From: Candidatus Methanomethylophilaceae archaeon
Lineage (GTDB): Archaea; Thermoplasmatota; Thermoplasmata; Methanomassiliicoccales; Methanomethylophilaceae
Length of the DNA: 64,000 nt
Direction of reading: 5' to 3'
Assembly: GCA_944322255.1 (NCBI GenBank)
Contig: CALUOK010000007.1
Span: forward strand, 26,003-90,002
Part shown: positions 1 to 64,000 of the stretch, one piece after another
Layout: the number at the start of each line of letters is the position of its first letter
Position numbering within the stretch: the stretch's first letter is position 1
Notes under the pieces: generated by a model
The model's input: only the letters and a program-made list of their open reading frames with translations
What the model was told of the DNA's origin: nothing
The model's database searches: none
Position numbers and translations under genes: made by a program

Positions 1-1
1 G

Positions 2-1030
2 CTGAGGCTCCTGAGGGACCAGCTGTGGAGACTGTCCTTCAGCACCTCCGCCGACAGGTTCGACACGGCGGACATACCGGCGTCCTTCAGGATCGGGACG
101 GTCCTGAGGGAGAGCCTCCGCCGCGATTCGGCCAGGTTCACCTTCTCGTTCCGCATGGCCCTGATGTTCTCGCTGTGCGCGTTCGTGTGGCAGTACACCG
201 GCGACGACAACGCCAAGGCGCTCGCCTTCACCACCATCGCGATGGTCCAGCCCTATCTGGAGGGCACGGCCAGGCGCGTGGCCCTCCGTCTCGTCGGGAC
301 GGTGGCGGGGATCGTGGCCGCCATCGCCTCACTGGTCATCGCCGGCGGCGACCTGGCGGTCCTCACCGTCATAATGCTCGTCTCCAACTACGTGTTCACG
401 GTCCTGTCCCCCATGAGGTACGACGCGATGATGGGGTTCGTGACACTGTCCTCCCTGCTGACCGCCATCATGACCAACCCGCCGGAGACCGTCCTCACCG
501 AGAGGGTCGCTTTCGTCTTCGCCGGGGTGCTGATCGCCAGCGTCGCCAACAGGGTGGTCCTCCCGTACCGTCTCTCCGACGAGAACTCCGCCCTCTGCAG
601 GAGGTACCTGGACATCACCCTGGACCAGATACGGTGCTTAGGGGAATCGGCAGACGGGCGCCAGGACCGCCTGACGGAGACCGCCCTGGTGCTGAAGGCG
701 GCGACGGTGTCGTCCAAGATCAGGACCAACCTGACCCAGAGGGCCGACCTGCCCACCCGCGTCCTGCTGTCCAGGCAGGACAGGGTGACGACGGGCGCCG
801 CCCTGGTCTCCAGGTCCCTGTCCACCGCCGGGTCCGGATGCAGGGGCATCATCCACGGCATGGTCTCGGGGTTCGACCCGGGATCCCGCGGGGACGTCCG
901 GGTCCCGGACCTGTCCAGGCTGGAGCAGAAGGAGTCGGACCTCGTCCGCCAGACCGCCGACGTCCTGAACGGGTACCTCCGCGACTCCGCGCTGCTCGAC
1001 ACGGTCGAGGACAGGGGCCGCCACCTATAA
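2..1030 (+). CDS. FUSC-family membrane protein, C-terminal part (5' end outside window)
   Basis: The reading frame is open from base 2, so the true start lies upstream of the window. The visible part holds a hydrophobic block (about residues 50-200 of the visible part) with several membrane segments, followed by a soluble, helical, Arg/Asp-rich tail. The pattern of short paired membrane helices fits the fusaric-acid-resistance / aromatic-acid-exporter (FUSC) family, which exports small organic acids across the cytoplasmic membrane. The substrate cannot be told. It ends in TAA and is followed 24 bp later by an amidohydrolase gene with its own promoter. Family call is by overall pattern only. 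Confidence 0.6.
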   Translation: MRLLRDQLWRLSFSTSADRFDTADIPASFRIGTVLRESLRRDSARFTFSFRMALMFSLCAFVWQYTGDDNAKALAFTTIAMVQPYLEGTARRVALRLVGTVAGIVAAIASLVIAGGDLAVLTVIMLVSNYVFTVLSPMRYDAMMGFVTLSSLLTAIMTNPPETVLTERVAFVFAGVLIASVANRVVLPYRLSDENSALCRRYLDITLDQIRCLGESADGRQDRLTETALVLKAATVSSKIRTNLTQRADLPTRVLLSRQDRVTTGAALVSRSLSTAGSGCRGIIHGMVSGFDPGSRGDVRVPDLSRLEQKESDLVRQTADVLNGYLRDSALLDTVEDRGRHL

Positions 1031-1054
1031 CATGGCACATCCCCATGACGGCTC

Positions 1055-2572
1055 ATGCGCACGATCTTCCTGGGCGGACACATCCTGACGATGAACGAGA
1101 CGGAGGCGGAGGCTGTTCTGGTGGAGGACGGGAGGATAGCCGCCATGGGCGGTTCTGACCTGCTGAGATCGCTCCACCCAGACGCCGAGATCCGCGACCT
1201 CGGAGGCAGGACCATGATGCCCGGGTTCGTCGACGCCCACGGGCACTTCGCCGCCTACGCCATGGCCCTGCTGCAGCTGTCTCTCAGGGAGGCCCGCGAC
1301 ATGGGCTCCCTCCTCCGCCTGATATCGGACAGGGCCGACACCACCGCCGAAGGTGGATGGGTGGACGCCCGCGACTACGACCCGTCGAAGCTCTCCGAGC
1401 GCAGGGACCCCACGCTGGAGGAGCTGGACCGCGCCTGTCCGGACCGGCCCTTGTGCCTGCACCATGTGTCCGGGCACCTGGGACTCTTCAACTCCGCCGC
1501 GATGAGGGCCCTCGGCCTGGACTCCCACCGCCTGGAGGAGGGGCCGTTCATCTCCGCCATCCAGAGGATCCCCGCCGGATCCCCGGAGGACGTGTACGGG
1601 GCGCTGCTGGAGGCGCAGGAGCGCTTCGCGTCGTACGGGGTGACCACTGCCCAGGAGGCCCTGATCAAGAGGGAGATGGTCCCTCTCGTGAGACCATTGG
1701 TGGAGTCCCCCGACTTCTGGATAGACGTCATGGGGTTCGTCGACGCCCCGAACCGCGCCGAGGTCATGGACATGCTCGGGTTCCCCGCCGGGGAGTGGAA
1801 CGGGCATCTGAAGGTCAAGGGCGTGAAGATCCTCCTGGACGGGTCCCCGCAGGGAGGCACCGCGTGGATGGAGGAGCCGTACCTGGACGGCCACAACGGC
1901 GCCGCCACCGTAGGGATGGAGGACATGCACGGGTACCTGGGGGAGGCCGCGGAGCTGGGGCTGGAGGTGGCGGTCCACTGCAACGGGGACGCAGCCTGCA
2001 GGGCCCTGGTTGACCAGGCCGAGAGGGTCTCGGAGGAGACCGGCCTCGACCAGCACGTCGTGATGATACATGCGCAGTTCCTGACCCCGGACCTGATGGA
2101 CAGGATGAAGGCGATCCGCATGGAGCCGTCCTTCTTCGTGTCCCACTCCTGGTACTGGGGGGACCTGTACGTGGAGCTCTTCGGCCGCGACAGGGCCGAC
2201 CGTCTGAGCCCGTGCGGGACCGCGCTGTCCAAGGGGATGAGGATCACGGTCCACCAGGACGAGCCCGTGCTGGAGCCCTGGCCGATGGACGCGGTGTTCT
2301 GTGCAGTCAACAGGGTCACGGAGAACGGCGATGTCCGTGGTGAGAGCGAGAGGATCGGCGTTATGGACGCCCTCAGGGCGGTCACCGTCGACTCCGCCGG
2401 GCAGAACCGCGAGTCCGGGATCGGGGAGATGAGGGAAGGGTGCTTCGCCGACCTGATCATCCTGGACCGCGACCCGCTGGAGTGCGAACCGTCCGAACTG
2501 AGGGATATCAGGGTTCTCGAGACGATAAAGCACGGGCGGACGGTCTACAGGATGGATGAGAACCGTAACTGA
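1055..2572 (+). CDS. YtcJ-like amidohydrolase
   Basis: A 505-residue metal-dependent hydrolase of the amidohydrolase superfamily (YtcJ/AepA branch). Visible family marks are the early beta-sandwich, the metal-binding DAHGHF motif (His62 and His64), a later VAVHCNGD segment and VMIHAQFL, and a C-terminal beta-strand region with the typical FADLIILDRDP ending. Substrates of this branch are mostly unknown; amide or N-formyl compounds are likely. A CTATAACA element about 27 bp before the ATG suggests a leaderless transcript starting at this codon, independent of the upstream FUSC gene. Length matches the family. Confidence 0.85.
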   Translation: MRTIFLGGHILTMNETEAEAVLVEDGRIAAMGGSDLLRSLHPDAEIRDLGGRTMMPGFVDAHGHFAAYAMALLQLSLREARDMGSLLRLISDRADTTAEGGWVDARDYDPSKLSERRDPTLEELDRACPDRPLCLHHVSGHLGLFNSAAMRALGLDSHRLEEGPFISAIQRIPAGSPEDVYGALLEAQERFASYGVTTAQEALIKREMVPLVRPLVESPDFWIDVMGFVDAPNRAEVMDMLGFPAGEWNGHLKVKGVKILLDGSPQGGTAWMEEPYLDGHNGAATVGMEDMHGYLGEAAELGLEVAVHCNGDAACRALVDQAERVSEETGLDQHVVMIHAQFLTPDLMDRMKAIRMEPSFFVSHSWYWGDLYVELFGRDRADRLSPCGTALSKGMRITVHQDEPVLEPWPMDAVFCAVNRVTENGDVRGESERIGVMDALRAVTVDSAGQNRESGIGEMREGCFADLIILDRDPLECEPSELRDIRVLETIKHGRTVYRMDENRN

Positions 2573-2581
2573 AGCGAACCG

Positions 2582-3892
2582 TCAGTTCCTCAGGCTTGTT
2601 ATGGGCACCACATACACTCCGTCCTCACGCCTGTATGCGGAAGGTACCATTCCGCAGACAACACACAGGACCTTCGGCACCCTCTTGCTGTCGGCCATCC
2701 TGTCGGAGAATCTGAGCAGGTTCTCCGCACCCTTGTCGATCTGGTCCGCCCCCAGCTTGATCTCGAAGGCCCCCGTCGATCCGTCGGCCATCTCGATGAG
2801 GGCATCCACATCCCTGTTGCCCTCGCGGTAGTGGAACAGCTTCCCTCCATCGGCGTTGGCATAGATCTGGAGATCCCTCTCGCACATGGCCTCGAACATG
2901 AAGCCGTACGTGTTCAGGTCCCTCATCAGGTCGTTCGTGCTCATGCCGAGTGCCGAGATGGCGATTGCCGGATCGGACAGATGCCTCTTGGGACTCTTCC
3001 CGACCCTTATGGGAGATCTGTTTCCCGGGTTGTACGCCGGCTGGTTATCCAGCAGGAACATCCGGTTCAGAGTATCGATGTAGTTCGCCACCGTCGAATC
3101 CTTGATCGTCTCGTCCTCGAACTCCTTCATGTCCTTGGCCAGGGTGACGTTGCTGCACACCGTCGATTCGTTGCGAGCCAGGGAACGCAGAAGCATCTTC
3201 ATCCTCGTGGGACTCTTGCTCCTGTCGGTGCGGGGAAGGTCCTTCTCGCACAGCTGATCTATGTATCCGGGATATCCCTTCATGTCATCGTCGAATGTCA
3301 GACCTATGTTCCCGGGCCAGCCGCCGCGTACCGTGAGACGTATCAGACGCTTCATGTCCGGCGTCTCGCCCGTCCTCGCCTTGAACCGGGAATCGAACAG
3401 ATCCTTCAGGGAGACCGTCCCCGAGGAATCCCCTGACTCGAACAGTGACATCGTGCGCATGCGTACCGTCGTTATCCGCCCTATCCCGCTGTGGAATGGC
3501 GTCGAGCCCGGCGTGTCCGCCGGGTCGCCACTGACGACCTCCGGGGGTGTGGACGACCCGCATAGGATGAATTGGCCCTTGGCCGTGGTTCCGTCGCAGG
3601 CTCTCCTGACTCCATCCCATATCGCCGGCACGGTCTGCCATTCGTCGATCAGATGCGGCCTGTCTCCATCCATCGCTTGGTTTACGTCGGCCTTCGCCAA
3701 CTTGAGATTGTTGTAATCGAACGACGGATCGTCGAGTGCGAACACACTTCCCGAATGGTTCAGCGCCGTCCATGTCTTACCGCAGTACTTCGTCCCCTCT
3801 ATCGACACGGCACCATACATTCTCAACAGATTGTCGATGTGCGCATCTATCAGCCGGGGCCTGTATCCGTTCGGCGTCAGAGTCATTCCCAC
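2582..3892 (-). CDS. DUF4143-type AAA ATPase
   Basis: A 436-residue P-loop protein of the AAA_14/DUF4143 family. It has a canonical Walker A (GTKYCGKT, residues 33-40), a Walker B-like HLIDEW near residue 84 and a C-terminal DUF4143 region with the YREGNRDVDALIE and AFEIKLG pattern of a PD-(D/E)XK-like nuclease fold. These proteins are abundant in gut methanogens and anaerobes; their cellular role is not established. Codon use looks slightly less GC-biased than neighbours, which suggests a mobile or recently acquired gene. Three 23-bp tandem repeats lie just before its start. The first ATG (3892) is used; an ATG two codons later is possible. Confidence 0.85.
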   Translation of the reverse strand: MGMTLTPNGYRPRLIDAHIDNLLRMYGAVSIEGTKYCGKTWTALNHSGSVFALDDPSFDYNNLKLAKADVNQAMDGDRPHLIDEWQTVPAIWDGVRRACDGTTAKGQFILCGSSTPPEVVSGDPADTPGSTPFHSGIGRITTVRMRTMSLFESGDSSGTVSLKDLFDSRFKARTGETPDMKRLIRLTVRGGWPGNIGLTFDDDMKGYPGYIDQLCEKDLPRTDRSKSPTRMKMLLRSLARNESTVCSNVTLAKDMKEFEDETIKDSTVANYIDTLNRMFLLDNQPAYNPGNRSPIRVGKSPKRHLSDPAIAISALGMSTNDLMRDLNTYGFMFEAMCERDLQIYANADGGKLFHYREGNRDVDALIEMADGSTGAFEIKLGADQIDKGAENLLRFSDRMADSKRVPKVLCVVCGMVPSAYRREDGVYVVPITSLRN

Positions 3893-3934
3893 TTCTCCGA
3901 AACAAGCATGCTATGATTCTATTTTACCATGACG

Positions 3935-4010
3935 ATAAGACTTTTCATACTTTTATGGTAAAGAATTTCATACTCTTATGGTAAGATTTTTCATACTTTC
4001 ACGGTAAGAT
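3935..4010. repeat. Three 23-bp tandem direct repeats upstream of the DUF4143 ATPase
   Basis: The core TTTCATACTYTTAYGGTAAG recurs with an exact 23-bp period: the CATAC element sits at 3946, 3969 and 3992. A weaker fourth partial copy lies at about 3924-3940. The block is AT-rich in a GC-rich genome and ends about 45 bp before the start of the minus-strand ATPase gene. The position suggests operator or iteron-like sites for a regulator of that gene. No regulator is identified. Confidence 0.8.
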
Positions 4011-4135
4011 TTTGCAAACCCCATGATGGGACAACCGGTGGAGCAGAGCTGAGGAAAACCTGGCGATGCACAAAGAGAAACCCGAATCGCGCAGAGGATG
4101 CCCCGAATCAAGAATCGCGAGAAGGAATGAATGAG

Positions 4136-4208
4136 TGCGGACGCCGGGATTCGAACCCGAGTTCTAACCTTGGCAAGGTTAAGTGATAACCAGCTACACT
4201 ACGTCCAC
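4136..4208 (-). tRNA. tRNA-Gly(GCC)
   Basis: Read on the minus strand, the 73-nt sequence folds as a cloverleaf. The acceptor stem is GTGGACG/CGTCCGC with one T-G wobble. The anticodon loop is TTGCCAA (anticodon GCC) and the T loop is TTCGAAT. The discriminator base is A and no CCA is encoded. It stands alone between the ATPase gene and a small ORF. Confidence 0.95.
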
Positions 4209-4311
4209 ACGTGGTAAGTCGGGGATTGTCTGATTAGATATAAAGATATCGAATATGTTCGACATTTGATGACGATATGACTATCATGATTGACAGGAGC
4301 ACTTGGATTCC

Positions 4312-4336
4312 CTGCATCTATCAAATCAAGATGCAG
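4312..4336. repeat. Short perfect inverted repeat in the 4209-4421 gap
   Basis: CTGCATCT and AGATGCAG form a perfect 8-bp inverted repeat with a 9-nt loop. It lies between the divergent tRNA-Gly gene and the small antitoxin-like ORF. It could be an operator or a hairpin. Nothing else was recognised in this 213-base gap. Confidence 0.45.
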
Positions 4337-4421
4337 ACTGAATATGCCTCTTGATCCGGATTGCATCGCTTAGCAGGGTCAGATACGATACGCATACCAT
4401 CATTTATGTCGGAAACGCACT

Positions 4422-4640
4422 ATGGCCGCGATGACACCCGCACCTAAGCCGACATCCATAACCGAAGACGGTCACAGAGATGCAGACGTGGCGAACATGG
4501 AGTCCTGGGAGGACATGTCGAGGGCCTCCCTCATACACAAGATCGAGGAGGGCATCCGCGAACTGGACCGTGGCGAGAAGATGAGCGTGGATGAGACGAT
4601 AACCATCATCGAAGAAAATCTGTGCCTGGCCGGCCTGTGA
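4422..4640 (+). CDS. Small antitoxin-like protein (RelB/ParD-like tail)
   Basis: A 72-residue ORF. The C-terminal half (KIEEGIRELDRGEKMSVDE, about residues 40-58) matches the pattern common to type II antitoxin and addiction-module proteins. The N-terminal 25 residues are low in structure, and an internal ATG at 4497 could be the real start. No toxin gene is adjacent: the next gene downstream is the DEAD-box helicase. It may be an orphan antitoxin or a small regulator. The call rests on one short motif. Confidence 0.5.
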   Translation: MAAMTPAPKPTSITEDGHRDADVANMESWEDMSRASLIHKIEEGIRELDRGEKMSVDETITIIEENLCLAGL

Positions 4641-4669
4641 TGTGACCTGCGAGACTTCCTTAAATAACA

Positions 4670-4756
4670 TTTATAAATGATAGGCAGGTACGCTCCACCG
4701 AAAAAGGAAAGTCGTCTGGGTCTTGTCCCAGGCAGAGTTTCAGATCAGTGATTTGC
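4670..4756 (+). promoter_or_regulatory. Promoter and structured leader of the DEAD-box helicase gene
   Basis: A TTTATAAA box (4670-4677) predicts transcription from about base 4700. This leaves a leader of about 57 nt, unlike the mostly leaderless genes nearby. The leader contains an A/G-rich stretch and a hairpin CTGGG/CCCAG (4716-4720 with 4727-4731). Long leaders are known for cold-regulated archaeal deaD genes; a similar control is an inference here. Confidence 0.5.
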
Positions 4757-6169
4757 ATGATCTCCAAATTCACAGACATCGGCATCCCCGAGGATGTCGC
4801 CAAAGCCATGGATGACATGGGATGGGAGGAGCCCACCCCGATTCAGGTCAACTCGATCCCGCTCGGACTCAAGGGCGTCGACATGTTCGGTCAGGCCCAG
4901 ACAGGTACCGGAAAGACCGGTGCGTACGGTTCCATCATCCTCGGGACCATCGAGGCTGGCAGGAAGGTCCCCTCCGCCATCGTCCTCGTACCCACCAGGG
5001 AGCTGGCGAACCAGGTCTCCGGCGAGCTCACCAAGCTCGCAAAGTACTCCGGCCACGTCTGCCTCCCCATCTACGGAGGAGCCAGCATCGAGGGCCAGAT
5101 CAAGAAGCTGCAGCAGGGATGCGACATCGTCGCCGGAACCCCCGGTCGTGTCAGGGACATGATCAACAGAGGTGTCCTCAACCTCTCCGAGGTCTCCACC
5201 ATGGTCCTCGACGAGGCCGACAGGATGCTGGACATGGGTTTCATCGAGGACATCGAGTACATCCTGAAGGCCATGCCCGAGAAGAGGCACACCATGCTGT
5301 TCTCCGCCACCATGCAGGAGAACGTCAAGCAGCTGGCCTTCGACTACATGCGCAACCCCAAGGAGGTCTCCGTCTCCCAGGACGAGGTCGTCCTCGACCT
5401 GACCAAGCAGTACTACATCTCCGTGGGCAGGAGGAACAAGTCCTGGGCCCTGTGCAGGATCCTGGACATCGACAAGCCCAAGGCGATCATCTTCTGCCAG
5501 ACCAAGAAGATGGTCGACGTGCTGGACGAGAGGCTCACCAACCTGGACTACAAGGTCGAGGCCATCCACGGCGACATGCCCCAGTCCAAGAGGGAGAAGG
5601 TCATGTCCGACTTCAGGGAGGACAAGACCGACATCCTCATCGCCACCGACGTCGCCGCCAGGGGGCTGGACATCGACGACATCACCTACGTTATCAACTA
5701 CGACATGCCCGACGACATCGACACCTACATCCACCGCATCGGAAGGACCGGCAGGGCCGGAAGGGAGGGTACCGCCGTGTCCTTCGTCACCTCCGAGGAG
5801 GAGCACCTTGTCAGGGAGTTCGAGATGCGCACCGGCATGGAGATCGAGAAGAGGGACGTCCCCGAGGCCGAGCCCGGCACTAAGGACACCATCAAGAGGG
5901 TCGTGGACTACGACCAGATCTCCGACGTCTTCGGCATGTGCAGGTTCGAGGTCAACCTCGGAAAGAAGGACGGCTTCGGCAAGGTCAGCCTGGCGGACTT
6001 CATCATCCGCAACGCCAGGGTCAGGGACGTGTCCATCGGGAAGATAACCGTCGGACCAGAGTCCTCCATCGTCGAGGTCCACAAGGACTTCGGCAACAGG
6101 ATGACCATGGACCTCACCAAGGCCAAGTACAAGAACAAGAGGATCCAGGTCCGCGTCATACAGGACTGA
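4757..6169 (+). CDS. DEAD-box ATP-dependent RNA helicase with DbpA-type RNA-binding domain
   Basis: A 470-residue cytoplasmic RNA helicase that unwinds RNA duplexes using ATP. Motifs appear in order: Q motif region (EEPTPIQ), Walker A AQTGTGKT, PTREL, TPGR, DEAD, SAT, and helicase C-terminal motifs ATDVAARGLD and HRIGRTGRAGR. The last about 75 residues resemble the DbpA RNA-binding (RRM-like) domain found in DeaD/CshA proteins that act in ribosome assembly and cold adaptation. An in-frame GTG lies three codons upstream at 4748; ATG 4757 is preferred. Monocistronic: a strong terminator hairpin follows. Confidence 0.95.
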   Translation: MISKFTDIGIPEDVAKAMDDMGWEEPTPIQVNSIPLGLKGVDMFGQAQTGTGKTGAYGSIILGTIEAGRKVPSAIVLVPTRELANQVSGELTKLAKYSGHVCLPIYGGASIEGQIKKLQQGCDIVAGTPGRVRDMINRGVLNLSEVSTMVLDEADRMLDMGFIEDIEYILKAMPEKRHTMLFSATMQENVKQLAFDYMRNPKEVSVSQDEVVLDLTKQYYISVGRRNKSWALCRILDIDKPKAIIFCQTKKMVDVLDERLTNLDYKVEAIHGDMPQSKREKVMSDFREDKTDILIATDVAARGLDIDDITYVINYDMPDDIDTYIHRIGRTGRAGREGTAVSFVTSEEEHLVREFEMRTGMEIEKRDVPEAEPGTKDTIKRVVDYDQISDVFGMCRFEVNLGKKDGFGKVSLADFIIRNARVRDVSIGKITVGPESSIVEVHKDFGNRMTMDLTKAKYKNKRIQVRVIQD

Positions 6170-6185
6170 TCCCCTGCCTTTCCAC

Positions 6186-6203
6186 GGGCGGGTCCGCCCG
6201 CCC
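6186..6203 (+). terminator. Hairpin after the helicase gene
   Basis: A perfect 7-bp stem GGGCGGG/CCCGCCC with a TCCG loop begins 16 bp after the helicase stop codon. It is followed by a pyrimidine-rich stretch (TCTTCTTCTCTC). This is a plausible transcription terminator. Confidence 0.65.
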
Positions 6204-6279
6204 ATCTTCTTCTCTCACTACAGTTCATCACATTGGAGCCTTCATCCCGACGAGGCCGTTCCCGCATGGTTTCTTTGAA

Positions 6280-6461
6280 TAAAAGGATACGTCTATCCTG
6301 TTTATGATAGCATCTTGATTATACACATGCTCGATATATAATCTATGTATCAGACAAATGTCTATGAATACAGTTTATTCTCTGTATAATCATACACATT
6401 ATCGGACGATACGAAAGTCCCATCAGTCTGTTTTATATACTGGTACCTTGTGGCACCACTC
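6280..6461 (+). promoter_or_regulatory. AT-rich promoter region of the first Phd/YefM-like gene
   Basis: This stretch is clearly richer in A and T than the surrounding sequence and holds repeated TATACACAT / ATACACATTAT-like words. A TTTTATATAC box at 6431-6440 lies about 26 bp before ATG 6462, as expected for a leaderless transcript. No gene was found in it. Confidence 0.6.
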
Positions 6462-6683
6462 ATGGCAACATATGATGTTTCCGAAGCGCAGGAAAAGATG
6501 CGCGAGCTCGTCGACAGATCCCTGATGGGAGAGAAAGTCACCATCAGCACCGGCGCTGGAAACGTCATCATGATCTCCGAGGAGGACTGGGACTCCCTGG
6601 TCGAGGCGGTCAGCGTGCTGACCGTTCCAGCGGTCCTCGAGGCCTACAAGTCATCGCTCAAGGCAGTGTCCGAGAGCGCCTGA
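6462..6683 (+). CDS. Phd/YefM-family antitoxin-like protein 1
   Basis: A 73-residue protein of the prevent-host-death/YefM fold: a DVSEAQEKMRELVDRS helix, then the hallmark segment MGEKVTISTGAGNVIMISEEDWDSL that forms the dimer beta-sheet. Such proteins usually bind operator DNA and neutralise a RelE/YoeB-type toxin. No toxin gene follows. The start is set by the TATA box 26 bp upstream; a GTG four codons earlier would lie upstream of the predicted transcription start. It shares its core with the gene at 6862, which points to a duplication. Confidence 0.8.
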   Translation: MATYDVSEAQEKMRELVDRSLMGEKVTISTGAGNVIMISEEDWDSLVEAVSVLTVPAVLEAYKSSLKAVSESA

Positions 6684-6704
6684 GCACAGCATCACGAACG
6701 CAAT

Positions 6705-6726
6705 GCCGGCCCCGCCGAGGGCCGGC
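6705..6726. terminator. GC-rich hairpin between the two YefM-like genes
   Basis: A perfect 8-bp inverted repeat, GCCGGCCC/GGGCCGGC, with a 6-nt loop lies 21 bp after the stop of the first YefM-like gene. It probably separates transcription of the two copies. Confidence 0.55.
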
Positions 6727-6861
6727 GACCCCCTAGTTTCTAACAGCACCCACGTTGCCAGGGCCCCTCATCGATTCGCGTACGGAACCGCCGTCCGCAT
6801 CCGTATCCCTACGGAGACTACTTCGGTTCGGTTGATATCCTCCATAGACATCCCCTCGATC

Positions 6862-7068
6862 ATGGCGGAGTTCGGAGTCGAGGAGACTCGCATGAGGCTG
6901 CAGGAGATCGTAGACAGGTCAATCATGGGCGAGAAGATCACCGTGTCCACGGAGAGGGGCAACGCTGTCATCGTCTGCGAGGAGGACTGGGACAGCCTGA
7001 TCGAGATCATGAGCGGTCTGGCCTCCAAGGGTATCCTCGGCGCCGCCGGATCCCCCGCTGCCTTCTGA
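6862..7068 (+). CDS. Phd/YefM-family antitoxin-like protein 2
   Basis: A 68-residue paralogue of the previous gene. The shared core is EIVDRSIMGEKITVSTERGN followed by EEDWDSLIEIM. The frame is open much further upstream, but similarity to the paralogue begins at MAEFGVEETRMRL, so ATG 6862 is chosen. No toxin partner is adjacent: the next gene is convergent thrS. The C-terminal ends of the two copies differ, which may reflect different partners or decay after loss of the toxin. Confidence 0.75.
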   Translation: MAEFGVEETRMRLQEIVDRSIMGEKITVSTERGNAVIVCEEDWDSLIEIMSGLASKGILGAAGSPAAF

Positions 7069-7123
7069 GCGCGGACTCGGAAAAACATCCAACAGTGGAG
7101 GCCGCACCTCCGCGGAAGGGGAT

Positions 7124-7144
7124 CCCTCCCGGAACCCGGGAGGG
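7124..7144. terminator. Hairpin between convergent YefM-like and thrS genes
   Basis: CCCTCCCGG and CCGGGAGGG form a perfect 9-bp stem with a 3-nt loop in the 86-bp space between the two convergent genes. It can serve as terminator for either strand. Confidence 0.65.
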
Positions 7145-7154
7145 TTGTGAAGTT

Positions 7155-8921
7155 TCAACAGGACCTCTCGGAGGTCTCCTTCTGGACCTTGGCGATGAAG
7201 TCGTCGAGGGGCATGGAACCGAGGTCCTGGCCCTCCCTGGTCCTGACGGTGACGATGGTCCCGTCGTCGCTCTCCTTCTCTCCGAGGACGAGCATGTACG
7301 GGATCTTCTGGAGCTGGGCCTCGCGGATCTTGTACCCGATCTTGTTGTCGCTGTTGTCCAGCTCCATCCTGATGCCGGCGGCCTTCAGCTTGGCGGCGAC
7401 CTGCGCGGCGTAGTCGAAGGACTTCTCGGAGACGGACAGGACCCTGGCCTGGACCGGCGCGAGCCAGACGGGGAACCTTCCCGCGTAGTGCTCGGTCAGG
7501 ATGCCGATGAACCTCTCGATGGATCCGAAGATGACCCTGTGGAGCATGATCGGCCTGTGCTTGTCTCCGTCGGAGCCAGTGTACTCGAGCTCGAACCTCT
7601 GGGGCATCTGGAAGTCCAGCTGGATGGTTCCGCACTGCCAGGTCCTTCCCAGGCAGTCCTCCAGGTGGAAGTCGATCTTGGGTCCGTAGAATGCACCGTC
7701 CCCTTCGTTGACGGCGTACTCGAGGCCCATGGTGTTCAGGGCGTTGATCAGGGCGTTGGTGGCGTTCTCCCAGTCCTCGTCGGAACCCATGCTGTCCTCG
7801 GGCCTGGTGGAGAGCTCGACGTGGTACTTGAAGCCGAACTTGGAGTAGACCTCGTCGATGAGCCTGACGACGCCCTCTATCTCCTGCTCGACCTGGTCGG
7901 GCCTCATGAAGATGTGCGCGTCGTCCTGGGTGAAGCACCTGACCCTGAACAGTCCGTGCAGGGTACCGGATTTCTCGTGCCTGTGGACCAGTCCGAGCTC
8001 GCCCATCCTGATGGGCAGGTCCCTGTAGGACCTGGGCTCGGTCTTGTACACCAGCATGCCGCCGGGGCAGTTCATCGGCTTGACGCAGTAGATCTCGTCG
8101 TCGATGGTGGTGGTGTACATGTTGTCCTTGTAGTGGTCCCAGTGCCCGGAGCGGAGCCAGAGGGCCTGGTTGAGGATGATGGGGGTGGAGATCTCGTAGT
8201 AGTTCTCCCTGGTGTGGAGCTCCCTCCAGTACTCGATGAGGGTGTTCTTCAGGACCATTCCCTTGGGGAGGAAGAACGGGAACCCGGGACCCTCCTCCAT
8301 GATGGCGAACAGCCCGAGCTCCTTGCCGAGCTTACGGTGGTCCCTCTTCTTGGCCTCCTCCAGCATATTGAGGTAGGCCTCCAGCTTCTCCTTGTTCTCG
8401 AATGCCGTGCCGTAGATCCTGGACAGCATCTTGTTGTGCTCGTCGCCCCTCCAGTACGCGCCGGCGAGGGAGAGCAGCTTGAACGCCTTGACGGCCTTGG
8501 TGTAGGTGGCGTGGGGTCCGGCGCAGAGGTCCACGAACTCGCCCTGCTTGTAGAAGCTGATGGGGGAGTCCTCGGGGAGGTCCTCCACGAGCTGGACCTT
8601 GTAGTCCTCGCCCTTGGACTTCAGGTACTCGATGGCCTCGGCCCTGGGGAGGGTGTAGGTCTCGAGCTTGAGGTTCTCCTTGATGATCTTCTTCATCTCG
8701 GCCTCGATCTTCTCGAGGTCCTCGGGGGAGAACCCGCCCTCCTTGTCGAAGTCGTAGTAGAACCCGTCGTCGATGGCGGGCCCGATGGCCAGCTTGGTTC
8801 CGGGCCAGAGCCTCTGGACCGCCTGAGCCATGATGTGGGAGGCGGTGTGCCTGATGACAGGGAGCTCGTCATCCGTCTCGCGCACCGAACCGTCAGCATA
8901 GAGTGCCTTCATTGTAATCAT
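7155..8921 (-). CDS. thrS: Threonyl-tRNA synthetase, bacterial type without TGS domain
   Basis: A 588-residue class II synthetase that charges tRNA-Thr. The protein starts almost directly with the bacterial N2 editing domain (HTASHIMAQAV near residue 25 and DLCAGPH near residue 130). It lacks the N-terminal TGS domain of the usual about 640-residue enzyme. The catalytic core has motif 2 (VHRHEKSGTLHGLFRVR), motif 3 (GSIERFIGILTE) and the zinc ligands in MNCPGG, DDAHIF and MLHRVIFG. The anticodon-binding domain is complete. Most archaea use a different ThrRS with a DTD-like editing domain, so this gene probably came from bacteria. A TATA-like box near 8990 implies a leader of about 45 nt. Confidence 0.95.
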   Translation of the reverse strand: MITMKALYADGSVRETDDELPVIRHTASHIMAQAVQRLWPGTKLAIGPAIDDGFYYDFDKEGGFSPEDLEKIEAEMKKIIKENLKLETYTLPRAEAIEYLKSKGEDYKVQLVEDLPEDSPISFYKQGEFVDLCAGPHATYTKAVKAFKLLSLAGAYWRGDEHNKMLSRIYGTAFENKEKLEAYLNMLEEAKKRDHRKLGKELGLFAIMEEGPGFPFFLPKGMVLKNTLIEYWRELHTRENYYEISTPIILNQALWLRSGHWDHYKDNMYTTTIDDEIYCVKPMNCPGGMLVYKTEPRSYRDLPIRMGELGLVHRHEKSGTLHGLFRVRCFTQDDAHIFMRPDQVEQEIEGVVRLIDEVYSKFGFKYHVELSTRPEDSMGSDEDWENATNALINALNTMGLEYAVNEGDGAFYGPKIDFHLEDCLGRTWQCGTIQLDFQMPQRFELEYTGSDGDKHRPIMLHRVIFGSIERFIGILTEHYAGRFPVWLAPVQARVLSVSEKSFDYAAQVAAKLKAAGIRMELDNSDNKIGYKIREAQLQKIPYMLVLGEKESDDGTIVTVRTREGQDLGSMPLDDFIAKVQKETSERSC

Positions 8922-9114
8922 CTCATCCGTCCCGCGGACGCACGCGCGCCCGGACGGGACATGTTGGTCCCCGTGTATGCCTCCGACTTTTTATATTTGG
9001 CGCGCGGGTGCGCGACTGTTAAGGGACAGACAGGTCGTTCCGTGAGACGTCTGACTGCCCTGTGGCCAAAGCGAACCTTTATCTAAGGGGAGTTGATAAG
9101 CGGTTTCACTTCAT

Positions 9115-9189
9115 GGCCGGGATAGGGTAGCTTGGTTATCCTAGGGGACTGTGGATCCCTTGACTCGGGTTCAAATCTCGGTCCCGGCC
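9115..9189 (+). tRNA. tRNA-His(GTG)
   Basis: The cloverleaf has acceptor stem GCCGGGA/TCCCGGC and anticodon loop CTGTGGA (anticodon GTG). The extra 5' G at 9115 lies opposite C73, the identity element of tRNA-His. The T loop is TTCAAAT. A CTTTATCTAA element near 9077 fits a promoter about 30 bp upstream. Confidence 0.95.
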
Positions 9190-9262
9190 CTCATTCTCAA
9201 TCCGAGCATCTCTGCACGGTCTCCGCGTCCATCATCCCCGCTAAATATCCCGATGGCATGGG

Positions 9263-10258
9263 ATGTCCGATACTATGTCCAGGGTACGCGACAACATCGA
9301 CATGTACCGCAGGCTGTGCGTCGAGTGCGGCACATGCCGCGAGGTGTGTCCCTCCTACAACCACGGCGGATGCGACCCGCTGGCGGTCATGAGGGGCGAG
9401 TACCGCAGGGTCTTCGACTGCGTCGGATGCGGGAGCTGCTCCAGGGCATGCGAGCACACCAACCCCAAGATCGTCATGATGGCGGCCTACAGCATCGTCC
9501 TCGACACCCCGGTCAGCCAGGCCTTCCTGGACACCGGATACTCCAGATACCCCGCCGCCGACGCCCCGGGAGCGGACCTGGAACCCGTGTGGGACGGCGA
9601 GGAGGTCTGCGTCATGCCCGGATGCGTGGCCAAGTGCGTCGTGCCCTACGTCGTCTACGCGGCCTCGTCCGGACTCAGGGGCATGGGTGCGAAGGCGTGC
9701 GAGCTCCCGGACTTCACCTGCTGCATGTACCCCATCCAGTTCGGCACCATGCAGGACGAGGAGAGGGTCGGATACATCAGGAGGATGGGTGAGACCGCCG
9801 GAGGGAGGGAGATGGTCAACCTCTGCGGCGGGTGCACCGAGATCATGAACCGCCACGGGGTGGAGTGCAGGCACCTGATCCCGTTCCTGCAAGACAGGCT
9901 GGACTCCCTCCCGAGGATCGAAGGGCGTCTGAAGGTGTCAGTGGAGCCGGGATGCGCCGCCGTGGAGCACGCCGACGAGATGACCGACATCGTCAGGGCG
10001 ATGGGATGCGAACCGGTGGGCAACGAGCCCGGATGCTGCGGGAAGAACTCCAGGAACGTGGCCAAGCCGCTCATGGACGAGAGACAGGAGGCCGCTCGGG
10101 ACGCCGACGTCATAGTGGTCGGATGCCCCATGTGCCAGTCCAAGTACGACTCCGTCCCCGGAGGCAAGCCCGTGATGCACCTGGCGGAGCTGCTGGCGGC
10201 CGCCTTCGGCGACAGGAGGTCGCTGGAGTGCCACACCATCCCCGTCCCGGACTTCTGA
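9263..10258 (+). CDS. CCG-domain Fe-S oxidoreductase subunit (HdrB/HdrD-like)
   Basis: A 331-residue cytoplasmic protein with two N-terminal [4Fe-4S] ferredoxin motifs (CVECGTCREVCP near residue 20 and CVGCGSCSRACE near residue 53). Two cysteine-rich CCG-type regions follow: MPGC..C plus CCMYP/LCGGC, then EPGC, PGCCGK and GCPMCQ. This layout is that of HdrD-like or glycolate-oxidase-F-like electron carriers that bind a non-cubane cluster. It is shorter than true HdrD (about 400). The partner is unknown, and no flavoprotein or membrane subunit is adjacent. ATG 9275 is an alternative start, close to the transcription start predicted from the TAAATATC box at 9242. Confidence 0.8.
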   Translation: MSDTMSRVRDNIDMYRRLCVECGTCREVCPSYNHGGCDPLAVMRGEYRRVFDCVGCGSCSRACEHTNPKIVMMAAYSIVLDTPVSQAFLDTGYSRYPAADAPGADLEPVWDGEEVCVMPGCVAKCVVPYVVYAASSGLRGMGAKACELPDFTCCMYPIQFGTMQDEERVGYIRRMGETAGGREMVNLCGGCTEIMNRHGVECRHLIPFLQDRLDSLPRIEGRLKVSVEPGCAAVEHADEMTDIVRAMGCEPVGNEPGCCGKNSRNVAKPLMDERQEAARDADVIVVGCPMCQSKYDSVPGGKPVMHLAELLAAAFGDRRSLECHTIPVPDF

Positions 10259-10265
10259 CACGGAC

Positions 10266-10913
10266 ATGGACGTGGAGTACAGACCCTTCGGAATGTCCGA
10301 CACGCCGGACTTCGTCGAACTCATGGACGAGACGTTCGGATACGGGTTCCTGTTCCCGGACCCGGACGTCCTCCAGGCCTACTACCTGGACAGCCTCGCC
10401 GGACTGATCGCGGACTCCACGTTCTCGGAGGTCGCCGTCTCGGACGGCCGCGTGGCCGGCGCATGCTTCTGCGCGGCCGCGTTCGCTCCGCACGCGTTCA
10501 AGGGGTTCGAGCCCCGCATGCACGCCCTGATGGCGAGGGAGCGCTTCCGGTGGCTCTCCGAGAACCGCGACCCGTCCGCCCTGCTCAGGAAGAGGACCAT
10601 CGACAACACCGTGTCCCGCATCGTCTCCGGGGCCGGCGTATGCGACGGCGACATCCAGTTCCTGGCGGTGTCCAGGGGCTTCAAGGGCCGGGGCATCGGA
10701 GGCAGGCTGCTCCGTGACATGCTCGACCACATGAGGTCCTGGAGGACGTCCCGGGTGCTCGTGCTCACCGACGACCTCTGCGACAGGGGCTTCTACGAGC
10801 ACATGGGGTTCTTCTGCGCCTCGTCCGACACATCCCGGTTCGACAACGGGACGTCCCTGACGAGCTACGCCTACGTGCTGGACCTCCGACCCGCCGACCG
10901 AGTCCTTTTTTAA
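10266..10913 (+). CDS. GNAT-family N-acetyltransferase
   Basis: A 215-residue acetyltransferase of the GNAT fold. The acetyl-CoA site is seen in LAVSRGFKGRGIGGRLL (Q/RxxGxG/A motif, about residues 138-154), followed by an LVLTDD strand and the YEHMGF motif near the C-terminus. The substrate is unknown. It starts 7 bp after the Fe-S protein gene, so the two are probably co-transcribed. It ends in TAA inside the AT-rich promoter of rtcB. Confidence 0.85.
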   Translation: MDVEYRPFGMSDTPDFVELMDETFGYGFLFPDPDVLQAYYLDSLAGLIADSTFSEVAVSDGRVAGACFCAAAFAPHAFKGFEPRMHALMARERFRWLSENRDPSALLRKRTIDNTVSRIVSGAGVCDGDIQFLAVSRGFKGRGIGGRLLRDMLDHMRSWRTSRVLVLTDDLCDRGFYEHMGFFCASSDTSRFDNGTSLTSYAYVLDLRPADRVLF

Positions 10914-10949
10914 TAGTGGGCGGTCATCCGACTCCGAAGGGAGATTCAG

Positions 10950-12401
10950 ATGACCTGGGAAGGCAGACTCAACAAGATCGACGACAACAGATGGGAGATC
11001 CCCATGGACGAGTCCTCCGGCATGAGGACCAACGCCGTGATCTACGCCAGCGAGGAGATGATATCCTCGATCCGCGCCGACAACGCACCCCAGCAGGCGG
11101 CCAACGTCGCGTGCCTCCCCGGGATCGTCGGAAGCTCCATGGCCATGCCCGACATCCACTGGGGCTACGGCTTCCCCATCGGCGGCGTCGCCGCCGTGGA
11201 CGAGTCGTCGGGATCCATCTCCCCCGGGGGCATAGGCTTCGACATCAACTGCGGGGTCCGCCTCATCAAGACCGACCTCACCCTGGAGGACCTGGGAGGC
11301 AGGAAGGACGAGCTGGTGGACGAGCTCTACAAGAACGTGCCGTCCGGCCTGGGGTCCAAGGGCCTGACGAAGATCGGCTACAAGGAGCTGGACGAGATCC
11401 TCGCCAACGGATCCGAATGGGCTGTGGAGAACGGGTACGGCTGGGAGAGGGACCTGGACGTCACGGAGGAGCACGGCCACATGATGGACGCCGACACCTC
11501 CGTCGTCAGCGACAAGGCCCGCAAGAGGGGGCTCCCGCAGCTGGGGTCCCTCGGATCCGGCAACCACTTCCTGGAGCTGGACCTTGTTGAAAACGTCTTC
11601 GACGAGCACACCGCCAAGGTCTACGGCCTAAAGGAGGGGACCGTGACCGTCACCGTCCACTGCGGCTCCCGCGGATGCGGCCACCAGATCGCCACCGACT
11701 ACCTCCAGGAGATGGAGCGCTATATCAAGCAGAACTCCGTCAGCCTCCCCGACAGGCAGCTGGCCTGCGCCCCCCTTGACTCCAAGCTCGGCGACGACTA
11801 CTACAAGGCCATGTGCTGCGGGGCCAACTACGCCTGGGCCAACAGGCAGATGATCACCCACTGGGTCAGGGAGTCGTTCGAGAACATCCTCGGGGACTCC
11901 GCCGAGAGCATGGGCATGGACGTGGTCTACGACGTGGCCCACAACATAGCCAAGAAGGAGAGGCACGACATCGACCGCCACCACGCGGACGTGCTGGTCC
12001 ACAGGAAGGGCGCCACCCGCGCCTTCGCCCCAGGCAGGTCGGAGATCACCATGAAGTACCGGGATGTCGGACAGCCGGTCATCATCCCCGGGGACATGAG
12101 CGTCGGGACGTACGTCCTGGCCGGCAGGAAGGGCTCCATGGAGCAGACCTTCGGATCGTCCTGCCACGGCGCCGGGAGGAAACTGTCCAGGAAGGCGGCC
12201 ATCAACAGCCTCACCGTGGACGGCGTCATGAGGGAGATGTCCGAGAAGGGCGTCTATCTGAGGAACGGCTCCATCGAGGGCGTCCTGGAGGAGGCCCCCG
12301 AGGCGTACAAGGACGTGGACGAGGTCATCAAGGTCGTGTGCGACGCGGGACTCACGGCCAAGGTCGCCAAGCTCACGCCCATAGGCGTGATAAAGGGCTG
12401 A
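10950..12401 (+). CDS. rtcB: tRNA-splicing ligase RtcB
   Basis: A 483-residue 3'-phosphate RNA ligase. It joins tRNA halves after intron removal, using GTP and Mn2+. Family marks are the N-terminal PDIHWGYGFPIGG, the metal cysteine in GIGFDINCGVRL, NHFLEL, the HCGSRGCGHQ segment and the C-terminal SCHGAGR containing the guanylated histidine. There is no intein, unlike several archaeal homologues. The TTTTTAATAG stretch just upstream is a likely TATA element. The enzyme would be needed to ligate the intron-containing tRNA-Trp found at 63.5 kb in this window. Confidence 0.97.
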   Translation: MTWEGRLNKIDDNRWEIPMDESSGMRTNAVIYASEEMISSIRADNAPQQAANVACLPGIVGSSMAMPDIHWGYGFPIGGVAAVDESSGSISPGGIGFDINCGVRLIKTDLTLEDLGGRKDELVDELYKNVPSGLGSKGLTKIGYKELDEILANGSEWAVENGYGWERDLDVTEEHGHMMDADTSVVSDKARKRGLPQLGSLGSGNHFLELDLVENVFDEHTAKVYGLKEGTVTVTVHCGSRGCGHQIATDYLQEMERYIKQNSVSLPDRQLACAPLDSKLGDDYYKAMCCGANYAWANRQMITHWVRESFENILGDSAESMGMDVVYDVAHNIAKKERHDIDRHHADVLVHRKGATRAFAPGRSEITMKYRDVGQPVIIPGDMSVGTYVLAGRKGSMEQTFGSSCHGAGRKLSRKAAINSLTVDGVMREMSEKGVYLRNGSIEGVLEEAPEAYKDVDEVIKVVCDAGLTAKVAKLTPIGVIKG

Positions 12402-12402
12402 A

Positions 12403-13710
12403 TCAGAACCCGAGGACCTTCTGGGCGGCCCTGCGGACCGCGTCCCTGTCGGATTCCAGCGCCGACACCAGCAGCGCCCATCCGTAGGGGTCCCTGGCCT
12501 GCAGGGACCTGGCTATCGGCGAGAACCTGGCCAGCGACTTTATCCTGCCGCCCTCGTCGGCTATCGCCACGTCGGTCTTCCCGATCCTCATCCTGCCCTG
12601 CAGGTTGGAGCTCGACGTCAGCTCCGCGCCCACGTCGAACGGGTCCACCCCGGCGGCGTCGGCGATCTCGTCCTCCAGCCTCCTGGCCCCTTCACGGCCG
12701 GTGTACTCCAGCAGGACCTCCGCCTTCTCGTCTGTCATGTCCTCGCTGTACACGGCGAAGGCCTTCTTGTTCAGCATCCTGGCCGCGACCCTGCGGACGT
12801 TGCGGGACGGCTTCCCTCCGGAGGCCGCCACCATGGACATCAGGTCGGAGTCGCCTCTGAGGTAGATGTCGGAAAGGTCCAGACCGGAGCCCTCCACCGC
12901 CTTGGTGAGCATCCTCTGCGCTATGCGGACGGTCTCGTGGAAGTAGACGGTGGTGTACATCAGCGAACGGGAGACCATCAGCCCCTCGGCGGCGGTGATG
13001 CCGCCCCTGCGCAGGACAATGCGGTCGTTCTGGACCATCATTGTCTTGATCAGCCTCTCGGAGTCTATGCTGCCGTGGGACACGCCGGTGTGGTGGGCGT
13101 CCCTCATGAGGTAGTCCATCTGGTCCGCGTCCACCGGACCGTGGATGATCTGGTGGGCGTAGTCCTTGGACGGGAAGTACTCGTGCTTGTTCCAGAACCT
13201 GTCCAGGGCCTCCTCGCCGGTGGACTCGGGGTACGCGATTATGCCGCACACGTCGTCCGCCGATATCCCCTGGGACTCCATTATCTCGGCCATGGTCGGA
13301 AGGCCCCCGAGGATGTCGTCGCTCTCCGGCAGATGGTTCGGGATGTCCCCCTTGATCAGGGCCCTGGCCAGCTCCATGTGGTCGAGGCCGGTCGCCTCCT
13401 CCATGATGGGCTCCAGGGCATGGGAGAACGGCGGATGGCAGATGTCGTGGAGCAGCCCGGCCATCCTGACAGCGTCGGAGTCCTCCCGGTCGAGGCCGAT
13501 GGCATCGGCCATCCTGCCCGCCAGATGGTACGTGCCCAGGCAGTGCTCGAACCTCGTGTGGTTTGCCGCGGGGAACACCAGGTTGCCCAGCCCTAACTGC
13601 TTGACGGACCTGAGCCTCTGCATCTCGTGGCGGTCCATGATCTCCAGGAAGACGCCGTCCACCTCTATGCTCCCGTGGACGGGATCCTGGACGACCTTGG
13701 ACCTCGGCAT
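12403..13710 (-). CDS. HD-domain phosphohydrolase (dGTPase/SAMHD1-like)
   Basis: A 435-residue metal-dependent phosphohydrolase. The HD signature appears as RFEHCLGTYH, LLHDICHPPFSHALE and PVDADQMDYLMRDAHHTG. This layout matches archaeal and bacterial dNTP triphosphohydrolase-like proteins, but the substrate is not proven. ATG 13710 is chosen because GGGGAG lies 5 nt upstream; a GTG at 13716 would overlap the stop codon of the preceding PUA gene (GTGA). The two genes form an operon, and the 3' end is only 1 bp from convergent rtcB. Confidence 0.85.
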   Translation of the reverse strand: MPRSKVVQDPVHGSIEVDGVFLEIMDRHEMQRLRSVKQLGLGNLVFPAANHTRFEHCLGTYHLAGRMADAIGLDREDSDAVRMAGLLHDICHPPFSHALEPIMEEATGLDHMELARALIKGDIPNHLPESDDILGGLPTMAEIMESQGISADDVCGIIAYPESTGEEALDRFWNKHEYFPSKDYAHQIIHGPVDADQMDYLMRDAHHTGVSHGSIDSERLIKTMMVQNDRIVLRRGGITAAEGLMVSRSLMYTTVYFHETVRIAQRMLTKAVEGSGLDLSDIYLRGDSDLMSMVAASGGKPSRNVRRVAARMLNKKAFAVYSEDMTDEKAEVLLEYTGREGARRLEDEIADAAGVDPFDVGAELTSSSNLQGRMRIGKTDVAIADEGGRIKSLARFSPIARSLQARDPYGWALLVSALESDRDAVRRAAQKVLGF

Positions 13711-13712
13711 GC

Positions 13713-14204
13713 TCACTCCCCTGTCTTCCAGAGCTTGTCGCCCACGAAGTGGATCGTCTTGATGGCCTTGCCGGGCTCCTTGGATGCGAGCGCCTCTCCC
13801 GTGCGGAGGGCCACGCCTATGGCCAGCGGCGCACCGTTCCTGGCGTCCCTGATCCAGACCATGTCGCCCTCTGCGATCTCGGGATCCGCCTCGGTGATGC
13901 CGGGGCCCATGACGTCGGCCCCGTTGGTGACGTAGGGAACGGCGCCCATGTCGACTGTGACCGCCCTCTTCGTGGGCCTGTACTTCAGGATCCCCCTGAC
14001 GGTCAGGAAGGGCTTGTCCTCGTAGACCAGCCCGAGGATGTCGCTCTTGACGAAGATGAGGTTGTAGTCCGTGCTCTCGGCCATGTCGACCCCGTCCTCC
14101 TCGGAGAAAACCGGGACGCCCATGACGTCCTCCAGCTCCTTGGCCAGGGCCTTGACCTCCTTGCTTCTCATCCTCTTCCTCTTGCGTATCATTATGTCTG
14201 CCAT
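13713..14204 (-). CDS. PUA-domain RNA-binding protein (MCT-1-like)
   Basis: A 163-residue protein. The N-terminal half (RSKEVKALAKELEDVMG then a YNLIFVKSDILGLVYEDKPFLTV stretch) resembles the pre-PUA domain. The C-terminal half (VTVDMGAVPYVTNGADVMGPGI then GDMVWI) is a clear PUA domain. Archaeal homologues are related to MCT-1/Tma20 and probably act in translation or RNA modification. The start at MADIMIRKRK is chosen over a longer frame; Met at 14192 is also possible. It leads an operon with the HD-domain gene and is divergent from the DUF368 gene. Confidence 0.8.
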   Translation of the reverse strand: MADIMIRKRKRMRSKEVKALAKELEDVMGVPVFSEEDGVDMAESTDYNLIFVKSDILGLVYEDKPFLTVRGILKYRPTKRAVTVDMGAVPYVTNGADVMGPGITEADPEIAEGDMVWIRDARNGAPLAIGVALRTGEALASKEPGKAIKTIHFVGDKLWKTGE

Positions 14205-14271
14205 AGCTGGGACGATGATGCCATTCGCCGATAATGACTTTTCGGGATGCCGTCCCATCCCCCTATCCATA

Positions 14272-14279
14272 TTATATAT
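14272..14279 (+). promoter_or_regulatory. TATA box of the DUF368 gene
   Basis: TTATATAT is centred about 25 bp before ATG 14300. This places the predicted transcription start on the start codon, so the mRNA should be leaderless. It also rules out the in-frame upstream ATG at 14234. Confidence 0.7.
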
Positions 14280-14299
14280 GGGGAGCCGTTGGTCGGACC

Positions 14300-15202
14300 A
14301 TGGGCGGAAAGAGCTTGAAGGACTTCCTCGTCGGAGCCCTCGTCGGCATCATGTCCATGATGCCAGGGGCCAGCGGGGGAACGATCGCGGTCATTTTCGG
14401 GATCTACGAGAGACTAATCGCGGATCTCGCGGACATAAGACACAAGCTCCTGAAGGACCTCCGCTTCATCATCCCCGTGGGGCTGGGTATCGTCGTGGGA
14501 CTCCTCGTGTGCGCCGTCGGCATAGACGCGCTCCTGCAGAACTGGGAGGTCCCCATGATGTTCTTCTTCGCGGTCCTCATCCTGTGCCAGATCCCCGACA
14601 TCGCGGAGATGGCCAACGGAGAGGAGGACGGCAGGCCCACCACCTGGAACATCGTCGCATGCATCGTGGGGATCGCCGTCATGGTGGCGTTCCTGTTCGT
14701 CGGGTCCAACGACTCCGGGATCTCCCTCGTCGAGCTGGATGCCGTCGACATGGTGCTGCTGTTCGTCGTGGGCGTCGTCATCGCCCTGTCGAAGGTCGTC
14801 CCCGGACTCAGCGGGGCCGCGATACTTCTCGCCATCGGGCTGTACACCCCGCTCATGAACCTCGTCGGAGGCCTGGACATGTCCGTGATCATGGAGAGGG
14901 CCGTGGCCATCGTGCCGCTTGCCGTCGGGTTCGTGGTCGGGGCCATCGGACTGGCCAAGATTGTCGACTACTTCATGAGGCACAACCGCAGGTCCACATA
15001 CTACTGCATCCTCGGGATGACGATAGGAAGCATCATCACGGTGACGGTCCAGGCGTTCCAGGGCCTCGACGGCACCACGATGATCGTCGGAAGCGTCGTC
15101 GGCATCGTCATCGGTCTGGCGTTCGGATACCTCCTCAGGAAGGTGTCCGTGAAGTACGCCAGGGAGACCATCGAGACCGGCCCCGGGAACCCCGAGTGCT
15201 GA
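14300..15202 (+). CDS. DUF368 membrane protein (polyprenyl-phosphate flippase family)
   Basis: A 300-residue integral membrane protein with about eight hydrophobic segments. The family marks are the two inverted repeats with MMPGASGGTIAVIFGIYERLI near the N-terminus and KVVPGLSGAAILLAIGLYTPLM in the middle. In bacteria DUF368 proteins (PopT) return the lipid carrier undecaprenyl phosphate across the membrane. In an archaeon the substrate would be a dolichyl or other polyprenyl phosphate used for glycosylation; this is inferred. It is monocistronic and followed by structured non-coding sequence. Confidence 0.85.
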   Translation: MGGKSLKDFLVGALVGIMSMMPGASGGTIAVIFGIYERLIADLADIRHKLLKDLRFIIPVGLGIVVGLLVCAVGIDALLQNWEVPMMFFFAVLILCQIPDIAEMANGEEDGRPTTWNIVACIVGIAVMVAFLFVGSNDSGISLVELDAVDMVLLFVVGVVIALSKVVPGLSGAAILLAIGLYTPLMNLVGGLDMSVIMERAVAIVPLAVGFVVGAIGLAKIVDYFMRHNRRSTYYCILGMTIGSIITVTVQAFQGLDGTTMIVGSVVGIVIGLAFGYLLRKVSVKYARETIETGPGNPEC

Positions 15203-15204
15203 GG

Positions 15205-15310
15205 GGAAAATCCGAGGCGGCCGGTGCGGATAGGATGGATGGATGTGGAAAAAACATCCGACCGCCTCAACGCAGACAGAAGCAGCGGGTGATGCACACT
15301 TGTTGCCTGC
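15205..15310 (-). ncRNA. Candidate small RNA on the minus strand
   Basis: A TATA-like palindrome GGTATTTAAACC (15331-15342) would direct minus-strand transcription from about 15310. The predicted transcript ends in a compound hairpin: outer stem GAGGCGG/CCGCCTC (15214-15220 with 15262-15268) and inner stem GGATGT/ACATCC (15241-15246 with 15254-15259). An oligo-T run (ATTTTCC in transcript sense) follows. Promoter, structure and terminator together suggest an RNA of about 100 nt. The hairpin could instead be only the terminator of the DUF368 gene. No known RNA family was recognised. Confidence 0.3.
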
Positions 15311-15340
15311 AATGATACTATCCACGGGATGGTATTTAAA

Positions 15341-15383
15341 CCGAAGCGGGGGAGGTCACCGAAAAAGGCACCCCCTGTTTCGG
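15341..15383. other. Imperfect stem-loop upstream of the candidate small RNA
   Basis: CCGAA (15341-15345) pairs with TTCGG (15379-15383), and GGGGG (15348-15352) pairs with CCCCC (15371-15375). They are separated by a small internal loop. The function is unknown. It may be part of the promoter region or of a longer structured transcript. Confidence 0.3.
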
Positions 15384-15405
15384 ATGTCTGGCTATGTGGA
15401 AAAGA

Positions 15406-15447
15406 GGACCGAAAACCCCCCGAAAAGGGGGGGTGGTTTTTCGGTCC
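15406..15447 (-). terminator. Large hairpin at the 3' end of arcS
   Basis: GGACCGAAAA pairs with TTTTCGGTCC (10 bp), enclosing CCCCCC/GGGGGG with a GAAAA loop and a small bulge. It begins 10 bp beyond the arcS stop codon and is a strong terminator candidate for that gene. Confidence 0.7.
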
Positions 15448-15456
15448 CTGTGAAAC

Positions 15457-17148
15457 TCACTTCTTGACCTTGTGACGGACCTTCACGGCGATGCCGCGCC
15501 TGAGGTCGGTCATCTCGCGACCGCACATCTCGGCCACGCCGACCCCGCGGACCTCCCCGTCGCAGACGATGACGGCCTCGTCCCCGATGCGTATGCGGGG
15601 GTCGGCCTTCTGGACACCGACTGCGAACAGGTTGCCCTTGAGCTCGAAGTCCATGATCTCCACCGTGGCGTAACCCGCCGCCGCGAGGATCTCCGCACCC
15701 TCCAGAGTGAGGGAGACCATGCCCCTCTCCGGGGTCATCATCCCGATCTGGGTCTTCCTCTTCCTGTCCTCGGGGTCCTCCCTTATGAACTTCCAGTAGG
15801 GGAACTTCCCGATGGCGTAGGTGTTCTCGTCCATGAGCAGGTCGGCGATCTCGCGGCCGAACTGGAACTCCAGCAGTCCGCGCGCCAGGTTGTTCCTGTC
15901 GACGAGGTAGTCCACGGTCTCCATGCCCTTGGCGGCCACCCTGAGGGCCTTGTCCAGGTTCTCCAGTGACTTGGGGGACGTGGGGTCGCCCACGACGGTG
16001 CACTCCATGTCGGCCAGCCCCTCCACCAGCTCGTAGTCCTCCCCCAGGTGGCAGATGACCTTGTCGTACCCCTGCGCGATCAGGTCGCCCACCATCTGGC
16101 GGATCATGGCCCTCTCCTCGCACTTCCACTCCCCGGTGACCGGGATGTCATATGAGTTGGCGGGGTAGCACGCGTCCAGCTCCCTGGGCACCATGCCCAG
16201 CGGGGACGTGACGATGACCTCGTGCACCAGCGTGTCGTGCTGGGCCGTGTGGATGGCGGATGCGAAGGCCCTGTGGGTCTTGGAGATGTGGTAGGGCTTC
16301 TTGGCCGAGCAGGGCAGCAGGAGCAGGATTCTCTTGTGCTCGGGCTTGCGGTAGTCCCTCATGCGGTCCCTGTACCTCTTGAGGTCCGGGCGCCTGAGGG
16401 CCTGGGTCGAGTTGCAGCTGAACCTGCATCCCACGGTGGAGCAGGTCTCCTCGGCGTAGGCGTACGCGTTCTGGTCGTACAGCCTGAGGAGGGCCACGTT
16501 GGACGGGGATGAGAACGAGCGCTGGTCGGCCAGCTCCCTGAGCCTGTCCGCCCTCACGAACATGCGGACTTTCTCGAGCTCGGCCTCCATGTTCCCGATG
16601 TTGGCACCGACGACGTCGCCCTCGGCCATGTACACCTCGGCCTCGGGCATCAGCATGACGTGCTCCAGCCCGGCGGCCCTGGGCAGGGAGTCGTCGAACA
16701 CGTCGACACCCATGTACGCCAGCAGCGCCACGATGGAGGGCTCCCCGATGCCGTGCATGCACAGCAGCCTGCCGAACCCGCAGGCCTCCCTGAGCCTCAC
16801 GACGGTGTCCACGATGCGGCGGGGGTCCTTCCTGAGCTCGTACGCGTTGGGGACGACCACGACCTCGGCGGATTCGTCCACGACCAGGTCCTCCGGTACC
16901 GGGAGCCTGACGACCTGCACGCCGCCGACGACGACGGGATCCGACGCCATGCCGGAGGACGCGGTGGTCAGGAGACCGGACTCCAGGGGCACCTCGGTCC
17001 CGAAGAAGTCCATGACCCTCCCGCCGTCCGTGACGCGCACGGAGACGGGTCCGTCGGTTCCGATCATGAAGGGGGTGGTCACTGAGACCTCCCCGCGGCT
17101 GTATTCGCAGACCCTTCCCCTCTGGGACCTGGCGACGATGTCCAACAT
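15457..17148 (-). CDS. arcS: Archaeosine synthase ArcS (TgtA2)
   Basis: A 563-residue enzyme that converts preQ0 at position 15 of archaeal tRNA to archaeosine. The N-terminal two thirds resemble a degenerate tRNA-guanine transglycosylase. The ArcS-specific LLLPCSAKKPYHISKTHRAF motif lies near residue 280. The C-terminal part has a zinc/PUA-like RNA-binding domain ending in RIRIGDEAVIVCDGEVRGVG. That motif distinguishes it from TgtA. ATG 17148 is preferred because GGAGGGG lies just upstream; a GTG at 17160 is in frame. The preQ0 precursor genes queD, queC and queE are also in this window. Confidence 0.9.
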   Translation of the reverse strand: MLDIVARSQRGRVCEYSRGEVSVTTPFMIGTDGPVSVRVTDGGRVMDFFGTEVPLESGLLTTASSGMASDPVVVGGVQVVRLPVPEDLVVDESAEVVVVPNAYELRKDPRRIVDTVVRLREACGFGRLLCMHGIGEPSIVALLAYMGVDVFDDSLPRAAGLEHVMLMPEAEVYMAEGDVVGANIGNMEAELEKVRMFVRADRLRELADQRSFSSPSNVALLRLYDQNAYAYAEETCSTVGCRFSCNSTQALRRPDLKRYRDRMRDYRKPEHKRILLLLPCSAKKPYHISKTHRAFASAIHTAQHDTLVHEVIVTSPLGMVPRELDACYPANSYDIPVTGEWKCEERAMIRQMVGDLIAQGYDKVICHLGEDYELVEGLADMECTVVGDPTSPKSLENLDKALRVAAKGMETVDYLVDRNNLARGLLEFQFGREIADLLMDENTYAIGKFPYWKFIREDPEDRKRKTQIGMMTPERGMVSLTLEGAEILAAAGYATVEIMDFELKGNLFAVGVQKADPRIRIGDEAVIVCDGEVRGVGVAEMCGREMTDLRRGIAVKVRHKVKK

Positions 17149-17272
17149 GAGCCCCTCCACCTACCGCGCAGTGATAAGGATTGCGATTCACGCACGCGTG
17201 CGCATCCCGCACGGGCGTCGCACGCGCGTCCTACCGAGAAACCTTATTACCGCCCATCTGGATAACCCGAGC

Positions 17273-18208
17273 ATGGACCTATACGACAAGGACGTTGTAT
17301 CCATCAGAGACCTCACGAAGGACCAGATCGAGGGCATCCTGGACCTTTCAGAGAAGATGGTGCCTTACGCCATGGGCGAGAAGACCAAGCGCGCCCTGGA
17401 CGGGAAGATTCTCGGCAACCTCTTCTTCGAGCCCTCCACACGCACCAAGCTCTCCTTCGAGAGCGCCGCATACAGGCTTGGATGCGACGTCATCGACGTG
17501 TCGGAGATGTCCATGACATCCATCTCCAAGGGCGAGACCCTGGCCGACACCATCAGGATGGTGGACGCCTACTGCGACCTCATAGTCCTGAGGCACCCCT
17601 ACGAGGGCGCCGCCAGGCTCGCTGCCAACTGCTCCATCAACCCCGTCATCAACGCCGGGGACGGAGCCGGATCCCACCCGACCCAGACGCTGCTGGACCT
17701 CTTCACCATGAGGGAGGCCAAGGGCACCCTCGAGGGCCTCAACATCGTCCTGGTCGGCGACCTGAAGTACGGAAGGACCGTCCATTCCCTGGCGGACGCC
17801 CTCACCATGTTCGGCGCGAAGCTCACGCTGGTCGCCCCCGAGAGCCTCCAGATGCCCGGCGACATCGTCGCGCACCTCGAGGAGAAGGGCTGCCACCCCA
17901 CCAAGACCGCCGACCTGAACGACGTCATCGACCAGGCCGACGTGCTCTACGTCACGAGGATCCAGAAGGAGAGGTTCCCGGACCCGACCGAGTACAACAA
18001 GGTCGCCGGGACGTACAGGATCGACAACGCCATCCTCAGGGAGGCTAAGAGCGACCTCATCGTCATGCACCCCCTTCCCAGGGTGGACGAGATCGCCCAG
18101 GAGGTGGACAGCACCCCGCACGCCAGGTACTTCAGGCAGGCGTTCAACGGAGTGCCGGTAAGGATGGCCCTTCTCTGCGCCATCCTCGGAGGTGATATCG
18201 ATGCCTGA
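17273..18208 (+). CDS. pyrB: Aspartate carbamoyltransferase catalytic subunit
   Basis: A 311-residue enzyme that joins carbamoyl phosphate and aspartate in the second step of pyrimidine synthesis. Motifs are FEPSTRTKLSFESA (carbamoyl-phosphate site), LRHPYEGAA, the GDGAGSHPTQTLLDL segment and HPLPRVDEI. The frame is open about 770 bp further upstream, but similarity begins at MDLYDKDVVSI. A CCTTATTACC element about 27 bp before ATG 17273 supports this start and a leaderless mRNA. It overlaps pyrI by 8 bp and heads a four-gene operon. Confidence 0.97.
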   Translation: MDLYDKDVVSIRDLTKDQIEGILDLSEKMVPYAMGEKTKRALDGKILGNLFFEPSTRTKLSFESAAYRLGCDVIDVSEMSMTSISKGETLADTIRMVDAYCDLIVLRHPYEGAARLAANCSINPVINAGDGAGSHPTQTLLDLFTMREAKGTLEGLNIVLVGDLKYGRTVHSLADALTMFGAKLTLVAPESLQMPGDIVAHLEEKGCHPTKTADLNDVIDQADVLYVTRIQKERFPDPTEYNKVAGTYRIDNAILREAKSDLIVMHPLPRVDEIAQEVDSTPHARYFRQAFNGVPVRMALLCAILGGDIDA

Positions 18209-18677
18209 GGGAATCATCAAGGAGGTCAAGCTGGCCCCCATCAGGAACGGGACCGTCATCGACCACATCACATGCGGACAGGCGCTGAACGTCATGAAGA
18301 TCCTGGGAGTCAACGAGAACAACATCGACTCCGCCATCAGCATCGGGATGCACGTCATATCCGCCAAGACCACCGAGTGGAAGGACATCATCAAGATCGA
18401 GGACAGAGAGCTGGACGCCAAGACCGTGGACAAGATCGCCCTCATCGCGCCCGACGCGACGATCTCGATCATCCGCGACTTCTACGTCGCCGAGAAGTAC
18501 CAGGTCAGGCTGGAGGACCACGTCGTCGGACTCGCCAGGTGCAGCAACCCCAACTGCATCACCAACCGCGGCGAACCCGTCAGCCCAGAGTTCAACGTCA
18601 TCAGCAGGCATCCCCCGCAGCTCAGGTGCTGCTACTGCGACAGGATCCTGATGAACATCTCCGACAACCTGCTGTGA
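18201..18677 (+). CDS. pyrI: Aspartate carbamoyltransferase regulatory subunit
   Basis: A 158-residue allosteric subunit that binds nucleotides and couples the catalytic trimers. The N-terminal nucleotide-binding domain contains GTVIDHITCGQAL. The C-terminal zinc domain has the four cysteines in ARCSNPNCIT and LRCCYCDR. The start is fixed by GGAGGTGA placed just upstream of ATG 18201; an upstream GTG at 18192 overlaps that site. It overlaps the end of pyrB, so the subunits are translationally coupled. Confidence 0.97.
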   Translation: MPEGIIKEVKLAPIRNGTVIDHITCGQALNVMKILGVNENNIDSAISIGMHVISAKTTEWKDIIKIEDRELDAKTVDKIALIAPDATISIIRDFYVAEKYQVRLEDHVVGLARCSNPNCITNRGEPVSPEFNVISRHPPQLRCCYCDRILMNISDNLL

Positions 18678-18681
18678 TCCG

Positions 18682-19203
18682 ATGAGGATCCTGCTAGTGG
18701 CGGGCATGCCCGGCGCCGGGAAGGAGGAGCTGCTGGGCGTGGCCCGTTCGATGGGCATCCCGTTCCTCAGGATGGGCGACATCGTGAGGGAGTTTCACGC
18801 GACGTCGGGCACCGACCTGTCGGTGGGCGCCTTCGCCAACTCCCAGCGCGAGGAGCTGGGCAAGGACATCTGGGCCAGACGCGCCCTGGACCGCATGCAC
18901 GGGGACATCTTCCTTGTGGACGGCTGCAGGAGCATGGACGAGGTCCGCTCGTACCGCAGCCTCAGCGACGACGTCCTCATCGTCGGCGTGTACGCCCCTC
19001 CGGCGGCCCGCTACGAGCGCCTGGTCAGGAGGGGACGCGACGACGCGCCCCGCGACATCGGCGAGTTCGAGGCCCGCGACTCAAGGGAGATAGGCTGGGG
19101 GCTCTCCGACGTCCTCGCCCTGGCCGACGTCATGATCCTCAACGACGCGGACCTGGAATCCTTCAGGATCCGGGCGGCGGAGGCCCTGGAGGCGATGCTG
19201 TGA
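18682..19203 (+). CDS. UPF0200-family nucleotide kinase-like protein
   Basis: A 173-residue P-loop protein of the archaeal UPF0200 family. It has a clear Walker A (GMPGAGKEE, residues 8-16), a MGDIVREFH lid-like segment and a VDGCRSMDEV strand. The fold resembles adenylate or dephospho-CoA kinases. Its substrate is not known. It starts 4 bp after pyrI and overlaps the next gene by 4 bp, so it belongs to the pyrBI operon here. That placement hints at a nucleotide-related role. Confidence 0.8.
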   Translation: MRILLVAGMPGAGKEELLGVARSMGIPFLRMGDIVREFHATSGTDLSVGAFANSQREELGKDIWARRALDRMHGDIFLVDGCRSMDEVRSYRSLSDDVLIVGVYAPPAARYERLVRRGRDDAPRDIGEFEARDSREIGWGLSDVLALADVMILNDADLESFRIRAAEALEAML

Positions 19204-19463
19204 GGTTCACCACCGCGCGCCTCTGCGGGGGCAAGGCCCTCATGGCGGTGTCCACGGACGAGATGAACATCGACATGGAGAGGGCGGCCGAGAAGTTCCG
19301 CTCCGAGGGCTGCGAGATCACGCAGCAGGACGAGATGATGATTGTCTTCCAGTGGAACGGCATGGAGACCACCCTGTACAGGCAGGGGAAGGTCATGTTC
19401 TTCCCGCTGGAGGACAAGCACCTCTGCATCAAGTACGCCACCGAGATGCTGGAGTCGCTCTGA
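19200..19463 (+). CDS. Conserved small protein in the pyrBI operon, unknown function
   Basis: An 87-residue protein starting with GTG inside the stop of the kinase-like gene (GTGA overlap), which indicates translational coupling. The C-terminal half (ETTLYRQGKVMFFPLEDKHLCIKYATEML) has the strand-strand-helix rhythm of half a TBP or RNase HIII N-terminal fold. That resemblance is weak and by eye. There is no catalytic motif. It may bind nucleic acid or be a partner of the UPF0200 protein. Confidence 0.65.
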   Translation: MRFTTARLCGGKALMAVSTDEMNIDMERAAEKFRSEGCEITQQDEMMIVFQWNGMETTLYRQGKVMFFPLEDKHLCIKYATEMLESL

Positions 19464-19509
19464 TTTAGCGCGACCAAAACCTTTTCTCTTTTTCCTCCCT
19501 TCGGGGGGC

Positions 19510-20235
19510 ATGGAGTTCTCCTACCTCATGGTGGCGGCTGTCGTGCTGTCCGCCGCGCTGTCGATAGAGGCCTACAAGCTCCAGTGCCTCACCAGGGGCG
19601 GAGCCGTGGCGTCTTTCGCAGTGGGAGCGTTCGTGGGGGTGTTCGCCTCCATCAACGCGTTCTTCCTCCTGACGATCTTCACCATCGCGGGATTCGTGGC
19701 CACCCTCAAGGACTTCGACAAGAAGACCGAGGAGGGGCTGCAGGAGGGGAAGAAGGGGGAGCGCACCTGGAAGAACGTCCTAGGTGTAGGTCTGCCTCCC
19801 TGCCTGGCCGTGGCCCTGGAGGCCTTGGGGCTCCTGGACCCGACCACGTTCGCGGTCATGTTCGTATCCACGATAACGGTGGCCGGAGCCGACACCATCG
19901 CCAGCGAGATAGGCGTCCGCGACAAGAAGGTGTACATGATCACCAACTTCCAGAGGGTGGAGCCCGGGATAAACGGCGGGGTGTCCGTCCTCGGAACCAC
20001 GATCTCCACCGTGGCCGCCCTGCTGATAGCCGTCCTGGGCTGGTTCGTCTTAACGGAGTCCCTGGGCTGGATGCTGCTGGTCCCGTTCGCCATGGGAGTC
20101 CTCGGGAACATACTGGACAGCGTCTTCGGAGCCGTGCTGGAGAACCCCGGTTACATCTCCAAGTACACCAACAACTGCTCCACCGCCCTGATCGGGGCAT
20201 TCATCGGCGTCGCGATATGTCTCCTCCTCGTCTGA
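19510..20235 (+). CDS. DUF92 (TMEM19/VTE6-like) membrane protein
   Basis: A 241-residue protein with about six membrane segments. Family marks are the LTRGGAVASFAVG, ADTIASEIGV and GINGGVSVLGT segments typical of DUF92. Plant and cyanobacterial relatives (VTE6) phosphorylate phytyl phosphate. In archaea a role in isoprenoid alcohol salvage for membrane lipids is plausible but unproven. A GGGGGG stretch precedes ATG 19510. A longer frame from 19342 overlaps the preceding gene and is rejected. Confidence 0.8.
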   Translation: MEFSYLMVAAVVLSAALSIEAYKLQCLTRGGAVASFAVGAFVGVFASINAFFLLTIFTIAGFVATLKDFDKKTEEGLQEGKKGERTWKNVLGVGLPPCLAVALEALGLLDPTTFAVMFVSTITVAGADTIASEIGVRDKKVYMITNFQRVEPGINGGVSVLGTTISTVAALLIAVLGWFVLTESLGWMLLVPFAMGVLGNILDSVFGAVLENPGYISKYTNNCSTALIGAFIGVAICLLLV

Positions 20236-20254
20236 TTCCGAGGTAATAGAAAGT

Positions 20255-20262
20255 TTTATATA
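20255..20262 (+). promoter_or_regulatory. TATA box of the 5S rRNA gene
   Basis: TTTATATA is centred about 26 bp before the 5' end of the 5S rRNA. The gene is therefore transcribed on its own, not as part of an rRNA operon. Confidence 0.75.
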
Positions 20263-20283
20263 GTATTCAGCTATCCCATGTTT

Positions 20284-20409
20284 CGGTATGACGGCCATAG
20301 CGGCGGGGTCACACCCGGTCCCATTCCGAACCCGGAAGTAAAGTCCGCCCGCGTATCTGTCTGTACTGTATTGCGCAAGCGTACGGGAACTCAGACACGC
20401 TGTCAACCA
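20284..20409 (+). rRNA. 5S ribosomal RNA
   Basis: The sequence contains the conserved core CGGCGGGGTCACACCCGGTC, CCATTCCGAACCCGGAAGTA and a GTCCGCC segment close to the consensus. Helix I forms between GGT-A-TGACGG (20285-20294, one bulged A) and CTGTCAACC (20400-20408). Its length is about 125 nt and a T-rich stretch follows. No 16S or 23S gene is nearby, as is usual for Thermoplasmata, whose rRNA genes are unlinked. Confidence 0.95.
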
Positions 20410-20623
20410 CTTTTCCTCTCCTATCTCGTGGCCGAGAGGCTTTCCATCGTTTCTTACGACTGCGATTACGCTTCCGTTCTAAGGTTGACAGATAATCTGG
20501 CGTAGCTGGTCGCCTCAAATCCACCTGAACGGATTTTGCCTTCATGGAAAGACCTACCAAAAAACCCCGCACAGACGCATCATACGGACCTTTCGGACAA
20601 CGCTGGCTCGGAAGGTGACGTTT

Positions 20624-22300
20624 ATGACTTCGAACGTCGTATCGGAAGACATGAGGCAGGCGAGCACCAGCGGACTCACGTTCAAGGACATGCGTATACG
20701 CGACAAGCTCTACATCGACAAGACCCTGCTCATCAAGGACATTCTGGATCAGGATGATTCGGGAGTGTTCCTGTACACGCGCCCGCGCAGATTCGGGAAA
20801 TCCACGAACATAACGATGCTCGACGCGTTCTTCAATCTCAGGTACGAGGGGAACACCTGGTTCGACGGCCTCGCGATATCCGAGTTTTCGAATTACGACA
20901 GGTACAGGAACAGGTTCCCGGTCATCAGAATCAATCTGAAGGACACTGTACCCTTGGAATCAGAAGATGGCTACAGATCATTCCTTGAGGGATTCGTAGA
21001 GACGATGAGGGAGACCTTGAAGGATTTCAGCTACCTCCTACAATCGGACAAAGCGGGTGCGTTCGACAAGGCAGACATGATGGCGGTCTTGAACAGAACC
21101 GCCGATGATCGTCTGCTCTCGAAGATCATGAAGATCCTTTGCCGTATGCTCCATGACCATCACGGAACCAACGCAATCATCCTCATCGACGAATACGACC
21201 GTGCCATCACGGACACGTTCGGAACGGAATCCCAGGGAAGGATCCTGAAGTTCCTCGCGGATTTCATGTCAGCCACCCTCAAGGACAACGATTGTCTGCA
21301 GATGGCCTACATTACAGGGATCATGCAGGTCGCCAGATCGGGGATGTTCTCGGGAGTCAACAACCTCTATGTGAACAACGTCCTTTCCACCAGATCGGAC
21401 GAGAGGTTCGGTTTCACCGAGGCGGAGGTGATGTCCGTTCTGGAGGAATGCGAACGTCCCGACAAGATGGATGAGGTGCGGGAATGGTATGACGGATACC
21501 ACTTCGGCAACGTCGACGTCTACAATCCATTCTCCCTTATGACGTACGTTCAGAGCGATTTCATACCCGACGGATACTGGAGCAGGTCCGGCAACGACAA
21601 GCCGATCAGATGGATGCTGGAGAGGTCCGACCAGGAATCCGTCGATGCGGTGGCGGAAATGATCAGCGGGAATCTGGCGGTATCGGACATCCACATGGAC
21701 ATGACCTACGACGACATGCGCGGAGCGCGCCTTCAGGACCTGTTCTCCCTCATGGTCATGACAGGATACCTCAGGATAGCTCCAAGGGATGACGGACTGT
21801 ACGACATCTCAGTCCCCAACAAGGAGGTCATGAGGATGGTCGACTGCGTTCTGAAGGACGTGTTCCCCGTCAGCGACCGCCTCTTCAGAGAGTTCGCCAT
21901 AGCCACTGGAGATGGTGACTGCGAGACCATGGAGGGACTGCTCACCACCCTCCTGGACGGCAGCAGCTACTTCGACCTGAAGGACGAGTCCGACTACAAG
22001 CTCGCCGTGTTCCTGGCCCTCCACGGCATCATCTGGAGATACGAGGTCGAGTGCGAAAGACGGAAGGGCAACGGACGCCTCGACATGATCCTGACGCCGA
22101 AGGACGATTGCATGAAGCCCATAATCATGGAGCTGAAGGTGGCCGGTACGGAGGGGTCGCTCGACGACGAGGCGAGGGAGGGCATCCGCCAGATCCACAA
22201 GAGACGCTACTACCACGGCATGCATGGGGAGGTCGTCCTGTACGGGATTGCGTTCTGGGGAGTCGTGCCAAGGGTGGTCTCCGAGAGGATAGTCCTGTGA
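20624..22300 (+). CDS. AAA-ATPase-like / PD-(D/E)XK nuclease-domain protein
   Basis: A 558-residue protein. The N-terminal AAA-ATPase_like domain (PF09820 pattern) has TRPRRFGKSTNITML as its P-loop and IILIDEYDRAI as Walker B. The C-terminal PD-(D/E)XK-like domain (PDDEXK_9 pattern) has NGRLDMILTP and IIMELKV. These proteins are multiplied in gut anaerobes and methanogens, and their role is unknown. ATG 20624 follows a GGTGA site; GTG 20615 is an alternative. Codon use is less GC-biased than that of neighbours, suggesting acquisition. The 214-base gap upstream holds only the 5S 3' end and a short AAATCC/GGATTT inverted repeat. Confidence 0.9.
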   Translation: MTSNVVSEDMRQASTSGLTFKDMRIRDKLYIDKTLLIKDILDQDDSGVFLYTRPRRFGKSTNITMLDAFFNLRYEGNTWFDGLAISEFSNYDRYRNRFPVIRINLKDTVPLESEDGYRSFLEGFVETMRETLKDFSYLLQSDKAGAFDKADMMAVLNRTADDRLLSKIMKILCRMLHDHHGTNAIILIDEYDRAITDTFGTESQGRILKFLADFMSATLKDNDCLQMAYITGIMQVARSGMFSGVNNLYVNNVLSTRSDERFGFTEAEVMSVLEECERPDKMDEVREWYDGYHFGNVDVYNPFSLMTYVQSDFIPDGYWSRSGNDKPIRWMLERSDQESVDAVAEMISGNLAVSDIHMDMTYDDMRGARLQDLFSLMVMTGYLRIAPRDDGLYDISVPNKEVMRMVDCVLKDVFPVSDRLFREFAIATGDGDCETMEGLLTTLLDGSSYFDLKDESDYKLAVFLALHGIIWRYEVECERRKGNGRLDMILTPKDDCMKPIIMELKVAGTEGSLDDEAREGIRQIHKRRYYHGMHGEVVLYGIAFWGVVPRVVSERIVL

Positions 22301-22318
22301 TGGTGTGAGAAGGGGTGT

Positions 22319-22334
22319 GGCCCCCGAAGGGGCC
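22319..22334. terminator. Hairpin between convergent ATPase and porB genes
   Basis: GGCCCC and GGGGCC form a perfect 6-bp stem with a CGAA loop, followed by TTAATAGGTTT. It lies in the 66-bp space between two convergent genes. Confidence 0.6.
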
Positions 22335-22366
22335 TTAATAGGTTTCTGGAGGTATTCTCGGAGCTC

Positions 22367-23320
22367 TCAGAGATCGAGCTCGGTGAGCTTCAGCAGCTTG
22401 TTCCAGCGCCTGTCGACCTCGTCCTGGTAGGCCTCGGCCACGGGCTCCCACCTGTCCTGCAGGAGGTGCTTGAACCTTCCCTGGGCGGAGAGCCACTCCA
22501 TGACGGGCTTCTTCTCGACCTTGCCGTCGGCGATCCTGGCGCTCTCGGCGGTCAGGATGTACTTGCCGTTGACGACCTCGTAGAGGGGCCAGACGCAGGT
22601 CTCGACGGCCAGGCGGGCCATGTTGATGGTCTCGTCGGTCGGGAACCTCCATCCCCTGGGGCAGGGCGAGATGGCGTTGATGAAGCTGGGTCCGTCCGCG
22701 GCGAATCCCTTGGAGGCCTTGGTGACGGTGTCCCTCCAGTTGTGGGGGGAGACCTGGGCCACGTAGGGGATGTTGTGGGCCACAATGACCTCGGTCATGT
22801 CCTTGGAGAACTCCTTCTTACCGGACTGGACGGAACCCGCCCAGGAGGTGGTGGTGGATGCCCCGAGGGTGGTGGCGGAGGACCTCTGGATACCGGTGTT
22901 CATGTACGCCTCGTTGTTCAGGCAGACGTACATCATCTTGTGTCCCCTCTCCATGGCTCCGGACAGGGCCTGGAGACCGATGTCGTAGGTGGCTCCGTCT
23001 CCGGCGAAGTTGACGAACTTGATGTCGCCCTTGATCTTGCCCTTCTTCTTCAGGGCGGTGTACGCGGTCTCGAGACCGGCGCAGGTGGCCGCTCCGTTGC
23101 CGAAGGCGGTGTGGATGTACGGGGTGTTCCAGGACGTGTAGGGGAACACGGTCGTGGAGACCTCGAAGCATCCCGTGGACAGGGACACCGCGACGGGGTC
23201 CTCGGTTCCCATCAGGATCTGCTTGGCGATGATGGACTCGGCGCATCCGGCGCAGAGCCTGTGTCCGCTGGCGAGCCTGACGGGCAGCTTGTTCAGTTCC
23301 TTGAGAGACAGTGATGTCAT
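22367..23320 (-). CDS. porB: Pyruvate:ferredoxin oxidoreductase beta subunit
   Basis: A 317-residue subunit that binds thiamine diphosphate. It helps interconvert pyruvate and acetyl-CoA + CO2 with ferredoxin. Visible marks are the cysteines in SGHRLCAGCAESI near residue 20 and the TPP motif GDGATYDIG with downstream NNEAYMNTG. It is the last gene of porC-porD-porA-porB, and its ATG overlaps the porA stop (ATGA). In a methanogen the complex mainly runs in the pyruvate-making direction; that is established for the enzyme class, not shown here. Confidence 0.95.
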   Translation of the reverse strand: MTSLSLKELNKLPVRLASGHRLCAGCAESIIAKQILMGTEDPVAVSLSTGCFEVSTTVFPYTSWNTPYIHTAFGNGAATCAGLETAYTALKKKGKIKGDIKFVNFAGDGATYDIGLQALSGAMERGHKMMYVCLNNEAYMNTGIQRSSATTLGASTTTSWAGSVQSGKKEFSKDMTEVIVAHNIPYVAQVSPHNWRDTVTKASKGFAADGPSFINAISPCPRGWRFPTDETINMARLAVETCVWPLYEVVNGKYILTAESARIADGKVEKKPVMEWLSAQGRFKHLLQDRWEPVAEAYQDEVDRRWNKLLKLTELDL

Positions 23321-24480
23321 GCCTTCACCCCCAGATAGGTGATCTTGGCGGCCTTCCCTTCGGCGACCTCCTCCATGATCTTCTTGAACCCGGAGACGGT
23401 GGCGTCCGCCCCTCCGAGTCCGTAGATGACGTTGTACATCCTGGGCAGGGACTCCAGCTCCGCGGCCGCGGTGACGACCTCGGGGAACATGGGTCCGTAG
23501 GCTCCGATGCTCAGGTGCTTGTCGAACACGACGACGCCCTTCTTGCCCTTGAGGATCTTGGCGAGGGCCGCCTCCGGCCAGGGCCTGTAGACGTGCGGCA
23601 TGGCGCATCCGACCTTGATGCCCTCGGCGCGCAGCTGGTCCACGGTCTCCTTCATGGTCCCGAAGGAGGAACCGAGGATGACCGCGACGTACTCGGCGTC
23701 GTCGCACATGTACTCGTCGACCAGGTGGTACTCCCTTCCGGTCATGTCGGCGAACTCCTTGAAGACCTCCTCCGCGACCTCCAGGGCCCTGTCCATGGCC
23801 AGCACGGACTGGTACTTGTGGGGGTAGTAGAAGTCGGGTCCGTCCATGTTTCCGTGGGAGACCGGGTGCTTCACGTCCAGGAGGGGGTACAGGGGCTCGA
23901 ACTCGCCGACGAAGTGCTTGACGTCGGCGGTGTCGACCATGGTCATCCTCTCGATGGCGTGTGTCAGGATGAAACCGTCCAGGTTGACCATGCAGGGCAG
24001 CTGGACGTCGTGGTGCTCCGCGATCCTCGGGGCGATGATGGAGTTGTCGTAGGCGCCCTGGACGTTCTCGGAGAACAGCTGGATCCATCCGCAGTCGCGG
24101 GCGGACATGGCGTCGCCGTGGTCGTTGTTGATGTTGATGGGTCCGCTGATGGCCCTGTTGGCGACGGCCATGATCAGGGGCACCCTCATGGATGCGGTGA
24201 TCGGCATCATCTCCCACATGTAGGCCAGTCCCTGGGAGGCGGTGGCGGTGAACGTCCTGGCTCCGGCGGAGCAGGATGACGTGCACAGGGTGAGCGCGGA
24301 GTGCTCGGACTCGACGCAGACGAACTCTGTGGTCACCTCCCCGTTGGCCACGTACTCGGCGAACTTCTCGACGATGATGGTCTGGGGCGTGATGGGGTAC
24401 GCGGCGCACACGTCGGGGTCGATCTGCCTCCACGCCAGTGCGACGGCGTTGTCTCCGTTGATTGCGATGTCGTGTGTCAT
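23317..24480 (-). CDS. porA: Pyruvate:ferredoxin oxidoreductase alpha subunit
   Basis: A 387-residue subunit carrying the pyrimidine-binding TPP domain (YPITPQTIIVEKFAEY near residue 25, ESEHSAL), then the GPININNDHGD segment and a C-terminal transketolase-like domain. Together with PorB, C and D it forms the four-subunit archaeal enzyme. The frame is open 53 codons further upstream, but that part is the shadow of porD. ATG 24480, just after the porD stop, is the true start. Confidence 0.95.
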   Translation of the reverse strand: MTHDIAINGDNAVALAWRQIDPDVCAAYPITPQTIIVEKFAEYVANGEVTTEFVCVESEHSALTLCTSSCSAGARTFTATASQGLAYMWEMMPITASMRVPLIMAVANRAISGPININNDHGDAMSARDCGWIQLFSENVQGAYDNSIIAPRIAEHHDVQLPCMVNLDGFILTHAIERMTMVDTADVKHFVGEFEPLYPLLDVKHPVSHGNMDGPDFYYPHKYQSVLAMDRALEVAEEVFKEFADMTGREYHLVDEYMCDDAEYVAVILGSSFGTMKETVDQLRAEGIKVGCAMPHVYRPWPEAALAKILKGKKGVVVFDKHLSIGAYGPMFPEVVTAAAELESLPRMYNVIYGLGGADATVSGFKKIMEEVAEGKAAKITYLGVKA

Positions 24481-24482
24481 CC

Positions 24483-24758
24483 TCACTCCTCCTTCATTGT
24501 GATGGCCTTCTTGGGGCAGACCTTCGCGCAGATCCCGCAGCCCTTGCAGTGGCTCATCTTGATGCCGGACATCTTGTCGTCCCTGAAGACGATGCTGTTG
24601 TCGGGACAGTAGATCCAGCATGTGTAGCAGTCGATGCACTTGTCCTGGTCGACGACGGGGACGTAGCTCCTCCAGTCGCCGGTCATGACCATCTCGGAGG
24701 AACCGGGCTTGACGATGCGCCCTCCGACGACCAGGTCCTTGATGTTTGCCAATGCCAT
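24483..24758 (-). CDS. porD: Pyruvate:ferredoxin oxidoreductase delta subunit (2[4Fe-4S] ferredoxin)
   Basis: A 91-residue ferredoxin-like subunit with two [4Fe-4S] motifs: CIDCYTCWIYCP near residue 41 and CKGCGICAKVCP near residue 71. It passes electrons between the TPP site and ferredoxin. It sits between porC (1 bp away) and porA (2 bp away), the usual archaeal order. Confidence 0.95.
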   Translation of the reverse strand: MALANIKDLVVGGRIVKPGSSEMVMTGDWRSYVPVVDQDKCIDCYTCWIYCPDNSIVFRDDKMSGIKMSHCKGCGICAKVCPKKAITMKEE

Positions 24759-24759
24759 C

Positions 24760-25317
24760 TCACTGCACCTCCTTGTATCCTCTCTTGAGACCGGAGAGGT
24801 TCTTGACTATGACCTTGTCCGAGAGCTTGCCTGTGAACTTGGTGGTGATCTGGTCCTCGAGCTTGTCGTACGGGACGATCTCCACGCACTTGATGAGCGC
24901 TCCCAGCATGACGGTGTTGACCATGGGCTTGCCGATCTCCTCGATGGCGATCTTGTTGGCATCGAGGGTGTGGCACTGGGCCTCCGTGCCCAGGGCGTCC
25001 TGGAGCTCCTGCGGCGAACCGGTGTAGTTGGCCAGGATGATGGAGTCTTTCTTGATGCCCCTGGTGACGTCGACTTTTCCGACCAGCGTGCCGTCCATGA
25101 TGATGACCACGTCGGGCTCGTAGACCTGGCTGTGGACCCTGACAGGTGTGTCGGCGATCCTCGTGAAACCCCTGATGGGCGCTCCCATCCTCTCGGGTCC
25201 GAACTCGGGGAAGGCCTTGACGTACATTCCCGTGGCGATGGCGGTCTCGGCCAGGATCTCGTTCGCTGTGACGAGACCCTGTCCGCCCCTACCGTGCCAA
25301 CATATCTCCATGTGCAT
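24760..25317 (-). CDS. porC: Pyruvate:ferredoxin oxidoreductase gamma subunit
   Basis: A 185-residue subunit with the GRGGQGLVTANEILAE signature near the N-terminus and the FPEFGPERMGAPIRGFTRI segment typical of the gamma subunit. It is the first gene of the por operon. A TTTAAA box at about 25351-25356 predicts transcription about 10 nt before ATG 25317; ATG 25311 is equally possible. The 292-base gap to ppsA holds the two divergent promoters and nothing else recognised. Confidence 0.95.
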   Translation of the reverse strand: MHMEICWHGRGGQGLVTANEILAETAIATGMYVKAFPEFGPERMGAPIRGFTRIADTPVRVHSQVYEPDVVIIMDGTLVGKVDVTRGIKKDSIILANYTGSPQELQDALGTEAQCHTLDANKIAIEEIGKPMVNTVMLGALIKCVEIVPYDKLEDQITTKFTGKLSDKVIVKNLSGLKRGYKEVQ

Positions 25318-25609
25318 TAGTACCACTAAGGTTCCGTATGGCGACAATCATTTAAACTCTTTGTAGGTTCCGAAGATTCGGCTCCTGATTTTGGAATTAC
25401 GGGCCGTTTCATAGATGGAATTCGTAGCCAGACTGCGTATTTCGAAATTCAAAGGATGGAAATCGTAATGGGATGCGCCCTCCCGGGGGACCTAATGGCG
25501 TTATCTATTACGGACGCGGGACCAAAGAATAAAATTATCTAACATATACAGAGCAACAGAGAGGCCGCAGGCCGTAATCCAAAACCGGTTCAAGTTCACA
25601 GGGATTGTC

Positions 25610-27937
25610 ATGGATAAGAAAATCGTGGATGTTAACGAACTGCACGTGGAAGACATACCTATCGTCGGGGGGAAGGGAGCGAACCTCGGCGAACTCACCA
25701 ACGCCGGGTTCCCGGTACCCGAGGCGTTCGTCCTCACCACCGCCGCCTACGACTACTTCATCCAGAGCAGCAACCTGATGGAGAAGGTCGCCCAGGAGCT
25801 CGCCGGCATCGACAGGAACTCGGACGACAGCCTCGCGGCGGCCTCCGACAAGATCAGGGCCATGTTCGAGGAGTGCGACATCCCCCAGGACCTGAAGAAG
25901 GACATCGTCTCCAAGTACAGGATCCTGATTCCCAAGGGCAAGGTCGGGTTCGTCGCCGTCAGGTCCAGCGCCACCGCCGAGGACCTCCCCGACGCCAGTT
26001 TCGCCGGGCAGCAGGAGACCTACCTCAACGTCCGCGACGAGGAGGACCTCTTCGACAAGATCAGGAAATGCTGGTCCTCGCTGTTCACCGCCAGGGCCAT
26101 CGCCTACCGCGAGAAGCAGGGGTTCGCCCACGAGGACGTCAAGCTCGCCGTCGTCGTGCAGAGGATGGTCAACTCCGAGTTCTCCGGGATCATGTTCACC
26201 GTGGACCCCAACAGCGGGGCCAAGCAGATCGTCATCGAGGCCGGCTACGGTCTCGGAGAGGCCATCGTGGGAGGAGAGGTCACCCCCGACACCTACGTGG
26301 TCGACAAGCAGAAGATGGAGATCCTGAAGAAGAGGATCTCCACGCAGACGTGGAAGTACATCCGCGGCGAGAAGGGCGGTGTCGTCAAGCAGGACATGCC
26401 CAAGGACATGGTCAAGGCCCAGAAGATCCCCGACTCCCGCATCCAGGAAATCGCCGAGATCGGAAGGCAGATCGAGATCCACTACGAGAAGCCCATGGAC
26501 ATGGAGTGGTGCGTCGAGGACGACAAGGCCTACATCGTGCAGGCCAGGCCCATCACCGCCACCGGCAACTCCGCGACCAACGAGTCCGTCGGAACCGCCG
26601 CCCACAGCGAGGACATCGTGGCCTCCGGTCTGGGAGCCAGCCCCGGCCTCGCCACCGGCAAGGTCGTAATCTACGACACCTCCATGAGCCTCGACACGGT
26701 CAAGGAGGGCGACATCCTGGTCACCCAGATGACCATGCCCGACATGGTCCCCGCCATGAGCAGGGCCGCAGCCATCGTCACCGACGAGGGAGGCATGACC
26801 TGCCACGCCGCCATCATCTCCAGGGAGCTCGGAACCCCCTGCGTGGTCGGAACCGGCAACGCCACCGAGATCCTGAAGGACGGCATGGACGTCACCGTCG
26901 ACGGTACCACCGGAACGGTCTACAAGGGCATCCTGAAGAAGGCCGCCAACGAGGAGGCCGGCGCCCAGGCGTCCGCCACCATGGTCGCCGCCGAGTACGT
27001 GCCCATCACCGGCACCAAGGTCATGGTCAACATGTCCATGCCCGCCAAGGCCGAGGAGATCGCCAAGCTCCAGTGCGACGGTGTCGGACTGATGCGCAGC
27101 GAGTTCCTGTTCACCAACTACATCGGTGAGCACCCCTGCGCCGTCATCGAGGAGGGCAGGTCCGAGGAGCTCATCGACAAGCTGGCCGAGGGCATCGCCA
27201 AGGTCTGCAGGGCGTTCTACCCCAGGCCGATCACCCTCAGGACCTCCGACTTCAAGACCAACGAGTACCGCGACATGAAGGGTGGCGCCGACTACGAGCC
27301 CAACGAGGACAACCCCATGATCGGATGGAGGGGATGCTCCAGGTACGTCTCCGACAGCTACCGCGAGGCGTTCATGTGCGAGCTGAAGGCCATCAAGAAG
27401 GTCAGGGACGAGATGGGCCTCAAGAACCTCAACATGATGCTCCCGTTCGTCAGGACCATCGAGGAGGTCGAGGACATCACCGACATGATGAGATCCGTCG
27501 GACTCAGGCGCGGCAAGGACTTCAAGCTGTACTTCATGGCCGAGATCCCCGTGAACATCTTCATGGCGGACAAGTTCTGCGAGTACTGCGACTGGTTCTC
27601 CATCGGGTCCAACGACCTGACCCAGCTGGTCATGGGAAGCGACAGGGACTCCGACATCCTCGGACACATGGGATACTTCGACGAGAGGAACGAGGGTGTC
27701 AAGAGGGCCATCGCCCAGCTCATCAAGGTCGCCCACGAGCACGGCAAGCACGTGAGCATCTGCGGACAGGGACCCTCCGTCTATCCCGAGTTCACCGAGT
27801 TCCTGGTGGAGCAGGGTATCGACTGCATCTCCCTGAACCCCGACACCTTCGCCAAGACCAAGAGGATCATCGCCTCCGCCGAGCAAAGGGTCATCCTCAA
27901 GGACCTCAGGACGCTCAGGCAGAAGTTCCTCGAGTGA
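25610..27937 (+). CDS. ppsA: Phosphoenolpyruvate synthase
   Basis: A 775-residue enzyme that makes PEP from pyruvate and ATP. It has the N-terminal ATP-grasp domain (GGKGANLGEL, VRSSATAEDLPDASFAGQQET), the swivelling domain with the phosphorylated histidine in GGMTCHAAIISRE (near residue 400) and the C-terminal PEP/pyruvate barrel with GSNDLTQLVMGSDRDS. It is divergent from the por operon, so the two together lead acetyl-CoA to pyruvate to PEP for gluconeogenesis. An ATAAAATTATC box near 25530 suggests a leader of about 50 nt. Confidence 0.97.
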   Translation: MDKKIVDVNELHVEDIPIVGGKGANLGELTNAGFPVPEAFVLTTAAYDYFIQSSNLMEKVAQELAGIDRNSDDSLAAASDKIRAMFEECDIPQDLKKDIVSKYRILIPKGKVGFVAVRSSATAEDLPDASFAGQQETYLNVRDEEDLFDKIRKCWSSLFTARAIAYREKQGFAHEDVKLAVVVQRMVNSEFSGIMFTVDPNSGAKQIVIEAGYGLGEAIVGGEVTPDTYVVDKQKMEILKKRISTQTWKYIRGEKGGVVKQDMPKDMVKAQKIPDSRIQEIAEIGRQIEIHYEKPMDMEWCVEDDKAYIVQARPITATGNSATNESVGTAAHSEDIVASGLGASPGLATGKVVIYDTSMSLDTVKEGDILVTQMTMPDMVPAMSRAAAIVTDEGGMTCHAAIISRELGTPCVVGTGNATEILKDGMDVTVDGTTGTVYKGILKKAANEEAGAQASATMVAAEYVPITGTKVMVNMSMPAKAEEIAKLQCDGVGLMRSEFLFTNYIGEHPCAVIEEGRSEELIDKLAEGIAKVCRAFYPRPITLRTSDFKTNEYRDMKGGADYEPNEDNPMIGWRGCSRYVSDSYREAFMCELKAIKKVRDEMGLKNLNMMLPFVRTIEEVEDITDMMRSVGLRRGKDFKLYFMAEIPVNIFMADKFCEYCDWFSIGSNDLTQLVMGSDRDSDILGHMGYFDERNEGVKRAIAQLIKVAHEHGKHVSICGQGPSVYPEFTEFLVEQGIDCISLNPDTFAKTKRIIASAEQRVILKDLRTLRQKFLE

Positions 27938-27954
27938 TCGATTCAAATCTCACA

Positions 27955-27976
27955 CCGGGCCCCTCCGGGGGTCCGG
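27955..27976 (+). terminator. Terminator hairpin of ppsA
   Basis: CCGGGCCCC pairs with GGGGTCCGG (9 bp, one G-T) around a TCCG loop, 17 bp after the ppsA stop. A T-rich stretch lies about 20 bp further on. Confidence 0.65.
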
Positions 27977-28072
27977 GACCCAAACCCGTTCGGTTTTCAT
28001 TTCTGTCCGTCATCAATGCCGTGCGGACGCTGTACGACCGGATTCCGAGAGCTTGAAGAAGAAGGGTAAGGT

Positions 28073-28099
28073 GGCCGGGCGGATTCCGCCGCCCAGGCC
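28073..28099 (-). terminator. Terminator hairpin of sstT
   Basis: GGGCGG pairs with CCGCCC around a 6-nt loop, extended by GGCC/GGCC with one bulged A. It lies 9 bp beyond the stop codon of the minus-strand sstT gene. Confidence 0.55.
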
Positions 28100-28108
28100 G
28101 GTTTCTGT

Positions 28109-29347
28109 TCAGAAGTTGAAGTGCGGGACTTCGCCTTTCTTCCTGCACTCGACGACCTCGGACACGGATGTGTAGAAGACGTCGGCGGAGGAGTTCAGTG
28201 CGGTCTCGACGGAATCCTGGATGACTCCGATCACGAACCCGATACCGATCATCATGTCGGCGGCCTCCGGAGGGAGACCGAGCAGCGAACAGGCCATCGG
28301 GATCAGCAGGAGGGATCCTCCGCTGACTCCGGATGCTCCGCAGGCCGCTATGGTGGATATGATGCACAGCAGGATCGCCGCTGCGATCGGGATGTCCACG
28401 CCGAGCGTGAACGCCGCGCACAGTGACATGATCGTGATCGTGACAGCCGCTCCGTTCATGTTGATGGTCGCACCCAGCGGAATCGACACCGAGTAGAACT
28501 CCTTGTCAAGACCCAGCTTGTCGCAGAGGTTCATGTTGACGGGGATGTTCGCGGCGGAGCTCCTGGTGAGGAACGCCATGATACCGCTCTCACGAAGACA
28601 CTTGTACAGGAGAGGGTAGGGGTTCTTGCGCATGAGCACCCCGCCGATGAGCGGGTTCGTGATGAACATCACGATGGCCATGCAGACGACCAGGATGAGG
28701 ATGAGCGCGCCGTAGTCGACGAACACATCCATCCCGTAATCGGAGACGATGCCGTACACAATTCCGAGCACTCCGATGGGAGCGAACTCGATGATGATCC
28801 TGACGAGCTTGGTGACCAGGTCGGCTATGCCGTGGGCGACGTCCTTGACCTGCTGGAGGTCTGTGGCCCTGAGGACCACGCCGATGAAGGCGGACCAGAA
28901 CAGGATGCACAGGTAGTTGCCGTCGATCAGAGCCGACAGGGGGTTCCCGATCATTCCCGTGATGAGGTTGATCAGGAATGTCCCGACCGAGGTGGTGGAC
29001 TCCACGGCCTCGACGTCGTCGGGCATTGTGACCGACACGGGGAAGGCGTAGAACATCACCACGGACAGGACCGAGGCGACGATCGTGCTTCCGATGTAGA
29101 GGATAAGAACCGTCTTGAAACGGGAGCCCAGACCGCTGCCGGACCCTGCTATGGATCCGATGATCAGGAAGAACACCAGGAACGGTGCGATGCATTTCAG
29201 TCCGTTCACGAAGAGCGTACCGAGAAGAGAGATTCCATCAAGACCGGGAATCACCAAGGCCAGAACGATACCGATCAGGAGACCAGCCACTATACGGATG
29301 ATCAGACTGATGGACGTCCATTTGTCCCAGAGTTCCCTTAGCTTCAT
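28109..29347 (-). CDS. sstT: Serine/threonine:sodium symporter (DAACS family)
   Basis: A 412-residue membrane transporter of the dicarboxylate/amino acid:cation symporter family. Its length and the TRSSAANIPVNMNLC segment match SstT, which imports serine and threonine with Na+. The substrate hairpin and the MNGAAVTITI helix (NMDGT-like region) are present. The C-terminus is soluble and short. A TATATAA box at 29374-29380 lies about 28 bp before ATG 29347, so the mRNA is nearly leaderless. It is convergent with ppsA. Confidence 0.9.
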   Translation of the reverse strand: MKLRELWDKWTSISLIIRIVAGLLIGIVLALVIPGLDGISLLGTLFVNGLKCIAPFLVFFLIIGSIAGSGSGLGSRFKTVLILYIGSTIVASVLSVVMFYAFPVSVTMPDDVEAVESTTSVGTFLINLITGMIGNPLSALIDGNYLCILFWSAFIGVVLRATDLQQVKDVAHGIADLVTKLVRIIIEFAPIGVLGIVYGIVSDYGMDVFVDYGALILILVVCMAIVMFITNPLIGGVLMRKNPYPLLYKCLRESGIMAFLTRSSAANIPVNMNLCDKLGLDKEFYSVSIPLGATINMNGAAVTITIMSLCAAFTLGVDIPIAAAILLCIISTIAACGASGVSGGSLLLIPMACSLLGLPPEAADMMIGIGFVIGVIQDSVETALNSSADVFYTSVSEVVECRKKGEVPHFNF

Positions 29348-29496
29348 GTGAGCGATGGCTAGGGAGGTATCACTATATAATGAGTCTGGCTATGTAAAAT
29401 CCGTACTTGTCCTATCACAATCAGGACAGCTCACCGGACCCCGTCCGTCAGCATCTAACAAATACAGGGAAACTATCGCACCCTCTGGTCCGGACC

Positions 29497-30204
29497 ATGG
29501 GCGAATACAAGAAGGCGATGAGGAGGGCGTTCCCGTACACCGTGCCGGTTCTCGCGGGATATCTTTTCATAGGCGCGGCCTTCGGAGTCATGTTCGCCGA
29601 CCAGGGATACAACGTCCTGTGGGCGGTCCTCATGAGCGTGGTCGTCTACGCCGGCTCCGGGCAGTACCTCGCGACCAACTTCTTCGTCCCCGGTATCTCC
29701 ATCCTGCAGGCGGTGTTCCTGACGCTGATGGTCAACATCAGGCACGTGTTCTACGGGCTGTCCCTGGTGGACAGATACAACCGCTTCGGGAGGAAGCGCT
29801 GGTACCTGATCTTCGGGATGACGGACGAGACCTACTCGCTGATATGCACCACCGGGGTGCCCGACGACGTGGACGAGGAGAAGTTCCTGCTGTCGATCAC
29901 CCTCCTGAACCAGCTGTACTGGATCGTCGGCACGGCCATAGGCTCGCTGACGGCCACAGTGATAGCGTTCGACTCCACCGGGATCGAGTTCGCCATGACC
30001 GCACTGTTCATCGTGATGTTCATGGAGCTCTGGTACAGGCGCTCCAACCGCCCCGCCGAGCTCGTCGGCATGCTGTCCGCGGTGCTGTGCCTGGCACTGT
30101 TCGGTGCGTCGAACTTCGTCCTGCCGACCATGGTCCTGATGGTGGCGGTAATCCTGCTGGGAAGGAAGAAGCTTGACAGGACGGAGGCCGATGCCGATGC
30201 TTGA
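29497..30204 (+). CDS. azlC: AzlC-family branched-chain amino acid exporter, large subunit
   Basis: A 235-residue membrane protein of the AzlC family with about seven membrane segments. Visible marks are the N-terminal PVLAGYLFIGAAFG, the YAGSGQYLATNFF segment and NIRHVFYGLSL. With AzlD it exports branched-chain amino acids or their analogues. Similarity starts at MGEYKKAMRRAFP (ATG 29497); an in-frame stretch from 29407 is not conserved. It overlaps azlD by 14 bp. Confidence 0.9.
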   Translation: MGEYKKAMRRAFPYTVPVLAGYLFIGAAFGVMFADQGYNVLWAVLMSVVVYAGSGQYLATNFFVPGISILQAVFLTLMVNIRHVFYGLSLVDRYNRFGRKRWYLIFGMTDETYSLICTTGVPDDVDEEKFLLSITLLNQLYWIVGTAIGSLTATVIAFDSTGIEFAMTALFIVMFMELWYRRSNRPAELVGMLSAVLCLALFGASNFVLPTMVLMVAVILLGRKKLDRTEADADA

Positions 30205-30529
30205 CGCCGTCTCGTCCCTGATCATCATAGCCGCGGTGGCGATCACCACCTTCGCCACCCGCGCGGCGTCGTTCCTGGTGTTCCCCAAGGACAGGGAGAT
30301 CCCGCCGACCGTGAAGTACATAGGCACGATCCTGCCGCCGGCGGTGATCGGGATGCTGGTGGTGTACTGCCTGAGGAGCACCCAGGTGTTCGCGTACCCC
30401 TACGGCGTCCCCGAGCTGATAGCCTGCCTGACCGTCATAGGGCTCCACGCCTGGAAGAGGAACGTGCTCCTGAGCGTGGGCGCGGGCACCATCCTGTACA
30501 TGGTGCTGGTGCAGATGGTGTTCGTCTGA
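30191..30529 (+). CDS. azlD: AzlD-family transporter small subunit
   Basis: A 112-residue protein with four hydrophobic segments, including the AITTFATRAASFLVF motif of AzlD. It is the obligate small partner of AzlC. A GGAGG site precedes two possible ATG codons (30191 and 30197). It starts inside the 3' end of azlC, so translation is probably coupled. Confidence 0.9.
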   Translation: MPMLDAVSSLIIIAAVAITTFATRAASFLVFPKDREIPPTVKYIGTILPPAVIGMLVVYCLRSTQVFAYPYGVPELIACLTVIGLHAWKRNVLLSVGAGTILYMVLVQMVFV

Positions 30530-30558
30530 TGACGGGGGCTGCATGCTGACGGTTTGAA

Positions 30559-30605
30559 GTTGAAAATTATTTCAACTTTTCAGAATGTTGAAATTTTTTT
30601 CCAAC
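30559..30605. repeat. Alternating GTTGAAA/TTTCAAC palindromes
   Basis: GTTGAAA-ATTA-TTTCAAC (30559-30576) is a perfect palindrome. TTTCAAC is then followed by GTTGAAA (30587-30593) and by a further TTCCAAC (to 30605). The block is very AT-rich and lies just before a short ATPase-like fragment. It looks like a set of operator half-sites. Confidence 0.7.
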
Positions 30606-30617
30606 TTGTTCCCATAC

Positions 30618-30770
30618 ATGGAGTACAGGTTCGTCGGAAGACAACGCGAGCTGGAGGATGAGGGATCGGAAGGGAACGTGATCCTGGTCGGAACCGACAG
30701 GATCCTCGGAAGGGTCCCGCCGGACGACCTGGAATCGTTCCCGATGAGGGGCCAGGAGATACTGGGCTGA
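30618..30770 (+). pseudogene. Remnant of an archaeal-type ATPase gene
   Basis: The 50-residue frame opens with MEYRFVGRQRELE, the usual N-terminus of archaeal AAA ATPases (F-x-GRE-x-ELE). It then has a strand-like NVILVGTDRI where the P-loop would be expected, but no GxxxxGK is present. It stops after 50 residues. This suggests a decayed copy that kept its upstream palindromes. It could also be a small expressed protein. Confidence 0.45.
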
Positions 30771-30771
30771 A

Positions 30772-31623
30772 TCAGTTCCCCACGTCGGACCTGTCGTTGT
30801 CGATGAGCCTCTGGTTGATGGCCGACGCCTCCTCGCTGGGGAGGAGCATGGTGGTGACCTCCATGAACGGGTGCTTGGAGCCCTCGATGATGCTGACGTC
30901 GTCCAGCCTCCTCAGGCCCCAGCGCTCGGCGGTCTTCTCCAAACCGAACTTGACGTCGAGATCGTTGGGGACCAGCACGATGGCCTTGAACATCTTCAGG
31001 CCCAGCCTCTTTGCGGCCATGATCCTGTGGTGTCCGTCCACCAGGAGGTATCCGTTCCTCCTCTCCACCACGATGAGAGGCTCGTTGAGCCCCCTCTTGA
31101 GCTCGTACTGGCGGCCGATGAGCTCGTCCATGTAGACCTCCTTCTGGGTGGGGATGATCTCGTCCACCGGGATGTCCCTGTTGACGACCTTCATCCTGAC
31201 GCCGTTCTGCTGCTCCAGGAAGTTCTTGACCGACATGACCTTGCCGGGACGGGACTTCTCTATCTGGGACCTGACGATGTCGATGTTGGAGATGATCCCG
31301 ACCAGCTTCTTGTCCTCGTCTACGACCGGGAGGTTCCTGAGACCGTACCTGAAGAGGATGCGGGTGGCGTCGTCCACGGACATGGAGGGGATTGCGCACA
31401 GCGTACCGCGCTTCATGACCGAGCGGATCTTCGCATCCGGCTTGTCGACATGGCGCAGAAGCTCCTTGGCGGTGACGAAACCCAGCAGGTAGCCCTTCTC
31501 TACGATTGGGAACCCGTGGAAGTTGGAGTTGATGATCTCCTGTCTGACCTGCTCTACCGTCATGTCCGGACTCACCGTGTGGACATTGCGGACCATGTAC
31601 TCTCCGACTGTAGCTTCTGGCAT
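30772..31623 (-). CDS. CBS-pair / ParB-like (SerK-type) domain protein
   Basis: A 283-residue protein. Two CBS domains (residues about 1-120, with VKGTL-like GTLCAIPSMSVDDA and NLPVVDEDKKLVGIIS) would bind an adenine nucleotide. The C-terminal ParB/sulfiredoxin-like domain carries LLVDGHHRIMAAKRLGL. The ParB/Srx fold with this DGHHR motif is shared by the archaeal free-serine kinase SerK, so an adenylate-sensing kinase is possible. Chromosome partitioning is less likely, as there is no ParA partner or DNA-binding helix-turn-helix. It is convergent with the ATPase fragment. Confidence 0.75.
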   Translation of the reverse strand: MPEATVGEYMVRNVHTVSPDMTVEQVRQEIINSNFHGFPIVEKGYLLGFVTAKELLRHVDKPDAKIRSVMKRGTLCAIPSMSVDDATRILFRYGLRNLPVVDEDKKLVGIISNIDIVRSQIEKSRPGKVMSVKNFLEQQNGVRMKVVNRDIPVDEIIPTQKEVYMDELIGRQYELKRGLNEPLIVVERRNGYLLVDGHHRIMAAKRLGLKMFKAIVLVPNDLDVKFGLEKTAERWGLRRLDDVSIIEGSKHPFMEVTTMLLPSEEASAINQRLIDNDRSDVGN

Positions 31624-31656
31624 CTGAGACCCGAATCGGTCCCGGATAATAAAACG

Positions 31657-32199
31657 TCATTGCTCAGACGCTCTGAACCGCCACAACCTGGCGCGGTCCT
31701 CCTCGGACGCGTATCCTATGCCCACGCGTGGATGGACGGTGAACCCCGGACGGCACCCGTCGTCCTCCAGCCACATGAACCCCTCAGGGGACATTGGCGA
31801 CCCGTACATAGACAGCTCCAGACCCAGCTCCCTCCCGGCCCTGCCCGGTCCGTCGAACCCCTCCAGGCCCCTGACCAGCACCCCCTCGGGATGCCCCTCC
31901 GGACCGGTGACGATCGTCAGGAGATTGTACATGTGGCACCTGTGGACGTAGGCCAGGCCTCCTGCGCGGTACATCACCCTGGCCCTTCCTGTGGGGCAGC
32001 GGTGGGCGTGGCAGGCGGTGTCCTCCTCGCCGAGGTACGCCTCCGTCTCGGTGATGCGGTACCTGCGGACGACGCCGTCGGCTGACCTCCTGCACAGCAT
32101 CTTGCCGAGCATGTCGGAGGCGAGCACCAGGGCGTCCGACGAGTAGTACTCCGCACCGAGCACGTTGCCCTGCGGCTGGGATGCACGAACCTGGCCCAT
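31657..32199 (-). CDS. 3-methyladenine DNA glycosylase (AAG/MPG family)
   Basis: A 180-residue base-excision repair enzyme that removes alkylated purines. Family marks are LASDMLGKMLCRR, the catalytic ITETEAYLGEEDTACHA and the MYRAGGLAYVHRCHMYNLLTIVTG region, then GVLVRGLEG. The start MGQVRASQPQGN (ATG 32199) is supported by a GTATATGC-type TATA box about 25 bp upstream. A frame extending to 32280 would cross that promoter. It shares a divergent promoter region with the Mrp gene. Confidence 0.9.
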   Translation of the reverse strand: MGQVRASQPQGNVLGAEYYSSDALVLASDMLGKMLCRRSADGVVRRYRITETEAYLGEEDTACHAHRCPTGRARVMYRAGGLAYVHRCHMYNLLTIVTGPEGHPEGVLVRGLEGFDGPGRAGRELGLELSMYGSPMSPEGFMWLEDDGCRPGFTVHPRVGIGYASEEDRARLWRFRASEQ

Positions 32200-32296
32200 A
32201 CGGTCGAATCCGATACGGAGTATATGCAGGGAACGTCCCCGACCGCCAGGCAACAGTTTAAGGCATATCGCAACATTCACGGCGTGAAGGAATAAT

Positions 32297-33121
32297 ATGG
32301 CAGGACCACTTCTTACAGAGGAATCGATTCAGGAGGAGACCAAACTCCAGGACACCCTCAGCCAGATCAAGCACATCATCATCGTGATGAGCGGGAAGGG
32401 AGGAGTCGGGAAGAGCACCGTGTCCTCCAACCTGGCGGCCACGCTCTCCATGCAGGGGTACATGACCGGCATCATGGATGTGGACATCACCGGACCCAAC
32501 ATCCCCAAGATGTTCGGGGTCGAGGACGAGAAGCTCCACGTCGTGGACGAGAAGCTCATCCCCGTGACCATCCCCCCGTCCATGAAGCTCATGTCCATGG
32601 CGTTCCTGCTCCCCGACAAGGACTCCCCCGTGATGTGGCGCGGTCCCGTTAAGATGGGAGCCATCAAACAGTTCATCGAGGACGTCAACTGGGGCTACCT
32701 CGACTACCTCATCGTCGACATGCCCCCGGGAACCGGCGACGAGGCCCTGTCCATCGTCCAGCTGATGCCCAAGGCCGACGGAATGATCATCGTCACCACC
32801 CCCCAGGACGTCGCACTCCTCGACAGCAGGAAGTCCCTGAGGTTCGGAGCCGAGACCCGCATCCCCATCATCGGCATCATCGAGAACATGAGCGGGTTCG
32901 TCTGCCCCCACTGCGGAGAGGTCACCAACATCTTCAAGTCCGGAGGAGGCGAGGCCGCCGCGAAGGAGCTCAACGTCCAGTTCCTCGGGAAGGTCCCGAT
33001 CGAGCCCGGAGTCGTCGACGCCGGGGACAGCGGGATGCCCGTCGTCCTGAAGTACCCCGAGTCCGCGTCCGCGAAGGCGTTCGGAGCCATCGTGGACAAG
33101 GTCGTCAAGACAGTGAACTGA
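32297..33121 (+). CDS. Mrp/NBP35-type Fe-S carrier ATPase
   Basis: A 274-residue P-loop ATPase of the Mrp/ApbC family that carries and delivers [4Fe-4S] clusters. It has the deviant Walker A SGKGGVGKST near residue 32, MDVDITGPNIP, DMPPGTGDEALS and the cluster-binding CPHC motif near residue 215. It starts an operon with a NifX-like small protein 1 bp downstream. A methanogen with many Fe-S enzymes (such as Por and Hdr-type proteins here) needs such carriers. Confidence 0.93.
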   Translation: MAGPLLTEESIQEETKLQDTLSQIKHIIIVMSGKGGVGKSTVSSNLAATLSMQGYMTGIMDVDITGPNIPKMFGVEDEKLHVVDEKLIPVTIPPSMKLMSMAFLLPDKDSPVMWRGPVKMGAIKQFIEDVNWGYLDYLIVDMPPGTGDEALSIVQLMPKADGMIIVTTPQDVALLDSRKSLRFGAETRIPIIGIIENMSGFVCPHCGEVTNIFKSGGGEAAAKELNVQFLGKVPIEPGVVDAGDSGMPVVLKYPESASAKAFGAIVDKVVKTVN

Positions 33122-33122
33122 G

Positions 33123-33479
33123 ATGAGGATAATCGTCATCTCCGAGGGGGAGTCCCTGGACTCCTACGTGGCCGACGACTTCGGCCACGCCCCCTACTTC
33201 CTGCTCGTCGACTCGGACACCCTCGACTACCACGTCATCGTGAACGAGTACGCCGACTCCCCGGAGGGAGCCGGGTTCGCGGTGGCCAAGGCCATCGTGG
33301 GCCTCGGGAACGTGGACGCCGTCATAACCGGCGGGATTGGCATGCACGGCATCAAGATCCTCCAGGACGGGGGCATCGACGTGTCCTACGACGAGGAGGG
33401 CACGGTGGAGCAGTGCGTCACCGACTACGTGAGACGCGTCCAGAGAAGGAAGAGCTTCGAGAACAGACCCGAGCAGTGA
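33123..33479 (+). CDS. NifX/NafY-like iron-molybdenum-cofactor-type protein
   Basis: A 118-residue protein of the dinitrogenase iron-molybdenum cofactor biosynthesis fold (NifX/NifB C-terminal type). Visible marks are VADDFGHAPYFLLVD, then a VDAVITGGIGMHGIKIL segment near residue 65 and a basic tail. In archaea lacking nitrogenase such proteins sit beside Mrp ATPases and are thought to handle Fe-S clusters. It directly follows the Mrp gene and is followed by a strong terminator. Confidence 0.88.
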   Translation: MRIIVISEGESLDSYVADDFGHAPYFLLVDSDTLDYHVIVNEYADSPEGAGFAVAKAIVGLGNVDAVITGGIGMHGIKILQDGGIDVSYDEEGTVEQCVTDYVRRVQRRKSFENRPEQ

Positions 33480-33482
33480 AAC

Positions 33483-33515
33483 GCGGGCCTCGGCCCGCTT
33501 TATTTTTTGTTTTTC
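33483..33515 (+). terminator. Intrinsic-type terminator of the mrp operon
   Basis: GCGGGCC pairs with GGCCCGC (7 bp, TC loop) and is followed at once by a long T-rich tract (TTTATTTTTTGTTTTT). It is one of the best terminator candidates in the window. The queE stop lies just beyond it on the other strand. Confidence 0.8.
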
Positions 33516-33518
33516 CGG

Positions 33519-34145
33519 TCAGACGCCGGTCCTGTCTCCCCAGATGATCTTGTGGAGCTGCGGAAGGACCCTGATGTCCAGATGCTCGTCGAGGACCCTC
33601 TGCACCAGCTGCTCCAGCCTCTCGGTGCCTCCGACCGGGCCGAATATGATCGCCGACCTTATGTCGTGCGTCCTGACGAAGTCCACCGCGAAATCCAGGT
33701 CAGCCCCGTCCTCGATGACGAACTTCAGCTGGTCCTTCCCGGACAGGACATCCAGGTTGGAAAGAAGCATCCTGTCGGTCATCCCCGACGAGGGGCACTT
33801 CCAGTCCATGCTGATCTGCACCAGCGGATCCTTCGGGACCGCCGACAGGTCGACGGAGCCGTTCGTCTCCAGGACCACCTGGATGCCCTTGGACACCAGG
33901 CGCTCGATGAGCTCCACCGCGTCCGGCTGGAGCATGGGCTCGCCGCCGGTGAAGCACACGCGGAAGCAGTCGCCGACCTCCTCCAGGATCTCGTCCACGG
34001 ACATCTCGGTGCCGCCCTCGAACGAGTAGCCGGTGTCGCACCAGGAACAGCGCAGGTTGCAGCCGACAGCCCTGACGAACACCGTGGGGGCGCCCATGGT
34101 GAGGCCCTCCCCCTGGATGGAGCTGAAGATCTCGCAGATCCTCAT
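33519..34145 (-). CDS. queE: 7-carboxy-7-deazaguanine synthase
   Basis: A 208-residue radical SAM enzyme that contracts 6-carboxytetrahydropterin to 7-carboxy-7-deazaguanine. The [4Fe-4S] motif is CNLRCSWCD (CxxxCxxC, near residue 29), followed by FTGGEPMLQ and ETNGSVDL. It is the last gene of the nitroreductase-mtxX-queD-queC-queE operon and overlaps queC (ATGA). The product feeds QueC to make preQ0 for archaeosine. Confidence 0.95.
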   Translation of the reverse strand: MRICEIFSSIQGEGLTMGAPTVFVRAVGCNLRCSWCDTGYSFEGGTEMSVDEILEEVGDCFRVCFTGGEPMLQPDAVELIERLVSKGIQVVLETNGSVDLSAVPKDPLVQISMDWKCPSSGMTDRMLLSNLDVLSGKDQLKFVIEDGADLDFAVDFVRTHDIRSAIIFGPVGGTERLEQLVQRVLDEHLDIRVLPQLHKIIWGDRTGV

Positions 34146-34828
34146 AGGAGGTTCTCACCGTGCTCGTACTCGATCTCGTCCCTGTACCCGGCCTCCTTGA
34201 AGCCCTGGAGCCTCAGGCGGCAGGAGTCGCAGTGGCCGCAGGCCTTCTCCCCGCCGTTGTAGCAGGACCAGGTGAGGTGCAGGGGCGCGCCCAGCTTCTT
34301 CCCGCGCCTGACGATGTCGGCCTTGGAGTCGTGGAGGATGGGGGTGACGATCTGTATCGGATGCCCCTCCACACCGGCCTTGGTGCCCACGGCCAGCATC
34401 GCCTGGAAGGCCTCGTAGAACGCGGGCGTGCAGTCCGGGTACCCGGAGAAGTCCACCGAGTTCGCCCCGATGTAGATCCTGTCCGCGTCCACGGACTCGC
34501 AGAGTCCGGCGGCGATGCTGAGGAACACGATGTTCCTGGCGGGAACGTACGTTATCGGGATCTTGGCGTCCAGCTCCCCCTCGCGGTCCATGGGGACGTC
34601 TATGTCCTTCCTGGTGAGGGCGGACCTGAACGAGCTGAGGTCCAGGTCGATGACGACGTGGTCCACGTTGTAGAAGTCGCAGACGTTCTGGGCGGATGTG
34701 AGCTCCTTCGTGTGCCTCTGGCCGTACCTGAAGCTGATCGCGGTGACCTCGCAGCCGTCGGCGATGGCCTGGGCCAGGCAGGTGGTGGAGTCCAGCCCGC
34801 CGGACAGAAGGACAACTGCCTTCGGCAT
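34142..34828 (-). CDS. queC: 7-cyano-7-deazaguanine (preQ0) synthase
   Basis: A 228-residue ATP-dependent enzyme that converts carboxydeazaguanine to preQ0 using ammonia. It has the PP-loop LLSGGLDSTTCLAQA at the N-terminus and a C-terminal zinc site with four cysteines (CYNGGEKACGHCDSCRLR). The start is ATG 34828, which overlaps the queD stop by one base. The longer frame to 35254 only reads through queD. PreQ0 is the base inserted into archaeal tRNA before ArcS acts. Confidence 0.96.
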   Translation of the reverse strand: MPKAVVLLSGGLDSTTCLAQAIADGCEVTAISFRYGQRHTKELTSAQNVCDFYNVDHVVIDLDLSSFRSALTRKDIDVPMDREGELDAKIPITYVPARNIVFLSIAAGLCESVDADRIYIGANSVDFSGYPDCTPAFYEAFQAMLAVGTKAGVEGHPIQIVTPILHDSKADIVRRGKKLGAPLHLTWSCYNGGEKACGHCDSCRLRLQGFKEAGYRDEIEYEHGENLL

Positions 34829-35307
34829 CAGAGCACCTCCCTGTACCAGGCGGTCTGACCGCGCTCCTCGTCGAGTCCGACGGACACGGACCTGACGTTC
34901 TCCGGGAAGTCGATCTCCGCGACCATCCTGAGGGTCATCATCTTGGACATCTCCTCGGCCGTGGTGGTGGGGATGTCCAGGAGCGTCACATCCTCCCTGG
35001 GGAAAACGTACCTCTTGCCGCAGGACACCGCCTCGACCGATTCCTCGGTGACGTTCAGCTTGACGTCCTTGGAGAGGGTGGGGAGCAGGGTCTTGTGGTC
35101 CAGCCCCTCTATGATCTCCTTGAGCTTCTTCTTCAGGACGACGAAGTCCATGATCATGCCCTCCTCGCCTATGTCCCCCTCCAGCTCCAGCCTGACTATG
35201 TAGGAGTGGCCGTGGAGCCTGGAGCACTTCTCGTGCCTGGGTATGAAGTGGCATGCAGAGAACCTGATGCCGGAGTATCCGCCGTCGATATTGAGTAACA
35301 TCCTCAT
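34828..35307 (-). CDS. queD: 6-carboxy-5,6,7,8-tetrahydropterin synthase
   Basis: A 159-residue enzyme of the 6-pyruvoyl-tetrahydropterin synthase family, first dedicated step from dihydroneopterin triphosphate. It has the zinc histidines and catalytic cysteine in ACHFIPRHEKCSRLHGHSY. ATG 35307 overlaps the mtxX stop (ATGA); the second ATG at 35301 has better spacing (7 nt) from a GGAGG site, so either may be used. It lies directly upstream of queC. Confidence 0.93.
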   Translation of the reverse strand: MRMLLNIDGGYSGIRFSACHFIPRHEKCSRLHGHSYIVRLELEGDIGEEGMIMDFVVLKKKLKEIIEGLDHKTLLPTLSKDVKLNVTEESVEAVSCGKRYVFPREDVTLLDIPTTTAEEMSKMMTLRMVAEIDFPENVRSVSVGLDEERGQTAWYREVL

Positions 35308-36047
35308 TCCTCCGTTAGTCTCATCGCCAGGGCTATGGAGTCCCTGTAATCGGTTTTCGCACGGGAGGTGTCGATGAACACCTTCTCCGAGTTGACCACC
35401 GGTGCGCCGAGGGCCTTGGCCCCGCCGACCATGTGCATTGTCCTGAATATGATGTTGCCTGTGATGCCCTCGGGGGCGATGACGATGTCCGCCTCCCTTA
35501 CCGCGTCCTCGATGAGAATCTGGGCGTGGTAGGCGTCGTACCCGTTCTCGGTCAGACGCTTGGCGATGGACCTGGCGCTCTCGATGGACCTGTCCACCGC
35601 CCTGCAGCGGCCCACGTCCTCGCATCTGCCCCCTGACATTATGGCGATCCTCTGACCCATGCCGACCCTGCGTGCGAGGTCCGCGGACCTGACGGCGAGG
35701 TCGTACCTCTGGGCGTCCGTCCAACCCTCGTCTATGCCGACCGGGGACAGTATGATGAGCCTCCCTCCCTGGGGCTCCATGAACGCGACCCTCTCCAGGG
35801 CCTTCAGCCCCAGCCCCTTCTTCAGTATGGGGAGCAGCATGGACGATGACATGTCCCCGCGCACGGCGGCGTCTATCCTGCCGGCCGCCAGGTCGGACAC
35901 TAGCTCGTTGGGGTCGTCGTAGATGCGGATGTCGTGGCCGTCCATGGCGAGGACGCTGCGCTCCACGTTGCCCGCATCGGTTCCGCGGCCGATACCGACC
36001 TTCACATCGGGAAGGTCGCCGCTGAGGAGGGTCTTCGAAGTGAACAT
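35304..36047 (-). CDS. mtxX: Methanogenesis marker protein 4 (MtxX)
   Basis: A 247-residue protein of the MtxX family, found almost only in methanogens (methanogenesis marker 4). The fold is related to phosphate acetyl/butyryltransferases. Visible marks are VKVGIGRG at the N-terminus, the RGDMSSSMLLP segment and the C-terminal IVIAPEGITGNIIFRTMHMVGG. It is annotated as methyltransferase-related, but its role is not established. Here it lies inside the preQ0 operon, 25 bp after a nitroreductase gene. It is the most specific sign in this window that the organism is a methanogen. Confidence 0.9.
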   Translation of the reverse strand: MFTSKTLLSGDLPDVKVGIGRGTDAGNVERSVLAMDGHDIRIYDDPNELVSDLAAGRIDAAVRGDMSSSMLLPILKKGLGLKALERVAFMEPQGGRLIILSPVGIDEGWTDAQRYDLAVRSADLARRVGMGQRIAIMSGGRCEDVGRCRAVDRSIESARSIAKRLTENGYDAYHAQILIEDAVREADIVIAPEGITGNIIFRTMHMVGGAKALGAPVVNSEKVFIDTSRAKTDYRDSIALAMRLTEE

Positions 36048-36072
36048 CTGGCTTCACATCTCCTTCTGATTC

Positions 36073-36675
36073 TTACTCTTTGGCGTGGCCCACCGAGACG
36101 ACGTCGTCCCCGGAGAGCTTGCCCTTGGGTCCCGCAGGGTCGGTGACCCTTCCGAACACCATCTGGGCGACCAGCCTGTACCCGTCGGGGAGGGAGAGCA
36201 TCTCCGCCGCCCTCGAATCTATGAGGGGGTTGTAGTGCTGGATGTTTGCGCCCAGGCCCATGTCGGTGATGGCGCACCAGACGGCGAACTGCATCATCGC
36301 ATTGCCGTGCTCGGCCCACTGGGGGAACATGTCCCTGTAGGACGGGTGCGCCTCCATGAGCTCCCTGGTCCTGGAGTCCACCTCGTAGAACAGGATCGTC
36401 CCCGCGGCCGCGCGGAACCCCGCCAGCTTCGCCTGGGTCCCCTTGAACCTCTCCGGGTCCCTGGACCTCTCGCGCAGGACGTCCTCCACCATCTCCCAGA
36501 ACCTGCGATGGTCCTCGCCGATCAGGCACAGGATCCTCGCCGACTGGGCGTTGAATGCGGACGGCACGCTGCCGGCAATCCCCCTTATGCGGGCGATGAC
36601 CGCGTCGGTGTCGACGTCGAGGGCGTCCAGCGAGTACTCCGAACGTCTCGCCAGAACCGCTTCTCTGAACTCCAT
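36073..36675 (-). CDS. Nitroreductase-family FMN protein
   Basis: A 200-residue flavoprotein. It has the N-terminal FREAVLARRSEYSLD motif of the nitroreductase family, the SVPSAFNAQSARILCLIG FMN segment and the AVWCAITDMGLGANIQHYNPLI block. These marks fit the FRM2-like branch of NAD(P)H-dependent oxidoreductases. The substrate is unknown. A TTATATG box about 27 bp before ATG 36675 makes it the leaderless first gene of the mtxX-queDCE operon. A 64-codon upstream extension crosses this promoter and is rejected. Confidence 0.88.
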   Translation of the reverse strand: MEFREAVLARRSEYSLDALDVDTDAVIARIRGIAGSVPSAFNAQSARILCLIGEDHRRFWEMVEDVLRERSRDPERFKGTQAKLAGFRAAAGTILFYEVDSRTRELMEAHPSYRDMFPQWAEHGNAMMQFAVWCAITDMGLGANIQHYNPLIDSRAAEMLSLPDGYRLVAQMVFGRVTDPAGPKGKLSGDDVVSVGHAKE

Positions 36676-36740
36676 GTCCACGCCTACACGCGCGCGCATA
36701 TAAAGGATTACTGAACCTAATGAAAGAAGACTACGGAGAT

Positions 36741-37724
36741 TCAGGGGCGGATCTGGTCGAATAGGTACTCTCCCCACTGCCTCTCGCCCAGCGCGATCTC
36801 CAGTTCCGGCGGGGTCAGCATCGGCTTGGGATAGCGGGCCGCATCGTCCATGGCGATGCGCGGACATGCCGTGTTCACGAAGGCGTCCACCTGGTACGAC
36901 ATCAGGGCGGTGGGGTTGATCTCCTCGATGACCACCTTGAAAGCGGTCCTGCCGTGGTCCCTCAGGAGGGCCACCATGCGGTCCGCCAGTTCGTCACGGT
37001 TCTGCCCTATCTTGCTGCAGACTATGACCAGGAAGCTCTGTGCGTCCTTCGCGCCCTGTATCGCGGCGAAGCGCCTGCGGAGGATCCTGTCCCTGGTCTC
37101 CGCCATGTCCCTGACCTCCCCGGTCACGGGGTTCAGGACGAGGACCTGCTTCTCCATGCCGAACGCGGCCGCCAGCGGGTGGAAGTCCCCCTCGCCTATG
37201 AAGAGGAACCCATCGACGTCGGCGTCCACGGCCTCGGCCGCGCTGCAGTTGCATCCCAGGACCTGTCCGGGATGGCATATCCTCCTGTCCCCGGTGCCGA
37301 CACGAACCGTCCTGCCGGAGGACTCCAGGATGTACCTAACCTTGGGGATCAGGCCCAGGTACTGCACCGTCGCCAGGAGCCCGACCTTCGTCGGGAGCGT
37401 GCCCAGGGAGTCGAGGATGGACTCGTCGACGTCCGCGTCGGAGCGCGACTCTATGTACAGCACGTTGGGGTCGTCGCCCTGGGACGGTATGGGCGAGTGC
37501 CCGAAATGGATGAGCGCATCGGCCCAGCCATGATAGTCGAAGAGGTCGCAGGCGCCGTAGCACGGACGTCCCACGATGACCGGAATGGCGCCGGTCTCCC
37601 TCTCGATGAATTCAGAAATCTCCGGGGCCCGGATCTTCAGGCCCTCCGGCATCTGGAGTGCGACGGAGGCGAAGCCCCCGTCGCTTATCCAGCGTGATAT
37701 GGTTTCCAGTTCGAAATCGAACAT
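36741..37724 (-). CDS. dph2: Diphthamide synthase Dph2 (2-(3-amino-3-carboxypropyl)histidine synthase)
   Basis: A 327-residue non-canonical radical SAM enzyme that modifies a histidine of elongation factor aEF-2 in the first step of diphthamide synthesis. Its three cluster cysteines lie in RPCYGACD (near 55), GCNCS (near 158) and NTACPRIAMDD (near 285). Archaea use this single protein as a homodimer. It begins directly after the L10e stop codon, so the two are co-transcribed, linking ribosome and EF-2 functions. Confidence 0.93.
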   Translation of the reverse strand: MFDFELETISRWISDGGFASVALQMPEGLKIRAPEISEFIERETGAIPVIVGRPCYGACDLFDYHGWADALIHFGHSPIPSQGDDPNVLYIESRSDADVDESILDSLGTLPTKVGLLATVQYLGLIPKVRYILESSGRTVRVGTGDRRICHPGQVLGCNCSAAEAVDADVDGFLFIGEGDFHPLAAAFGMEKQVLVLNPVTGEVRDMAETRDRILRRRFAAIQGAKDAQSFLVIVCSKIGQNRDELADRMVALLRDHGRTAFKVVIEEINPTALMSYQVDAFVNTACPRIAMDDAARYPKPMLTPPELEIALGERQWGEYLFDQIRP

Positions 37725-38243
37725 TTACAGGATGAGTTCCTGTCCCTTCTCGACATCGATGTAGCAAGGGGAGGGGAACTTCATGGATGCCCTCCAGAGG
37801 GCGTCCTTGGCGATGACCGCCTTCTCGGCGGGAACGCGGACTGTCAGGATGGCCTGGTTGCGCTCGAGCCTGGCAGCGGTTCCGACGGTCTTTCCGAATC
37901 CCTGGCGCATTCCGCTCGAAACACGGTCCGCTCCTGCGCCGGTGGCCAGCTTGTTCTCCCTCAGGACGACGTGGGGGTAGGCCCTCACGGTCATGTGGTA
38001 GTTGGCGACACCGATCTGTCCGTTCAGGACCTTGTTGGCGGCGATACGGCCGGCCTCGATGGAGGTGTGCCTGATCTGGACACGGTTCTTCACCCTGAGG
38101 GTGAGGACGACGGGGAAGTCCTCCCTGAGGTTCCCCATCTCGTACTGGGAAACCCTGCTGGCAGGGACTCCTCCCATGTATTCGCGGCGTGTGTACGCCT
38201 GACCTTTGATCTGCCTGTACATCGAAGCGGGCTTTCTTACCAT
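37725..38243 (-). CDS. rpl10e: Large-subunit ribosomal protein L10e (uL16)
   Basis: A 172-residue ribosomal protein. The N-terminus MVRKPASMYRQIKGQAYTR and the SGMRQGFGKTVGTAARLER segment are typical of archaeal L10e. It belongs to the central protuberance of the 50S subunit. A GCTTATATGC box near 38322 suggests a leader of about 50 nt. It is the first gene of the L10e-dph2 operon. Confidence 0.97.
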   Translation of the reverse strand: MVRKPASMYRQIKGQAYTRREYMGGVPASRVSQYEMGNLREDFPVVLTLRVKNRVQIRHTSIEAGRIAANKVLNGQIGVANYHMTVRAYPHVVLRENKLATGAGADRVSSGMRQGFGKTVGTAARLERNQAILTVRVPAEKAVIAKDALWRASMKFPSPCYIDVEKGQELIL

Positions 38244-38406
38244 TTAAACCACCTTGGATAGTGAATGCAATCGGAGCGCTACGGCTCCGTGTCAACTGAC
38301 TGCCGATATACGTCCCGCATATAAGCGTTTCGTTGATTACGGGCGTAATAAAAGCGCACGTACGCGTCTCCTGACGCCTCGACAGTAATAAGTAGGCTTC
38401 GGAGCA

Positions 38407-39423
38407 ATGCCCGTCCGGATCCAGATGCAGCAGCCCTTCAATTTCAAAGTGGTCCCCGTGGACGATGAGAACGCTAGCGTGCCGGTGTCGGTCGCCGGAC
38501 AGACCATGGTCGATGTCCAGAACATCCTGACGGACGTGGGGACGTCGATGGTCAGACAGGAGCTCAGGCTGCAGAACCCCGTTCCGAAGGAGCTCGTCAG
38601 GAGGTTCGACCTCTCGATGGCCTCGTCGTCCGGAAGGGACGTGGACACGGTGGCCGAGGGCGACGACACGCTCATGCTCGACGCCCTGAACGGACTGGTA
38701 CGCGAACTGGACCTGGCCAACATGGCCGACACCCGCGATCCCCCGGGCAACCACCGCGAGGCCCTCGCACTCAGGAAGCTATACTCGGACATCCTGGCAC
38801 TGGCGGACCATCTGGAGGGCTACAGCCTCATGTACGGGACCGGCGACGAGCTCAAGAAGTTCAGGCTGACCCGCAGGGACTCGCTCAGGGAGGTCGCCGA
38901 GGACGCCTCCGCCTCGTTCAGCGGCGCCGTCATCGGCTCAATCCGCCACGACCCCGTGAGGAAGAACCGCTGGCTCATCTCGAACGGCAGGGACTGCGTG
39001 CCCGTGACGTTCGCCAGCAACATATCCACCACGGACATACCCCTGTTCGCCGAGGCGGGCCCGATCATAGCATCTGGCACTATCGTCACCGACGAGGACG
39101 GGCAGGTCAAGGAGGTCAGGGCCGTCATCGGCTGCTACTCGTTCCCCACGGTCAAGTTCCACAGGATCATAACCGCGGAAAGGGACATCCTGCTCCTGAA
39201 CCCGGTGGAGGCCACGCCCGGGTACAACCAGAAGAAGGACGCCTGGACCCTGGACTGCGAGGCCCTCGGCATCTCCGTGTCGAAGCCGTCGTGGGACGAG
39301 TGCGTCATCGCGTTCCACGAGTACTTCGTGTTCCTCTGGGAGACCTACGCCGAGAACGACGGGGAGCTCGAGGGCGAGGAGGCCGAGATAAGGGAGTTCC
39401 TCAGGTCCATGGCACTGCCGTGA
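38407..39423 (+). CDS. Unknown protein, paralogue A of a tandem pair
   Basis: A 338-residue soluble protein with no recognised domain. It shares three blocks with the next gene: a VKDP-like IRHDPVRKNRWLISNG region (near 180), an AGPIIASGTIVTDEDG then LRAV/VRAVIGCYSFP region (near 215), and a SWDECVIAFHEYFVFLW region near the C-terminus. The blocks look like beta-rich folds followed by an amphipathic helix. There is no signal peptide or membrane segment. The function is unknown, and the pair seems lineage-specific. Confidence 0.8.
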   Translation: MPVRIQMQQPFNFKVVPVDDENASVPVSVAGQTMVDVQNILTDVGTSMVRQELRLQNPVPKELVRRFDLSMASSSGRDVDTVAEGDDTLMLDALNGLVRELDLANMADTRDPPGNHREALALRKLYSDILALADHLEGYSLMYGTGDELKKFRLTRRDSLREVAEDASASFSGAVIGSIRHDPVRKNRWLISNGRDCVPVTFASNISTTDIPLFAEAGPIIASGTIVTDEDGQVKEVRAVIGCYSFPTVKFHRIITAERDILLLNPVEATPGYNQKKDAWTLDCEALGISVSKPSWDECVIAFHEYFVFLWETYAENDGELEGEEAEIREFLRSMALP

Positions 39424-39466
39424 ACCCGGACCACCCGTTTTATGTGGGCACTCCGATTCCATCCCC

Positions 39467-40417
39467 ATGGAAGGCTACGTGCTGAAGGTGGTCTCTGGCG
39501 ACGACCACGAGAAGGATGCCGACCCCTCCGTTGCGGAGAGGGTCCTAGCAGATGTGGACCGCCTCTTCACGGAGATCTGCCGCAACATCATCAGAGGCGA
39601 GCTGAGGCTCCATGGGGACGTCCCCGAATCGCTCCACTCCCGCGTCACGCTGCACGGAGATGGCGCGCTGGCACATGACGCCAGGAGGATCATGCACGAG
39701 ACGCTGACCTACCTGGGCGGGCCTGCACGCGGGACCTTCATGGACGACACCTTCCCCGACGTGATCGGCAGGAGGTCCGTCGCGTCCGCGGTCCTGGACA
39801 TACACTCCGACCTGGAGGGCAACGTCCTCCTCCACGGCCCGGACGACGACGTGGCGGCGTTCTCCGACATAAACCTGGTGAGGGTGACCGAGATGGCGGG
39901 GGTGCTGACCCGCGCCTACAACGGCGGCATCATGGGGATCATAGTCAAGGATCCGAAGCGCAGGGGCCACTACGCCATAACCAGCGGCAACGGTCTGATC
40001 CCGCTGATCTACGTCCCCACCGTGCCGTCGTACGACCGCGAGGACTTCGCGGCCGCGGGACCCGTCATCGCCATGGGCACAGTGGTCAGGGACGAGGAGA
40101 ACCGCATCGTCGAGCTCAGAGCGGTGGAGAACTGCTACACCTTCCCGGTGGCCGTGTTCCTGAGGGGGATATCATCCGAGGGTGACGTGGGACTGGTCTA
40201 CCCGCTGGAGGGCATCCCGTCGTACTACGCCCGCACCGCCACCTGGTACCTGAAGTGCGACGAGCTGGGCCTGGAGTCGTCTGCGAAGAGCTGGGACGAG
40301 TGCGTGATCGGGTTCCACAGGCGGTTCGTCTCCCTGTGGGCGTCCTACGAGGACGGCACGCTGGACAACCCCAAGATCCGCGACATACTGGACATGATGA
40401 GGCCGCCGGAGACGTGA
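39467..40417 (+). CDS. Unknown protein, paralogue B of a tandem pair
   Basis: A 316-residue soluble protein related to the previous gene. Matching blocks are IVKDPKRRGHYAITSGNG, AAGPVIAMGTVVRDEENR with LRAVENCYTFPV, and SWDECVIGFHRRFVSLW. A TTTTATGT box centred 26 bp before ATG 39467 gives it its own leaderless promoter, so the two copies can be regulated separately. Both lie between L10e-dph2 and the RNase P/serS operon. No function can be assigned. Confidence 0.8.
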   Translation: MEGYVLKVVSGDDHEKDADPSVAERVLADVDRLFTEICRNIIRGELRLHGDVPESLHSRVTLHGDGALAHDARRIMHETLTYLGGPARGTFMDDTFPDVIGRRSVASAVLDIHSDLEGNVLLHGPDDDVAAFSDINLVRVTEMAGVLTRAYNGGIMGIIVKDPKRRGHYAITSGNGLIPLIYVPTVPSYDREDFAAAGPVIAMGTVVRDEENRIVELRAVENCYTFPVAVFLRGISSEGDVGLVYPLEGIPSYYARTATWYLKCDELGLESSAKSWDECVIGFHRRFVSLWASYEDGTLDNPKIRDILDMMRPPET

Positions 40418-40507
40418 CCCTGCATCCCGGACCGCGGACCGGCCGCAATCAGTCGCGCGCTTATCTATTAATAGGACCGCAGTAATCGGAACGCCGGAGC
40501 ACACCGT

Positions 40508-40831
40508 ATGAGCAGAAGGCGCGTCCCCCAGAAGGTACTGAACGACATCGGGAGGGAGCGCATAGACAAGCTGCTCGGGATGGCGACGGAGGCTGTCCGC
40601 CAGGACAGGCCGGACCGCGCCAGGAGGTACGTGGAGCTGGCGGGACGCGTGAGCGCCAAGACCCAGGTCCCCATGCCGTCCGACTTCCCGGTCTGCCGCG
40701 GATGCGGGATCCCCCTGATGCCGGGCATCAACTGCAGGGTCCGTCTGGGCAACCACATGGTGTGCGTTACTTGCGGCATGTGCGGCGAGATCCGTCGCAG
40801 GCCGTACCTGAAGGAGCAATCACATGACTGA
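40508..40831 (+). CDS. rnp4: Ribonuclease P protein component 4 (Rpp21/Rpr2)
   Basis: A 107-residue protein of archaeal RNase P, which trims the 5' end of tRNAs. The N-terminal helices (IGRERIDKLLGMA, RARRYVELAGRVSAK) are followed by the zinc ribbon CRGCGIPL...CRVRL...CVTCGMCGEIRRRPY, as expected for Rpp21. It overlaps the CRM-domain gene by 8 bp. A CTATTAATAGG box near 40468 lies about 40 bp upstream. Confidence 0.93.
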   Translation: MSRRRVPQKVLNDIGRERIDKLLGMATEAVRQDRPDRARRYVELAGRVSAKTQVPMPSDFPVCRGCGIPLMPGINCRVRLGNHMVCVTCGMCGEIRRRPYLKEQSHD

Positions 40832-41117
40832 GAAGGACGCTAGGAAGGAGCTCATGAGAAGGGCCAACGAGATCAGCCCGACAGTGCACGTCGGCAAGGA
40901 CGGCCTGGACCAGGGCGTCTTCGACGAGATCGTCAACCAGCTGAAGAAGAACCGCCTTATCAAGGTGAAGGTGCTCTCCAACTCCGACGACGATGCGAAG
41001 GGAGCGGCCGAATCCATAGAGGAGGCCACGGGAGCGATCGCTGTGGACGTGCGCGGAAGCGTCATCGTCCTCACGGACAAACGCACGTGGACGTCACTCA
41101 GCCAGAAGAAGTTCTGA
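40824..41117 (+). CDS. CRM/YhbY-domain RNA-binding protein
   Basis: A 97-residue single-domain protein of the YhbY/CRM family. It has ISPTVHVGKDGLDQGVFDEI, the LIKVKVL strand and the final GSVIVLTDKR. YhbY binds pre-50S ribosomal particles in bacteria. In archaea it often accompanies the RNase P Rpp21 gene, as here. It is followed 11 bp later by serS. Confidence 0.92.
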   Translation: MTEKDARKELMRRANEISPTVHVGKDGLDQGVFDEIVNQLKKNRLIKVKVLSNSDDDAKGAAESIEEATGAIAVDVRGSVIVLTDKRTWTSLSQKKF

Positions 41118-41128
41118 GGTGTTTTCCG

Positions 41129-42403
41129 ATGCTTGACGTCAACGTCATCAGATCAAACCCTGACATGATCAGGACCATGCTTAAGAACAGGAACAAGGAC
41201 GACGCCATCCTGGACAGGTTCCTCGCCGCGGACTCCGAATGGAGGACCCTCACCGACGAGAACAACCGCCTCAGGAAGGTCAGGAACGACGTCTCCCTCC
41301 AGATCTCCAAGATGCCCAAGGGCGACGAGAAGGATGCCCGCATCAGGGAGATGAGGGAGGTCTCCGACAGGATCAAGGCCAACGACGACAGGATGGCCGA
41401 GCTGGAGACCGTCCGCCAGGACTGCGTCCTGAACATCCCCAACATCCCCCACGAGTCCGTGCCCATAGGCAAGGACGAGCACGACAACGTCGTCGTGTAC
41501 GAGAAGGGCGAGAAGAGGAAGTTCGACTTCAAGCCCAGGGAGCACTGGGAGATCGCCGAGGACCTGGGCATCATCGACTTCGACAGGGCCGTCAAGGTCG
41601 CCGGAAGCGGATTCTACTGCCTGAAGGGCGACGGAGCCAGGCTGGAGAGGGCACTCATCAACTACTTCCTGGACACCCACCAGGACCAGGGATACACCGA
41701 GCTGTTCCCGCCCGTGGTCGTCAACAAGGCCGCCGTCATCGGAACCGGCCAGTACCCCAACCTGAAGGACGACATGTACTACCTCGAGAGGGACGACCTG
41801 TTCCTCAACCCCACCGCCGAGGTCCCCGTCACCAACCTCCTGCAGGACGAGATCCTGGACAAGAGCCAGCTCCCCATCTACTGGACCGCCTACCTGCCCT
41901 CCTTCAGGAGGGAGGTCGGGAAGCACGCCGACACCAGGGGCATCATCAGGGTCCACGAGTTCAACAAGGTGGAGATGGTCAACTTCGTCCTCCCCGAGAA
42001 CTCCTACGCCAGGCTCGAGGAGCTGAGGCAGAACGCCGAGGACCTGATCAACGGCCTCGGACTCCCCTACAGGGTCCTGCTCCTGTGCACCGGGGACATG
42101 AGCTTCTCCTGCTCCAAGTGCTACGACCTGGAGCTCTACGCCCCCGGGAAGGACGCCTGGCTCGAGGCATCCTCGTGCAGCAACTTCACCGACTTCCAGG
42201 CCAGGAGGGCCAGGATCAAGTACAGGCCCGAGCCCCACCTCAAGAGCGAGTTCGTCCACACCCTCAACGGTTCCGGACTCGCCCTGCCCAGGACGATGGT
42301 CGCCATCCTCGAGAACTACCAGAACAAGGACGGCACCGTCACCATCCCCGAGGTCCTCAGGCCCTACATGCGCGGCCAGGAAGTCATCGACAGGCACAAC
42401 TGA
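41129..42403 (+). CDS. serS: Seryl-tRNA synthetase (canonical type)
   Basis: A 424-residue class II synthetase. The N-terminal coiled-coil arm (residues about 25-110, rich in Lys/Glu) binds the long variable arm of tRNA-Ser. The core has motif 2 (PSFRREVGKHADTRGIIRVH) and motif 3 (LNGSGLALPRTMVAILENYQ). This is the common SerRS, not the rare methanogen form with a different N-terminal domain. ATG 41129 is chosen; an earlier in-frame start overlaps the CRM gene. Confidence 0.96.
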   Translation: MLDVNVIRSNPDMIRTMLKNRNKDDAILDRFLAADSEWRTLTDENNRLRKVRNDVSLQISKMPKGDEKDARIREMREVSDRIKANDDRMAELETVRQDCVLNIPNIPHESVPIGKDEHDNVVVYEKGEKRKFDFKPREHWEIAEDLGIIDFDRAVKVAGSGFYCLKGDGARLERALINYFLDTHQDQGYTELFPPVVVNKAAVIGTGQYPNLKDDMYYLERDDLFLNPTAEVPVTNLLQDEILDKSQLPIYWTAYLPSFRREVGKHADTRGIIRVHEFNKVEMVNFVLPENSYARLEELRQNAEDLINGLGLPYRVLLLCTGDMSFSCSKCYDLELYAPGKDAWLEASSCSNFTDFQARRARIKYRPEPHLKSEFVHTLNGSGLALPRTMVAILENYQNKDGTVTIPEVLRPYMRGQEVIDRHN

Positions 42404-42446
42404 GCCCGTCGCAAACCCTGAAAAACGACTTACCTCTCACTCGGGG

Positions 42447-43634
42447 TCATATCCTGAGGCGGTCGAGATCCTCGACCAGCCTCTGGGCCCCGATCCCCTT
42501 CCCCTTCTCGATGAGCTTGTCGCGGATGCCCCTCTCGCCCTCCAGAAGCATGTTGGACCCGATCCCGTACCTGCGGGATATGTTGGCCTCCATGTACGCC
42601 GCCATGAGGTCGCAGGCCTTCAGGTCGGTGCCGTTCCTCCTGCCGAACCCGGGGACGTCCACGTCGGTGAAGGGCTCGTAGACCATGTGGCGGAACTCGT
42701 CGCGCCACTCCTCCTTGAGCAGCGGCATGATGGTGGACTCCACCAGGTCGTGCTCGTACTCCTCCAGGATCGATGCGAGACCGTCCACGTTCACCTTTAT
42801 CGGGGAGATCACGTCCTTCGTGAGCACCTCCGGCAGGTCGTGGAAGAGGCCGCTGTAGAAGTCGTTGTACACCTCCCTGTCGGACGCGCCGGCGTCCAGG
42901 TCCCTCAGGTACATCATGTCCGCCACCATCAGGGAGTGGCCCAGTACGGTCGTCCTCGGGATGCGCGGCATCCGGGCCCAGCGCTGCTGGAACCTCAGCT
43001 GCCCGATGAGGTCTATGAAGTCGAAGGTCTCCTCCGACGATATGAGCTCCCTGACCCCGGCCAGGTCGGTGTGCTGCTCGATCTGCTCGTCGATCTCCCT
43101 GCGGGTCTTCTCTATCCCGTACAGGGAGCGGTTGGAGTCGTAGATCAGCCTGAACTCCCACCTGGTGGCCAGATAGTGCGCCGCGCGTATGACGGCGTCC
43201 TCCGGAGCGGAGTTGGGATTCCCGAGATAGGCCTCGAAGCGGGACCTGAACCCGTCGTCGGAGTCCGGAACGAGACGGTCGAACTCGGACAGCACGTAGT
43301 CGTTGACCGGGCCGCGCCTCTCGGCGGTGATCTTGTGGAACACCTGCGGCTTGAGGTCGGTCAGGACCGCCCTCTGGATGAACGAGAACATCGTGTGCTC
43401 GATGACCGTCCTCCAGTCCATCCTGTTGCCGGCGGACTCCTCGAACTTCCCCAGGACCCATGCGATGGCCGCCTTGTGGGCCTGCTTGTCCAGCTCCGTG
43501 AGGTCGACCGGGCGCATGTGGTCGTTCCAGCGGTTCATGTTCGCCGAGTTGAAGAACAGGTACAGGATGTCGGCGTTGAGCGCTGGCAGGGGATCACTCC
43601 CCCTTCCTTCCGGAGAGGTCCTCGATGCTCGCAT
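42447..43634 (-). CDS. HD-domain metal-dependent phosphohydrolase
   Basis: The conserved part starts with ADILYLFFNSANMNRWNDHMRP, the usual beginning of YfbR-like HD proteins. Other marks are VLGHSLMVADMMYLRDL and SGLFHDLPEVLTKDVISPIK, where HD is the metal pair. A nucleotide phosphatase role is likely. No ATG or GTG lies immediately before the conserved start: ATG 43634 (395 residues) overlaps the upstream membrane-protein gene by 41 bp. A non-canonical CTG preceded by GGGGGAGTGA is the alternative. The first about 15 residues are therefore uncertain. Confidence 0.8.
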   Translation of the reverse strand: MRASRTSPEGRGSDPLPALNADILYLFFNSANMNRWNDHMRPVDLTELDKQAHKAAIAWVLGKFEESAGNRMDWRTVIEHTMFSFIQRAVLTDLKPQVFHKITAERRGPVNDYVLSEFDRLVPDSDDGFRSRFEAYLGNPNSAPEDAVIRAAHYLATRWEFRLIYDSNRSLYGIEKTRREIDEQIEQHTDLAGVRELISSEETFDFIDLIGQLRFQQRWARMPRIPRTTVLGHSLMVADMMYLRDLDAGASDREVYNDFYSGLFHDLPEVLTKDVISPIKVNVDGLASILEEYEHDLVESTIMPLLKEEWRDEFRHMVYEPFTDVDVPGFGRRNGTDLKACDLMAAYMEANISRRYGIGSNMLLEGERGIRDKLIEKGKGIGAQRLVEDLDRLRI

Positions 43635-43893
43635 CCCCGACCGGCGCGGAGTAGTCCTCGTCGAGGATGTAGAAGAACCCGTTCCTGTCCTCATCGTCCT
43701 CCATCTCGACGACGTCGGCGCTGACCTGCCTGTTCATCATGTAGATCATCGCGTAGCCTGCCACGAGAAGGACGACGCCGACCACGAAGACGGCCTGATA
43801 CGCCACGCTGGGACTCACGACGTAGGCCGCGAATCCCACGAGCATCAGGACGAATCCCGCGACGGCTGCCATGACTGTGTGCTTGGGTTCCAT
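43594..43893 (-). CDS. Small two-helix membrane protein
   Basis: A 99-residue protein with two hydrophobic helices (VMAAVAGFVLMLVGFAAYVV and a YQAVFVVGVVLLVAGYAMIY stretch). An acidic cytoplasmic-type tail follows (VVEMEDDEDRNG to the end). Similarity-free and short; the function is unknown. ATG 43893 (MEPKHTV) is chosen over a longer frame. It lies directly upstream of, and overlaps, the HD-domain gene, so the two may work together. Confidence 0.65.
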   Translation of the reverse strand: MEPKHTVMAAVAGFVLMLVGFAAYVVSPSVAYQAVFVVGVVLLVAGYAMIYMMNRQVSADVVEMEDDEDRNGFFYILDEDYSAPVGDASIEDLSGRKGE

Positions 43894-44021
43894 CGAACCT
43901 TGAAGCAGGTTCACGTATTTGATGGGTTCAGAGGGGGACCGCCCCCTCATCGCGCATCATTCGCGCGTGTGCGTGCACGGGTTGACAACCTTTTTATACG
44001 GACCGCAGTTAACGATGCCTC

Positions 44022-44189
44022 ATGGCAAAGAAGAACGACTCTGGATTCCAGTCCTCCGCAGGTCTCATGAGGTACTTCGACACGGAGAACGAGAAGGGAG
44101 TCAGGATCAGCCCCCGTGCAGTCGTGGGCATCGCTATCGGTCTCATCGTTGTCGTGATGCTTCTCCAGGTCTTCGTCCCCCTCAACTGA
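44022..44189 (+). CDS. secG: Preprotein translocase subunit SecG/Sec61-beta
   Basis: A 55-residue protein. The N-terminal half is polar (MAKKNDSGFQSSAGLMRYFD then ENEKGVRISP). The C-terminal half is a single membrane helix (AVVGIAIGLIVVVMLLQVFV). This matches archaeal Sec61-beta in length and in the AGLMRYFD...KISP pattern. It is part of the SecYEG channel. A TTTTTATACG box at 43991-44000 lies about 26 bp before ATG 44022, so the mRNA is leaderless. Confidence 0.92.
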   Translation: MAKKNDSGFQSSAGLMRYFDTENEKGVRISPRAVVGIAIGLIVVVMLLQVFVPLN

Positions 44190-44260
44190 GGATGACGGAC
44201 CTTTTCACAGCCTCGGCTCCAGCGGGAGCTCTGGCACCACCACATCTTCTTTGATCGACG

Positions 44261-44659
44261 TCAGAACCCGTACCCGTCGTGCATCATGACATCCACGTTT
44301 ATCCTCGCGGGATGCTCGCCTGGACCCACGGCCGTGACGACCGCGTAGATCGCCTTACCCGCGTCCATCAGCCTGGCTATGACGGTGTTGTCTCTGCGCG
44401 GGATGTACCCGACCTTGGTGCCCGACGTAGTCAGGACCAGGATCGCCATCCGATCGTGGGAGTTGTCCGGCTCCCTCCGCAGGATGAGCCTCTCGCCCGC
44501 GTTCATGCTGGAGACGAGGTCCCCGACCCCCGGGACGTAGCCTGTTCCGGCCACGTACGTCTGGAGGAGCAGGATCTCCCTGCCGAACGGCGCCGGGAGG
44601 CCGCCCTTGTCCAGGATGCTGACCAGGTCCCCTCCCGGGATCACTGCCGGCGGATCCAT
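44261..44659 (-). CDS. HIRAN-domain protein
   Basis: A 132-residue protein consisting mainly of a HIRAN domain. It has TYVAGTGYVPGVGDLVSSM, then LILRREPDNSHDRMAILVL and KVGYIPRRDNTVIARLMDAG. HIRAN domains bind DNA ends in helicases such as HLTF, but stand-alone forms are poorly understood. It overlaps the end of the J-domain gene by 19 bp and must be co-expressed with it. Confidence 0.85.
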   Translation of the reverse strand: MDPPAVIPGGDLVSILDKGGLPAPFGREILLLQTYVAGTGYVPGVGDLVSSMNAGERLILRREPDNSHDRMAILVLTTSGTKVGYIPRRDNTVIARLMDAGKAIYAVVTAVGPGEHPARINVDVMMHDGYGF

Positions 44660-45441
44660 CTCAGTTCCTCCATCTCCATCTCCAGCATCCCCTTGCGCTC
44701 CTCCATGTCGGCGATGGCCCCCTCCAACTCAGCCCTCCTCCTCGCCAGGAGCTCCGGGTCCCGGAGCAGCGGGACCTTGTCGAACGGGTGCGACGCCTCC
44801 ACCTCCCTTATGCGCGCGGAGAGCTTGTCCAGCAGGTCCCTGAGCCTGTCCCTCTCCGCCTCCAGGAGCTGGGCGGAATCCGGCAGGGACGACGGGTCGG
44901 CCAGCGCGGCCTCTATGATCCTCAGCCCCACAAGGTCCCCGCGGCGGTACATCTCCACCGCTCTCGTGTACATCTCCAGCATCTCCGGTCCCGATCCGGG
45001 GTTGACGTCCGGATGGAGCCTCTTCACGACCCTGTAGTAGACCTCCCTGATCTCCCGGGCCTCCTCCGGGGTGAGCGCCTCCATGTCCCTGCGGGCGAGC
45101 GCGTCGTTGAGCTCCCCGATCATCTGGCGGACCGTCTTCTCGAACTCCGCGAACTCCGCATCGAGGACCGTGTCTATCGCCTCCGTGTCGGGGGCGTCGC
45201 CGCGGTTGAGCGCGGCACGGAGCATGTCTATGCGGCGGGCGAGCCTGGCGCAGTCGCACCGCAGCCTGTACAGCCTGAGCTCAAGATGCCCGATGGCCAG
45301 CATGTACTCCGCCATGACCTCCGGACGACGCTGGCACATCAGTTCGTCGTACTCCGCCTCCCTCATGCAGAGCTCGGTCCTGAGACGCTCGACCTCCGCG
45401 CGGAGCGGGTCCTCGCAACGAACCAAACCTCCGGGATCCAT
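44641..45441 (-). CDS. Coiled-coil protein with internal J-domain-like segment
   Basis: A 266-residue, highly charged helical protein. Long coiled coils flank a middle segment, EIREVYYRVVKRLHPDVNPG (about residues 130-150), that carries the HPD signature of DnaJ J-domains. No Gly/Phe-rich or zinc-finger region is present, so it is not classical DnaJ. A TTTTAAGATTTTAG stretch about 25 bp upstream is the likely promoter. Co-expression with the HIRAN protein suggests a chaperone-assisted or structural role, perhaps at DNA; this is inference. Confidence 0.75.
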   Translation of the reverse strand: MDPGGLVRCEDPLRAEVERLRTELCMREAEYDELMCQRRPEVMAEYMLAIGHLELRLYRLRCDCARLARRIDMLRAALNRGDAPDTEAIDTVLDAEFAEFEKTVRQMIGELNDALARRDMEALTPEEAREIREVYYRVVKRLHPDVNPGSGPEMLEMYTRAVEMYRRGDLVGLRIIEAALADPSSLPDSAQLLEAERDRLRDLLDKLSARIREVEASHPFDKVPLLRDPELLARRRAELEGAIADMEERKGMLEMEMEELRWIRRQ

Positions 45442-45570
45442 GAGGGTGCATCGAGTCTAAAATCTTAAAACCATCACACCAGACCCCCCCGGGGCGGTGA
45501 CGATGGAAGAATGCCGACGGGGCCGGCACCGGGAAGATACCGGCGCCCGCGGCCTTGTTTGATGGAAGGA

Positions 45571-46887
45571 TCAGACCCTGTCCTCGGGCAGGATCGTGTA
45601 CTCCTCGTGGTACTTCTTCCTGAACAGCCTCGCGACTATCGGCGGGGCCACTATGGTGGTCACCACGGACATCAGGACTATGACCGCATACAGGTCCGTG
45701 GACATGTATCCGGAGGCGAGTCCGATCGAGGCGATGATGATTCCGACCTCTCCCCTGGGGGCCATCCCGATTCCGATGATGTTGAACGACTTCATGTCGA
45801 TGGACTTGTCGCCGATCTTCGCACCGATGCCGCATCCGACGTACTTGGTCAGTATGGCGACGATGATGATCACGACCGCCAGGAAGATGACGGTGGCGCT
45901 GGTCAGGGACGTGAGGTCCACCTGCATTCCGACGTTGAGGAAGAAGAACGACAGCATGAACGTGGTGATGGAGTCGAACTTGTGCTCCAGCTCCCACTCC
46001 CACGCGTAGTCGGCGAACAACATACCTCCGAGGAACGCGCCGATGATGGCGGCGAGTCCGATGGCCTCTGCGAACGCGGCCATGAACAGGCACACGATGA
46101 GCGCAAGGACGAACTTGTTCATCGAGCGGTAGACCTTCCCCTCGGCCTCCACCTTGCGCTTGCGGGCGTCGAAGTAGTCGTAGATGCGGGGGACCACCCA
46201 CTTGCACACGGCGATGATGGCCAGGACGAACACTACAGCCTGGAGCGTGATGGACGCGATGTTGCCTATGGAGAGCTCTCCGGAGTCCGCCATGCCCTTG
46301 ACGATGGCGAGGACGATCATCCCCAGGACGTCGTCGATGACGGCGGCGGCGATGATGATGCGGGCCTCCTTGGTGTCCATGAGGTGGAGGTCCTTGATGA
46401 TCCTGGCCGTGATACCGACGGATGTGGCGACCATCGCCGCACCCATGAACATGGCGTGGTTCATGTTGCTGGGGTCCTCGTACATCAGGACTATCGCGAA
46501 ACCGGCGATGAACGGCAGGATGACTCCGAGTATGGCGCAGAGCAGAGCCGGCCTCCCGGACCCGAGCAGGTCCTTGACCTTGGTCTCCAGACCCACCGTG
46601 AACAGCAGGAATATGACACCCAGCTCAGCCATGGCGTAGATAACATGATAGACGTCGCTTCCGGCCTCGGCACCGTGTCCGGGTTCGGGCATGACTATGC
46701 CCAGGACATCGCCCATGAACGTCCATTCACCGCCGTTCAGCGCGATGTTGGCCACGATGATACCGATGATGATCTCACCGATCAGACCGGGCAGTCCGAA
46801 CCTGGATACAATCGCCGAACCCACACGTGCCAGCAGGAACAGCACGGCGAGTGCCAGGAGCAATTGCAGCAGGAATTCTATTTCCAT
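45571..46887 (-). CDS. CPA2-family cation:proton antiporter
   Basis: A 438-residue membrane protein with about twelve hydrophobic segments, of the KefB/NapA-like CPA2 family. It has FGLPGLIGEIIIGIIVA at the start, the AAAVIDDVLGMIVLA helix with the paired aspartates of electrogenic exchangers and GMAPRGEVGIIIASIGL near the end. There is no C-terminal TrkA-N (nucleotide-binding) domain. It exchanges Na+ or K+ for protons. An ATATTTATG box about 26 bp before ATG 46887 implies a leaderless transcript. Confidence 0.92.
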   Translation of the reverse strand: MEIEFLLQLLLALAVLFLLARVGSAIVSRFGLPGLIGEIIIGIIVANIALNGGEWTFMGDVLGIVMPEPGHGAEAGSDVYHVIYAMAELGVIFLLFTVGLETKVKDLLGSGRPALLCAILGVILPFIAGFAIVLMYEDPSNMNHAMFMGAAMVATSVGITARIIKDLHLMDTKEARIIIAAAVIDDVLGMIVLAIVKGMADSGELSIGNIASITLQAVVFVLAIIAVCKWVVPRIYDYFDARKRKVEAEGKVYRSMNKFVLALIVCLFMAAFAEAIGLAAIIGAFLGGMLFADYAWEWELEHKFDSITTFMLSFFFLNVGMQVDLTSLTSATVIFLAVVIIIVAILTKYVGCGIGAKIGDKSIDMKSFNIIGIGMAPRGEVGIIIASIGLASGYMSTDLYAVIVLMSVVTTIVAPPIVARLFRKKYHEEYTILPEDRV

Positions 46888-46918
46888 ATCCTGTCATCCG
46901 AGAACGGATATTTATGAT

Positions 46919-46939
46919 GGGCGGGGGAAAATCCCGCCC
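46919..46939 (-). terminator. Hairpin downstream of the acidic-protein operon
   Basis: GGGCGGG pairs with CCCGCCC around a 7-nt A-rich loop. It lies about 70 bp beyond the stop of the minus-strand gene at 47012 and just upstream of the antiporter promoter. Confidence 0.6.
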
Positions 46940-47011
46940 GGCGGATGATGCCGTCGGACGGTAATGGACCAGGACCCGGTTTCTTCGGATGTGCATTTCT
47001 TTGCTTTCTTT

Positions 47012-47779
47012 TCAGAACGAGAAGCACACCCTCCAGCCGCTCCTCTGGACCTCCTGGGATCCGAAGGAGAACCTGACTGCGGGTGCGTCCTCGGTGACGA
47101 TGGCGGATCCGTCGGACTCGACCTGGATGGTCTCGTCCTGGACCGCCGGAATCACATTGATCTCTTCGATGGCCGGGACCTCTATGGGCTCCGGGACCAT
47201 CTTGACCGCCGGCGCCGCGGAGATCGCCATGACCTCCTGGGCGGCGGCAATCATGGGTGTGTCCGCCACATCCTCCGCGGGTGCGGCCTCCTGGGCCTCC
47301 TCGGGGATGTCGGCGGGCATGGCGAGCATGCCGATCGGCGCCGATGCGGCGATCATGCCGATGGACACCGGTGCGGGGATTGCCGTCGGGAGTTCGGGCA
47401 CCTCGTAGGACGCCACCTCCTCGGTGTCCTCCGCGTCATCCTGGGACTGCGTCGCAGTCCAGCAGGCCTCCATCCCGTCGAACGGGATCTCGGCGTCCTC
47501 GAAGTCGAACTCGTCATCTGGAACATCTATGCTCGGAACCGCCAGGAACATCAGGTCGCGCACTTCCTGCCTGAGGTCCATCCACGGGATCTCGTCGTGG
47601 AGATAGGCCTTGGCGAAACGTCCCTCGGCTCCGTCGTCCCTCATGGGGACGTCCGGCTCTACTATGGGGTCATCCTCCTCGTCCCTGAGCCCGGGCACCG
47701 TGAACAGCATCACGTCGCGGACCTTGTCGGTGACCGCAATCGGTGCGGGCTCGTCGGGGAGGGTGCGCAGACCCGTCAC
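47012..47779 (-). CDS. Acidic, low-complexity protein of unknown function (B)
   Basis: A 255-residue acidic protein rich in Ala, Pro, Glu, Asp, Ile and Val. It contains RDVMLFTVPGLRDEE and the related RDLMFLAVPSIDVP, a Pro/Ala/Met-rich middle and a C-terminal VRFSFGSQEVQRSGWRVCFSF. The C-terminal VRF-F...VQ motif is shared with the gene just upstream. It starts with GTG overlapping that gene's stop (GTGA), so it is translationally coupled. No signal peptide or membrane helix is seen. No family was recognised. Confidence 0.75.
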   Translation of the reverse strand: MTGLRTLPDEPAPIAVTDKVRDVMLFTVPGLRDEEDDPIVEPDVPMRDDGAEGRFAKAYLHDEIPWMDLRQEVRDLMFLAVPSIDVPDDEFDFEDAEIPFDGMEACWTATQSQDDAEDTEEVASYEVPELPTAIPAPVSIGMIAASAPIGMLAMPADIPEEAQEAAPAEDVADTPMIAAAQEVMAISAAPAVKMVPEPIEVPAIEEINVIPAVQDETIQVESDGSAIVTEDAPAVRFSFGSQEVQRSGWRVCFSF

Positions 47780-49272
47780 GCTAAAGGGCCGCGGAGCTCC
47801 TCCTTGGGCTCTGTCTTCTCGGATTCGACGTTCTGGAGCACTCCGTTGTTGAAGCGGAAACGGACGGTCCTCGGGCGCTTGACCACGGGGTCGCTGAGAC
47901 GCGGGTACGCCTCTCCGTCCTCCTCGAGGCCCACGAACCTGGACGTAGACGCGGGCTCTACAGCGGCGGAGGTCTCCGCCGTCTCAATCGTGACGGGGGC
48001 GACGGGGATGTCCTCGGAGACCGCGGAGTCGGAGGAGGGCTCGGAACCCTCCATCTCGAGGCCCGCGATGGGCTCGATGGGTGCCTCCCTGAGTCCGGGA
48101 AGGGTCATGACAGCGACGGGGGCTTCTGAGGGGACCTCGTCCGCGACGGGAGTCTCCTCGACCTCGGTCTCCTGCACGGGGACCTGCTCCACGACGTCCT
48201 CGACCATGTCGGCGACGACGGCCTCGCAGGGCATGACCTCGTCGACGGCCTCCGCCTCCATGGGGACCTCCTCGATGGTCTCGGGGACGTCCGGGACCTG
48301 CTCCTGGTGGACCTCCTCCGCCTGGATCTCGACGGACTCGGGCTCGCAGGCGACGATCTCCTGGGCCTCTTCCTGCTCGGACTCCTCCTCGAATGTGATC
48401 CAGCTGTAGTCGTCGTCCTCTGCGTCCTCCGCAACCTCGACGGCTTCCTCGACTACGGGCTCGTCCTCGACGAAGAACTCCTCGACCTGCTTCGGAGCTA
48501 CAGTTACTTCCTCGACGACGGGTTCAACGGAGACGTCCGCGACGACGTCCTCCTCGACGATGTCAGGCATGGCGATGGGGTCCATATGCTCCATCTCCAC
48601 AACCGGCTCGATCTCCACCGGCACCTCCACGGGGAGGTCCTCGTCCTCGATCTGGAGGAACATGGGGGTCTCGGGTGTCAGCGCCTCGGCCTCGGAAACG
48701 GGATCTTCGGCCTGCGAGGCCTTCTCCACGGACGAGGTCTTGACCTTGGTGAGGAAAGACGTGTCCATCGGCTTGGGCTTCACGGTGCCGTCGGCGGTGA
48801 TCTCTCCAACGGTGGCGTGGTACTCCTTCTCGACGGTCGTCCCCCTGGGGACGTTGCTGAACAGATTCCTCATGTCCTCCGCCTTGGCCTCGGCCTCTCC
48901 GACGTCGAACTTCACGGAGGTGTTGTCGGTGCCTCCGACGAAGCCTCCTCCGGTGGCCCTCACGTATATGGGCTCGCCGTCGTTGAAGAAGGCCTTGTCG
49001 GGGACCTTGGAGATGAAGATCTCGCTGTCGTCCTCGATGTTGTACTTCTCGTAGCCGTAGTTGTCGAGTTCGCGGACACCCTTGGAGTAGACGCTGTTCT
49101 CGGACTTGCTGGAGAAAATGTTCTGCAGGGTGCTGCCGATGTTCTTCGTGAGGTCGGAAAGGTGGTTCTGACCTCTCTTCGATTCCGTCCTGTCAATCTG
49201 CATCGACTGCAGACGGTTCCTGAGGCTCTTGAGAGAGCCGTTGCTATCGCTATCGCGTGAGTTATCACTCAT
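47776..49272 (-). CDS. Large acidic low-complexity protein of unknown function (A)
   Basis: A 498-residue protein. The N-terminal about 200 residues are polar and look folded (LRNRLQSMQIDRTESKRGQN, then a YNIEDDSEIFISKVPDKAFF-type region). Residues about 205-430 are an extremely acidic Glu/Val/Pro repeat-like tract. The end carries a TLPGLREAPI motif and VRFRFNNGVLQNV, matching the C-terminal motif of the downstream partner. A CTTTATATATT box near 49312 lies about 40 bp upstream. The shape suggests a scaffold or surface-binding protein, but the function is unknown. Confidence 0.75.
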   Translation of the reverse strand: MSDNSRDSDSNGSLKSLRNRLQSMQIDRTESKRGQNHLSDLTKNIGSTLQNIFSSKSENSVYSKGVRELDNYGYEKYNIEDDSEIFISKVPDKAFFNDGEPIYVRATGGGFVGGTDNTSVKFDVGEAEAKAEDMRNLFSNVPRGTTVEKEYHATVGEITADGTVKPKPMDTSFLTKVKTSSVEKASQAEDPVSEAEALTPETPMFLQIEDEDLPVEVPVEIEPVVEMEHMDPIAMPDIVEEDVVADVSVEPVVEEVTVAPKQVEEFFVEDEPVVEEAVEVAEDAEDDDYSWITFEEESEQEEAQEIVACEPESVEIQAEEVHQEQVPDVPETIEEVPMEAEAVDEVMPCEAVVADMVEDVVEQVPVQETEVEETPVADEVPSEAPVAVMTLPGLREAPIEPIAGLEMEGSEPSSDSAVSEDIPVAPVTIETAETSAAVEPASTSRFVGLEEDGEAYPRLSDPVVKRPRTVRFRFNNGVLQNVESEKTEPKEELRGPLA

Positions 49273-49357
49273 GCACATCCCATCCGCTCGATAATAGGAA
49301 TTACAAATATATAAAGAAAAGGAAGGTTTCAATGCCGTTTGACTCTGCACGACGCCG

Positions 49358-49741
49358 TTACCCGCGGACGAACTTGACGTAGTCCGCCTTGCCCTCGGCC
49401 TGGATCTCCTTGAGCATGCTGGTCAGCACCTCCGCCTCGCAGGAGACCACCATCACCTCCAGGCACTTGTGGTTCTGGAGGTGCGAGTGCATCTGCGTCT
49501 TGATGTCCGCCTCGTGCCTGGCCTGGATCATGCTCATCCAGGGGTCCGCGTGGTTCCCGCGTACGATTATCAGGACCCCTTCCACGGTGCCCTCCATGGC
49601 CTCCAGCTCCCTGATGTCCGCCAGGGCGGCGTTGATCGAGGTGCGCACGGCCTCGGACCTGCCGGAGAGCCCGTACACCTTCTGTATCCTGTCGAGAGCA
49701 GCGAGGTTCTCCTCGTTCAGAGATATGCTGACGATCCCCAT
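49358..49741 (-). CDS. nikR: NikR-like nickel-responsive transcriptional regulator
   Basis: A 127-residue protein with an N-terminal ribbon-helix-helix DNA-binding domain (VSISLNEENLAALDRIQ, GRSEAVRTSI) and a C-terminal ACT-like metal domain. The nickel ligands are seen as MHSHLQNHKCLEV (H-x-H-x5-C), with a further His about 9 residues upstream. NikR represses nickel or metal transport genes when metal is bound. It is divergent from a ZIP transporter, and a long inverted repeat lies between them. It ends in TAA. Confidence 0.88.
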   Translation of the reverse strand: MGIVSISLNEENLAALDRIQKVYGLSGRSEAVRTSINAALADIRELEAMEGTVEGVLIIVRGNHADPWMSMIQARHEADIKTQMHSHLQNHKCLEVMVVSCEAEVLTSMLKEIQAEGKADYVKFVRG

Positions 49742-49750
49742 GCTATCACG

Positions 49751-49790
49751 TTATTAACTTCGACGGGGCAGATGCCATGGAAGTTAATAA
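49751..49790. promoter_or_regulatory. Inverted-repeat operator between nikR and the ZIP transporter gene
   Basis: TTATTAACTTC (49751-49761) and GAAGTTAATAA (49780-49790) form a perfect 11-bp inverted repeat separated by 18 bp. Known NikR operators are two half-sites about 16 bp apart, so size and place fit. The right half overlaps the likely TATA element of nikR (TTATTAAC on the minus strand). The ZIP promoter (TTTTAATAAC, 49803-49812) follows closely. Confidence 0.75.
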
Positions 49791-49833
49791 TCAATTCCCA
49801 ATGTTTTAATAACATCCCGACGAACACCGCGTC

Positions 49834-50619
49834 ATGGAAGCGGTGACGACGTTCGTTCTGTACTCGGTGCTTCTCCTCGCCATATCCATGGCGGGGGCGA
49901 TGCTGCCGAGGGTCAGGGAACTCAGCGACAAGCAGGCGCACCTGCTGATGGCCCTGAGCGCAGGGATCTTCCTCGGGCTCCTGTTCTTCCTCCTGCTCCC
50001 GGAGGCCGTGCACGAATGCGAGCACGGAGGATACGACATCCACCAGATCATGTACGCCATAGTGGCGGGATTCGTCCTCATAATGACGGTCGAGATGCTG
50101 CTGAAGCACCGCCACATGGGCGGGTGCTCATGCGAGTGCTGCCAGGACAACCACAGCCACAAGATCACTTCGATGTCCTCGTTCGTGGGGCTGTCCGTCC
50201 ACGCCGCCTGCGACGGCCTCGCCCTGGCGGCGACGTTCCTCGCCGGAGAGGAGGTCGGGCTCATCGCCACGGTCGGGATGTGCATCCACAAGTTCGTGGT
50301 GCTGTTCTCCCTGTCGACCACGATGATCCTCACGGATTTCAGCCAGAGGCAGGCGCTGGTCAGGCTGTTCGCGTTCTCGCTCATCACCCCGATAGCCGGC
50401 ATCGTGTTCTTCATGGCGCTCAGCGGACTGGGCGACCTGGAGGGGCTCACCGGCATACCGCTGGCCTTCGCCGCCGGTACGTTCATGTACGTGGCCATGT
50501 GCGACATACTGCCCGAGGCCTACCACAGGAAGAAGCAGGACGTCGGGTCCTACGCCCTCGTTATCATCGGAATCGTGCTCATCCTGGCGTTCACGATCCT
50601 GTTCCCACATACCCATTGA
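49834..50619 (+). CDS. ZIP-family metal transporter
   Basis: A 261-residue membrane protein with eight predicted helices. It has a His/Cys-rich loop (KHRHMGGCSCECCQDNHSHK, about residues 90-109) and the metal-binding helix GLSVHAACDGLALAAT. ZIP proteins move Zn2+, Fe2+, Mn2+ or Ni2+ into the cytoplasm. Pairing with a NikR-like regulator suggests nickel, needed for methyl-coenzyme M reductase. A TTTTAATAAC box 26 bp upstream implies a leaderless mRNA starting at ATG 49834. Confidence 0.9.
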   Translation: MEAVTTFVLYSVLLLAISMAGAMLPRVRELSDKQAHLLMALSAGIFLGLLFFLLLPEAVHECEHGGYDIHQIMYAIVAGFVLIMTVEMLLKHRHMGGCSCECCQDNHSHKITSMSSFVGLSVHAACDGLALAATFLAGEEVGLIATVGMCIHKFVVLFSLSTTMILTDFSQRQALVRLFAFSLITPIAGIVFFMALSGLGDLEGLTGIPLAFAAGTFMYVAMCDILPEAYHRKKQDVGSYALVIIGIVLILAFTILFPHTH

Positions 50620-50626
50620 AACGGCA

Positions 50627-50658
50627 ATCTATGGAGGACGGCCCGGTTCTCCATAGAT
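50627..50658 (+). terminator. Hairpin between the ZIP and TerC genes
   Basis: ATCTATGGAG and CTCCATAGAT form a perfect 10-bp stem with a 12-nt GC-rich loop, 7 bp after the ZIP stop codon. It precedes the terC promoter and is most simply the ZIP terminator. Confidence 0.6.
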
Positions 50659-50721
50659 GCCCCTTCCGACTCTTCGTTGCTCACTCCATAACTTTTATCA
50701 TGGGTCCCCTGATGGACACCT

Positions 50722-51651
50722 ATGGATGAATCCTCACTATGGTATGTCTTCGCCGTCATAGTCATAGTGATGCTCGCCGCGGACCTGTGGATCAACCGCA
50801 AGCCGCACCACATCCCCTTCAAGAGCGCCGTCAAGCAACTGGCGGTGTGGATAGGCATAGCCCTGGCCTTCGGCGTCCTGCTGTTCGTGGTCACTCAGGA
50901 CTCCACGAAGACGCTGGAGTACTACAGCGCGTATGCCATAGAGGAGGCGATGAGCATGGACAACCTGTTCGTGTTCATCATCATCTTCTCGTACTTCGGG
51001 ATCAGGGATGAGGACCAGCATCATGCACTGTTCTACGGCATCGTCGGAGCCATCGTGTTCCGCGCCATCTTCATCTTCGCCGGTGTCGAGCTCCTGAAGA
51101 TGTTCGACTGGCTCCTGTACGTATTCGGAATAATCCTGCTCATAGTGGCCCTCAAGACCACGTTCAGCAAGGACGACGACCAGAAGGAGAACGGAATCGC
51201 CAGGTTCATGAAGAACAGGTTCAACTACGTCGACGACGACGCGAGCCGCGGGAAGATGTTCGCGCGCGTCAACGGGAAGAGGGTCATCACCGTCCTGTTC
51301 CTCTGCGTCATCGTCATCGAGCTGACCGACATCGTGTTCGCCCTGGACTCCATACCCGCCGTCCTGGCGATATCCGACGACACCCTCGTCATCTACACAT
51401 CGAACATCTTCGCGGTCATGGGTCTGAGGTCCCTGTTCTTCGTCATCCACGGAGGAATGCAGTCCCTCAGGTACCTGAAATACGGCCTCGGAGTGATCCT
51501 GCTGTTCGTCGCGTTCAAGCTGCTGGCCCACTCGTTCGTGGAGATCCCGATCGAGCTGTCCCTGCTCGTCATCGTCGGCGTCCTGGCGATAACGGTGGTG
51601 GCGTCCGTCGCGAAGAACAAGTCCGAAGCGAAGAAAATACAATCACAGTAA
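50722..51651 (+). CDS. TerC-family membrane protein (Alx/MeeY-like)
   Basis: A 309-residue protein with about nine membrane helices. Family marks are YAIEEAMSMDNLFVFI near residue 75 and VIELTDIVFALDSIPAVLAI near residue 200, each with conserved acidic residues in the membrane. TerC proteins act in manganese export and metal homeostasis. It has its own leaderless promoter (CTTTTATC about 26 bp upstream). Its place between nickel/ZIP and copper genes suggests a role in metal balance. It ends in TAA. Confidence 0.92.
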   Translation: MDESSLWYVFAVIVIVMLAADLWINRKPHHIPFKSAVKQLAVWIGIALAFGVLLFVVTQDSTKTLEYYSAYAIEEAMSMDNLFVFIIIFSYFGIRDEDQHHALFYGIVGAIVFRAIFIFAGVELLKMFDWLLYVFGIILLIVALKTTFSKDDDQKENGIARFMKNRFNYVDDDASRGKMFARVNGKRVITVLFLCVIVIELTDIVFALDSIPAVLAISDDTLVIYTSNIFAVMGLRSLFFVIHGGMQSLRYLKYGLGVILLFVAFKLLAHSFVEIPIELSLLVIVGVLAITVVASVAKNKSEAKKIQSQ

Positions 51652-51743
51652 CCCCCCACCCCTATCGGACGGATGGGAAATCCTGTCCGTCCACCTTTCC
51701 CTCTCTACACCCCTATTTTATCCTGTACCGCATTCATCCTCGC

Positions 51744-52016
51744 ATGAGGCAATGCATGGACTCCGAGAACCTCCACAGGAGGCTCAAGAAGATTTCCGGG
51801 CAGATCTCCGCCATAGACCGCATGATCGACGAGGACGTGCCCTGCGAGGACATCATCGTCCAGGTCAACGCGGTGAAGAGCGCCCTCCACAAGGTGGGCC
51901 AGATCATCATGGAGGGGCACATACAGCACTGCGTCCGCGACGGGATCGAGCACGGCGACCCGGAGAAGACCATAGCGGAGTTCACCAAGGTCATCGAGCA
52001 GTTCTCGAAAATCTGA
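51744..52016 (+). CDS. csoR: CsoR-type copper-sensing repressor
   Basis: A 90-residue all-helical regulator of the DUF156/CsoR family. The Cu(I) ligands follow the C-x24-H-x3-C pattern exactly: Cys34, His59 and Cys63. This separates it from FrmR-type formaldehyde sensors. It should release DNA when copper binds. A TATTTTATC box about 27 bp before ATG 51744 gives a leaderless mRNA. The P1B-ATPase follows 75 bp later, behind two palindromes that look like CsoR sites. Confidence 0.9.
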   Translation: MRQCMDSENLHRRLKKISGQISAIDRMIDEDVPCEDIIVQVNAVKSALHKVGQIIMEGHIQHCVRDGIEHGDPEKTIAEFTKVIEQFSKI

Positions 52017-52033
52017 TGGGAATCACCTTTTCC

Positions 52034-52076
52034 ATACCCCCATAGGGTATAAATACGGATACCCCATGGGGGTATC
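52034..52076 (+). promoter_or_regulatory. P1B-ATPase promoter with two CsoR-like operators
   Basis: ATACCC-CCATA-GGGTAT (52034-52050) and GATACCCC-ATG-GGGGTATC (52058-52076) are palindromes of the ATACCCC/GGGGTAT type known for CsoR operators. They lie on both sides of, and partly overlap, the TATA box TATAAATA (52048-52055). Bound repressor would block TBP access directly. Confidence 0.8.
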
Positions 52077-52091
52077 TAGAAGGTGATTGGT

Positions 52092-53981
52092 GTGTCCTTG
52101 GTCAAGGACGCGATACTTGAACAGAAAACCCCGTTCGCTTGCATAGTCATCGGCATCGTCGCGCTGGCGGCCTCGTTCCTGGCCGAATGGGCGTGGCCGG
52201 CCGTTTTCATACCCATTCTGATCTGCGGCTCCCCCATAGTCTGGGGAGCCATAGTCGGCGTCGTGAAGGAGCACGACATCACCGCCGACGTCCTGGTGTC
52301 CGTGGCGATCGTCGCGTCCGTCATCATCGGAGAGTACGACGCAGCTGCCGAGATCGCCATCATCATGCAGATCGGAGGGTTCCTGGAGGAGGCCACGGTC
52401 AACCACGCCAACGCCAGCATCATGAGGCTCGTGAGCATGAGACCGGCGACCGCCAGGGTGGTCACCGCCGACGGCGAGACTACCGTGCCCATCGAGGAGG
52501 TCCGTCTTGGCGACACCGTGCGCGTGGTCCCCGGGGAGATCGTCCCCGTGGACGGGACCGTCTCCGTCGGACACACGTCGGTCAACAACTCCATCCTCAC
52601 AGGGGAGTCCGTGCCCATCGACGTGGGCCCGGGGGACCGCGTCTCCTCCGGAACGGTCAACATGTACGGCTCCGTCGACATAGAGGTGGACCGCATCGGA
52701 GAGGACAGCACCATAGCCAGGATGACCAGGATCATCGAGAACGCCGACGCCGGGAAGTCGAAGGTGGTCCGCACCGCCGACAGATGGGCCGTGTACATCG
52801 TGGTCATCGCCTTCGCCGTGTCGATACTCGCCTACCTGGCGTTCCAGGACATCTACCGCTCCGTCACGGTCCTGGTGGTGTTCTGCCCATGCGCCCTGAT
52901 CCTGGCCACACCGACCGCCATCATGGCGGCCGCGGGGAACATGTCCAAGAGGGGAATACTCGTCAAGGACGGCGGTGCCGTCGAGAGGATGGCCTCCGTC
53001 GACACCCTGCTCATGGACAAGACCGGCACGGTCACCACTGGGAACGTGGTGTGCCACGGGTTCACCAGCACATGCGGCGACGTGGATGCGGACGAGCTGT
53101 CCAGGATGGTGTCCGCGGTGGAGTCCCGCTCCGAGCACCCCCTGGGGAGGGCGATCTCCTCGTCCAACTCCGGCCATCCGGCGGACGTGTCGGACTTCGA
53201 GTACATACCCGGGAGGGGCGTGTCCGGAACCGTGGACGGACACAGGATCGTCGCGGGCAACGAGGCCCTGATGTCCGAGGTCTGCCCGGAGAACCTCGGG
53301 CAGACGCTGGAGGACTGCGAGGCCGTCAGGGAGAACGGGCTCACCGTGGTCCTCTGCGGCATCGACGGCAGGACGGTCGGCTACGCCAGACTGTCCGACA
53401 CCCTGAAGGAGGAGTCCGTCGAAACCATGGCGGAGCTCAAGACCATGGGCGTGAGGACGATCATGCTGACGGGCGACAACCACAGGGTGGCCAGGAGGAT
53501 GGCCGACGAGCTGGGCATGGACGACGTGGTCTGGGAGTGCCTCCCGGAGGACAAGCTCAGGACCGTCACCCTCATAGAGGAGGAGGGCAGCACGTGCATG
53601 GTCGGCGACGGCATCAACGACGCACCCGCCCTGAAGCGCGCCGACGTGGGCATAGCCATGGGAGGCGTGGGCAACGAGATGGCCACCGAATCCGCCGACA
53701 TCGTGTTCGTCGACGACGACATCTCCAAGCTCGGAGGCGTTGTGAGGCTGAGCCGCAGGACACTGCTCACCATCAAGGCGGGCATAACGTTCTCCATCGT
53801 GCTGAACTCCGTGGCGATGGTCATGGCCGTGTTCGGGCTCATGGGACCGATTGCGGGCGCGCTGGTGCACAACATAGGCTCGGTGATAGTCATCATCATG
53901 GCCGCGCTCCTGCTGAGATACGACTGCTGGGGCGCCGACCGCGACACGGTATCGGAAGTCGCGGCCGCGAGCCCGGCCTGA
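52092..53981 (+). CDS. P1B-type heavy-metal (probably copper) exporting ATPase
   Basis: A 629-residue transport ATPase. It has the actuator loop LTGESVP, the membrane metal site CPCAL near residue 275, the phosphorylation site DKTGTVTTG, SEHPLG and the hinge VGDGINDAPALKRADVG. The CPC motif and CsoR control point to Cu+ export. The usual N-terminal CxxC heavy-metal-binding domain is absent: membrane helices begin within the first 20 residues. GTG 52092 is chosen because GGTGA lies 5 nt upstream; GTG 52083 is an alternative. Confidence 0.93.
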   Translation: MSLVKDAILEQKTPFACIVIGIVALAASFLAEWAWPAVFIPILICGSPIVWGAIVGVVKEHDITADVLVSVAIVASVIIGEYDAAAEIAIIMQIGGFLEEATVNHANASIMRLVSMRPATARVVTADGETTVPIEEVRLGDTVRVVPGEIVPVDGTVSVGHTSVNNSILTGESVPIDVGPGDRVSSGTVNMYGSVDIEVDRIGEDSTIARMTRIIENADAGKSKVVRTADRWAVYIVVIAFAVSILAYLAFQDIYRSVTVLVVFCPCALILATPTAIMAAAGNMSKRGILVKDGGAVERMASVDTLLMDKTGTVTTGNVVCHGFTSTCGDVDADELSRMVSAVESRSEHPLGRAISSSNSGHPADVSDFEYIPGRGVSGTVDGHRIVAGNEALMSEVCPENLGQTLEDCEAVRENGLTVVLCGIDGRTVGYARLSDTLKEESVETMAELKTMGVRTIMLTGDNHRVARRMADELGMDDVVWECLPEDKLRTVTLIEEEGSTCMVGDGINDAPALKRADVGIAMGGVGNEMATESADIVFVDDDISKLGGVVRLSRRTLLTIKAGITFSIVLNSVAMVMAVFGLMGPIAGALVHNIGSVIVIIMAALLLRYDCWGADRDTVSEVAAASPA

Positions 53982-54064
53982 CAAACCCATTATCATTCGA
54001 CGAATGCCGATTGCGGTATTCGTCGATTGATAACATTTTATATGATGCCCGTAATCCCCGCAAC

Positions 54065-54622
54065 ATGGCCGACGAGACACAGCCGACCAAGAAGGCCAAT
54101 CCGGCGCCCCTGGGACTGCTCGGATTCGGTATGACCACGGTGCTGCTTTCGCTGCACAACGCGGATGTCCTGGCACTCGACGGGGTCACCCTCGCCATGG
54201 GGATCTTCGTCGGGGGACTGGCACAGGTCATCGCGGGACTCATGGAATACAAGAACGGCAACACGTTCGGAACGGTGGCGTTCACCCTCTACGGGATGTT
54301 CTGGCTCACCTTCGTGGCGACGCACGCCGGGATCGAGGGTATGTCCGGAAGCGGCGACACCCTCGGGACCTGGCTCCTGCTCTGGGGCATTCTGACCCTA
54401 TTCCTGTTCGTGGGGACCCTGAAGGGCAGGAAGTCCACTATGTTCGTGTTCGCCACGCTGACGATCACGTTCTTCCTGCTCGCCGCGGGCAACCTCGGTG
54501 GAATCGATGGCCTCCTTGTGGCCGGCGGTGCCGTCGGAGTGGTCTGCGGACTGGCCGCCATGTACACCGCCTTCGCGGAGGTCCTGGCGGAGCAGCACGG
54601 AAGGGAGCTCCTCCCGTTCTGA
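54065..54622 (+). CDS. satP: GPR1/FUN34/YaaH-family acetate transporter
   Basis: A 185-residue membrane protein with six helices. It has the N-terminal NPAPLGLLGFGMTTVLLSLHN (the NPAPLGL family motif) and GLMEYKNGNTFGTVAFTLYG in the middle. The family imports acetate or succinate with protons. Acetate uptake fits the por/ppsA route for carbon assimilation in this window. A TTTTATATG box about 26 bp before ATG 54065 predicts a leaderless mRNA. Confidence 0.92.
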   Translation: MADETQPTKKANPAPLGLLGFGMTTVLLSLHNADVLALDGVTLAMGIFVGGLAQVIAGLMEYKNGNTFGTVAFTLYGMFWLTFVATHAGIEGMSGSGDTLGTWLLLWGILTLFLFVGTLKGRKSTMFVFATLTITFFLLAAGNLGGIDGLLVAGGAVGVVCGLAAMYTAFAEVLAEQHGRELLPF

Positions 54623-54647
54623 TGTCCAAACGCCCCTCCGGGGCACC

Positions 54648-55046
54648 TTACCTCTCTTTCTTCCCCCTCCCTATCGTCAGCAGATGCAGGGTCACCACAG
54701 CGCATATGACCAGGAGCAGCAGGCGGAGCCATGTGATGTCCAGAAGGACGATGGACACCGCCATGACTATCCACACCATGGCGACGGCCTTCGCGCGTGT
54801 GCGACGTGAGACCGTCCCTCCCTCCCTGTAGGCGCGGAAGTACTCCCCGAAGTAGGGGCTGTCACGGATCCTGGCGTACATCACGGGGTTGGATGCGAAG
54901 CAGAACGCCGCGGCGAGGACGAACGGCGTGGTGGGCAGGACCGGCAGGAAGATGCCTACGAAACCCAGGGCAAGGAGCACAGCGCCCAGTGCCTCCAACA
55001 GTCTGGTCCTGAGCCTCTTTTTGCCGTCGCCGGGGAATGATTCCAT
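54648..55046 (-). CDS. DUF454 (YbaN-like) membrane protein
   Basis: A 132-residue protein of the YbaN/DUF454 family, with ALGAVLLALGFVGIFLPVLPTTPFVLAAAFCFASNP at its start and two further hydrophobic helices near the C-terminus. The conserved FLPVLPTTPF and a Tyr/Arg-rich middle (SPYFGEYFRAYREG) mark the family. The function is unknown. It is convergent with satP and ends in TAA. Confidence 0.85.
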   Translation of the reverse strand: MESFPGDGKKRLRTRLLEALGAVLLALGFVGIFLPVLPTTPFVLAAAFCFASNPVMYARIRDSPYFGEYFRAYREGGTVSRRTRAKAVAMVWIVMAVSIVLLDITWLRLLLLVICAVVTLHLLTIGRGKKER

Positions 55047-55171
55047 GGGATCATAATGATTTAGGCTATACTAAAAACTTCATGATTGGTGGAAACGCAT
55101 CGACGCGACGTGTGGATGAAGGGGAAAAACCGACAGGGAATCGATGAAAGAGATGGAAAAAAGGAAATGAG

Positions 55172-55244
55172 TGCTCCCGACGGGATTTGAACCCGTGTCG
55201 AAGCCTCGAGAGGGCTTCATGATTGGCCGCTACACTACAGGAGC
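55172..55244 (-). tRNA. tRNA-Glu(CTC)
   Basis: On the minus strand a 73-nt cloverleaf forms: acceptor GCTCCTG/CGGGAGC, anticodon stem AAGCC/GGCTT with loop CTCTCGA (anticodon CTC), and T loop TTCAAAT. No CCA is encoded. It lies between ybaN-like and nadE genes. Confidence 0.93.
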
Positions 55245-55326
55245 AACAAGACTGGGGATGGACAGGTTCTTAATAAATGTTTCTATTGTCAGAACCCAAT
55301 CCAACCCCGTTTTCATTCGATTTTGC

Positions 55327-56112
55327 TCAGAAATCGCTCGGACGGATGGCCGGAAGCCTCTTGTGCTCCATGGACTCGACCTGCTTCCTGATCTCGGCGA
55401 CCCTCTCCCTGGTGAGGCCGGTGTCCGCCGCGATCTGGGCGTCGGTCTTGTCCTGGTCCATGTCGTAGAGGATCCCGTCCAGGTCCTTGTAGGTGATGCC
55501 CATCTCGGACTCGTCGGTCTGTCCCTCCCACAATCCCGCGGACGGGGGCTTCGATATGATCGGCTCTGGAACCCCGATCATGGCCGCGATCTGCCTGACC
55601 TCGGTCTTGTAGAAGTTCGCTAGGGGCGTCACGTCACAGGCGCCATCCCCGAACTTGGTGAAGTACCCCATCATGATCTCGCTCTGGTTGGATGTCCCCA
55701 TCACGATGTAGTCCCTCTTCTTGGCGAGGTTGTAGAGGACGATCATCCTGCACCTGGCGGATATGTTGCCCCTCTCCAGGGGGGTCTCCTTGCCTGTGAG
55801 CAGAACCGCCGCCAGGGCGTCGACCGCGGGCTGTATGTCCACGACCTTGTACTCCGTGCCCCATATGGAGCACAGCTCCGAGGTGGTCTTGTAGTCCTCC
55901 GCCGGCGTCACCCTGGACGGCATGAACACGTTGAGGACCCTGTCCGCGCCGATCGCGTCCACGCAGAGCTTCGTGACCGTGGCGGAGTCCAGTCCCCCGC
56001 TGATCCCTATCACGACGCCCTTGCAGCCTATGCCGTCCACGGTTCTCCTTATGAAACCAACGAGGCCGTCGACGTCCTCCTTGGTGATGTTTGGAATCTT
56101 GACTCCGGTCAT
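55327..56112 (-). CDS. nadE: NH3-dependent NAD+ synthetase
   Basis: A 261-residue enzyme for the last step of NAD synthesis (deamido-NAD + NH3 + ATP). It has the PP-loop VIGISGGLDSATVTKL near residue 35, the MGTSNQSEIMMGYFTKFGD segment and PSAGLWEGQTDESEMG near the C-terminus. There is no N-terminal glutaminase domain, so ammonia is used. It is divergent from a nitrilase-family gene. Confidence 0.95.
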   Translation of the reverse strand: MTGVKIPNITKEDVDGLVGFIRRTVDGIGCKGVVIGISGGLDSATVTKLCVDAIGADRVLNVFMPSRVTPAEDYKTTSELCSIWGTEYKVVDIQPAVDALAAVLLTGKETPLERGNISARCRMIVLYNLAKKRDYIVMGTSNQSEIMMGYFTKFGDGACDVTPLANFYKTEVRQIAAMIGVPEPIISKPPSAGLWEGQTDESEMGITYKDLDGILYDMDQDKTDAQIAADTGLTRERVAEIRKQVESMEHKRLPAIRPSDF

Positions 56113-56198
56113 CGGTCGGTAATCCTAGAGTACGGATTTAAGACTTCCACACGCGCACCCGTGCGCACGTCTATACGGGATGAGGGAGATGCGGGCGC

Positions 56199-56987
56199 AT
56201 GCGGTTGGACGTCGCGCTGTGCCAGATCATGCCCGTTCCGGGGAACCCGGAGGCCAACACCGAGAGGATCGTCGCGGGGCTCCGCGAGGGCGCCGGGGAC
56301 GTGCTCGTGTTCCCGGAGATGTTCCTGACCGGGTACGGGCATCCGTGCGACGGCCTGGAGGATAGGGTCGAGGCGTGCCTCGGCGAGATCTCGGACGTGT
56401 GCAGGATGACCGACAGGGCGGCGGTGGTCGGAACGCCCAGGTACGAGTCCGACCTGGTCTACAACTCCCTCGCCTTCATGTCCCCCGACGGGGACTCCTG
56501 GTACGACAAGGCCCACCTGGCCAGCTTCGGGATCTACGCGGAGAAGGGCTTCGCCCCCGGGTACGCCCCCGGCATGGGGTCCTACCACGGAGTCCTGTTC
56601 GGCATGTGCGTGTGCTACGACATCTTCTTCCCGGAGATCCTCCACGGCTGCTCCCTGAACGGCGCGTCGGTGAACGTCTGCGCCGCGGCATCGGCCCTGC
56701 AGTCCAAGCCTTTCCTGGACCGCGTCCTCCCCGCTAGGGCGCTGGAGAACGTCACGTACCTGGCGTACATCAACAACGTCGGCCCCGCCAACGGGCTGGA
56801 CATGCACGGCTGCTCCAGGGGGCTGGACCCCTACGGGGACATCCTGGCCGAGTGCGGCACCGGCGAGAGGACGGCCGTGTTCACGGTGGACACCGAGAGG
56901 CTGGAGGAGGCCAGGGAGGTGCGCCGCCACCTGACCGACTACCGCTCCGACATCGAATGGGGCGTCCAGGGCTACGAGGGCGAGTGA
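56199..56987 (+). CDS. Carbon-nitrogen hydrolase (nitrilase superfamily)
   Basis: A 262-residue hydrolase with the full Glu-Lys-Cys triad: VFPEMFLTG (Glu near residue 40), YDKAHL (Lys near 108) and CVCYDIFFPE (Cys near 140). It probably acts as an amidase on a small amide. Being divergent from nadE, it could supply ammonia, but this is a guess. It is preceded by ATG 56199 with no clear ribosome-binding site. An AT-rich element at 57010 beyond its end belongs to tRNA-Ser. Confidence 0.88.
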   Translation: MRLDVALCQIMPVPGNPEANTERIVAGLREGAGDVLVFPEMFLTGYGHPCDGLEDRVEACLGEISDVCRMTDRAAVVGTPRYESDLVYNSLAFMSPDGDSWYDKAHLASFGIYAEKGFAPGYAPGMGSYHGVLFGMCVCYDIFFPEILHGCSLNGASVNVCAAASALQSKPFLDRVLPARALENVTYLAYINNVGPANGLDMHGCSRGLDPYGDILAECGTGERTAVFTVDTERLEEAREVRRHLTDYRSDIEWGVQGYEGE

Positions 56988-57049
56988 GCCCGCCATGAAC
57001 GGACCCCACCAAAAGTATTAATTAGATGACCCAATCCCCCACCCATCAA

Positions 57050-57134
57050 GCCGAGATGGCCCAGCCCGGTAAGGCGCGAGCCTGGAAAGCTCGTGGGAGC
57101 ATTTCCCTCGGGAGTTCAAATCTCCCTCTCGGCG
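57050..57134 (+). tRNA. tRNA-Ser(GGA)
   Basis: A class II cloverleaf with acceptor GCCGAGA/TCTCGGC, anticodon stem CGAGC/GCTCG, loop CTGGAAA (anticodon GGA) and a long variable arm. The discriminator G is followed by a genomic CCA at 57135-57137. An AGTATTAATTAG promoter element lies about 30 bp upstream. Confidence 0.95.
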
Positions 57135-57256
57135 CCACTTCCTTTTCCACAGACTTCATCGGTTCCCCTGAGCGTCGTCCCCCGCTCTCAACATGTTCGC
57201 GCGCGCTATAAATATAAAAAATGGCATCGGCCCACCATTCAATCAAGGTGCCCCAC

Positions 57257-57748
57257 ATGATCGTGAACGCTGAGTTATTCGTCAAGGACCTGCCGGGACA
57301 GCTCGTAGGTTCGATCGAGCCCATCTCCCTCGTGGACGGGAACATCATGGGCGTCATGCACGACCGCGAGCGCATCGTCAACCACAGGATCTGCGTGAAC
57401 ATCACGTTCGAGGTTGAGGAGCAGAGGCAGCTCGAGGAGCTCATGAGGATCTGGAAGTCGAAGGACATCATCATCTCCAAGATCGGGTCCGTCTACCAGA
57501 CCTACACCATGGACTACCTCCTCATCGGGGACATCGACGCGCCGTACATAGAGGGGCTGATCAACAAGGCGTCGTCCATCGCCAAGCTGGACGCCGTCGA
57601 TGTGAGGTACTCCTCCAAGGGCAAGTCCTCCAGGCGCACGGGCATGATATCCGTGAAGACGAGGAGCGAGGAGGACCTGGACAGGCTGGACGAGTTCCTG
57701 GACGCCGAGTGCAGGAAGTCCGACATAACTTACGTGAGGGGTGTCTGA
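57257..57748 (+). CDS. ACT-domain regulatory protein upstream of homoserine dehydrogenase
   Basis: A 163-residue protein. It has an N-terminal ACT domain (LFVKDLPGQLVGSIEPISLVDGNIMGVMHDRE) and a second ACT-like half ending in SEEDLDRLDEFL. Archaeal proteins of this type occur next to homoserine dehydrogenase and probably sense an amino acid such as threonine. A TATAAATATA box near 57210 places the transcription start near 57237, which excludes the in-frame ATG at 57221. It leads an operon with hom and cimA. Confidence 0.85.
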   Translation: MIVNAELFVKDLPGQLVGSIEPISLVDGNIMGVMHDRERIVNHRICVNITFEVEEQRQLEELMRIWKSKDIIISKIGSVYQTYTMDYLLIGDIDAPYIEGLINKASSIAKLDAVDVRYSSKGKSSRRTGMISVKTRSEEDLDRLDEFLDAECRKSDITYVRGV

Positions 57749-57749
57749 G

Positions 57750-58748
57750 ATGAGGGTGTTCATATGCGGGTTCGGAACGGTGGGGCAGGGCTTCGCCGAG
57801 GTGCTGGCCAGGCGCATGGACTTCCTCGAGGAGAGGTACGGCTGCCCGATACTGGTCACCGGAGCAATGGATTCGAAGACCTACGTGCTGGACCGCAACG
57901 GGCTGGACCCCCTGGACCTGGTGGCCACCAAGCAGAGGACCGGCAGGGTCGGGGAGGACGAGTACTCGGACTCCACCAAGGTCCTGGACCAGGCCGCCTA
58001 CGACATCCTCGTGGAGGTCAGTCCCACGGACATCAAGACCGGCGGCGCCGGGCTGCGCAACATCACCCACGCCCTGGAGAACCGCAAGGACGTGATCACC
58101 GTCAACAAGGGCCCCCTGGCGCTGAAGTTCAACGAGCTCATCACGCTCGCCAGGAGGAACAAGTGCAAGTTCCGCTTCGAGGGGTCGGTCGGCGGCGCCA
58201 TGCCGATCATCAACCTGTGCCGCGAGAACCTCAGGGGAGAGAAGATAGAGTCCATCCGCGGCATCTTCAACGGCACATGCAACTTCATACTGAGCAAGAT
58301 GGACAAGGGGCAGCCCTTCGACCAGGTCCTGAAGGAGGCCCAGCAGATGGGCTACGCCGAGACGGACCCCACCAACGACATCGAGGGCTACGACAGCGCC
58401 TGCAAGGTCGCCATCCTGGCCAACTCCGTCTTCGGCAGGAACGTCACCTTCGACGACGTCAAGATCACCGGCATCACCGGCATCACCGAGGAGGCCATCG
58501 CGCTGGCCGCGTCCCGCAACATGGTCATAAGGCTCATCGGAGAGGTGTCGGAGACCAAGCTGGAGGTGGGCCCCAGGCTGGTCCCCAGGGGACACCCGCT
58601 GAGCATATCCGGAACCCTCAACACGGCGCAGATCATATCCGACCTCGCCGGACCCATCACCGTCTCCGGGCGCGGGGCCGGGAGGACCGAGACCGCGTCG
58701 GCCATACTGAGCGACCTCATCTCCATCATGGACGAGAGGACCGAGTGA
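57750..58748 (+). CDS. hom: Homoserine dehydrogenase
   Basis: A 332-residue NAD(P)-dependent enzyme that reduces aspartate semialdehyde to homoserine. It has the Rossmann motif CGFGTVGQGFAEVL, VITVNKGPLA, EGSVGGAMPIINLCRENLRG and GIFNGTCNFILSKMD. There is no C-terminal ACT domain; that function seems to be carried by the separate ACT protein just upstream. ATG 57750 lies 1 bp after that gene's stop. It supplies threonine, methionine and isoleucine pathways. Confidence 0.94.
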   Translation: MRVFICGFGTVGQGFAEVLARRMDFLEERYGCPILVTGAMDSKTYVLDRNGLDPLDLVATKQRTGRVGEDEYSDSTKVLDQAAYDILVEVSPTDIKTGGAGLRNITHALENRKDVITVNKGPLALKFNELITLARRNKCKFRFEGSVGGAMPIINLCRENLRGEKIESIRGIFNGTCNFILSKMDKGQPFDQVLKEAQQMGYAETDPTNDIEGYDSACKVAILANSVFGRNVTFDDVKITGITGITEEAIALAASRNMVIRLIGEVSETKLEVGPRLVPRGHPLSISGTLNTAQIISDLAGPITVSGRGAGRTETASAILSDLISIMDERTE

Positions 58749-58749
58749 G

Positions 58750-60324
58750 ATGTCCAGGGTCCAGATCTACGACACCACCCTCAGGGACGGCGCCCAGACC
58801 GAGGGCGTATCGTTCTCGTGCGAGGACAAGCTCGACATACTGAACAGGCTGGACGAGTTCGGGGTGGACTTCGTCGAGGGGGGATGGCCCGGCTCCAACC
58901 CCCGCGACGACGAGTTCTTCGAGAGGGCCGGGAGGATGGACCTGAAACGGACCGCCCTCACCGCGTTCGGGAGCACCCGCAGGCACGGCGTAAGGCCGGA
59001 TGAGGACCAGAACCTCGCCGCCCTGGCGGCCTGCCCCGCGGAATGGTGCTGCATCTTCGGGAAGTCATGGGACTTCCAGGTGACCGACGCCCTCAGGATA
59101 GGGCTGGAGGACAACCTGGAGCTGATCGAGGACAGTGTCAGGTTCCTCAGGGACTCCGGGAAGAGGGTCATGTTCGACGCGGAGCACTTCTTCGACGGAT
59201 ACTACGCCAACCGCGACTACGCCCTGGCCGCCCTGGCGGCAGCCGAGAGAGGCGGGGCGGAGTGGCTCGTCCTCTGCGACACCAACGGGGGCAAGCTCCC
59301 CAGGGAGATCGCGGAGGCTGTGGAGGACGTGCTCCTGAGCACCTCCGTTCCATTGGGGATCCACTGCCACAACGACTCCGACATGGCCACAGCCTGCACC
59401 CTCGCCGCGGTGGAGGCGGGATGCACCATGGTGCAGGGCACCGTCAACGGCATCGGCGAGAGATGCGGCAACGCCAACCTCTGCACGATACTGCCCAACC
59501 TCGCGTTCAAGGAGGGCGTCGACATCGGGGACGTGGACCTCAGGAACCTCACCGCCCTGTCGAAGTCGGTGGGGGAGATCGTCAACATGGCACCCGCGCC
59601 CGGCATGCCCTACGTCGGCGACAGGGCCTTCGCGCACAAGGGCGGGATGCACGTGTCCGCGCTCCTGAAGGACCCCCGCACCTACGAGCACGTCGAGCCG
59701 GAGTCCGTGGGGAACACCCGCAGGGTGCTGGTCTCCGACATGGCCGGCAGGTCCAGCATCACCGAGAAGCTCAGGGAGTTGGGTCTCGAGATATCCGACG
59801 ACAGCTCCGACATCACGGAGATGATAAAGGACATGGAGTCCAAGGGCTACCAGTTCGAGGGGGCGGACGCCAGCTTCGAGCTGCTGGTCAAGAGGCTCAG
59901 GGGGGACCTGGAGAAGAGGTTCGAGGTCTCCGGGTTCCGCATATTCATGGACGAGCGCATGGGTCTGGAGATGGACTCCGAGGCCAGCATCAAGGTGCTG
60001 GACGCCGAGGGGAACATGGAGCAGACCGCCGCCGACGGCAACGGTCCGGTCAACGCGCTCGACAACGCCCTCAGGAAGGCCCTGGCCAGGTTCTTCCCGT
60101 ACCTCAACAACGTCCGTCTGACGGACTACAAGGTACGCGTGCTCGACGAGAAGTCGGCCACGGCCGCGAGCGTACGCGTCCTCATGCGCACAACTGACGG
60201 CGAGTCCAGCTGGACCACCGTCGGCGTGTCGGAGAACGTCATAGGGGCGAGTCTCATCGCGCTGATCGACTCGCTGGAGTACGCGCTCATGAAACAGGAT
60301 CAGAACACCAAGGTGAAGCAATGA
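58750..60324 (+). CDS. cimA: (R)-citramalate synthase
   Basis: A 524-residue enzyme of the DRE-TIM metallolyase family. It has [17 protein letters not shown] at the N-terminus, the metal-binding [11 protein letters not shown] and the ERCGNANL segment. The C-terminal regulatory LeuA dimer domain is complete. The long form (about 520 residues) matches citramalate synthase of the Geobacter type, which condenses pyruvate and acetyl-CoA to start isoleucine synthesis. It starts 1 bp after hom and overlaps the next gene (ATGA). Confidence 0.92.
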
Positions 60325-60593
60325 ACAGAACAGTAGTCACGCTCGTAGGGAAGGACCACGTCGGCATCATCGCCACGGTCTGCAACTTCTTCGCGGAGAA
60401 CAACATCAACATCCTGGACATCAAGCAGACCACCGTCCAGGAGTACATCAACATGATCCTCGTGGTCGACACCACCGGATACACCGGCAGCTTCGACAGC
60501 CTGGCCTCCGGACTCGACGAGGTCGGCAAGAAGGTCGGATGCATCATCAAGGCGCAGCACGAAGAGATCTTCGACATGATGCACAGGATCTGA
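60321..60593 (+). CDS. UPF0237 ACT-domain protein
   Basis: A 90-residue single ACT domain: [31 protein letters not shown], followed by the YINMILVVD strand. Such proteins sit beside UPF0210 genes in many bacteria and archaea, as here. It probably binds a small ligand and regulates a partner. It overlaps the cimA stop by 4 bp. Confidence 0.92.
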
Positions 60594-60598
60594 TCCCC

Positions 60599-61963
60599 AT
60601 GGTAGAGCTCAAAGAGGTGTTCGAGACCTACGAGATGGTCTCGCACGAGAATCTCGATGTCAGGACCATCACCATGGGCATAAGCCTGCTGGACTGCATC
60701 GACCCCGACCTGGACAGGCTCTGCGGGAAGATCTACGACAAGATCACCACGCTCGCCAGGGACCTGGTGAAGGTCGGCGACGAGATCGGGCTGGAGTACG
60801 GGGTCCCCGTCATCAACAAGAGGGTGTCCGTGACCCCCATCGCCATCGTCGGCGGCGCCGCGTGCAGGTCGCCCTCCGACTTCGTCAAGATCGCGCAGAC
60901 CCTCGACAGGGCCGCCCACCAGATCGGCGTGAACTTCATCGGAGGCTACTCCGCGCTGGTCCAGAAGGGCATGACGACGGCTGACAGGAACCTGATCGAG
61001 TCCATCCCGGAGGCGATGGCCTGCACCGAGAGGGTCTGCTCCTCCATCAGCCTGGGCTCCACCAGGACCGGAATCAACATGGACGCCGTCAGGCTCATGG
61101 GCGACATAGTGGTCAGGACCGCCGAGGCGACGAGGGACGCGGACTCCATCGGATGCGCCAAACTCGTAGTGTTCTGCAACCCGCCGGACGACAACCCGTT
61201 CATGGCCGGAGCCTTCCACGGGGTGACCGAGTCGGACTGCGTCATCAACGTGGGCGTCAGCGGACCCGGTGTCGTCAAGACCGCGCTCTCCAAGGTCCGC
61301 GGCGAGAGCTTCGAGGTAATGTGCGAGACCATCAAGAAGACCGCGTTCAAGGTCACCAGGGTCGGCCAGCTCTTCGCCAAGGAGGCGTCCAGGAGGCTGG
61401 GCGTGCCCTTCGGCATCGTGGACCTGTCCCTGGCCCCCACACCGGCCGTCGGGGACAGCATCGCCGAGATCATCCAGGAGATGGGCATGGAGTGCACCGG
61501 AGCTCCCGGGACCACCGCCGCCCTGGCCATCCTCAACGACCAGGTCAAGAAGGGAGGCGTCATGGCATCGTCCTACGTGGGCGGGCTCAGCGGCGCGTTC
61601 ATCCCCGTCACCGAGGACAGCGCCATGGCCCACGCCGCCGAGATCGGCGCGCTTACCCTGGAGAAGCTGGAGGCCATGACCTGCGTCTGCTCAGTGGGAC
61701 TGGACATGATCGCCATCCCCGGACACGTCCCGGCGACCACCATCGCCGGAATCATCGCGGACGAGATGGCCATCGGCATGGTCAACCAGAAGACCACCGC
61801 GGTCAGGATCATCCCCGTCATCGGCAAGGACGTCGGCGACAGGATCGAGTTCGGCGGACTCCTGGGCGATGCGGGCATCATGCCCGTCAACGGCTACGGA
61901 TGCGCCGACTTCGTGAACCGCGGCGGAAGGATCCCCGCACCCATACACAGCTTCAAGAACTGA
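60599..61963 (+). CDS. UPF0210/DUF711 family protein (PFL family)
   Basis: A 454-residue protein of the UPF0210 family. Marks include [16 protein letters not shown] near the N-terminus, [26 protein letters not shown] [16 protein letters not shown] and the closing [16 protein letters not shown] structure of one member is related to glycyl-radical-type folds but lacks a proven activity. It is always paired with a small ACT protein, which precedes it by 5 bp. It ends the operon that begins at 57257. Confidence 0.9.
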
Positions 61964-62015
61964 AACCGGCGGGGCCGTCGAGCCCTGCCGTCTTCCCCCT
62001 CTTTTCAACAGACCC

Positions 62016-63272
62016 TCAGGACGCATCTTCCGGATCCGCTTCGGAACCCGACGCCCATCTAGGCAGCGGCAGGCGGGAGCCGACGAACGCGGCCAGCAGC
62101 ATCGGTATCGCAGCCAACAGAGGGAAGCACAGGAACAGCAGGAGCACCGCCATCACCGGCTTGCGCATCACCCCGCCGACGAGAGCGGCTGTGACGACGC
62201 ACAGGCAGAACACAGGATCGGCACCGGTCAGCACGGCCATGCCGTACCCGATGGAGATCCCCGCGAATATGATCGGGAAGAAGTGCCCGCCGCGCCAGCC
62301 CATGTTCACGCACATCGATGTAACGAACACCTTCGCGAACCCGAGCACCAGTAGGGCGGCCGCACCCATGCCGGTCCAGAGGACGTTGAGCTCCTCCACT
62401 TGGGATTCGCCGGAGAACATGGTCATCGGCATGACCACCCCGAAGACCCCCAGGACCGCTCCCGCGACCACCGGCTTCAGGACCGGTCTGTCACCCACAT
62501 GGTCGGATGCCTTGGACATGATCGAATCGGAGATGCAGTAGAGCCAACCCGCCACGGATCCGACCAGGATCAGCGGGATGAGCCACAGGACCTCGACCTT
62601 TCCGACGGCGTCCCAGTCGTAGTGGGGGAGGGACATCCCGCCTCCGATGAAATGATTGAGAGCCAGCATCGCACCCAGCGCTCCCGCGATGGCGCACACG
62701 TACACCACCGCCCTGGTCCATCTGGACATCGTCGGCGCCTCGCCGTCGCCGGACGGCTTTCCGCTGATGCCCGCCGCGAACCCGTACAGCGGCGCCGTGA
62801 AGAGCGCGGACAGCGTGGCCGTCACCCCGGCCTCCGACAGCTCCCTGAAGTCCGCTCCGAAGCGCTTCATCCTGTCGCTGACCCATGAGCACAGTCCGGC
62901 GATGACCCCGGTGAGACCCGCCTCCGGACCCACCGACCCTCCGAACACCAGAGGCAACAGGGCGGCGACGGACATCCTCCCGAGCTTGTCGTACCCGTAC
63001 CTTCCGTCGCGCTTTACCTTGGCCATGACGGTGGGGAGGTCCTCAGGATACTGGCCGTAGCGTCTGGCGAACAGCCCGATGACTACCCCTCCGACTATGC
63101 ACATCAGGATCGGATAGAACCTGCCGAACCACGAGGCCAGACCGTCCCATACGAACGCCAGACCTACGTTCATGGCCAGGAGCACCAGCCACACGAAGGC
63201 TCCGGCGATCGCGCCGGTGAGGACGACTGACAGAAGGAAAACGGTTCTGTTGACGACTCTGACCCTGTCCAT
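62016..63272 (-). CDS. ClC-family chloride channel/antiporter-like protein
   Basis: A 418-residue membrane protein with the ClC fold. It has GGVVIGLFARRYGQYPEDLP, the selectivity region FGGSVGPEAGLTGVIAGL and GWRGGHFFPIIFAG near the C-terminus. The usual GREGP/GKEGP motif is replaced by GSVGPEAG: the gating glutamate is not at its normal place, but a Glu follows GP. That is typical of a divergent prokaryotic branch whose ion is uncertain. ATG 63272 (MDRVRVV) is chosen. A TTTATATC box near 63341 implies a leader of about 40 nt. Confidence 0.87.
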   Translation of the reverse strand: MDRVRVVNRTVFLLSVVLTGAIAGAFVWLVLLAMNVGLAFVWDGLASWFGRFYPILMCIVGGVVIGLFARRYGQYPEDLPTVMAKVKRDGRYGYDKLGRMSVAALLPLVFGGSVGPEAGLTGVIAGLCSWVSDRMKRFGADFRELSEAGVTATLSALFTAPLYGFAAGISGKPSGDGEAPTMSRWTRAVVYVCAIAGALGAMLALNHFIGGGMSLPHYDWDAVGKVEVLWLIPLILVGSVAGWLYCISDSIMSKASDHVGDRPVLKPVVAGAVLGVFGVVMPMTMFSGESQVEELNVLWTGMGAAALLVLGFAKVFVTSMCVNMGWRGGHFFPIIFAGISIGYGMAVLTGADPVFCLCVVTAALVGGVMRKPVMAVLLLFLCFPLLAAIPMLLAAFVGSRLPLPRWASGSEADPEDAS

Positions 63273-63452
63273 GCGATCGGCCTCCCTCGGAACATGACGG
63301 TCTGTGAAACGTGTACAGGATTCAAAACTGGGATATAAATCGGATGCGACGGAATCCGGCACGGATGAAGGGGACGTGAATAAAGGACGGTACGGGAAAA
63401 AGGATTGCGGCACCGAAGTGCCGAGAGCAAGAGCTCAGAAAGAAGCGCAAGG

Positions 63453-63626
63453 TGGGGGCAGAGGGATTTGAACCCCCGTCAGCGGGTTTCCACTACGGGG
63501 GGAGCTACCCCCCGCGGAATCAATGAGTCATCGCTCCAGTTAGTCATCAACTACTGTCAGCAAACCCATTTTCAATCACTCTCAATAACTGGAGCCCGCC
63601 AGTCTGCCAGGTTAGCCTATACCCCC
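63453..63626 (-). tRNA. tRNA-Trp(CCA) with a long intron
   Basis: The 174-nt gene holds exon 1 (63589-63626) and exon 2 (63453-63487) around an intron of about 101 nt. Acceptor GGGGGTA pairs with TGCCCCC. Anticodon stem GCGGG pairs with CCCGC across the intron. The loop reads CTCCAG/A, so the anticodon is CCA with the intron after position 37. The T loop is TTCAAAT. The D stem is irregular, with one extra nucleotide in the D arm. Intron ends are certain only to about one base. RtcB, encoded at 10950, would ligate the exons. Confidence 0.9.
63488..63588 (-). ncRNA. Box C/D guide RNA inside the tRNA-Trp intron
   Basis: On the minus strand the intron has box C-like GTGATTGA, guide ATGGGTTTG and box D' CTGA, then box C' TTGATGA, guide AACTGGAGCG and box D ATGA. 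Guide 1 pairs with AAACCC of exon 2 so that the fifth base from D' faces C39. Guide 2 pairs with GCTCCAGT of exon 1 so that the fifth base from D faces C34. Both obey the N+5 rule for 2'-O-methylation. The same sites are guided by the tRNA-Trp intron of Haloferax. Box D deviates from CTGA. Confidence 0.8.
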
Positions 63627-63650
63627 GGTGAGTGTGATAGCGAGTAGCGA

Positions 63651-63758
63651 TCACTTCTTGCGCATCTTTGCTGCTCTCTTTCTTCTTCTCATTTTCTTCT
63701 TGCGCCATTTCCAACGCTGGTTGCCGCGTTTCTTCCAGGCGCGCGAGCTTCTCTTCAT
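63651..63758 (-). CDS. rpl41e: Ribosomal protein eL41-like micropeptide
   Basis: A 35-residue, extremely basic peptide: MKRSSRAWKKRGNQRWKWRK followed by a KKMRRRKRAAKMRKK tail. The W-RKK-MRR-KR pattern matches eL41 (about 25 residues), with an N-terminal extension of about 12 residues. eL41 sits at the interface of the ribosomal subunits. It lies on the minus strand between tRNA-Arg and tRNA-Trp with only short spacers, so the three may share a transcript. Confidence 0.8.
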   Translation of the reverse strand: MKRSSRAWKKRGNQRWKWRKKKMRRRKRAAKMRKK

Positions 63759-63803
63759 GATGGTTCCTTCCTTGAATGTTCGCCGTGAGGCGTGCATCCT
63801 TGG

Positions 63804-63878
63804 CGGGCCCGCCGGGATTCGAACCCGGGGCGTCTGGCTTAGAAGGCCAGCGCTATATCCTGGCTAAGCCACGAGCCC
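63804..63878 (-). tRNA. tRNA-Arg(TCT)
   Basis: On the minus strand the cloverleaf has acceptor GGGCTCG/CGGGCCC (one T-G wobble), anticodon stem CTGGC/GCCAG with loop CTTCTAA (anticodon TCT) and T loop TTCGAAT. The discriminator G is followed by a genomic CCA (63801-63803). A CTTTAAATG box near 63910 fits a promoter about 26-30 bp upstream. Confidence 0.94.
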
Positions 63879-63954
63879 ACTCTCACCCCTCATTTACTCA
63901 TGGCATTTAAAGCTTACTCGGTGCTGTTCTAATCACACAGTTCGTGAACGAAAG

Positions 63955-63982
63955 CTTACAGACGCGCGAGCGCGTCTGTAAG
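63955..63982. repeat. Perfect 13-bp hairpin near the window end
   Basis: CTTACAGACGCGC and GCGCGTCTGTAAG form a perfect inverted repeat with a 2-base centre. Outer AACGAA (63947-63952) and TTCGTT (63986-63991) extend it. It lies upstream of the tRNA-Arg promoter and probably relates to a gene beyond the window, as terminator or operator. Confidence 0.6.
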
Positions 63983-64000
63983 TGATTCGTTCCGGCAAAA

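Follow-up and report, generated by a model that had tools for sequence, protein, structure and literature searches.

The window, a stretch of 64,000 nucleotides from a Candidatus Methanomethylophilaceae archaeon, carries on its minus strand a tRNA-Trp(CCA) gene at positions 63453-63626 that is interrupted by an intron. Exon 1 (tRNA positions 1-37; 63589..63626, minus strand), defined from the sequence and an alignment of 110 loci from the order, holds C34 at 63592, and exon 2 (position 38 onward; 63453..63487, minus strand), defined from the sequence and cloverleaf pairing counts, holds C39 at 63486. The 101-nt intron (63488..63588, minus strand) sits between positions 37 and 38, as the original prediction had it in placing the split in the anticodon loop after position 37. 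ARAGORN at default settings missed the gene, and no Rfam match reached the gathering score at this locus; run with its intron option on the orthologue L107, ARAGORN did report an intron, at position 37. Just upstream of the tRNA gene lies a 35-residue open reading frame for the small ribosomal protein eL41/eS32 (63651..63758, minus strand; PDB sequence search E=0.0021, residues 1-32), and a similar frame stands upstream of tRNA-Trp in L107 and in L323. In the D-arm of exon 1 (63601-63617, minus strand) the D-stem pair 12-23 is C-A; among 34 aligned sequences, 18 have no pair here, 15 have G-C and one has U-A. The C-A of the window may be tolerated as a mismatch, or else it is a candidate site of C-to-U editing.

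Read from its 5' end, and all on the minus strand, the intron comprises UGAG, box C, guide D', box D', box C', guide D, box D, CUCA, a hairpin and the 3' splice site. UGAG (63581..63584) and CUCA (63524..63527) form one helix, an outer stem outside the box C/D kink-turn (k-turn) in which three of the four pairs change on both sides across the alignment and 94.9% of cells are paired. Box C reads GTGATTG (63573..63579), its sixth base, U at 63574, lying opposite base 1 of box D, ATGA (63528..63531). The internal boxes are D' CTGA (63557..63560) and C' TTGATGA (63544..63550), the latter with U in place of the consensus purine. The anatomy and coordinates originally proposed for the intron were correct, with boxes C, D', C' and D all located in the sequence. 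Towards the 3' end, a hairpin with a conserved GGUMGCUCC loop (63496..63514) has double-sided changes in five of its seven pairs and 98.7% of cells paired. The loop of this hairpin is nearly fixed in the aligned sequences from the order and its stem covaries; GCUCC of the loop could pair with GGAGC of guide D.

Both guides match the exons of the tRNA in which they reside. Guide D (TAACTGGAGCG; 63532..63542, minus strand) pairs through an uninterrupted Watson-Crick run of 10 that bridges the 5' splice junction, taking in exon positions 31-37 and the first three intron bases, and its fifth base faces C34. Guide D' (TGGGTTTG; 63561..63568, minus strand) forms a Watson-Crick run of 6 across the 3' junction (the last two intron bases and positions 38-41), plus one G-U pair, and its fifth base faces C39. 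The targets thus lie in the same tRNA opposite the fifth base upstream of D and D', respectively, in agreement with the N+5 rule invoked in the original prediction. Dinucleotide shuffling of the intron, repeated 20,000 times, never yielded the C34 run of 10, yielded the C39 run of 6 in 142 cases, and in no case yielded both.

The gene is widespread in the order. A 191-nt query was matched by 118 of 147 order genomes (70 of the 74 better ones), mostly across the intron, a few of these matches being exon-only or cut at contig ends. A copy from the window's own genus (G100) is 98.9% identical over the gene; the gene recurs in L208 (Candidatus Methanomethylophilaceae archaeon BRZ_KP__bin43), where a few positions of the intron differ, and more distant copies occur in records titled Methanomassiliicoccaceae. 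A Methanomassiliicoccales host for the arrangement, as originally proposed, is supported. Covariation, suggested at the outset as a check on the precursor fold, bears the structure out: in 34 sequences chosen from the 110 aligned order loci, 97.1% of cells are paired, and 17 of the 32 precursor pairs change on both sides, compared with 8.9 in shuffles.

Conservation of individual elements was counted on parsed sequences. The 110 order loci reduce to 95 distinct sequences, of which L095 (truncated) and L107 (no boxes) were unparsed, leaving 93 distinct sequences from 108 loci. The parsing pattern demanded ACTGGAG, GA in boxes C and D, G at base 6 of box C' and G..GAA at the intron end; these features are consequently not findings of the 93-sequence count. 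Box D' is CTGA in 92 of the 93 and CCGA in one, so that its first base is C throughout, opposite the G fixed by the pattern in box C'. Guide runs were counted over 109 loci, with L095 skipped and L107 included. The C34 run is at least 8 in 108 of these, L107 being the sole exception, whereas the C39 run is at least 6 in 73 and at most 5 in 36. Of the 93 distinct sequences, 91 can still pair guide position 5 with C39, but only 61 have positions 2-8 of guide D' paired throughout, with G-U counted as a pair; C39 itself is retained in parsed sequences where its guide is broken. To judge from the alignment, the C34 guide is the strongly kept one of the two, and as 36 of 109 loci have a broken C39 guide, some members of the order may methylate position 39 weakly or not at all. 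The description of the intron as a dual guide accordingly holds for the window, where both guides are present, but not uniformly across the order.

These counts raise the question of whether only the C34 guide works, the D' guide being a decaying remnant kept in part by its overlap with the splice site. Besides the uneven runs, an A6-C40 mismatch recurs in several genera, and in the accessible part of PMC7668247 methylation of C39 in Pyrococcus furiosus is predicted and not detected. Decay sits poorly, however, with the near-constant pairing of guide base 5 with C39, with the invariant C at base 1 of D', and with the window's own D' duplex of 6 bp plus one G-U. In haloarchaea, moreover, inspection by eye finds U39 matched by A at the guide position. 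We regard loss of the second guide's function as unlikely, though it deserves to be kept in mind.

The terminal boxes depart from the usual motif. In a k-turn, sheared G-A and A-G pairs are followed by a closing pair, which joins base 6 of box C to base 1 of box D. Set against the published consensus RUGAUGA and CUGA (PMC4644070, portion available), GTGATTG and ATGA both differ in their letters, although the k-turn letters GA are present in both boxes. The original prediction recognized ATGA as D-like; the box is indeed there, but it is not the lone deviation, as box C, which went unmentioned, has changed too. ATGA is one half of a compensated pair with box C, in which the closing pair of the k-turn, usually G-C, would be U-A, a substitution likely to keep the same fold. 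A pattern without the GA requirement found NNGA at the N+5 place for box D in 109 of 110 order loci, reading ATGA in 90, AGGA in five, GTGA in five, TTGA in four, CTGA in three and CAGA in two, with none in L107.

The pairing of box C base 6 with box D base 1 was followed through 171 loci, comprising the order loci, the class loci and 13 named ones, nearly all of them from Thermoplasmata. The pair is U-A in 133, C-G in 13, A-U in seven, G-C in seven, U-C in nine and G-A in two, and is thus Watson-Crick, in four types, in 160 loci. Nine of the 11 unpaired cases are U-C, in which box D is back at C. The seven G-C loci are five from family f23, an Aciduliprofundum record (L160) and L215, whose record title is Thermococci. 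In the 34-sequence alignment the same pair is U-A in 24, A-U in three, C-G in three and unpaired in four, and never the consensus G-C. Twelve of 19 distinct combinations are Watson-Crick against a shuffled mean of 5.3, a value reached by 101 of 100,000 shuffles; the neighbouring pair, box C base 5 with box D base 2, covaries as well: with U-U and G-U counted along with Watson-Crick, 16 of 19 combinations fit, compared with 11.6 in shuffles, and 315 of the shuffles reached 16. These shuffles ignore shared descent, and the same pair types recur in different families. In one sequence, L103, the inner motif changes from U-U to C-C on both sides. Two contigs enter twice, as L127/L329 and as L171/L316, in the 171 loci and in 48 units, which leaves the 19-combination test unaffected. 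Excluded from the count were L323, L368 and eight loci of family f12. Also outside it are L339, L340 and L342, which fell outside the class-locus script parse and by eye read ATGATT/ATGA, ATGATC/GTGA and ATGATC/GTGA, respectively, and the family f20 loci L365 (ATGATT/ATGA by eye) and L377 (ATGATA/ATGA by eye, unpaired).

Simple decay of box D to ATGA is ruled out by these data, as base 6 of box C changes along with it. A broader version of the same idea, in which L7Ae would no longer recognize the changed boxes and this family would carry the intron as a non-functional relic, draws on the departure of both GUGAUUG and AUGA from consensus (PMC4644070, as far as its accessible text goes); the paired nature of the changes and the retention of the C34 guide across the order make it highly improbable, and a true relic would be expected to resemble the guide-less intron of L107. 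The box C/D motif is usually defined by fixed letters, and here it behaves as a structure in which both strands change together. Searches based on letters may therefore miss guides with compensated boxes.

Taken together, the evidence makes it probable that the tRNA-Trp intron is a box C/D RNA predicted to guide 2'-O-methylation of its own C34, and probably also of C39, before splicing, through a likely U-A k-turn. The intron would bind L7Ae, Nop5 and fibrillarin, with L7Ae presumably recognizing a terminal k-turn closed by U-A instead of G-C, and the complex would direct methylation to the two cytosines of its own precursor. The genome of the window (G000) encodes all three partners, with matches to fibrillarin (E 2.6e-70), Nop5 (7.1e-54) and the L7Ae family (1.1e-27), and has a match to the splicing endonuclease as well. 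Each exon could pair either with the other exon and the intron ends, as required for splicing, or with the guides, and guiding most likely precedes splicing, given that each of the two guide duplexes extends across a splice site. For the free precursor, the fold of minimum energy differs from the guide form; single-strand folding models neither k-turns nor bound proteins. The parsed introns end in GTGGAA (82), GAAGAA (5), GAGGAA (3), GCGGAA (2) or GCAGAA (1), the pattern having demanded G, one to three bases and GAA. In the canonical bulge-helix-bulge register (a 4-bp helix and two 3-nt bulges) C34 faces a base of the intron end (63488-63493, minus strand, in the window) that is U, A or C in all 93 and never G, so one of the four helix pairs is mismatched in that register. 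The available part of PMC7668247 names S. acidocaldarius, H. volcanii and T. kodakarensis as species with reported Cm34 in their tRNA-Trp.

That a conserved intron of this kind might serve splicing alone, by means of a bulge-helix-bulge and a helper hairpin, with its likeness to box C/D RNAs a by-product, has some appeal because introns persist elsewhere without boxes: one of similar length in G030, the genome that carries L107, and one of 15 nt in G262. Family f12, which has no recognisable boxes C and D, may be read in the same way. Partner proteins, however, were not found in these two genomes (fibrillarin and Nop5 in G030, Nop5 in G262; see below), the covariation of boxes and k-turn is located outside the splice-site helices, and shuffled introns never attained the C34 match. 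A role in splicing only is thus very doubtful.

Self-guiding introns in tRNA-Trp have reportedly been known since 2001. In Haloferax volcanii the pre-tRNA-Trp intron is described, in the accessible portions of PMC7994747, PMC4090602 and PMC7714728, as a box C/D dual guide for its own positions 34 and 39, and the window shares with it the intron in tRNA-Trp, the two guides and both target positions. The mechanism in Haloferax is presented as trans-acting or intramolecular on the pre-tRNA (PMC7994747, a review, available in part), and the intron is dispensable in the laboratory (PMC4090602, PMC7714728, both in part). Position 39 is U in H. volcanii, going by its description rather than its sequence, and C in the window. 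Haloarchaeal loci such as L112 pair, by eye, a box D of CCGA with a box C of GGGACGA, where the window has ATGA with GTGATTG. Pyrococcus sR50 corresponds to the pre-tRNA-Trp intron according to the available text of PMC7994747, and like the window it is, by description only, a tRNA-Trp intron with C34 and C39 as predicted targets (P. furiosus). For tRNA-Trp of P. furiosus the available text of PMC7668247 gives C32, C34 and C39 methylation as predicted, with Cm34 observed in some tRNAs and the other listed sites not observed. In Methanomicrobiales (Methanoculleus L123 and L176, by eye) both guides are present and C39 is faced by G, as in the window, but the boxes, RTGATGA and CTGA, make the usual G-C pair. 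By eye, then, guide position 5 is A in haloarchaeal loci, where the tRNA has U39, and G in Methanomicrobiales, where it has C39.

The original prediction had pointed to C39 in place of U39 as a difference from Haloferax. As a novelty this was not borne out: the P. furiosus prediction (PMC7668247, in its accessible part) and the Methanomicrobiales loci dispose of it, and C39 in this tRNA is ordinary. What seems to be new is the compensated U-A pair of boxes C and D, the self-guiding tRNA-Trp intron itself being known from Haloferax and Pyrococcus. Among the papers listed in a literature search on Methanomassiliicoccales and Thermoplasmata tRNA introns, k-turn covariation, compensatory changes and absence of fibrillarin or Nop5 (PMC4153887 and PMC7608942 included), none, to judge by titles and the opening parts of abstracts, reports the box changes or loss of fibrillarin or Nop5; subscription literature lies mostly outside this coverage.

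The sole order locus to have lost its guides is L107, from genome G030 of genus g5. Its 96-nt intron occupies the same site in a gene with the same neighbours, tRNA-Arg and the small eL41-like frame, and it has no box C and guide runs of 2 and 2 nt. In a search of the 147 order genomes, fibrillarin was matched in 135, in 132 of them above the cut-off, and was not found in any of the four g5 genomes. Nop5 was likewise not found in any of the four and was present in six of six other genomes asked. The L7Ae family was found in all four, in the most complete (G028) as the weaker of two family hits only, and so was the splicing endonuclease EndA. A tblastn search over 750,507 bases of G030 recovered L7Ae (E 9e-44) and EndA (E 6e-31) and no Nop5 or fibrillarin better than E 0.48, whereas the same Nop5 and fibrillarin queries hit their counterparts in loci of other genera at 2e-57 or better. 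All g5 genomes are drafts, with a completeness of 84, 96, 79 and 79%, and of the four only G030 yielded a tRNA-Trp. In G027, G028 and G029 it was not found by DNA match, by the tRNA family list (which also missed the gene of G030) or by a tRNA scan of the fetched stretches; in G028 the matches to query R1, which has matches in 270 of 283 class genomes with other tRNAs among the weak ones, were to other tRNAs and included no tRNA-Trp.

Absence of fibrillarin from a single draft genome is weak evidence, as 11 of 143 genomes outside g5 also lack it above the cut-off, including G004 (96% complete) and G111 (91%), and intact C34 guides are present in six of these 11 (G003, G004, G007, G065, G107 and G111), no tRNA-Trp having been recovered from the other five. 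Four misses in four g5 genomes, given 15 misses in 147, have a chance of about 7e-5 by arithmetic that ignores relatedness. A published survey, in the part accessible, finds fibrillarin in 140 of 148 archaea and leaves loss or missing data open for the remainder (PMC7608942). An intron kept in related genomes without its guides had been named beforehand as the result that would count against a guide function. G030 is the one instance in the order, and it belongs to a genus in which fibrillarin and Nop5 were detected in none of four genomes; because these proteins were not found in g5, the loss of the guides in G030 speaks more for a guide function than against it.

Outside the order, the tRNA-Trp of G262 (family f24) has the 15-nt intron mentioned above, which carries no guides, and no Nop5 match was found in this single, 86% complete genome, Nop5 being present in all 19 other class genomes asked. 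The introns of family f12 (L367, L369 and L371-L376) retain CTGGAG and a C'-like GTGACGA or ATGACGA. In these eight loci the place of box D is taken by CGCG or CGCC, box C is not recognisable, and Nop5 is present in all three f12 genomes asked; loss of recognisable boxes is thus not confined to genomes without the partners. As a tentative proposal, which we rate somewhat short of probable, g5 may have lost the whole enzyme for guided 2'-O-methylation (fibrillarin and Nop5) and f24 at least Nop5, their tRNA-Trp introns shedding the guides and surviving as bare spliced inserts, while in most other members of the class the letters of the k-turn would be free to vary so long as the closing pair is kept. 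If so, the methylase maintains the box C/D cargo and not the intron, and archaea can live without this methylation. The two lineages would then be natural knock-outs in which to ask, with no need of engineering, whether guided methylation is dispensable and whether it is the guide that keeps the intron in place, and their genomes suggest a possible fate in nature for an intron that is dispensable in the laboratory in H. volcanii.

A scan of genome contigs gave at least 119 stretches, a figure from which no distribution follows. A second match in G326 (L323) was considered as a free-standing guide RNA and then discarded, because 141 bases of it duplicate the first copy exactly and it stops at a run of N, where the assembly breaks off. 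In Micrarchaeota (L131, L144, L149, L168 and L185) and Desulfurococcales (L143, L146 and L158) the tRNA-Trp introns are shorter and carry a C34-type guide, with no second guide evident by eye. In L365 and L377 of family f20 there is, by eye, an apparent second insert in the T-loop of tRNA-Trp besides the guide intron. Finally, a contig titled Atopobium sp. UBA1382 (L177, DBQY01000003.1) carries a tRNA-Trp of the Methanomassiliicoccales type, from which it follows that this bin probably holds an archaeal contig.
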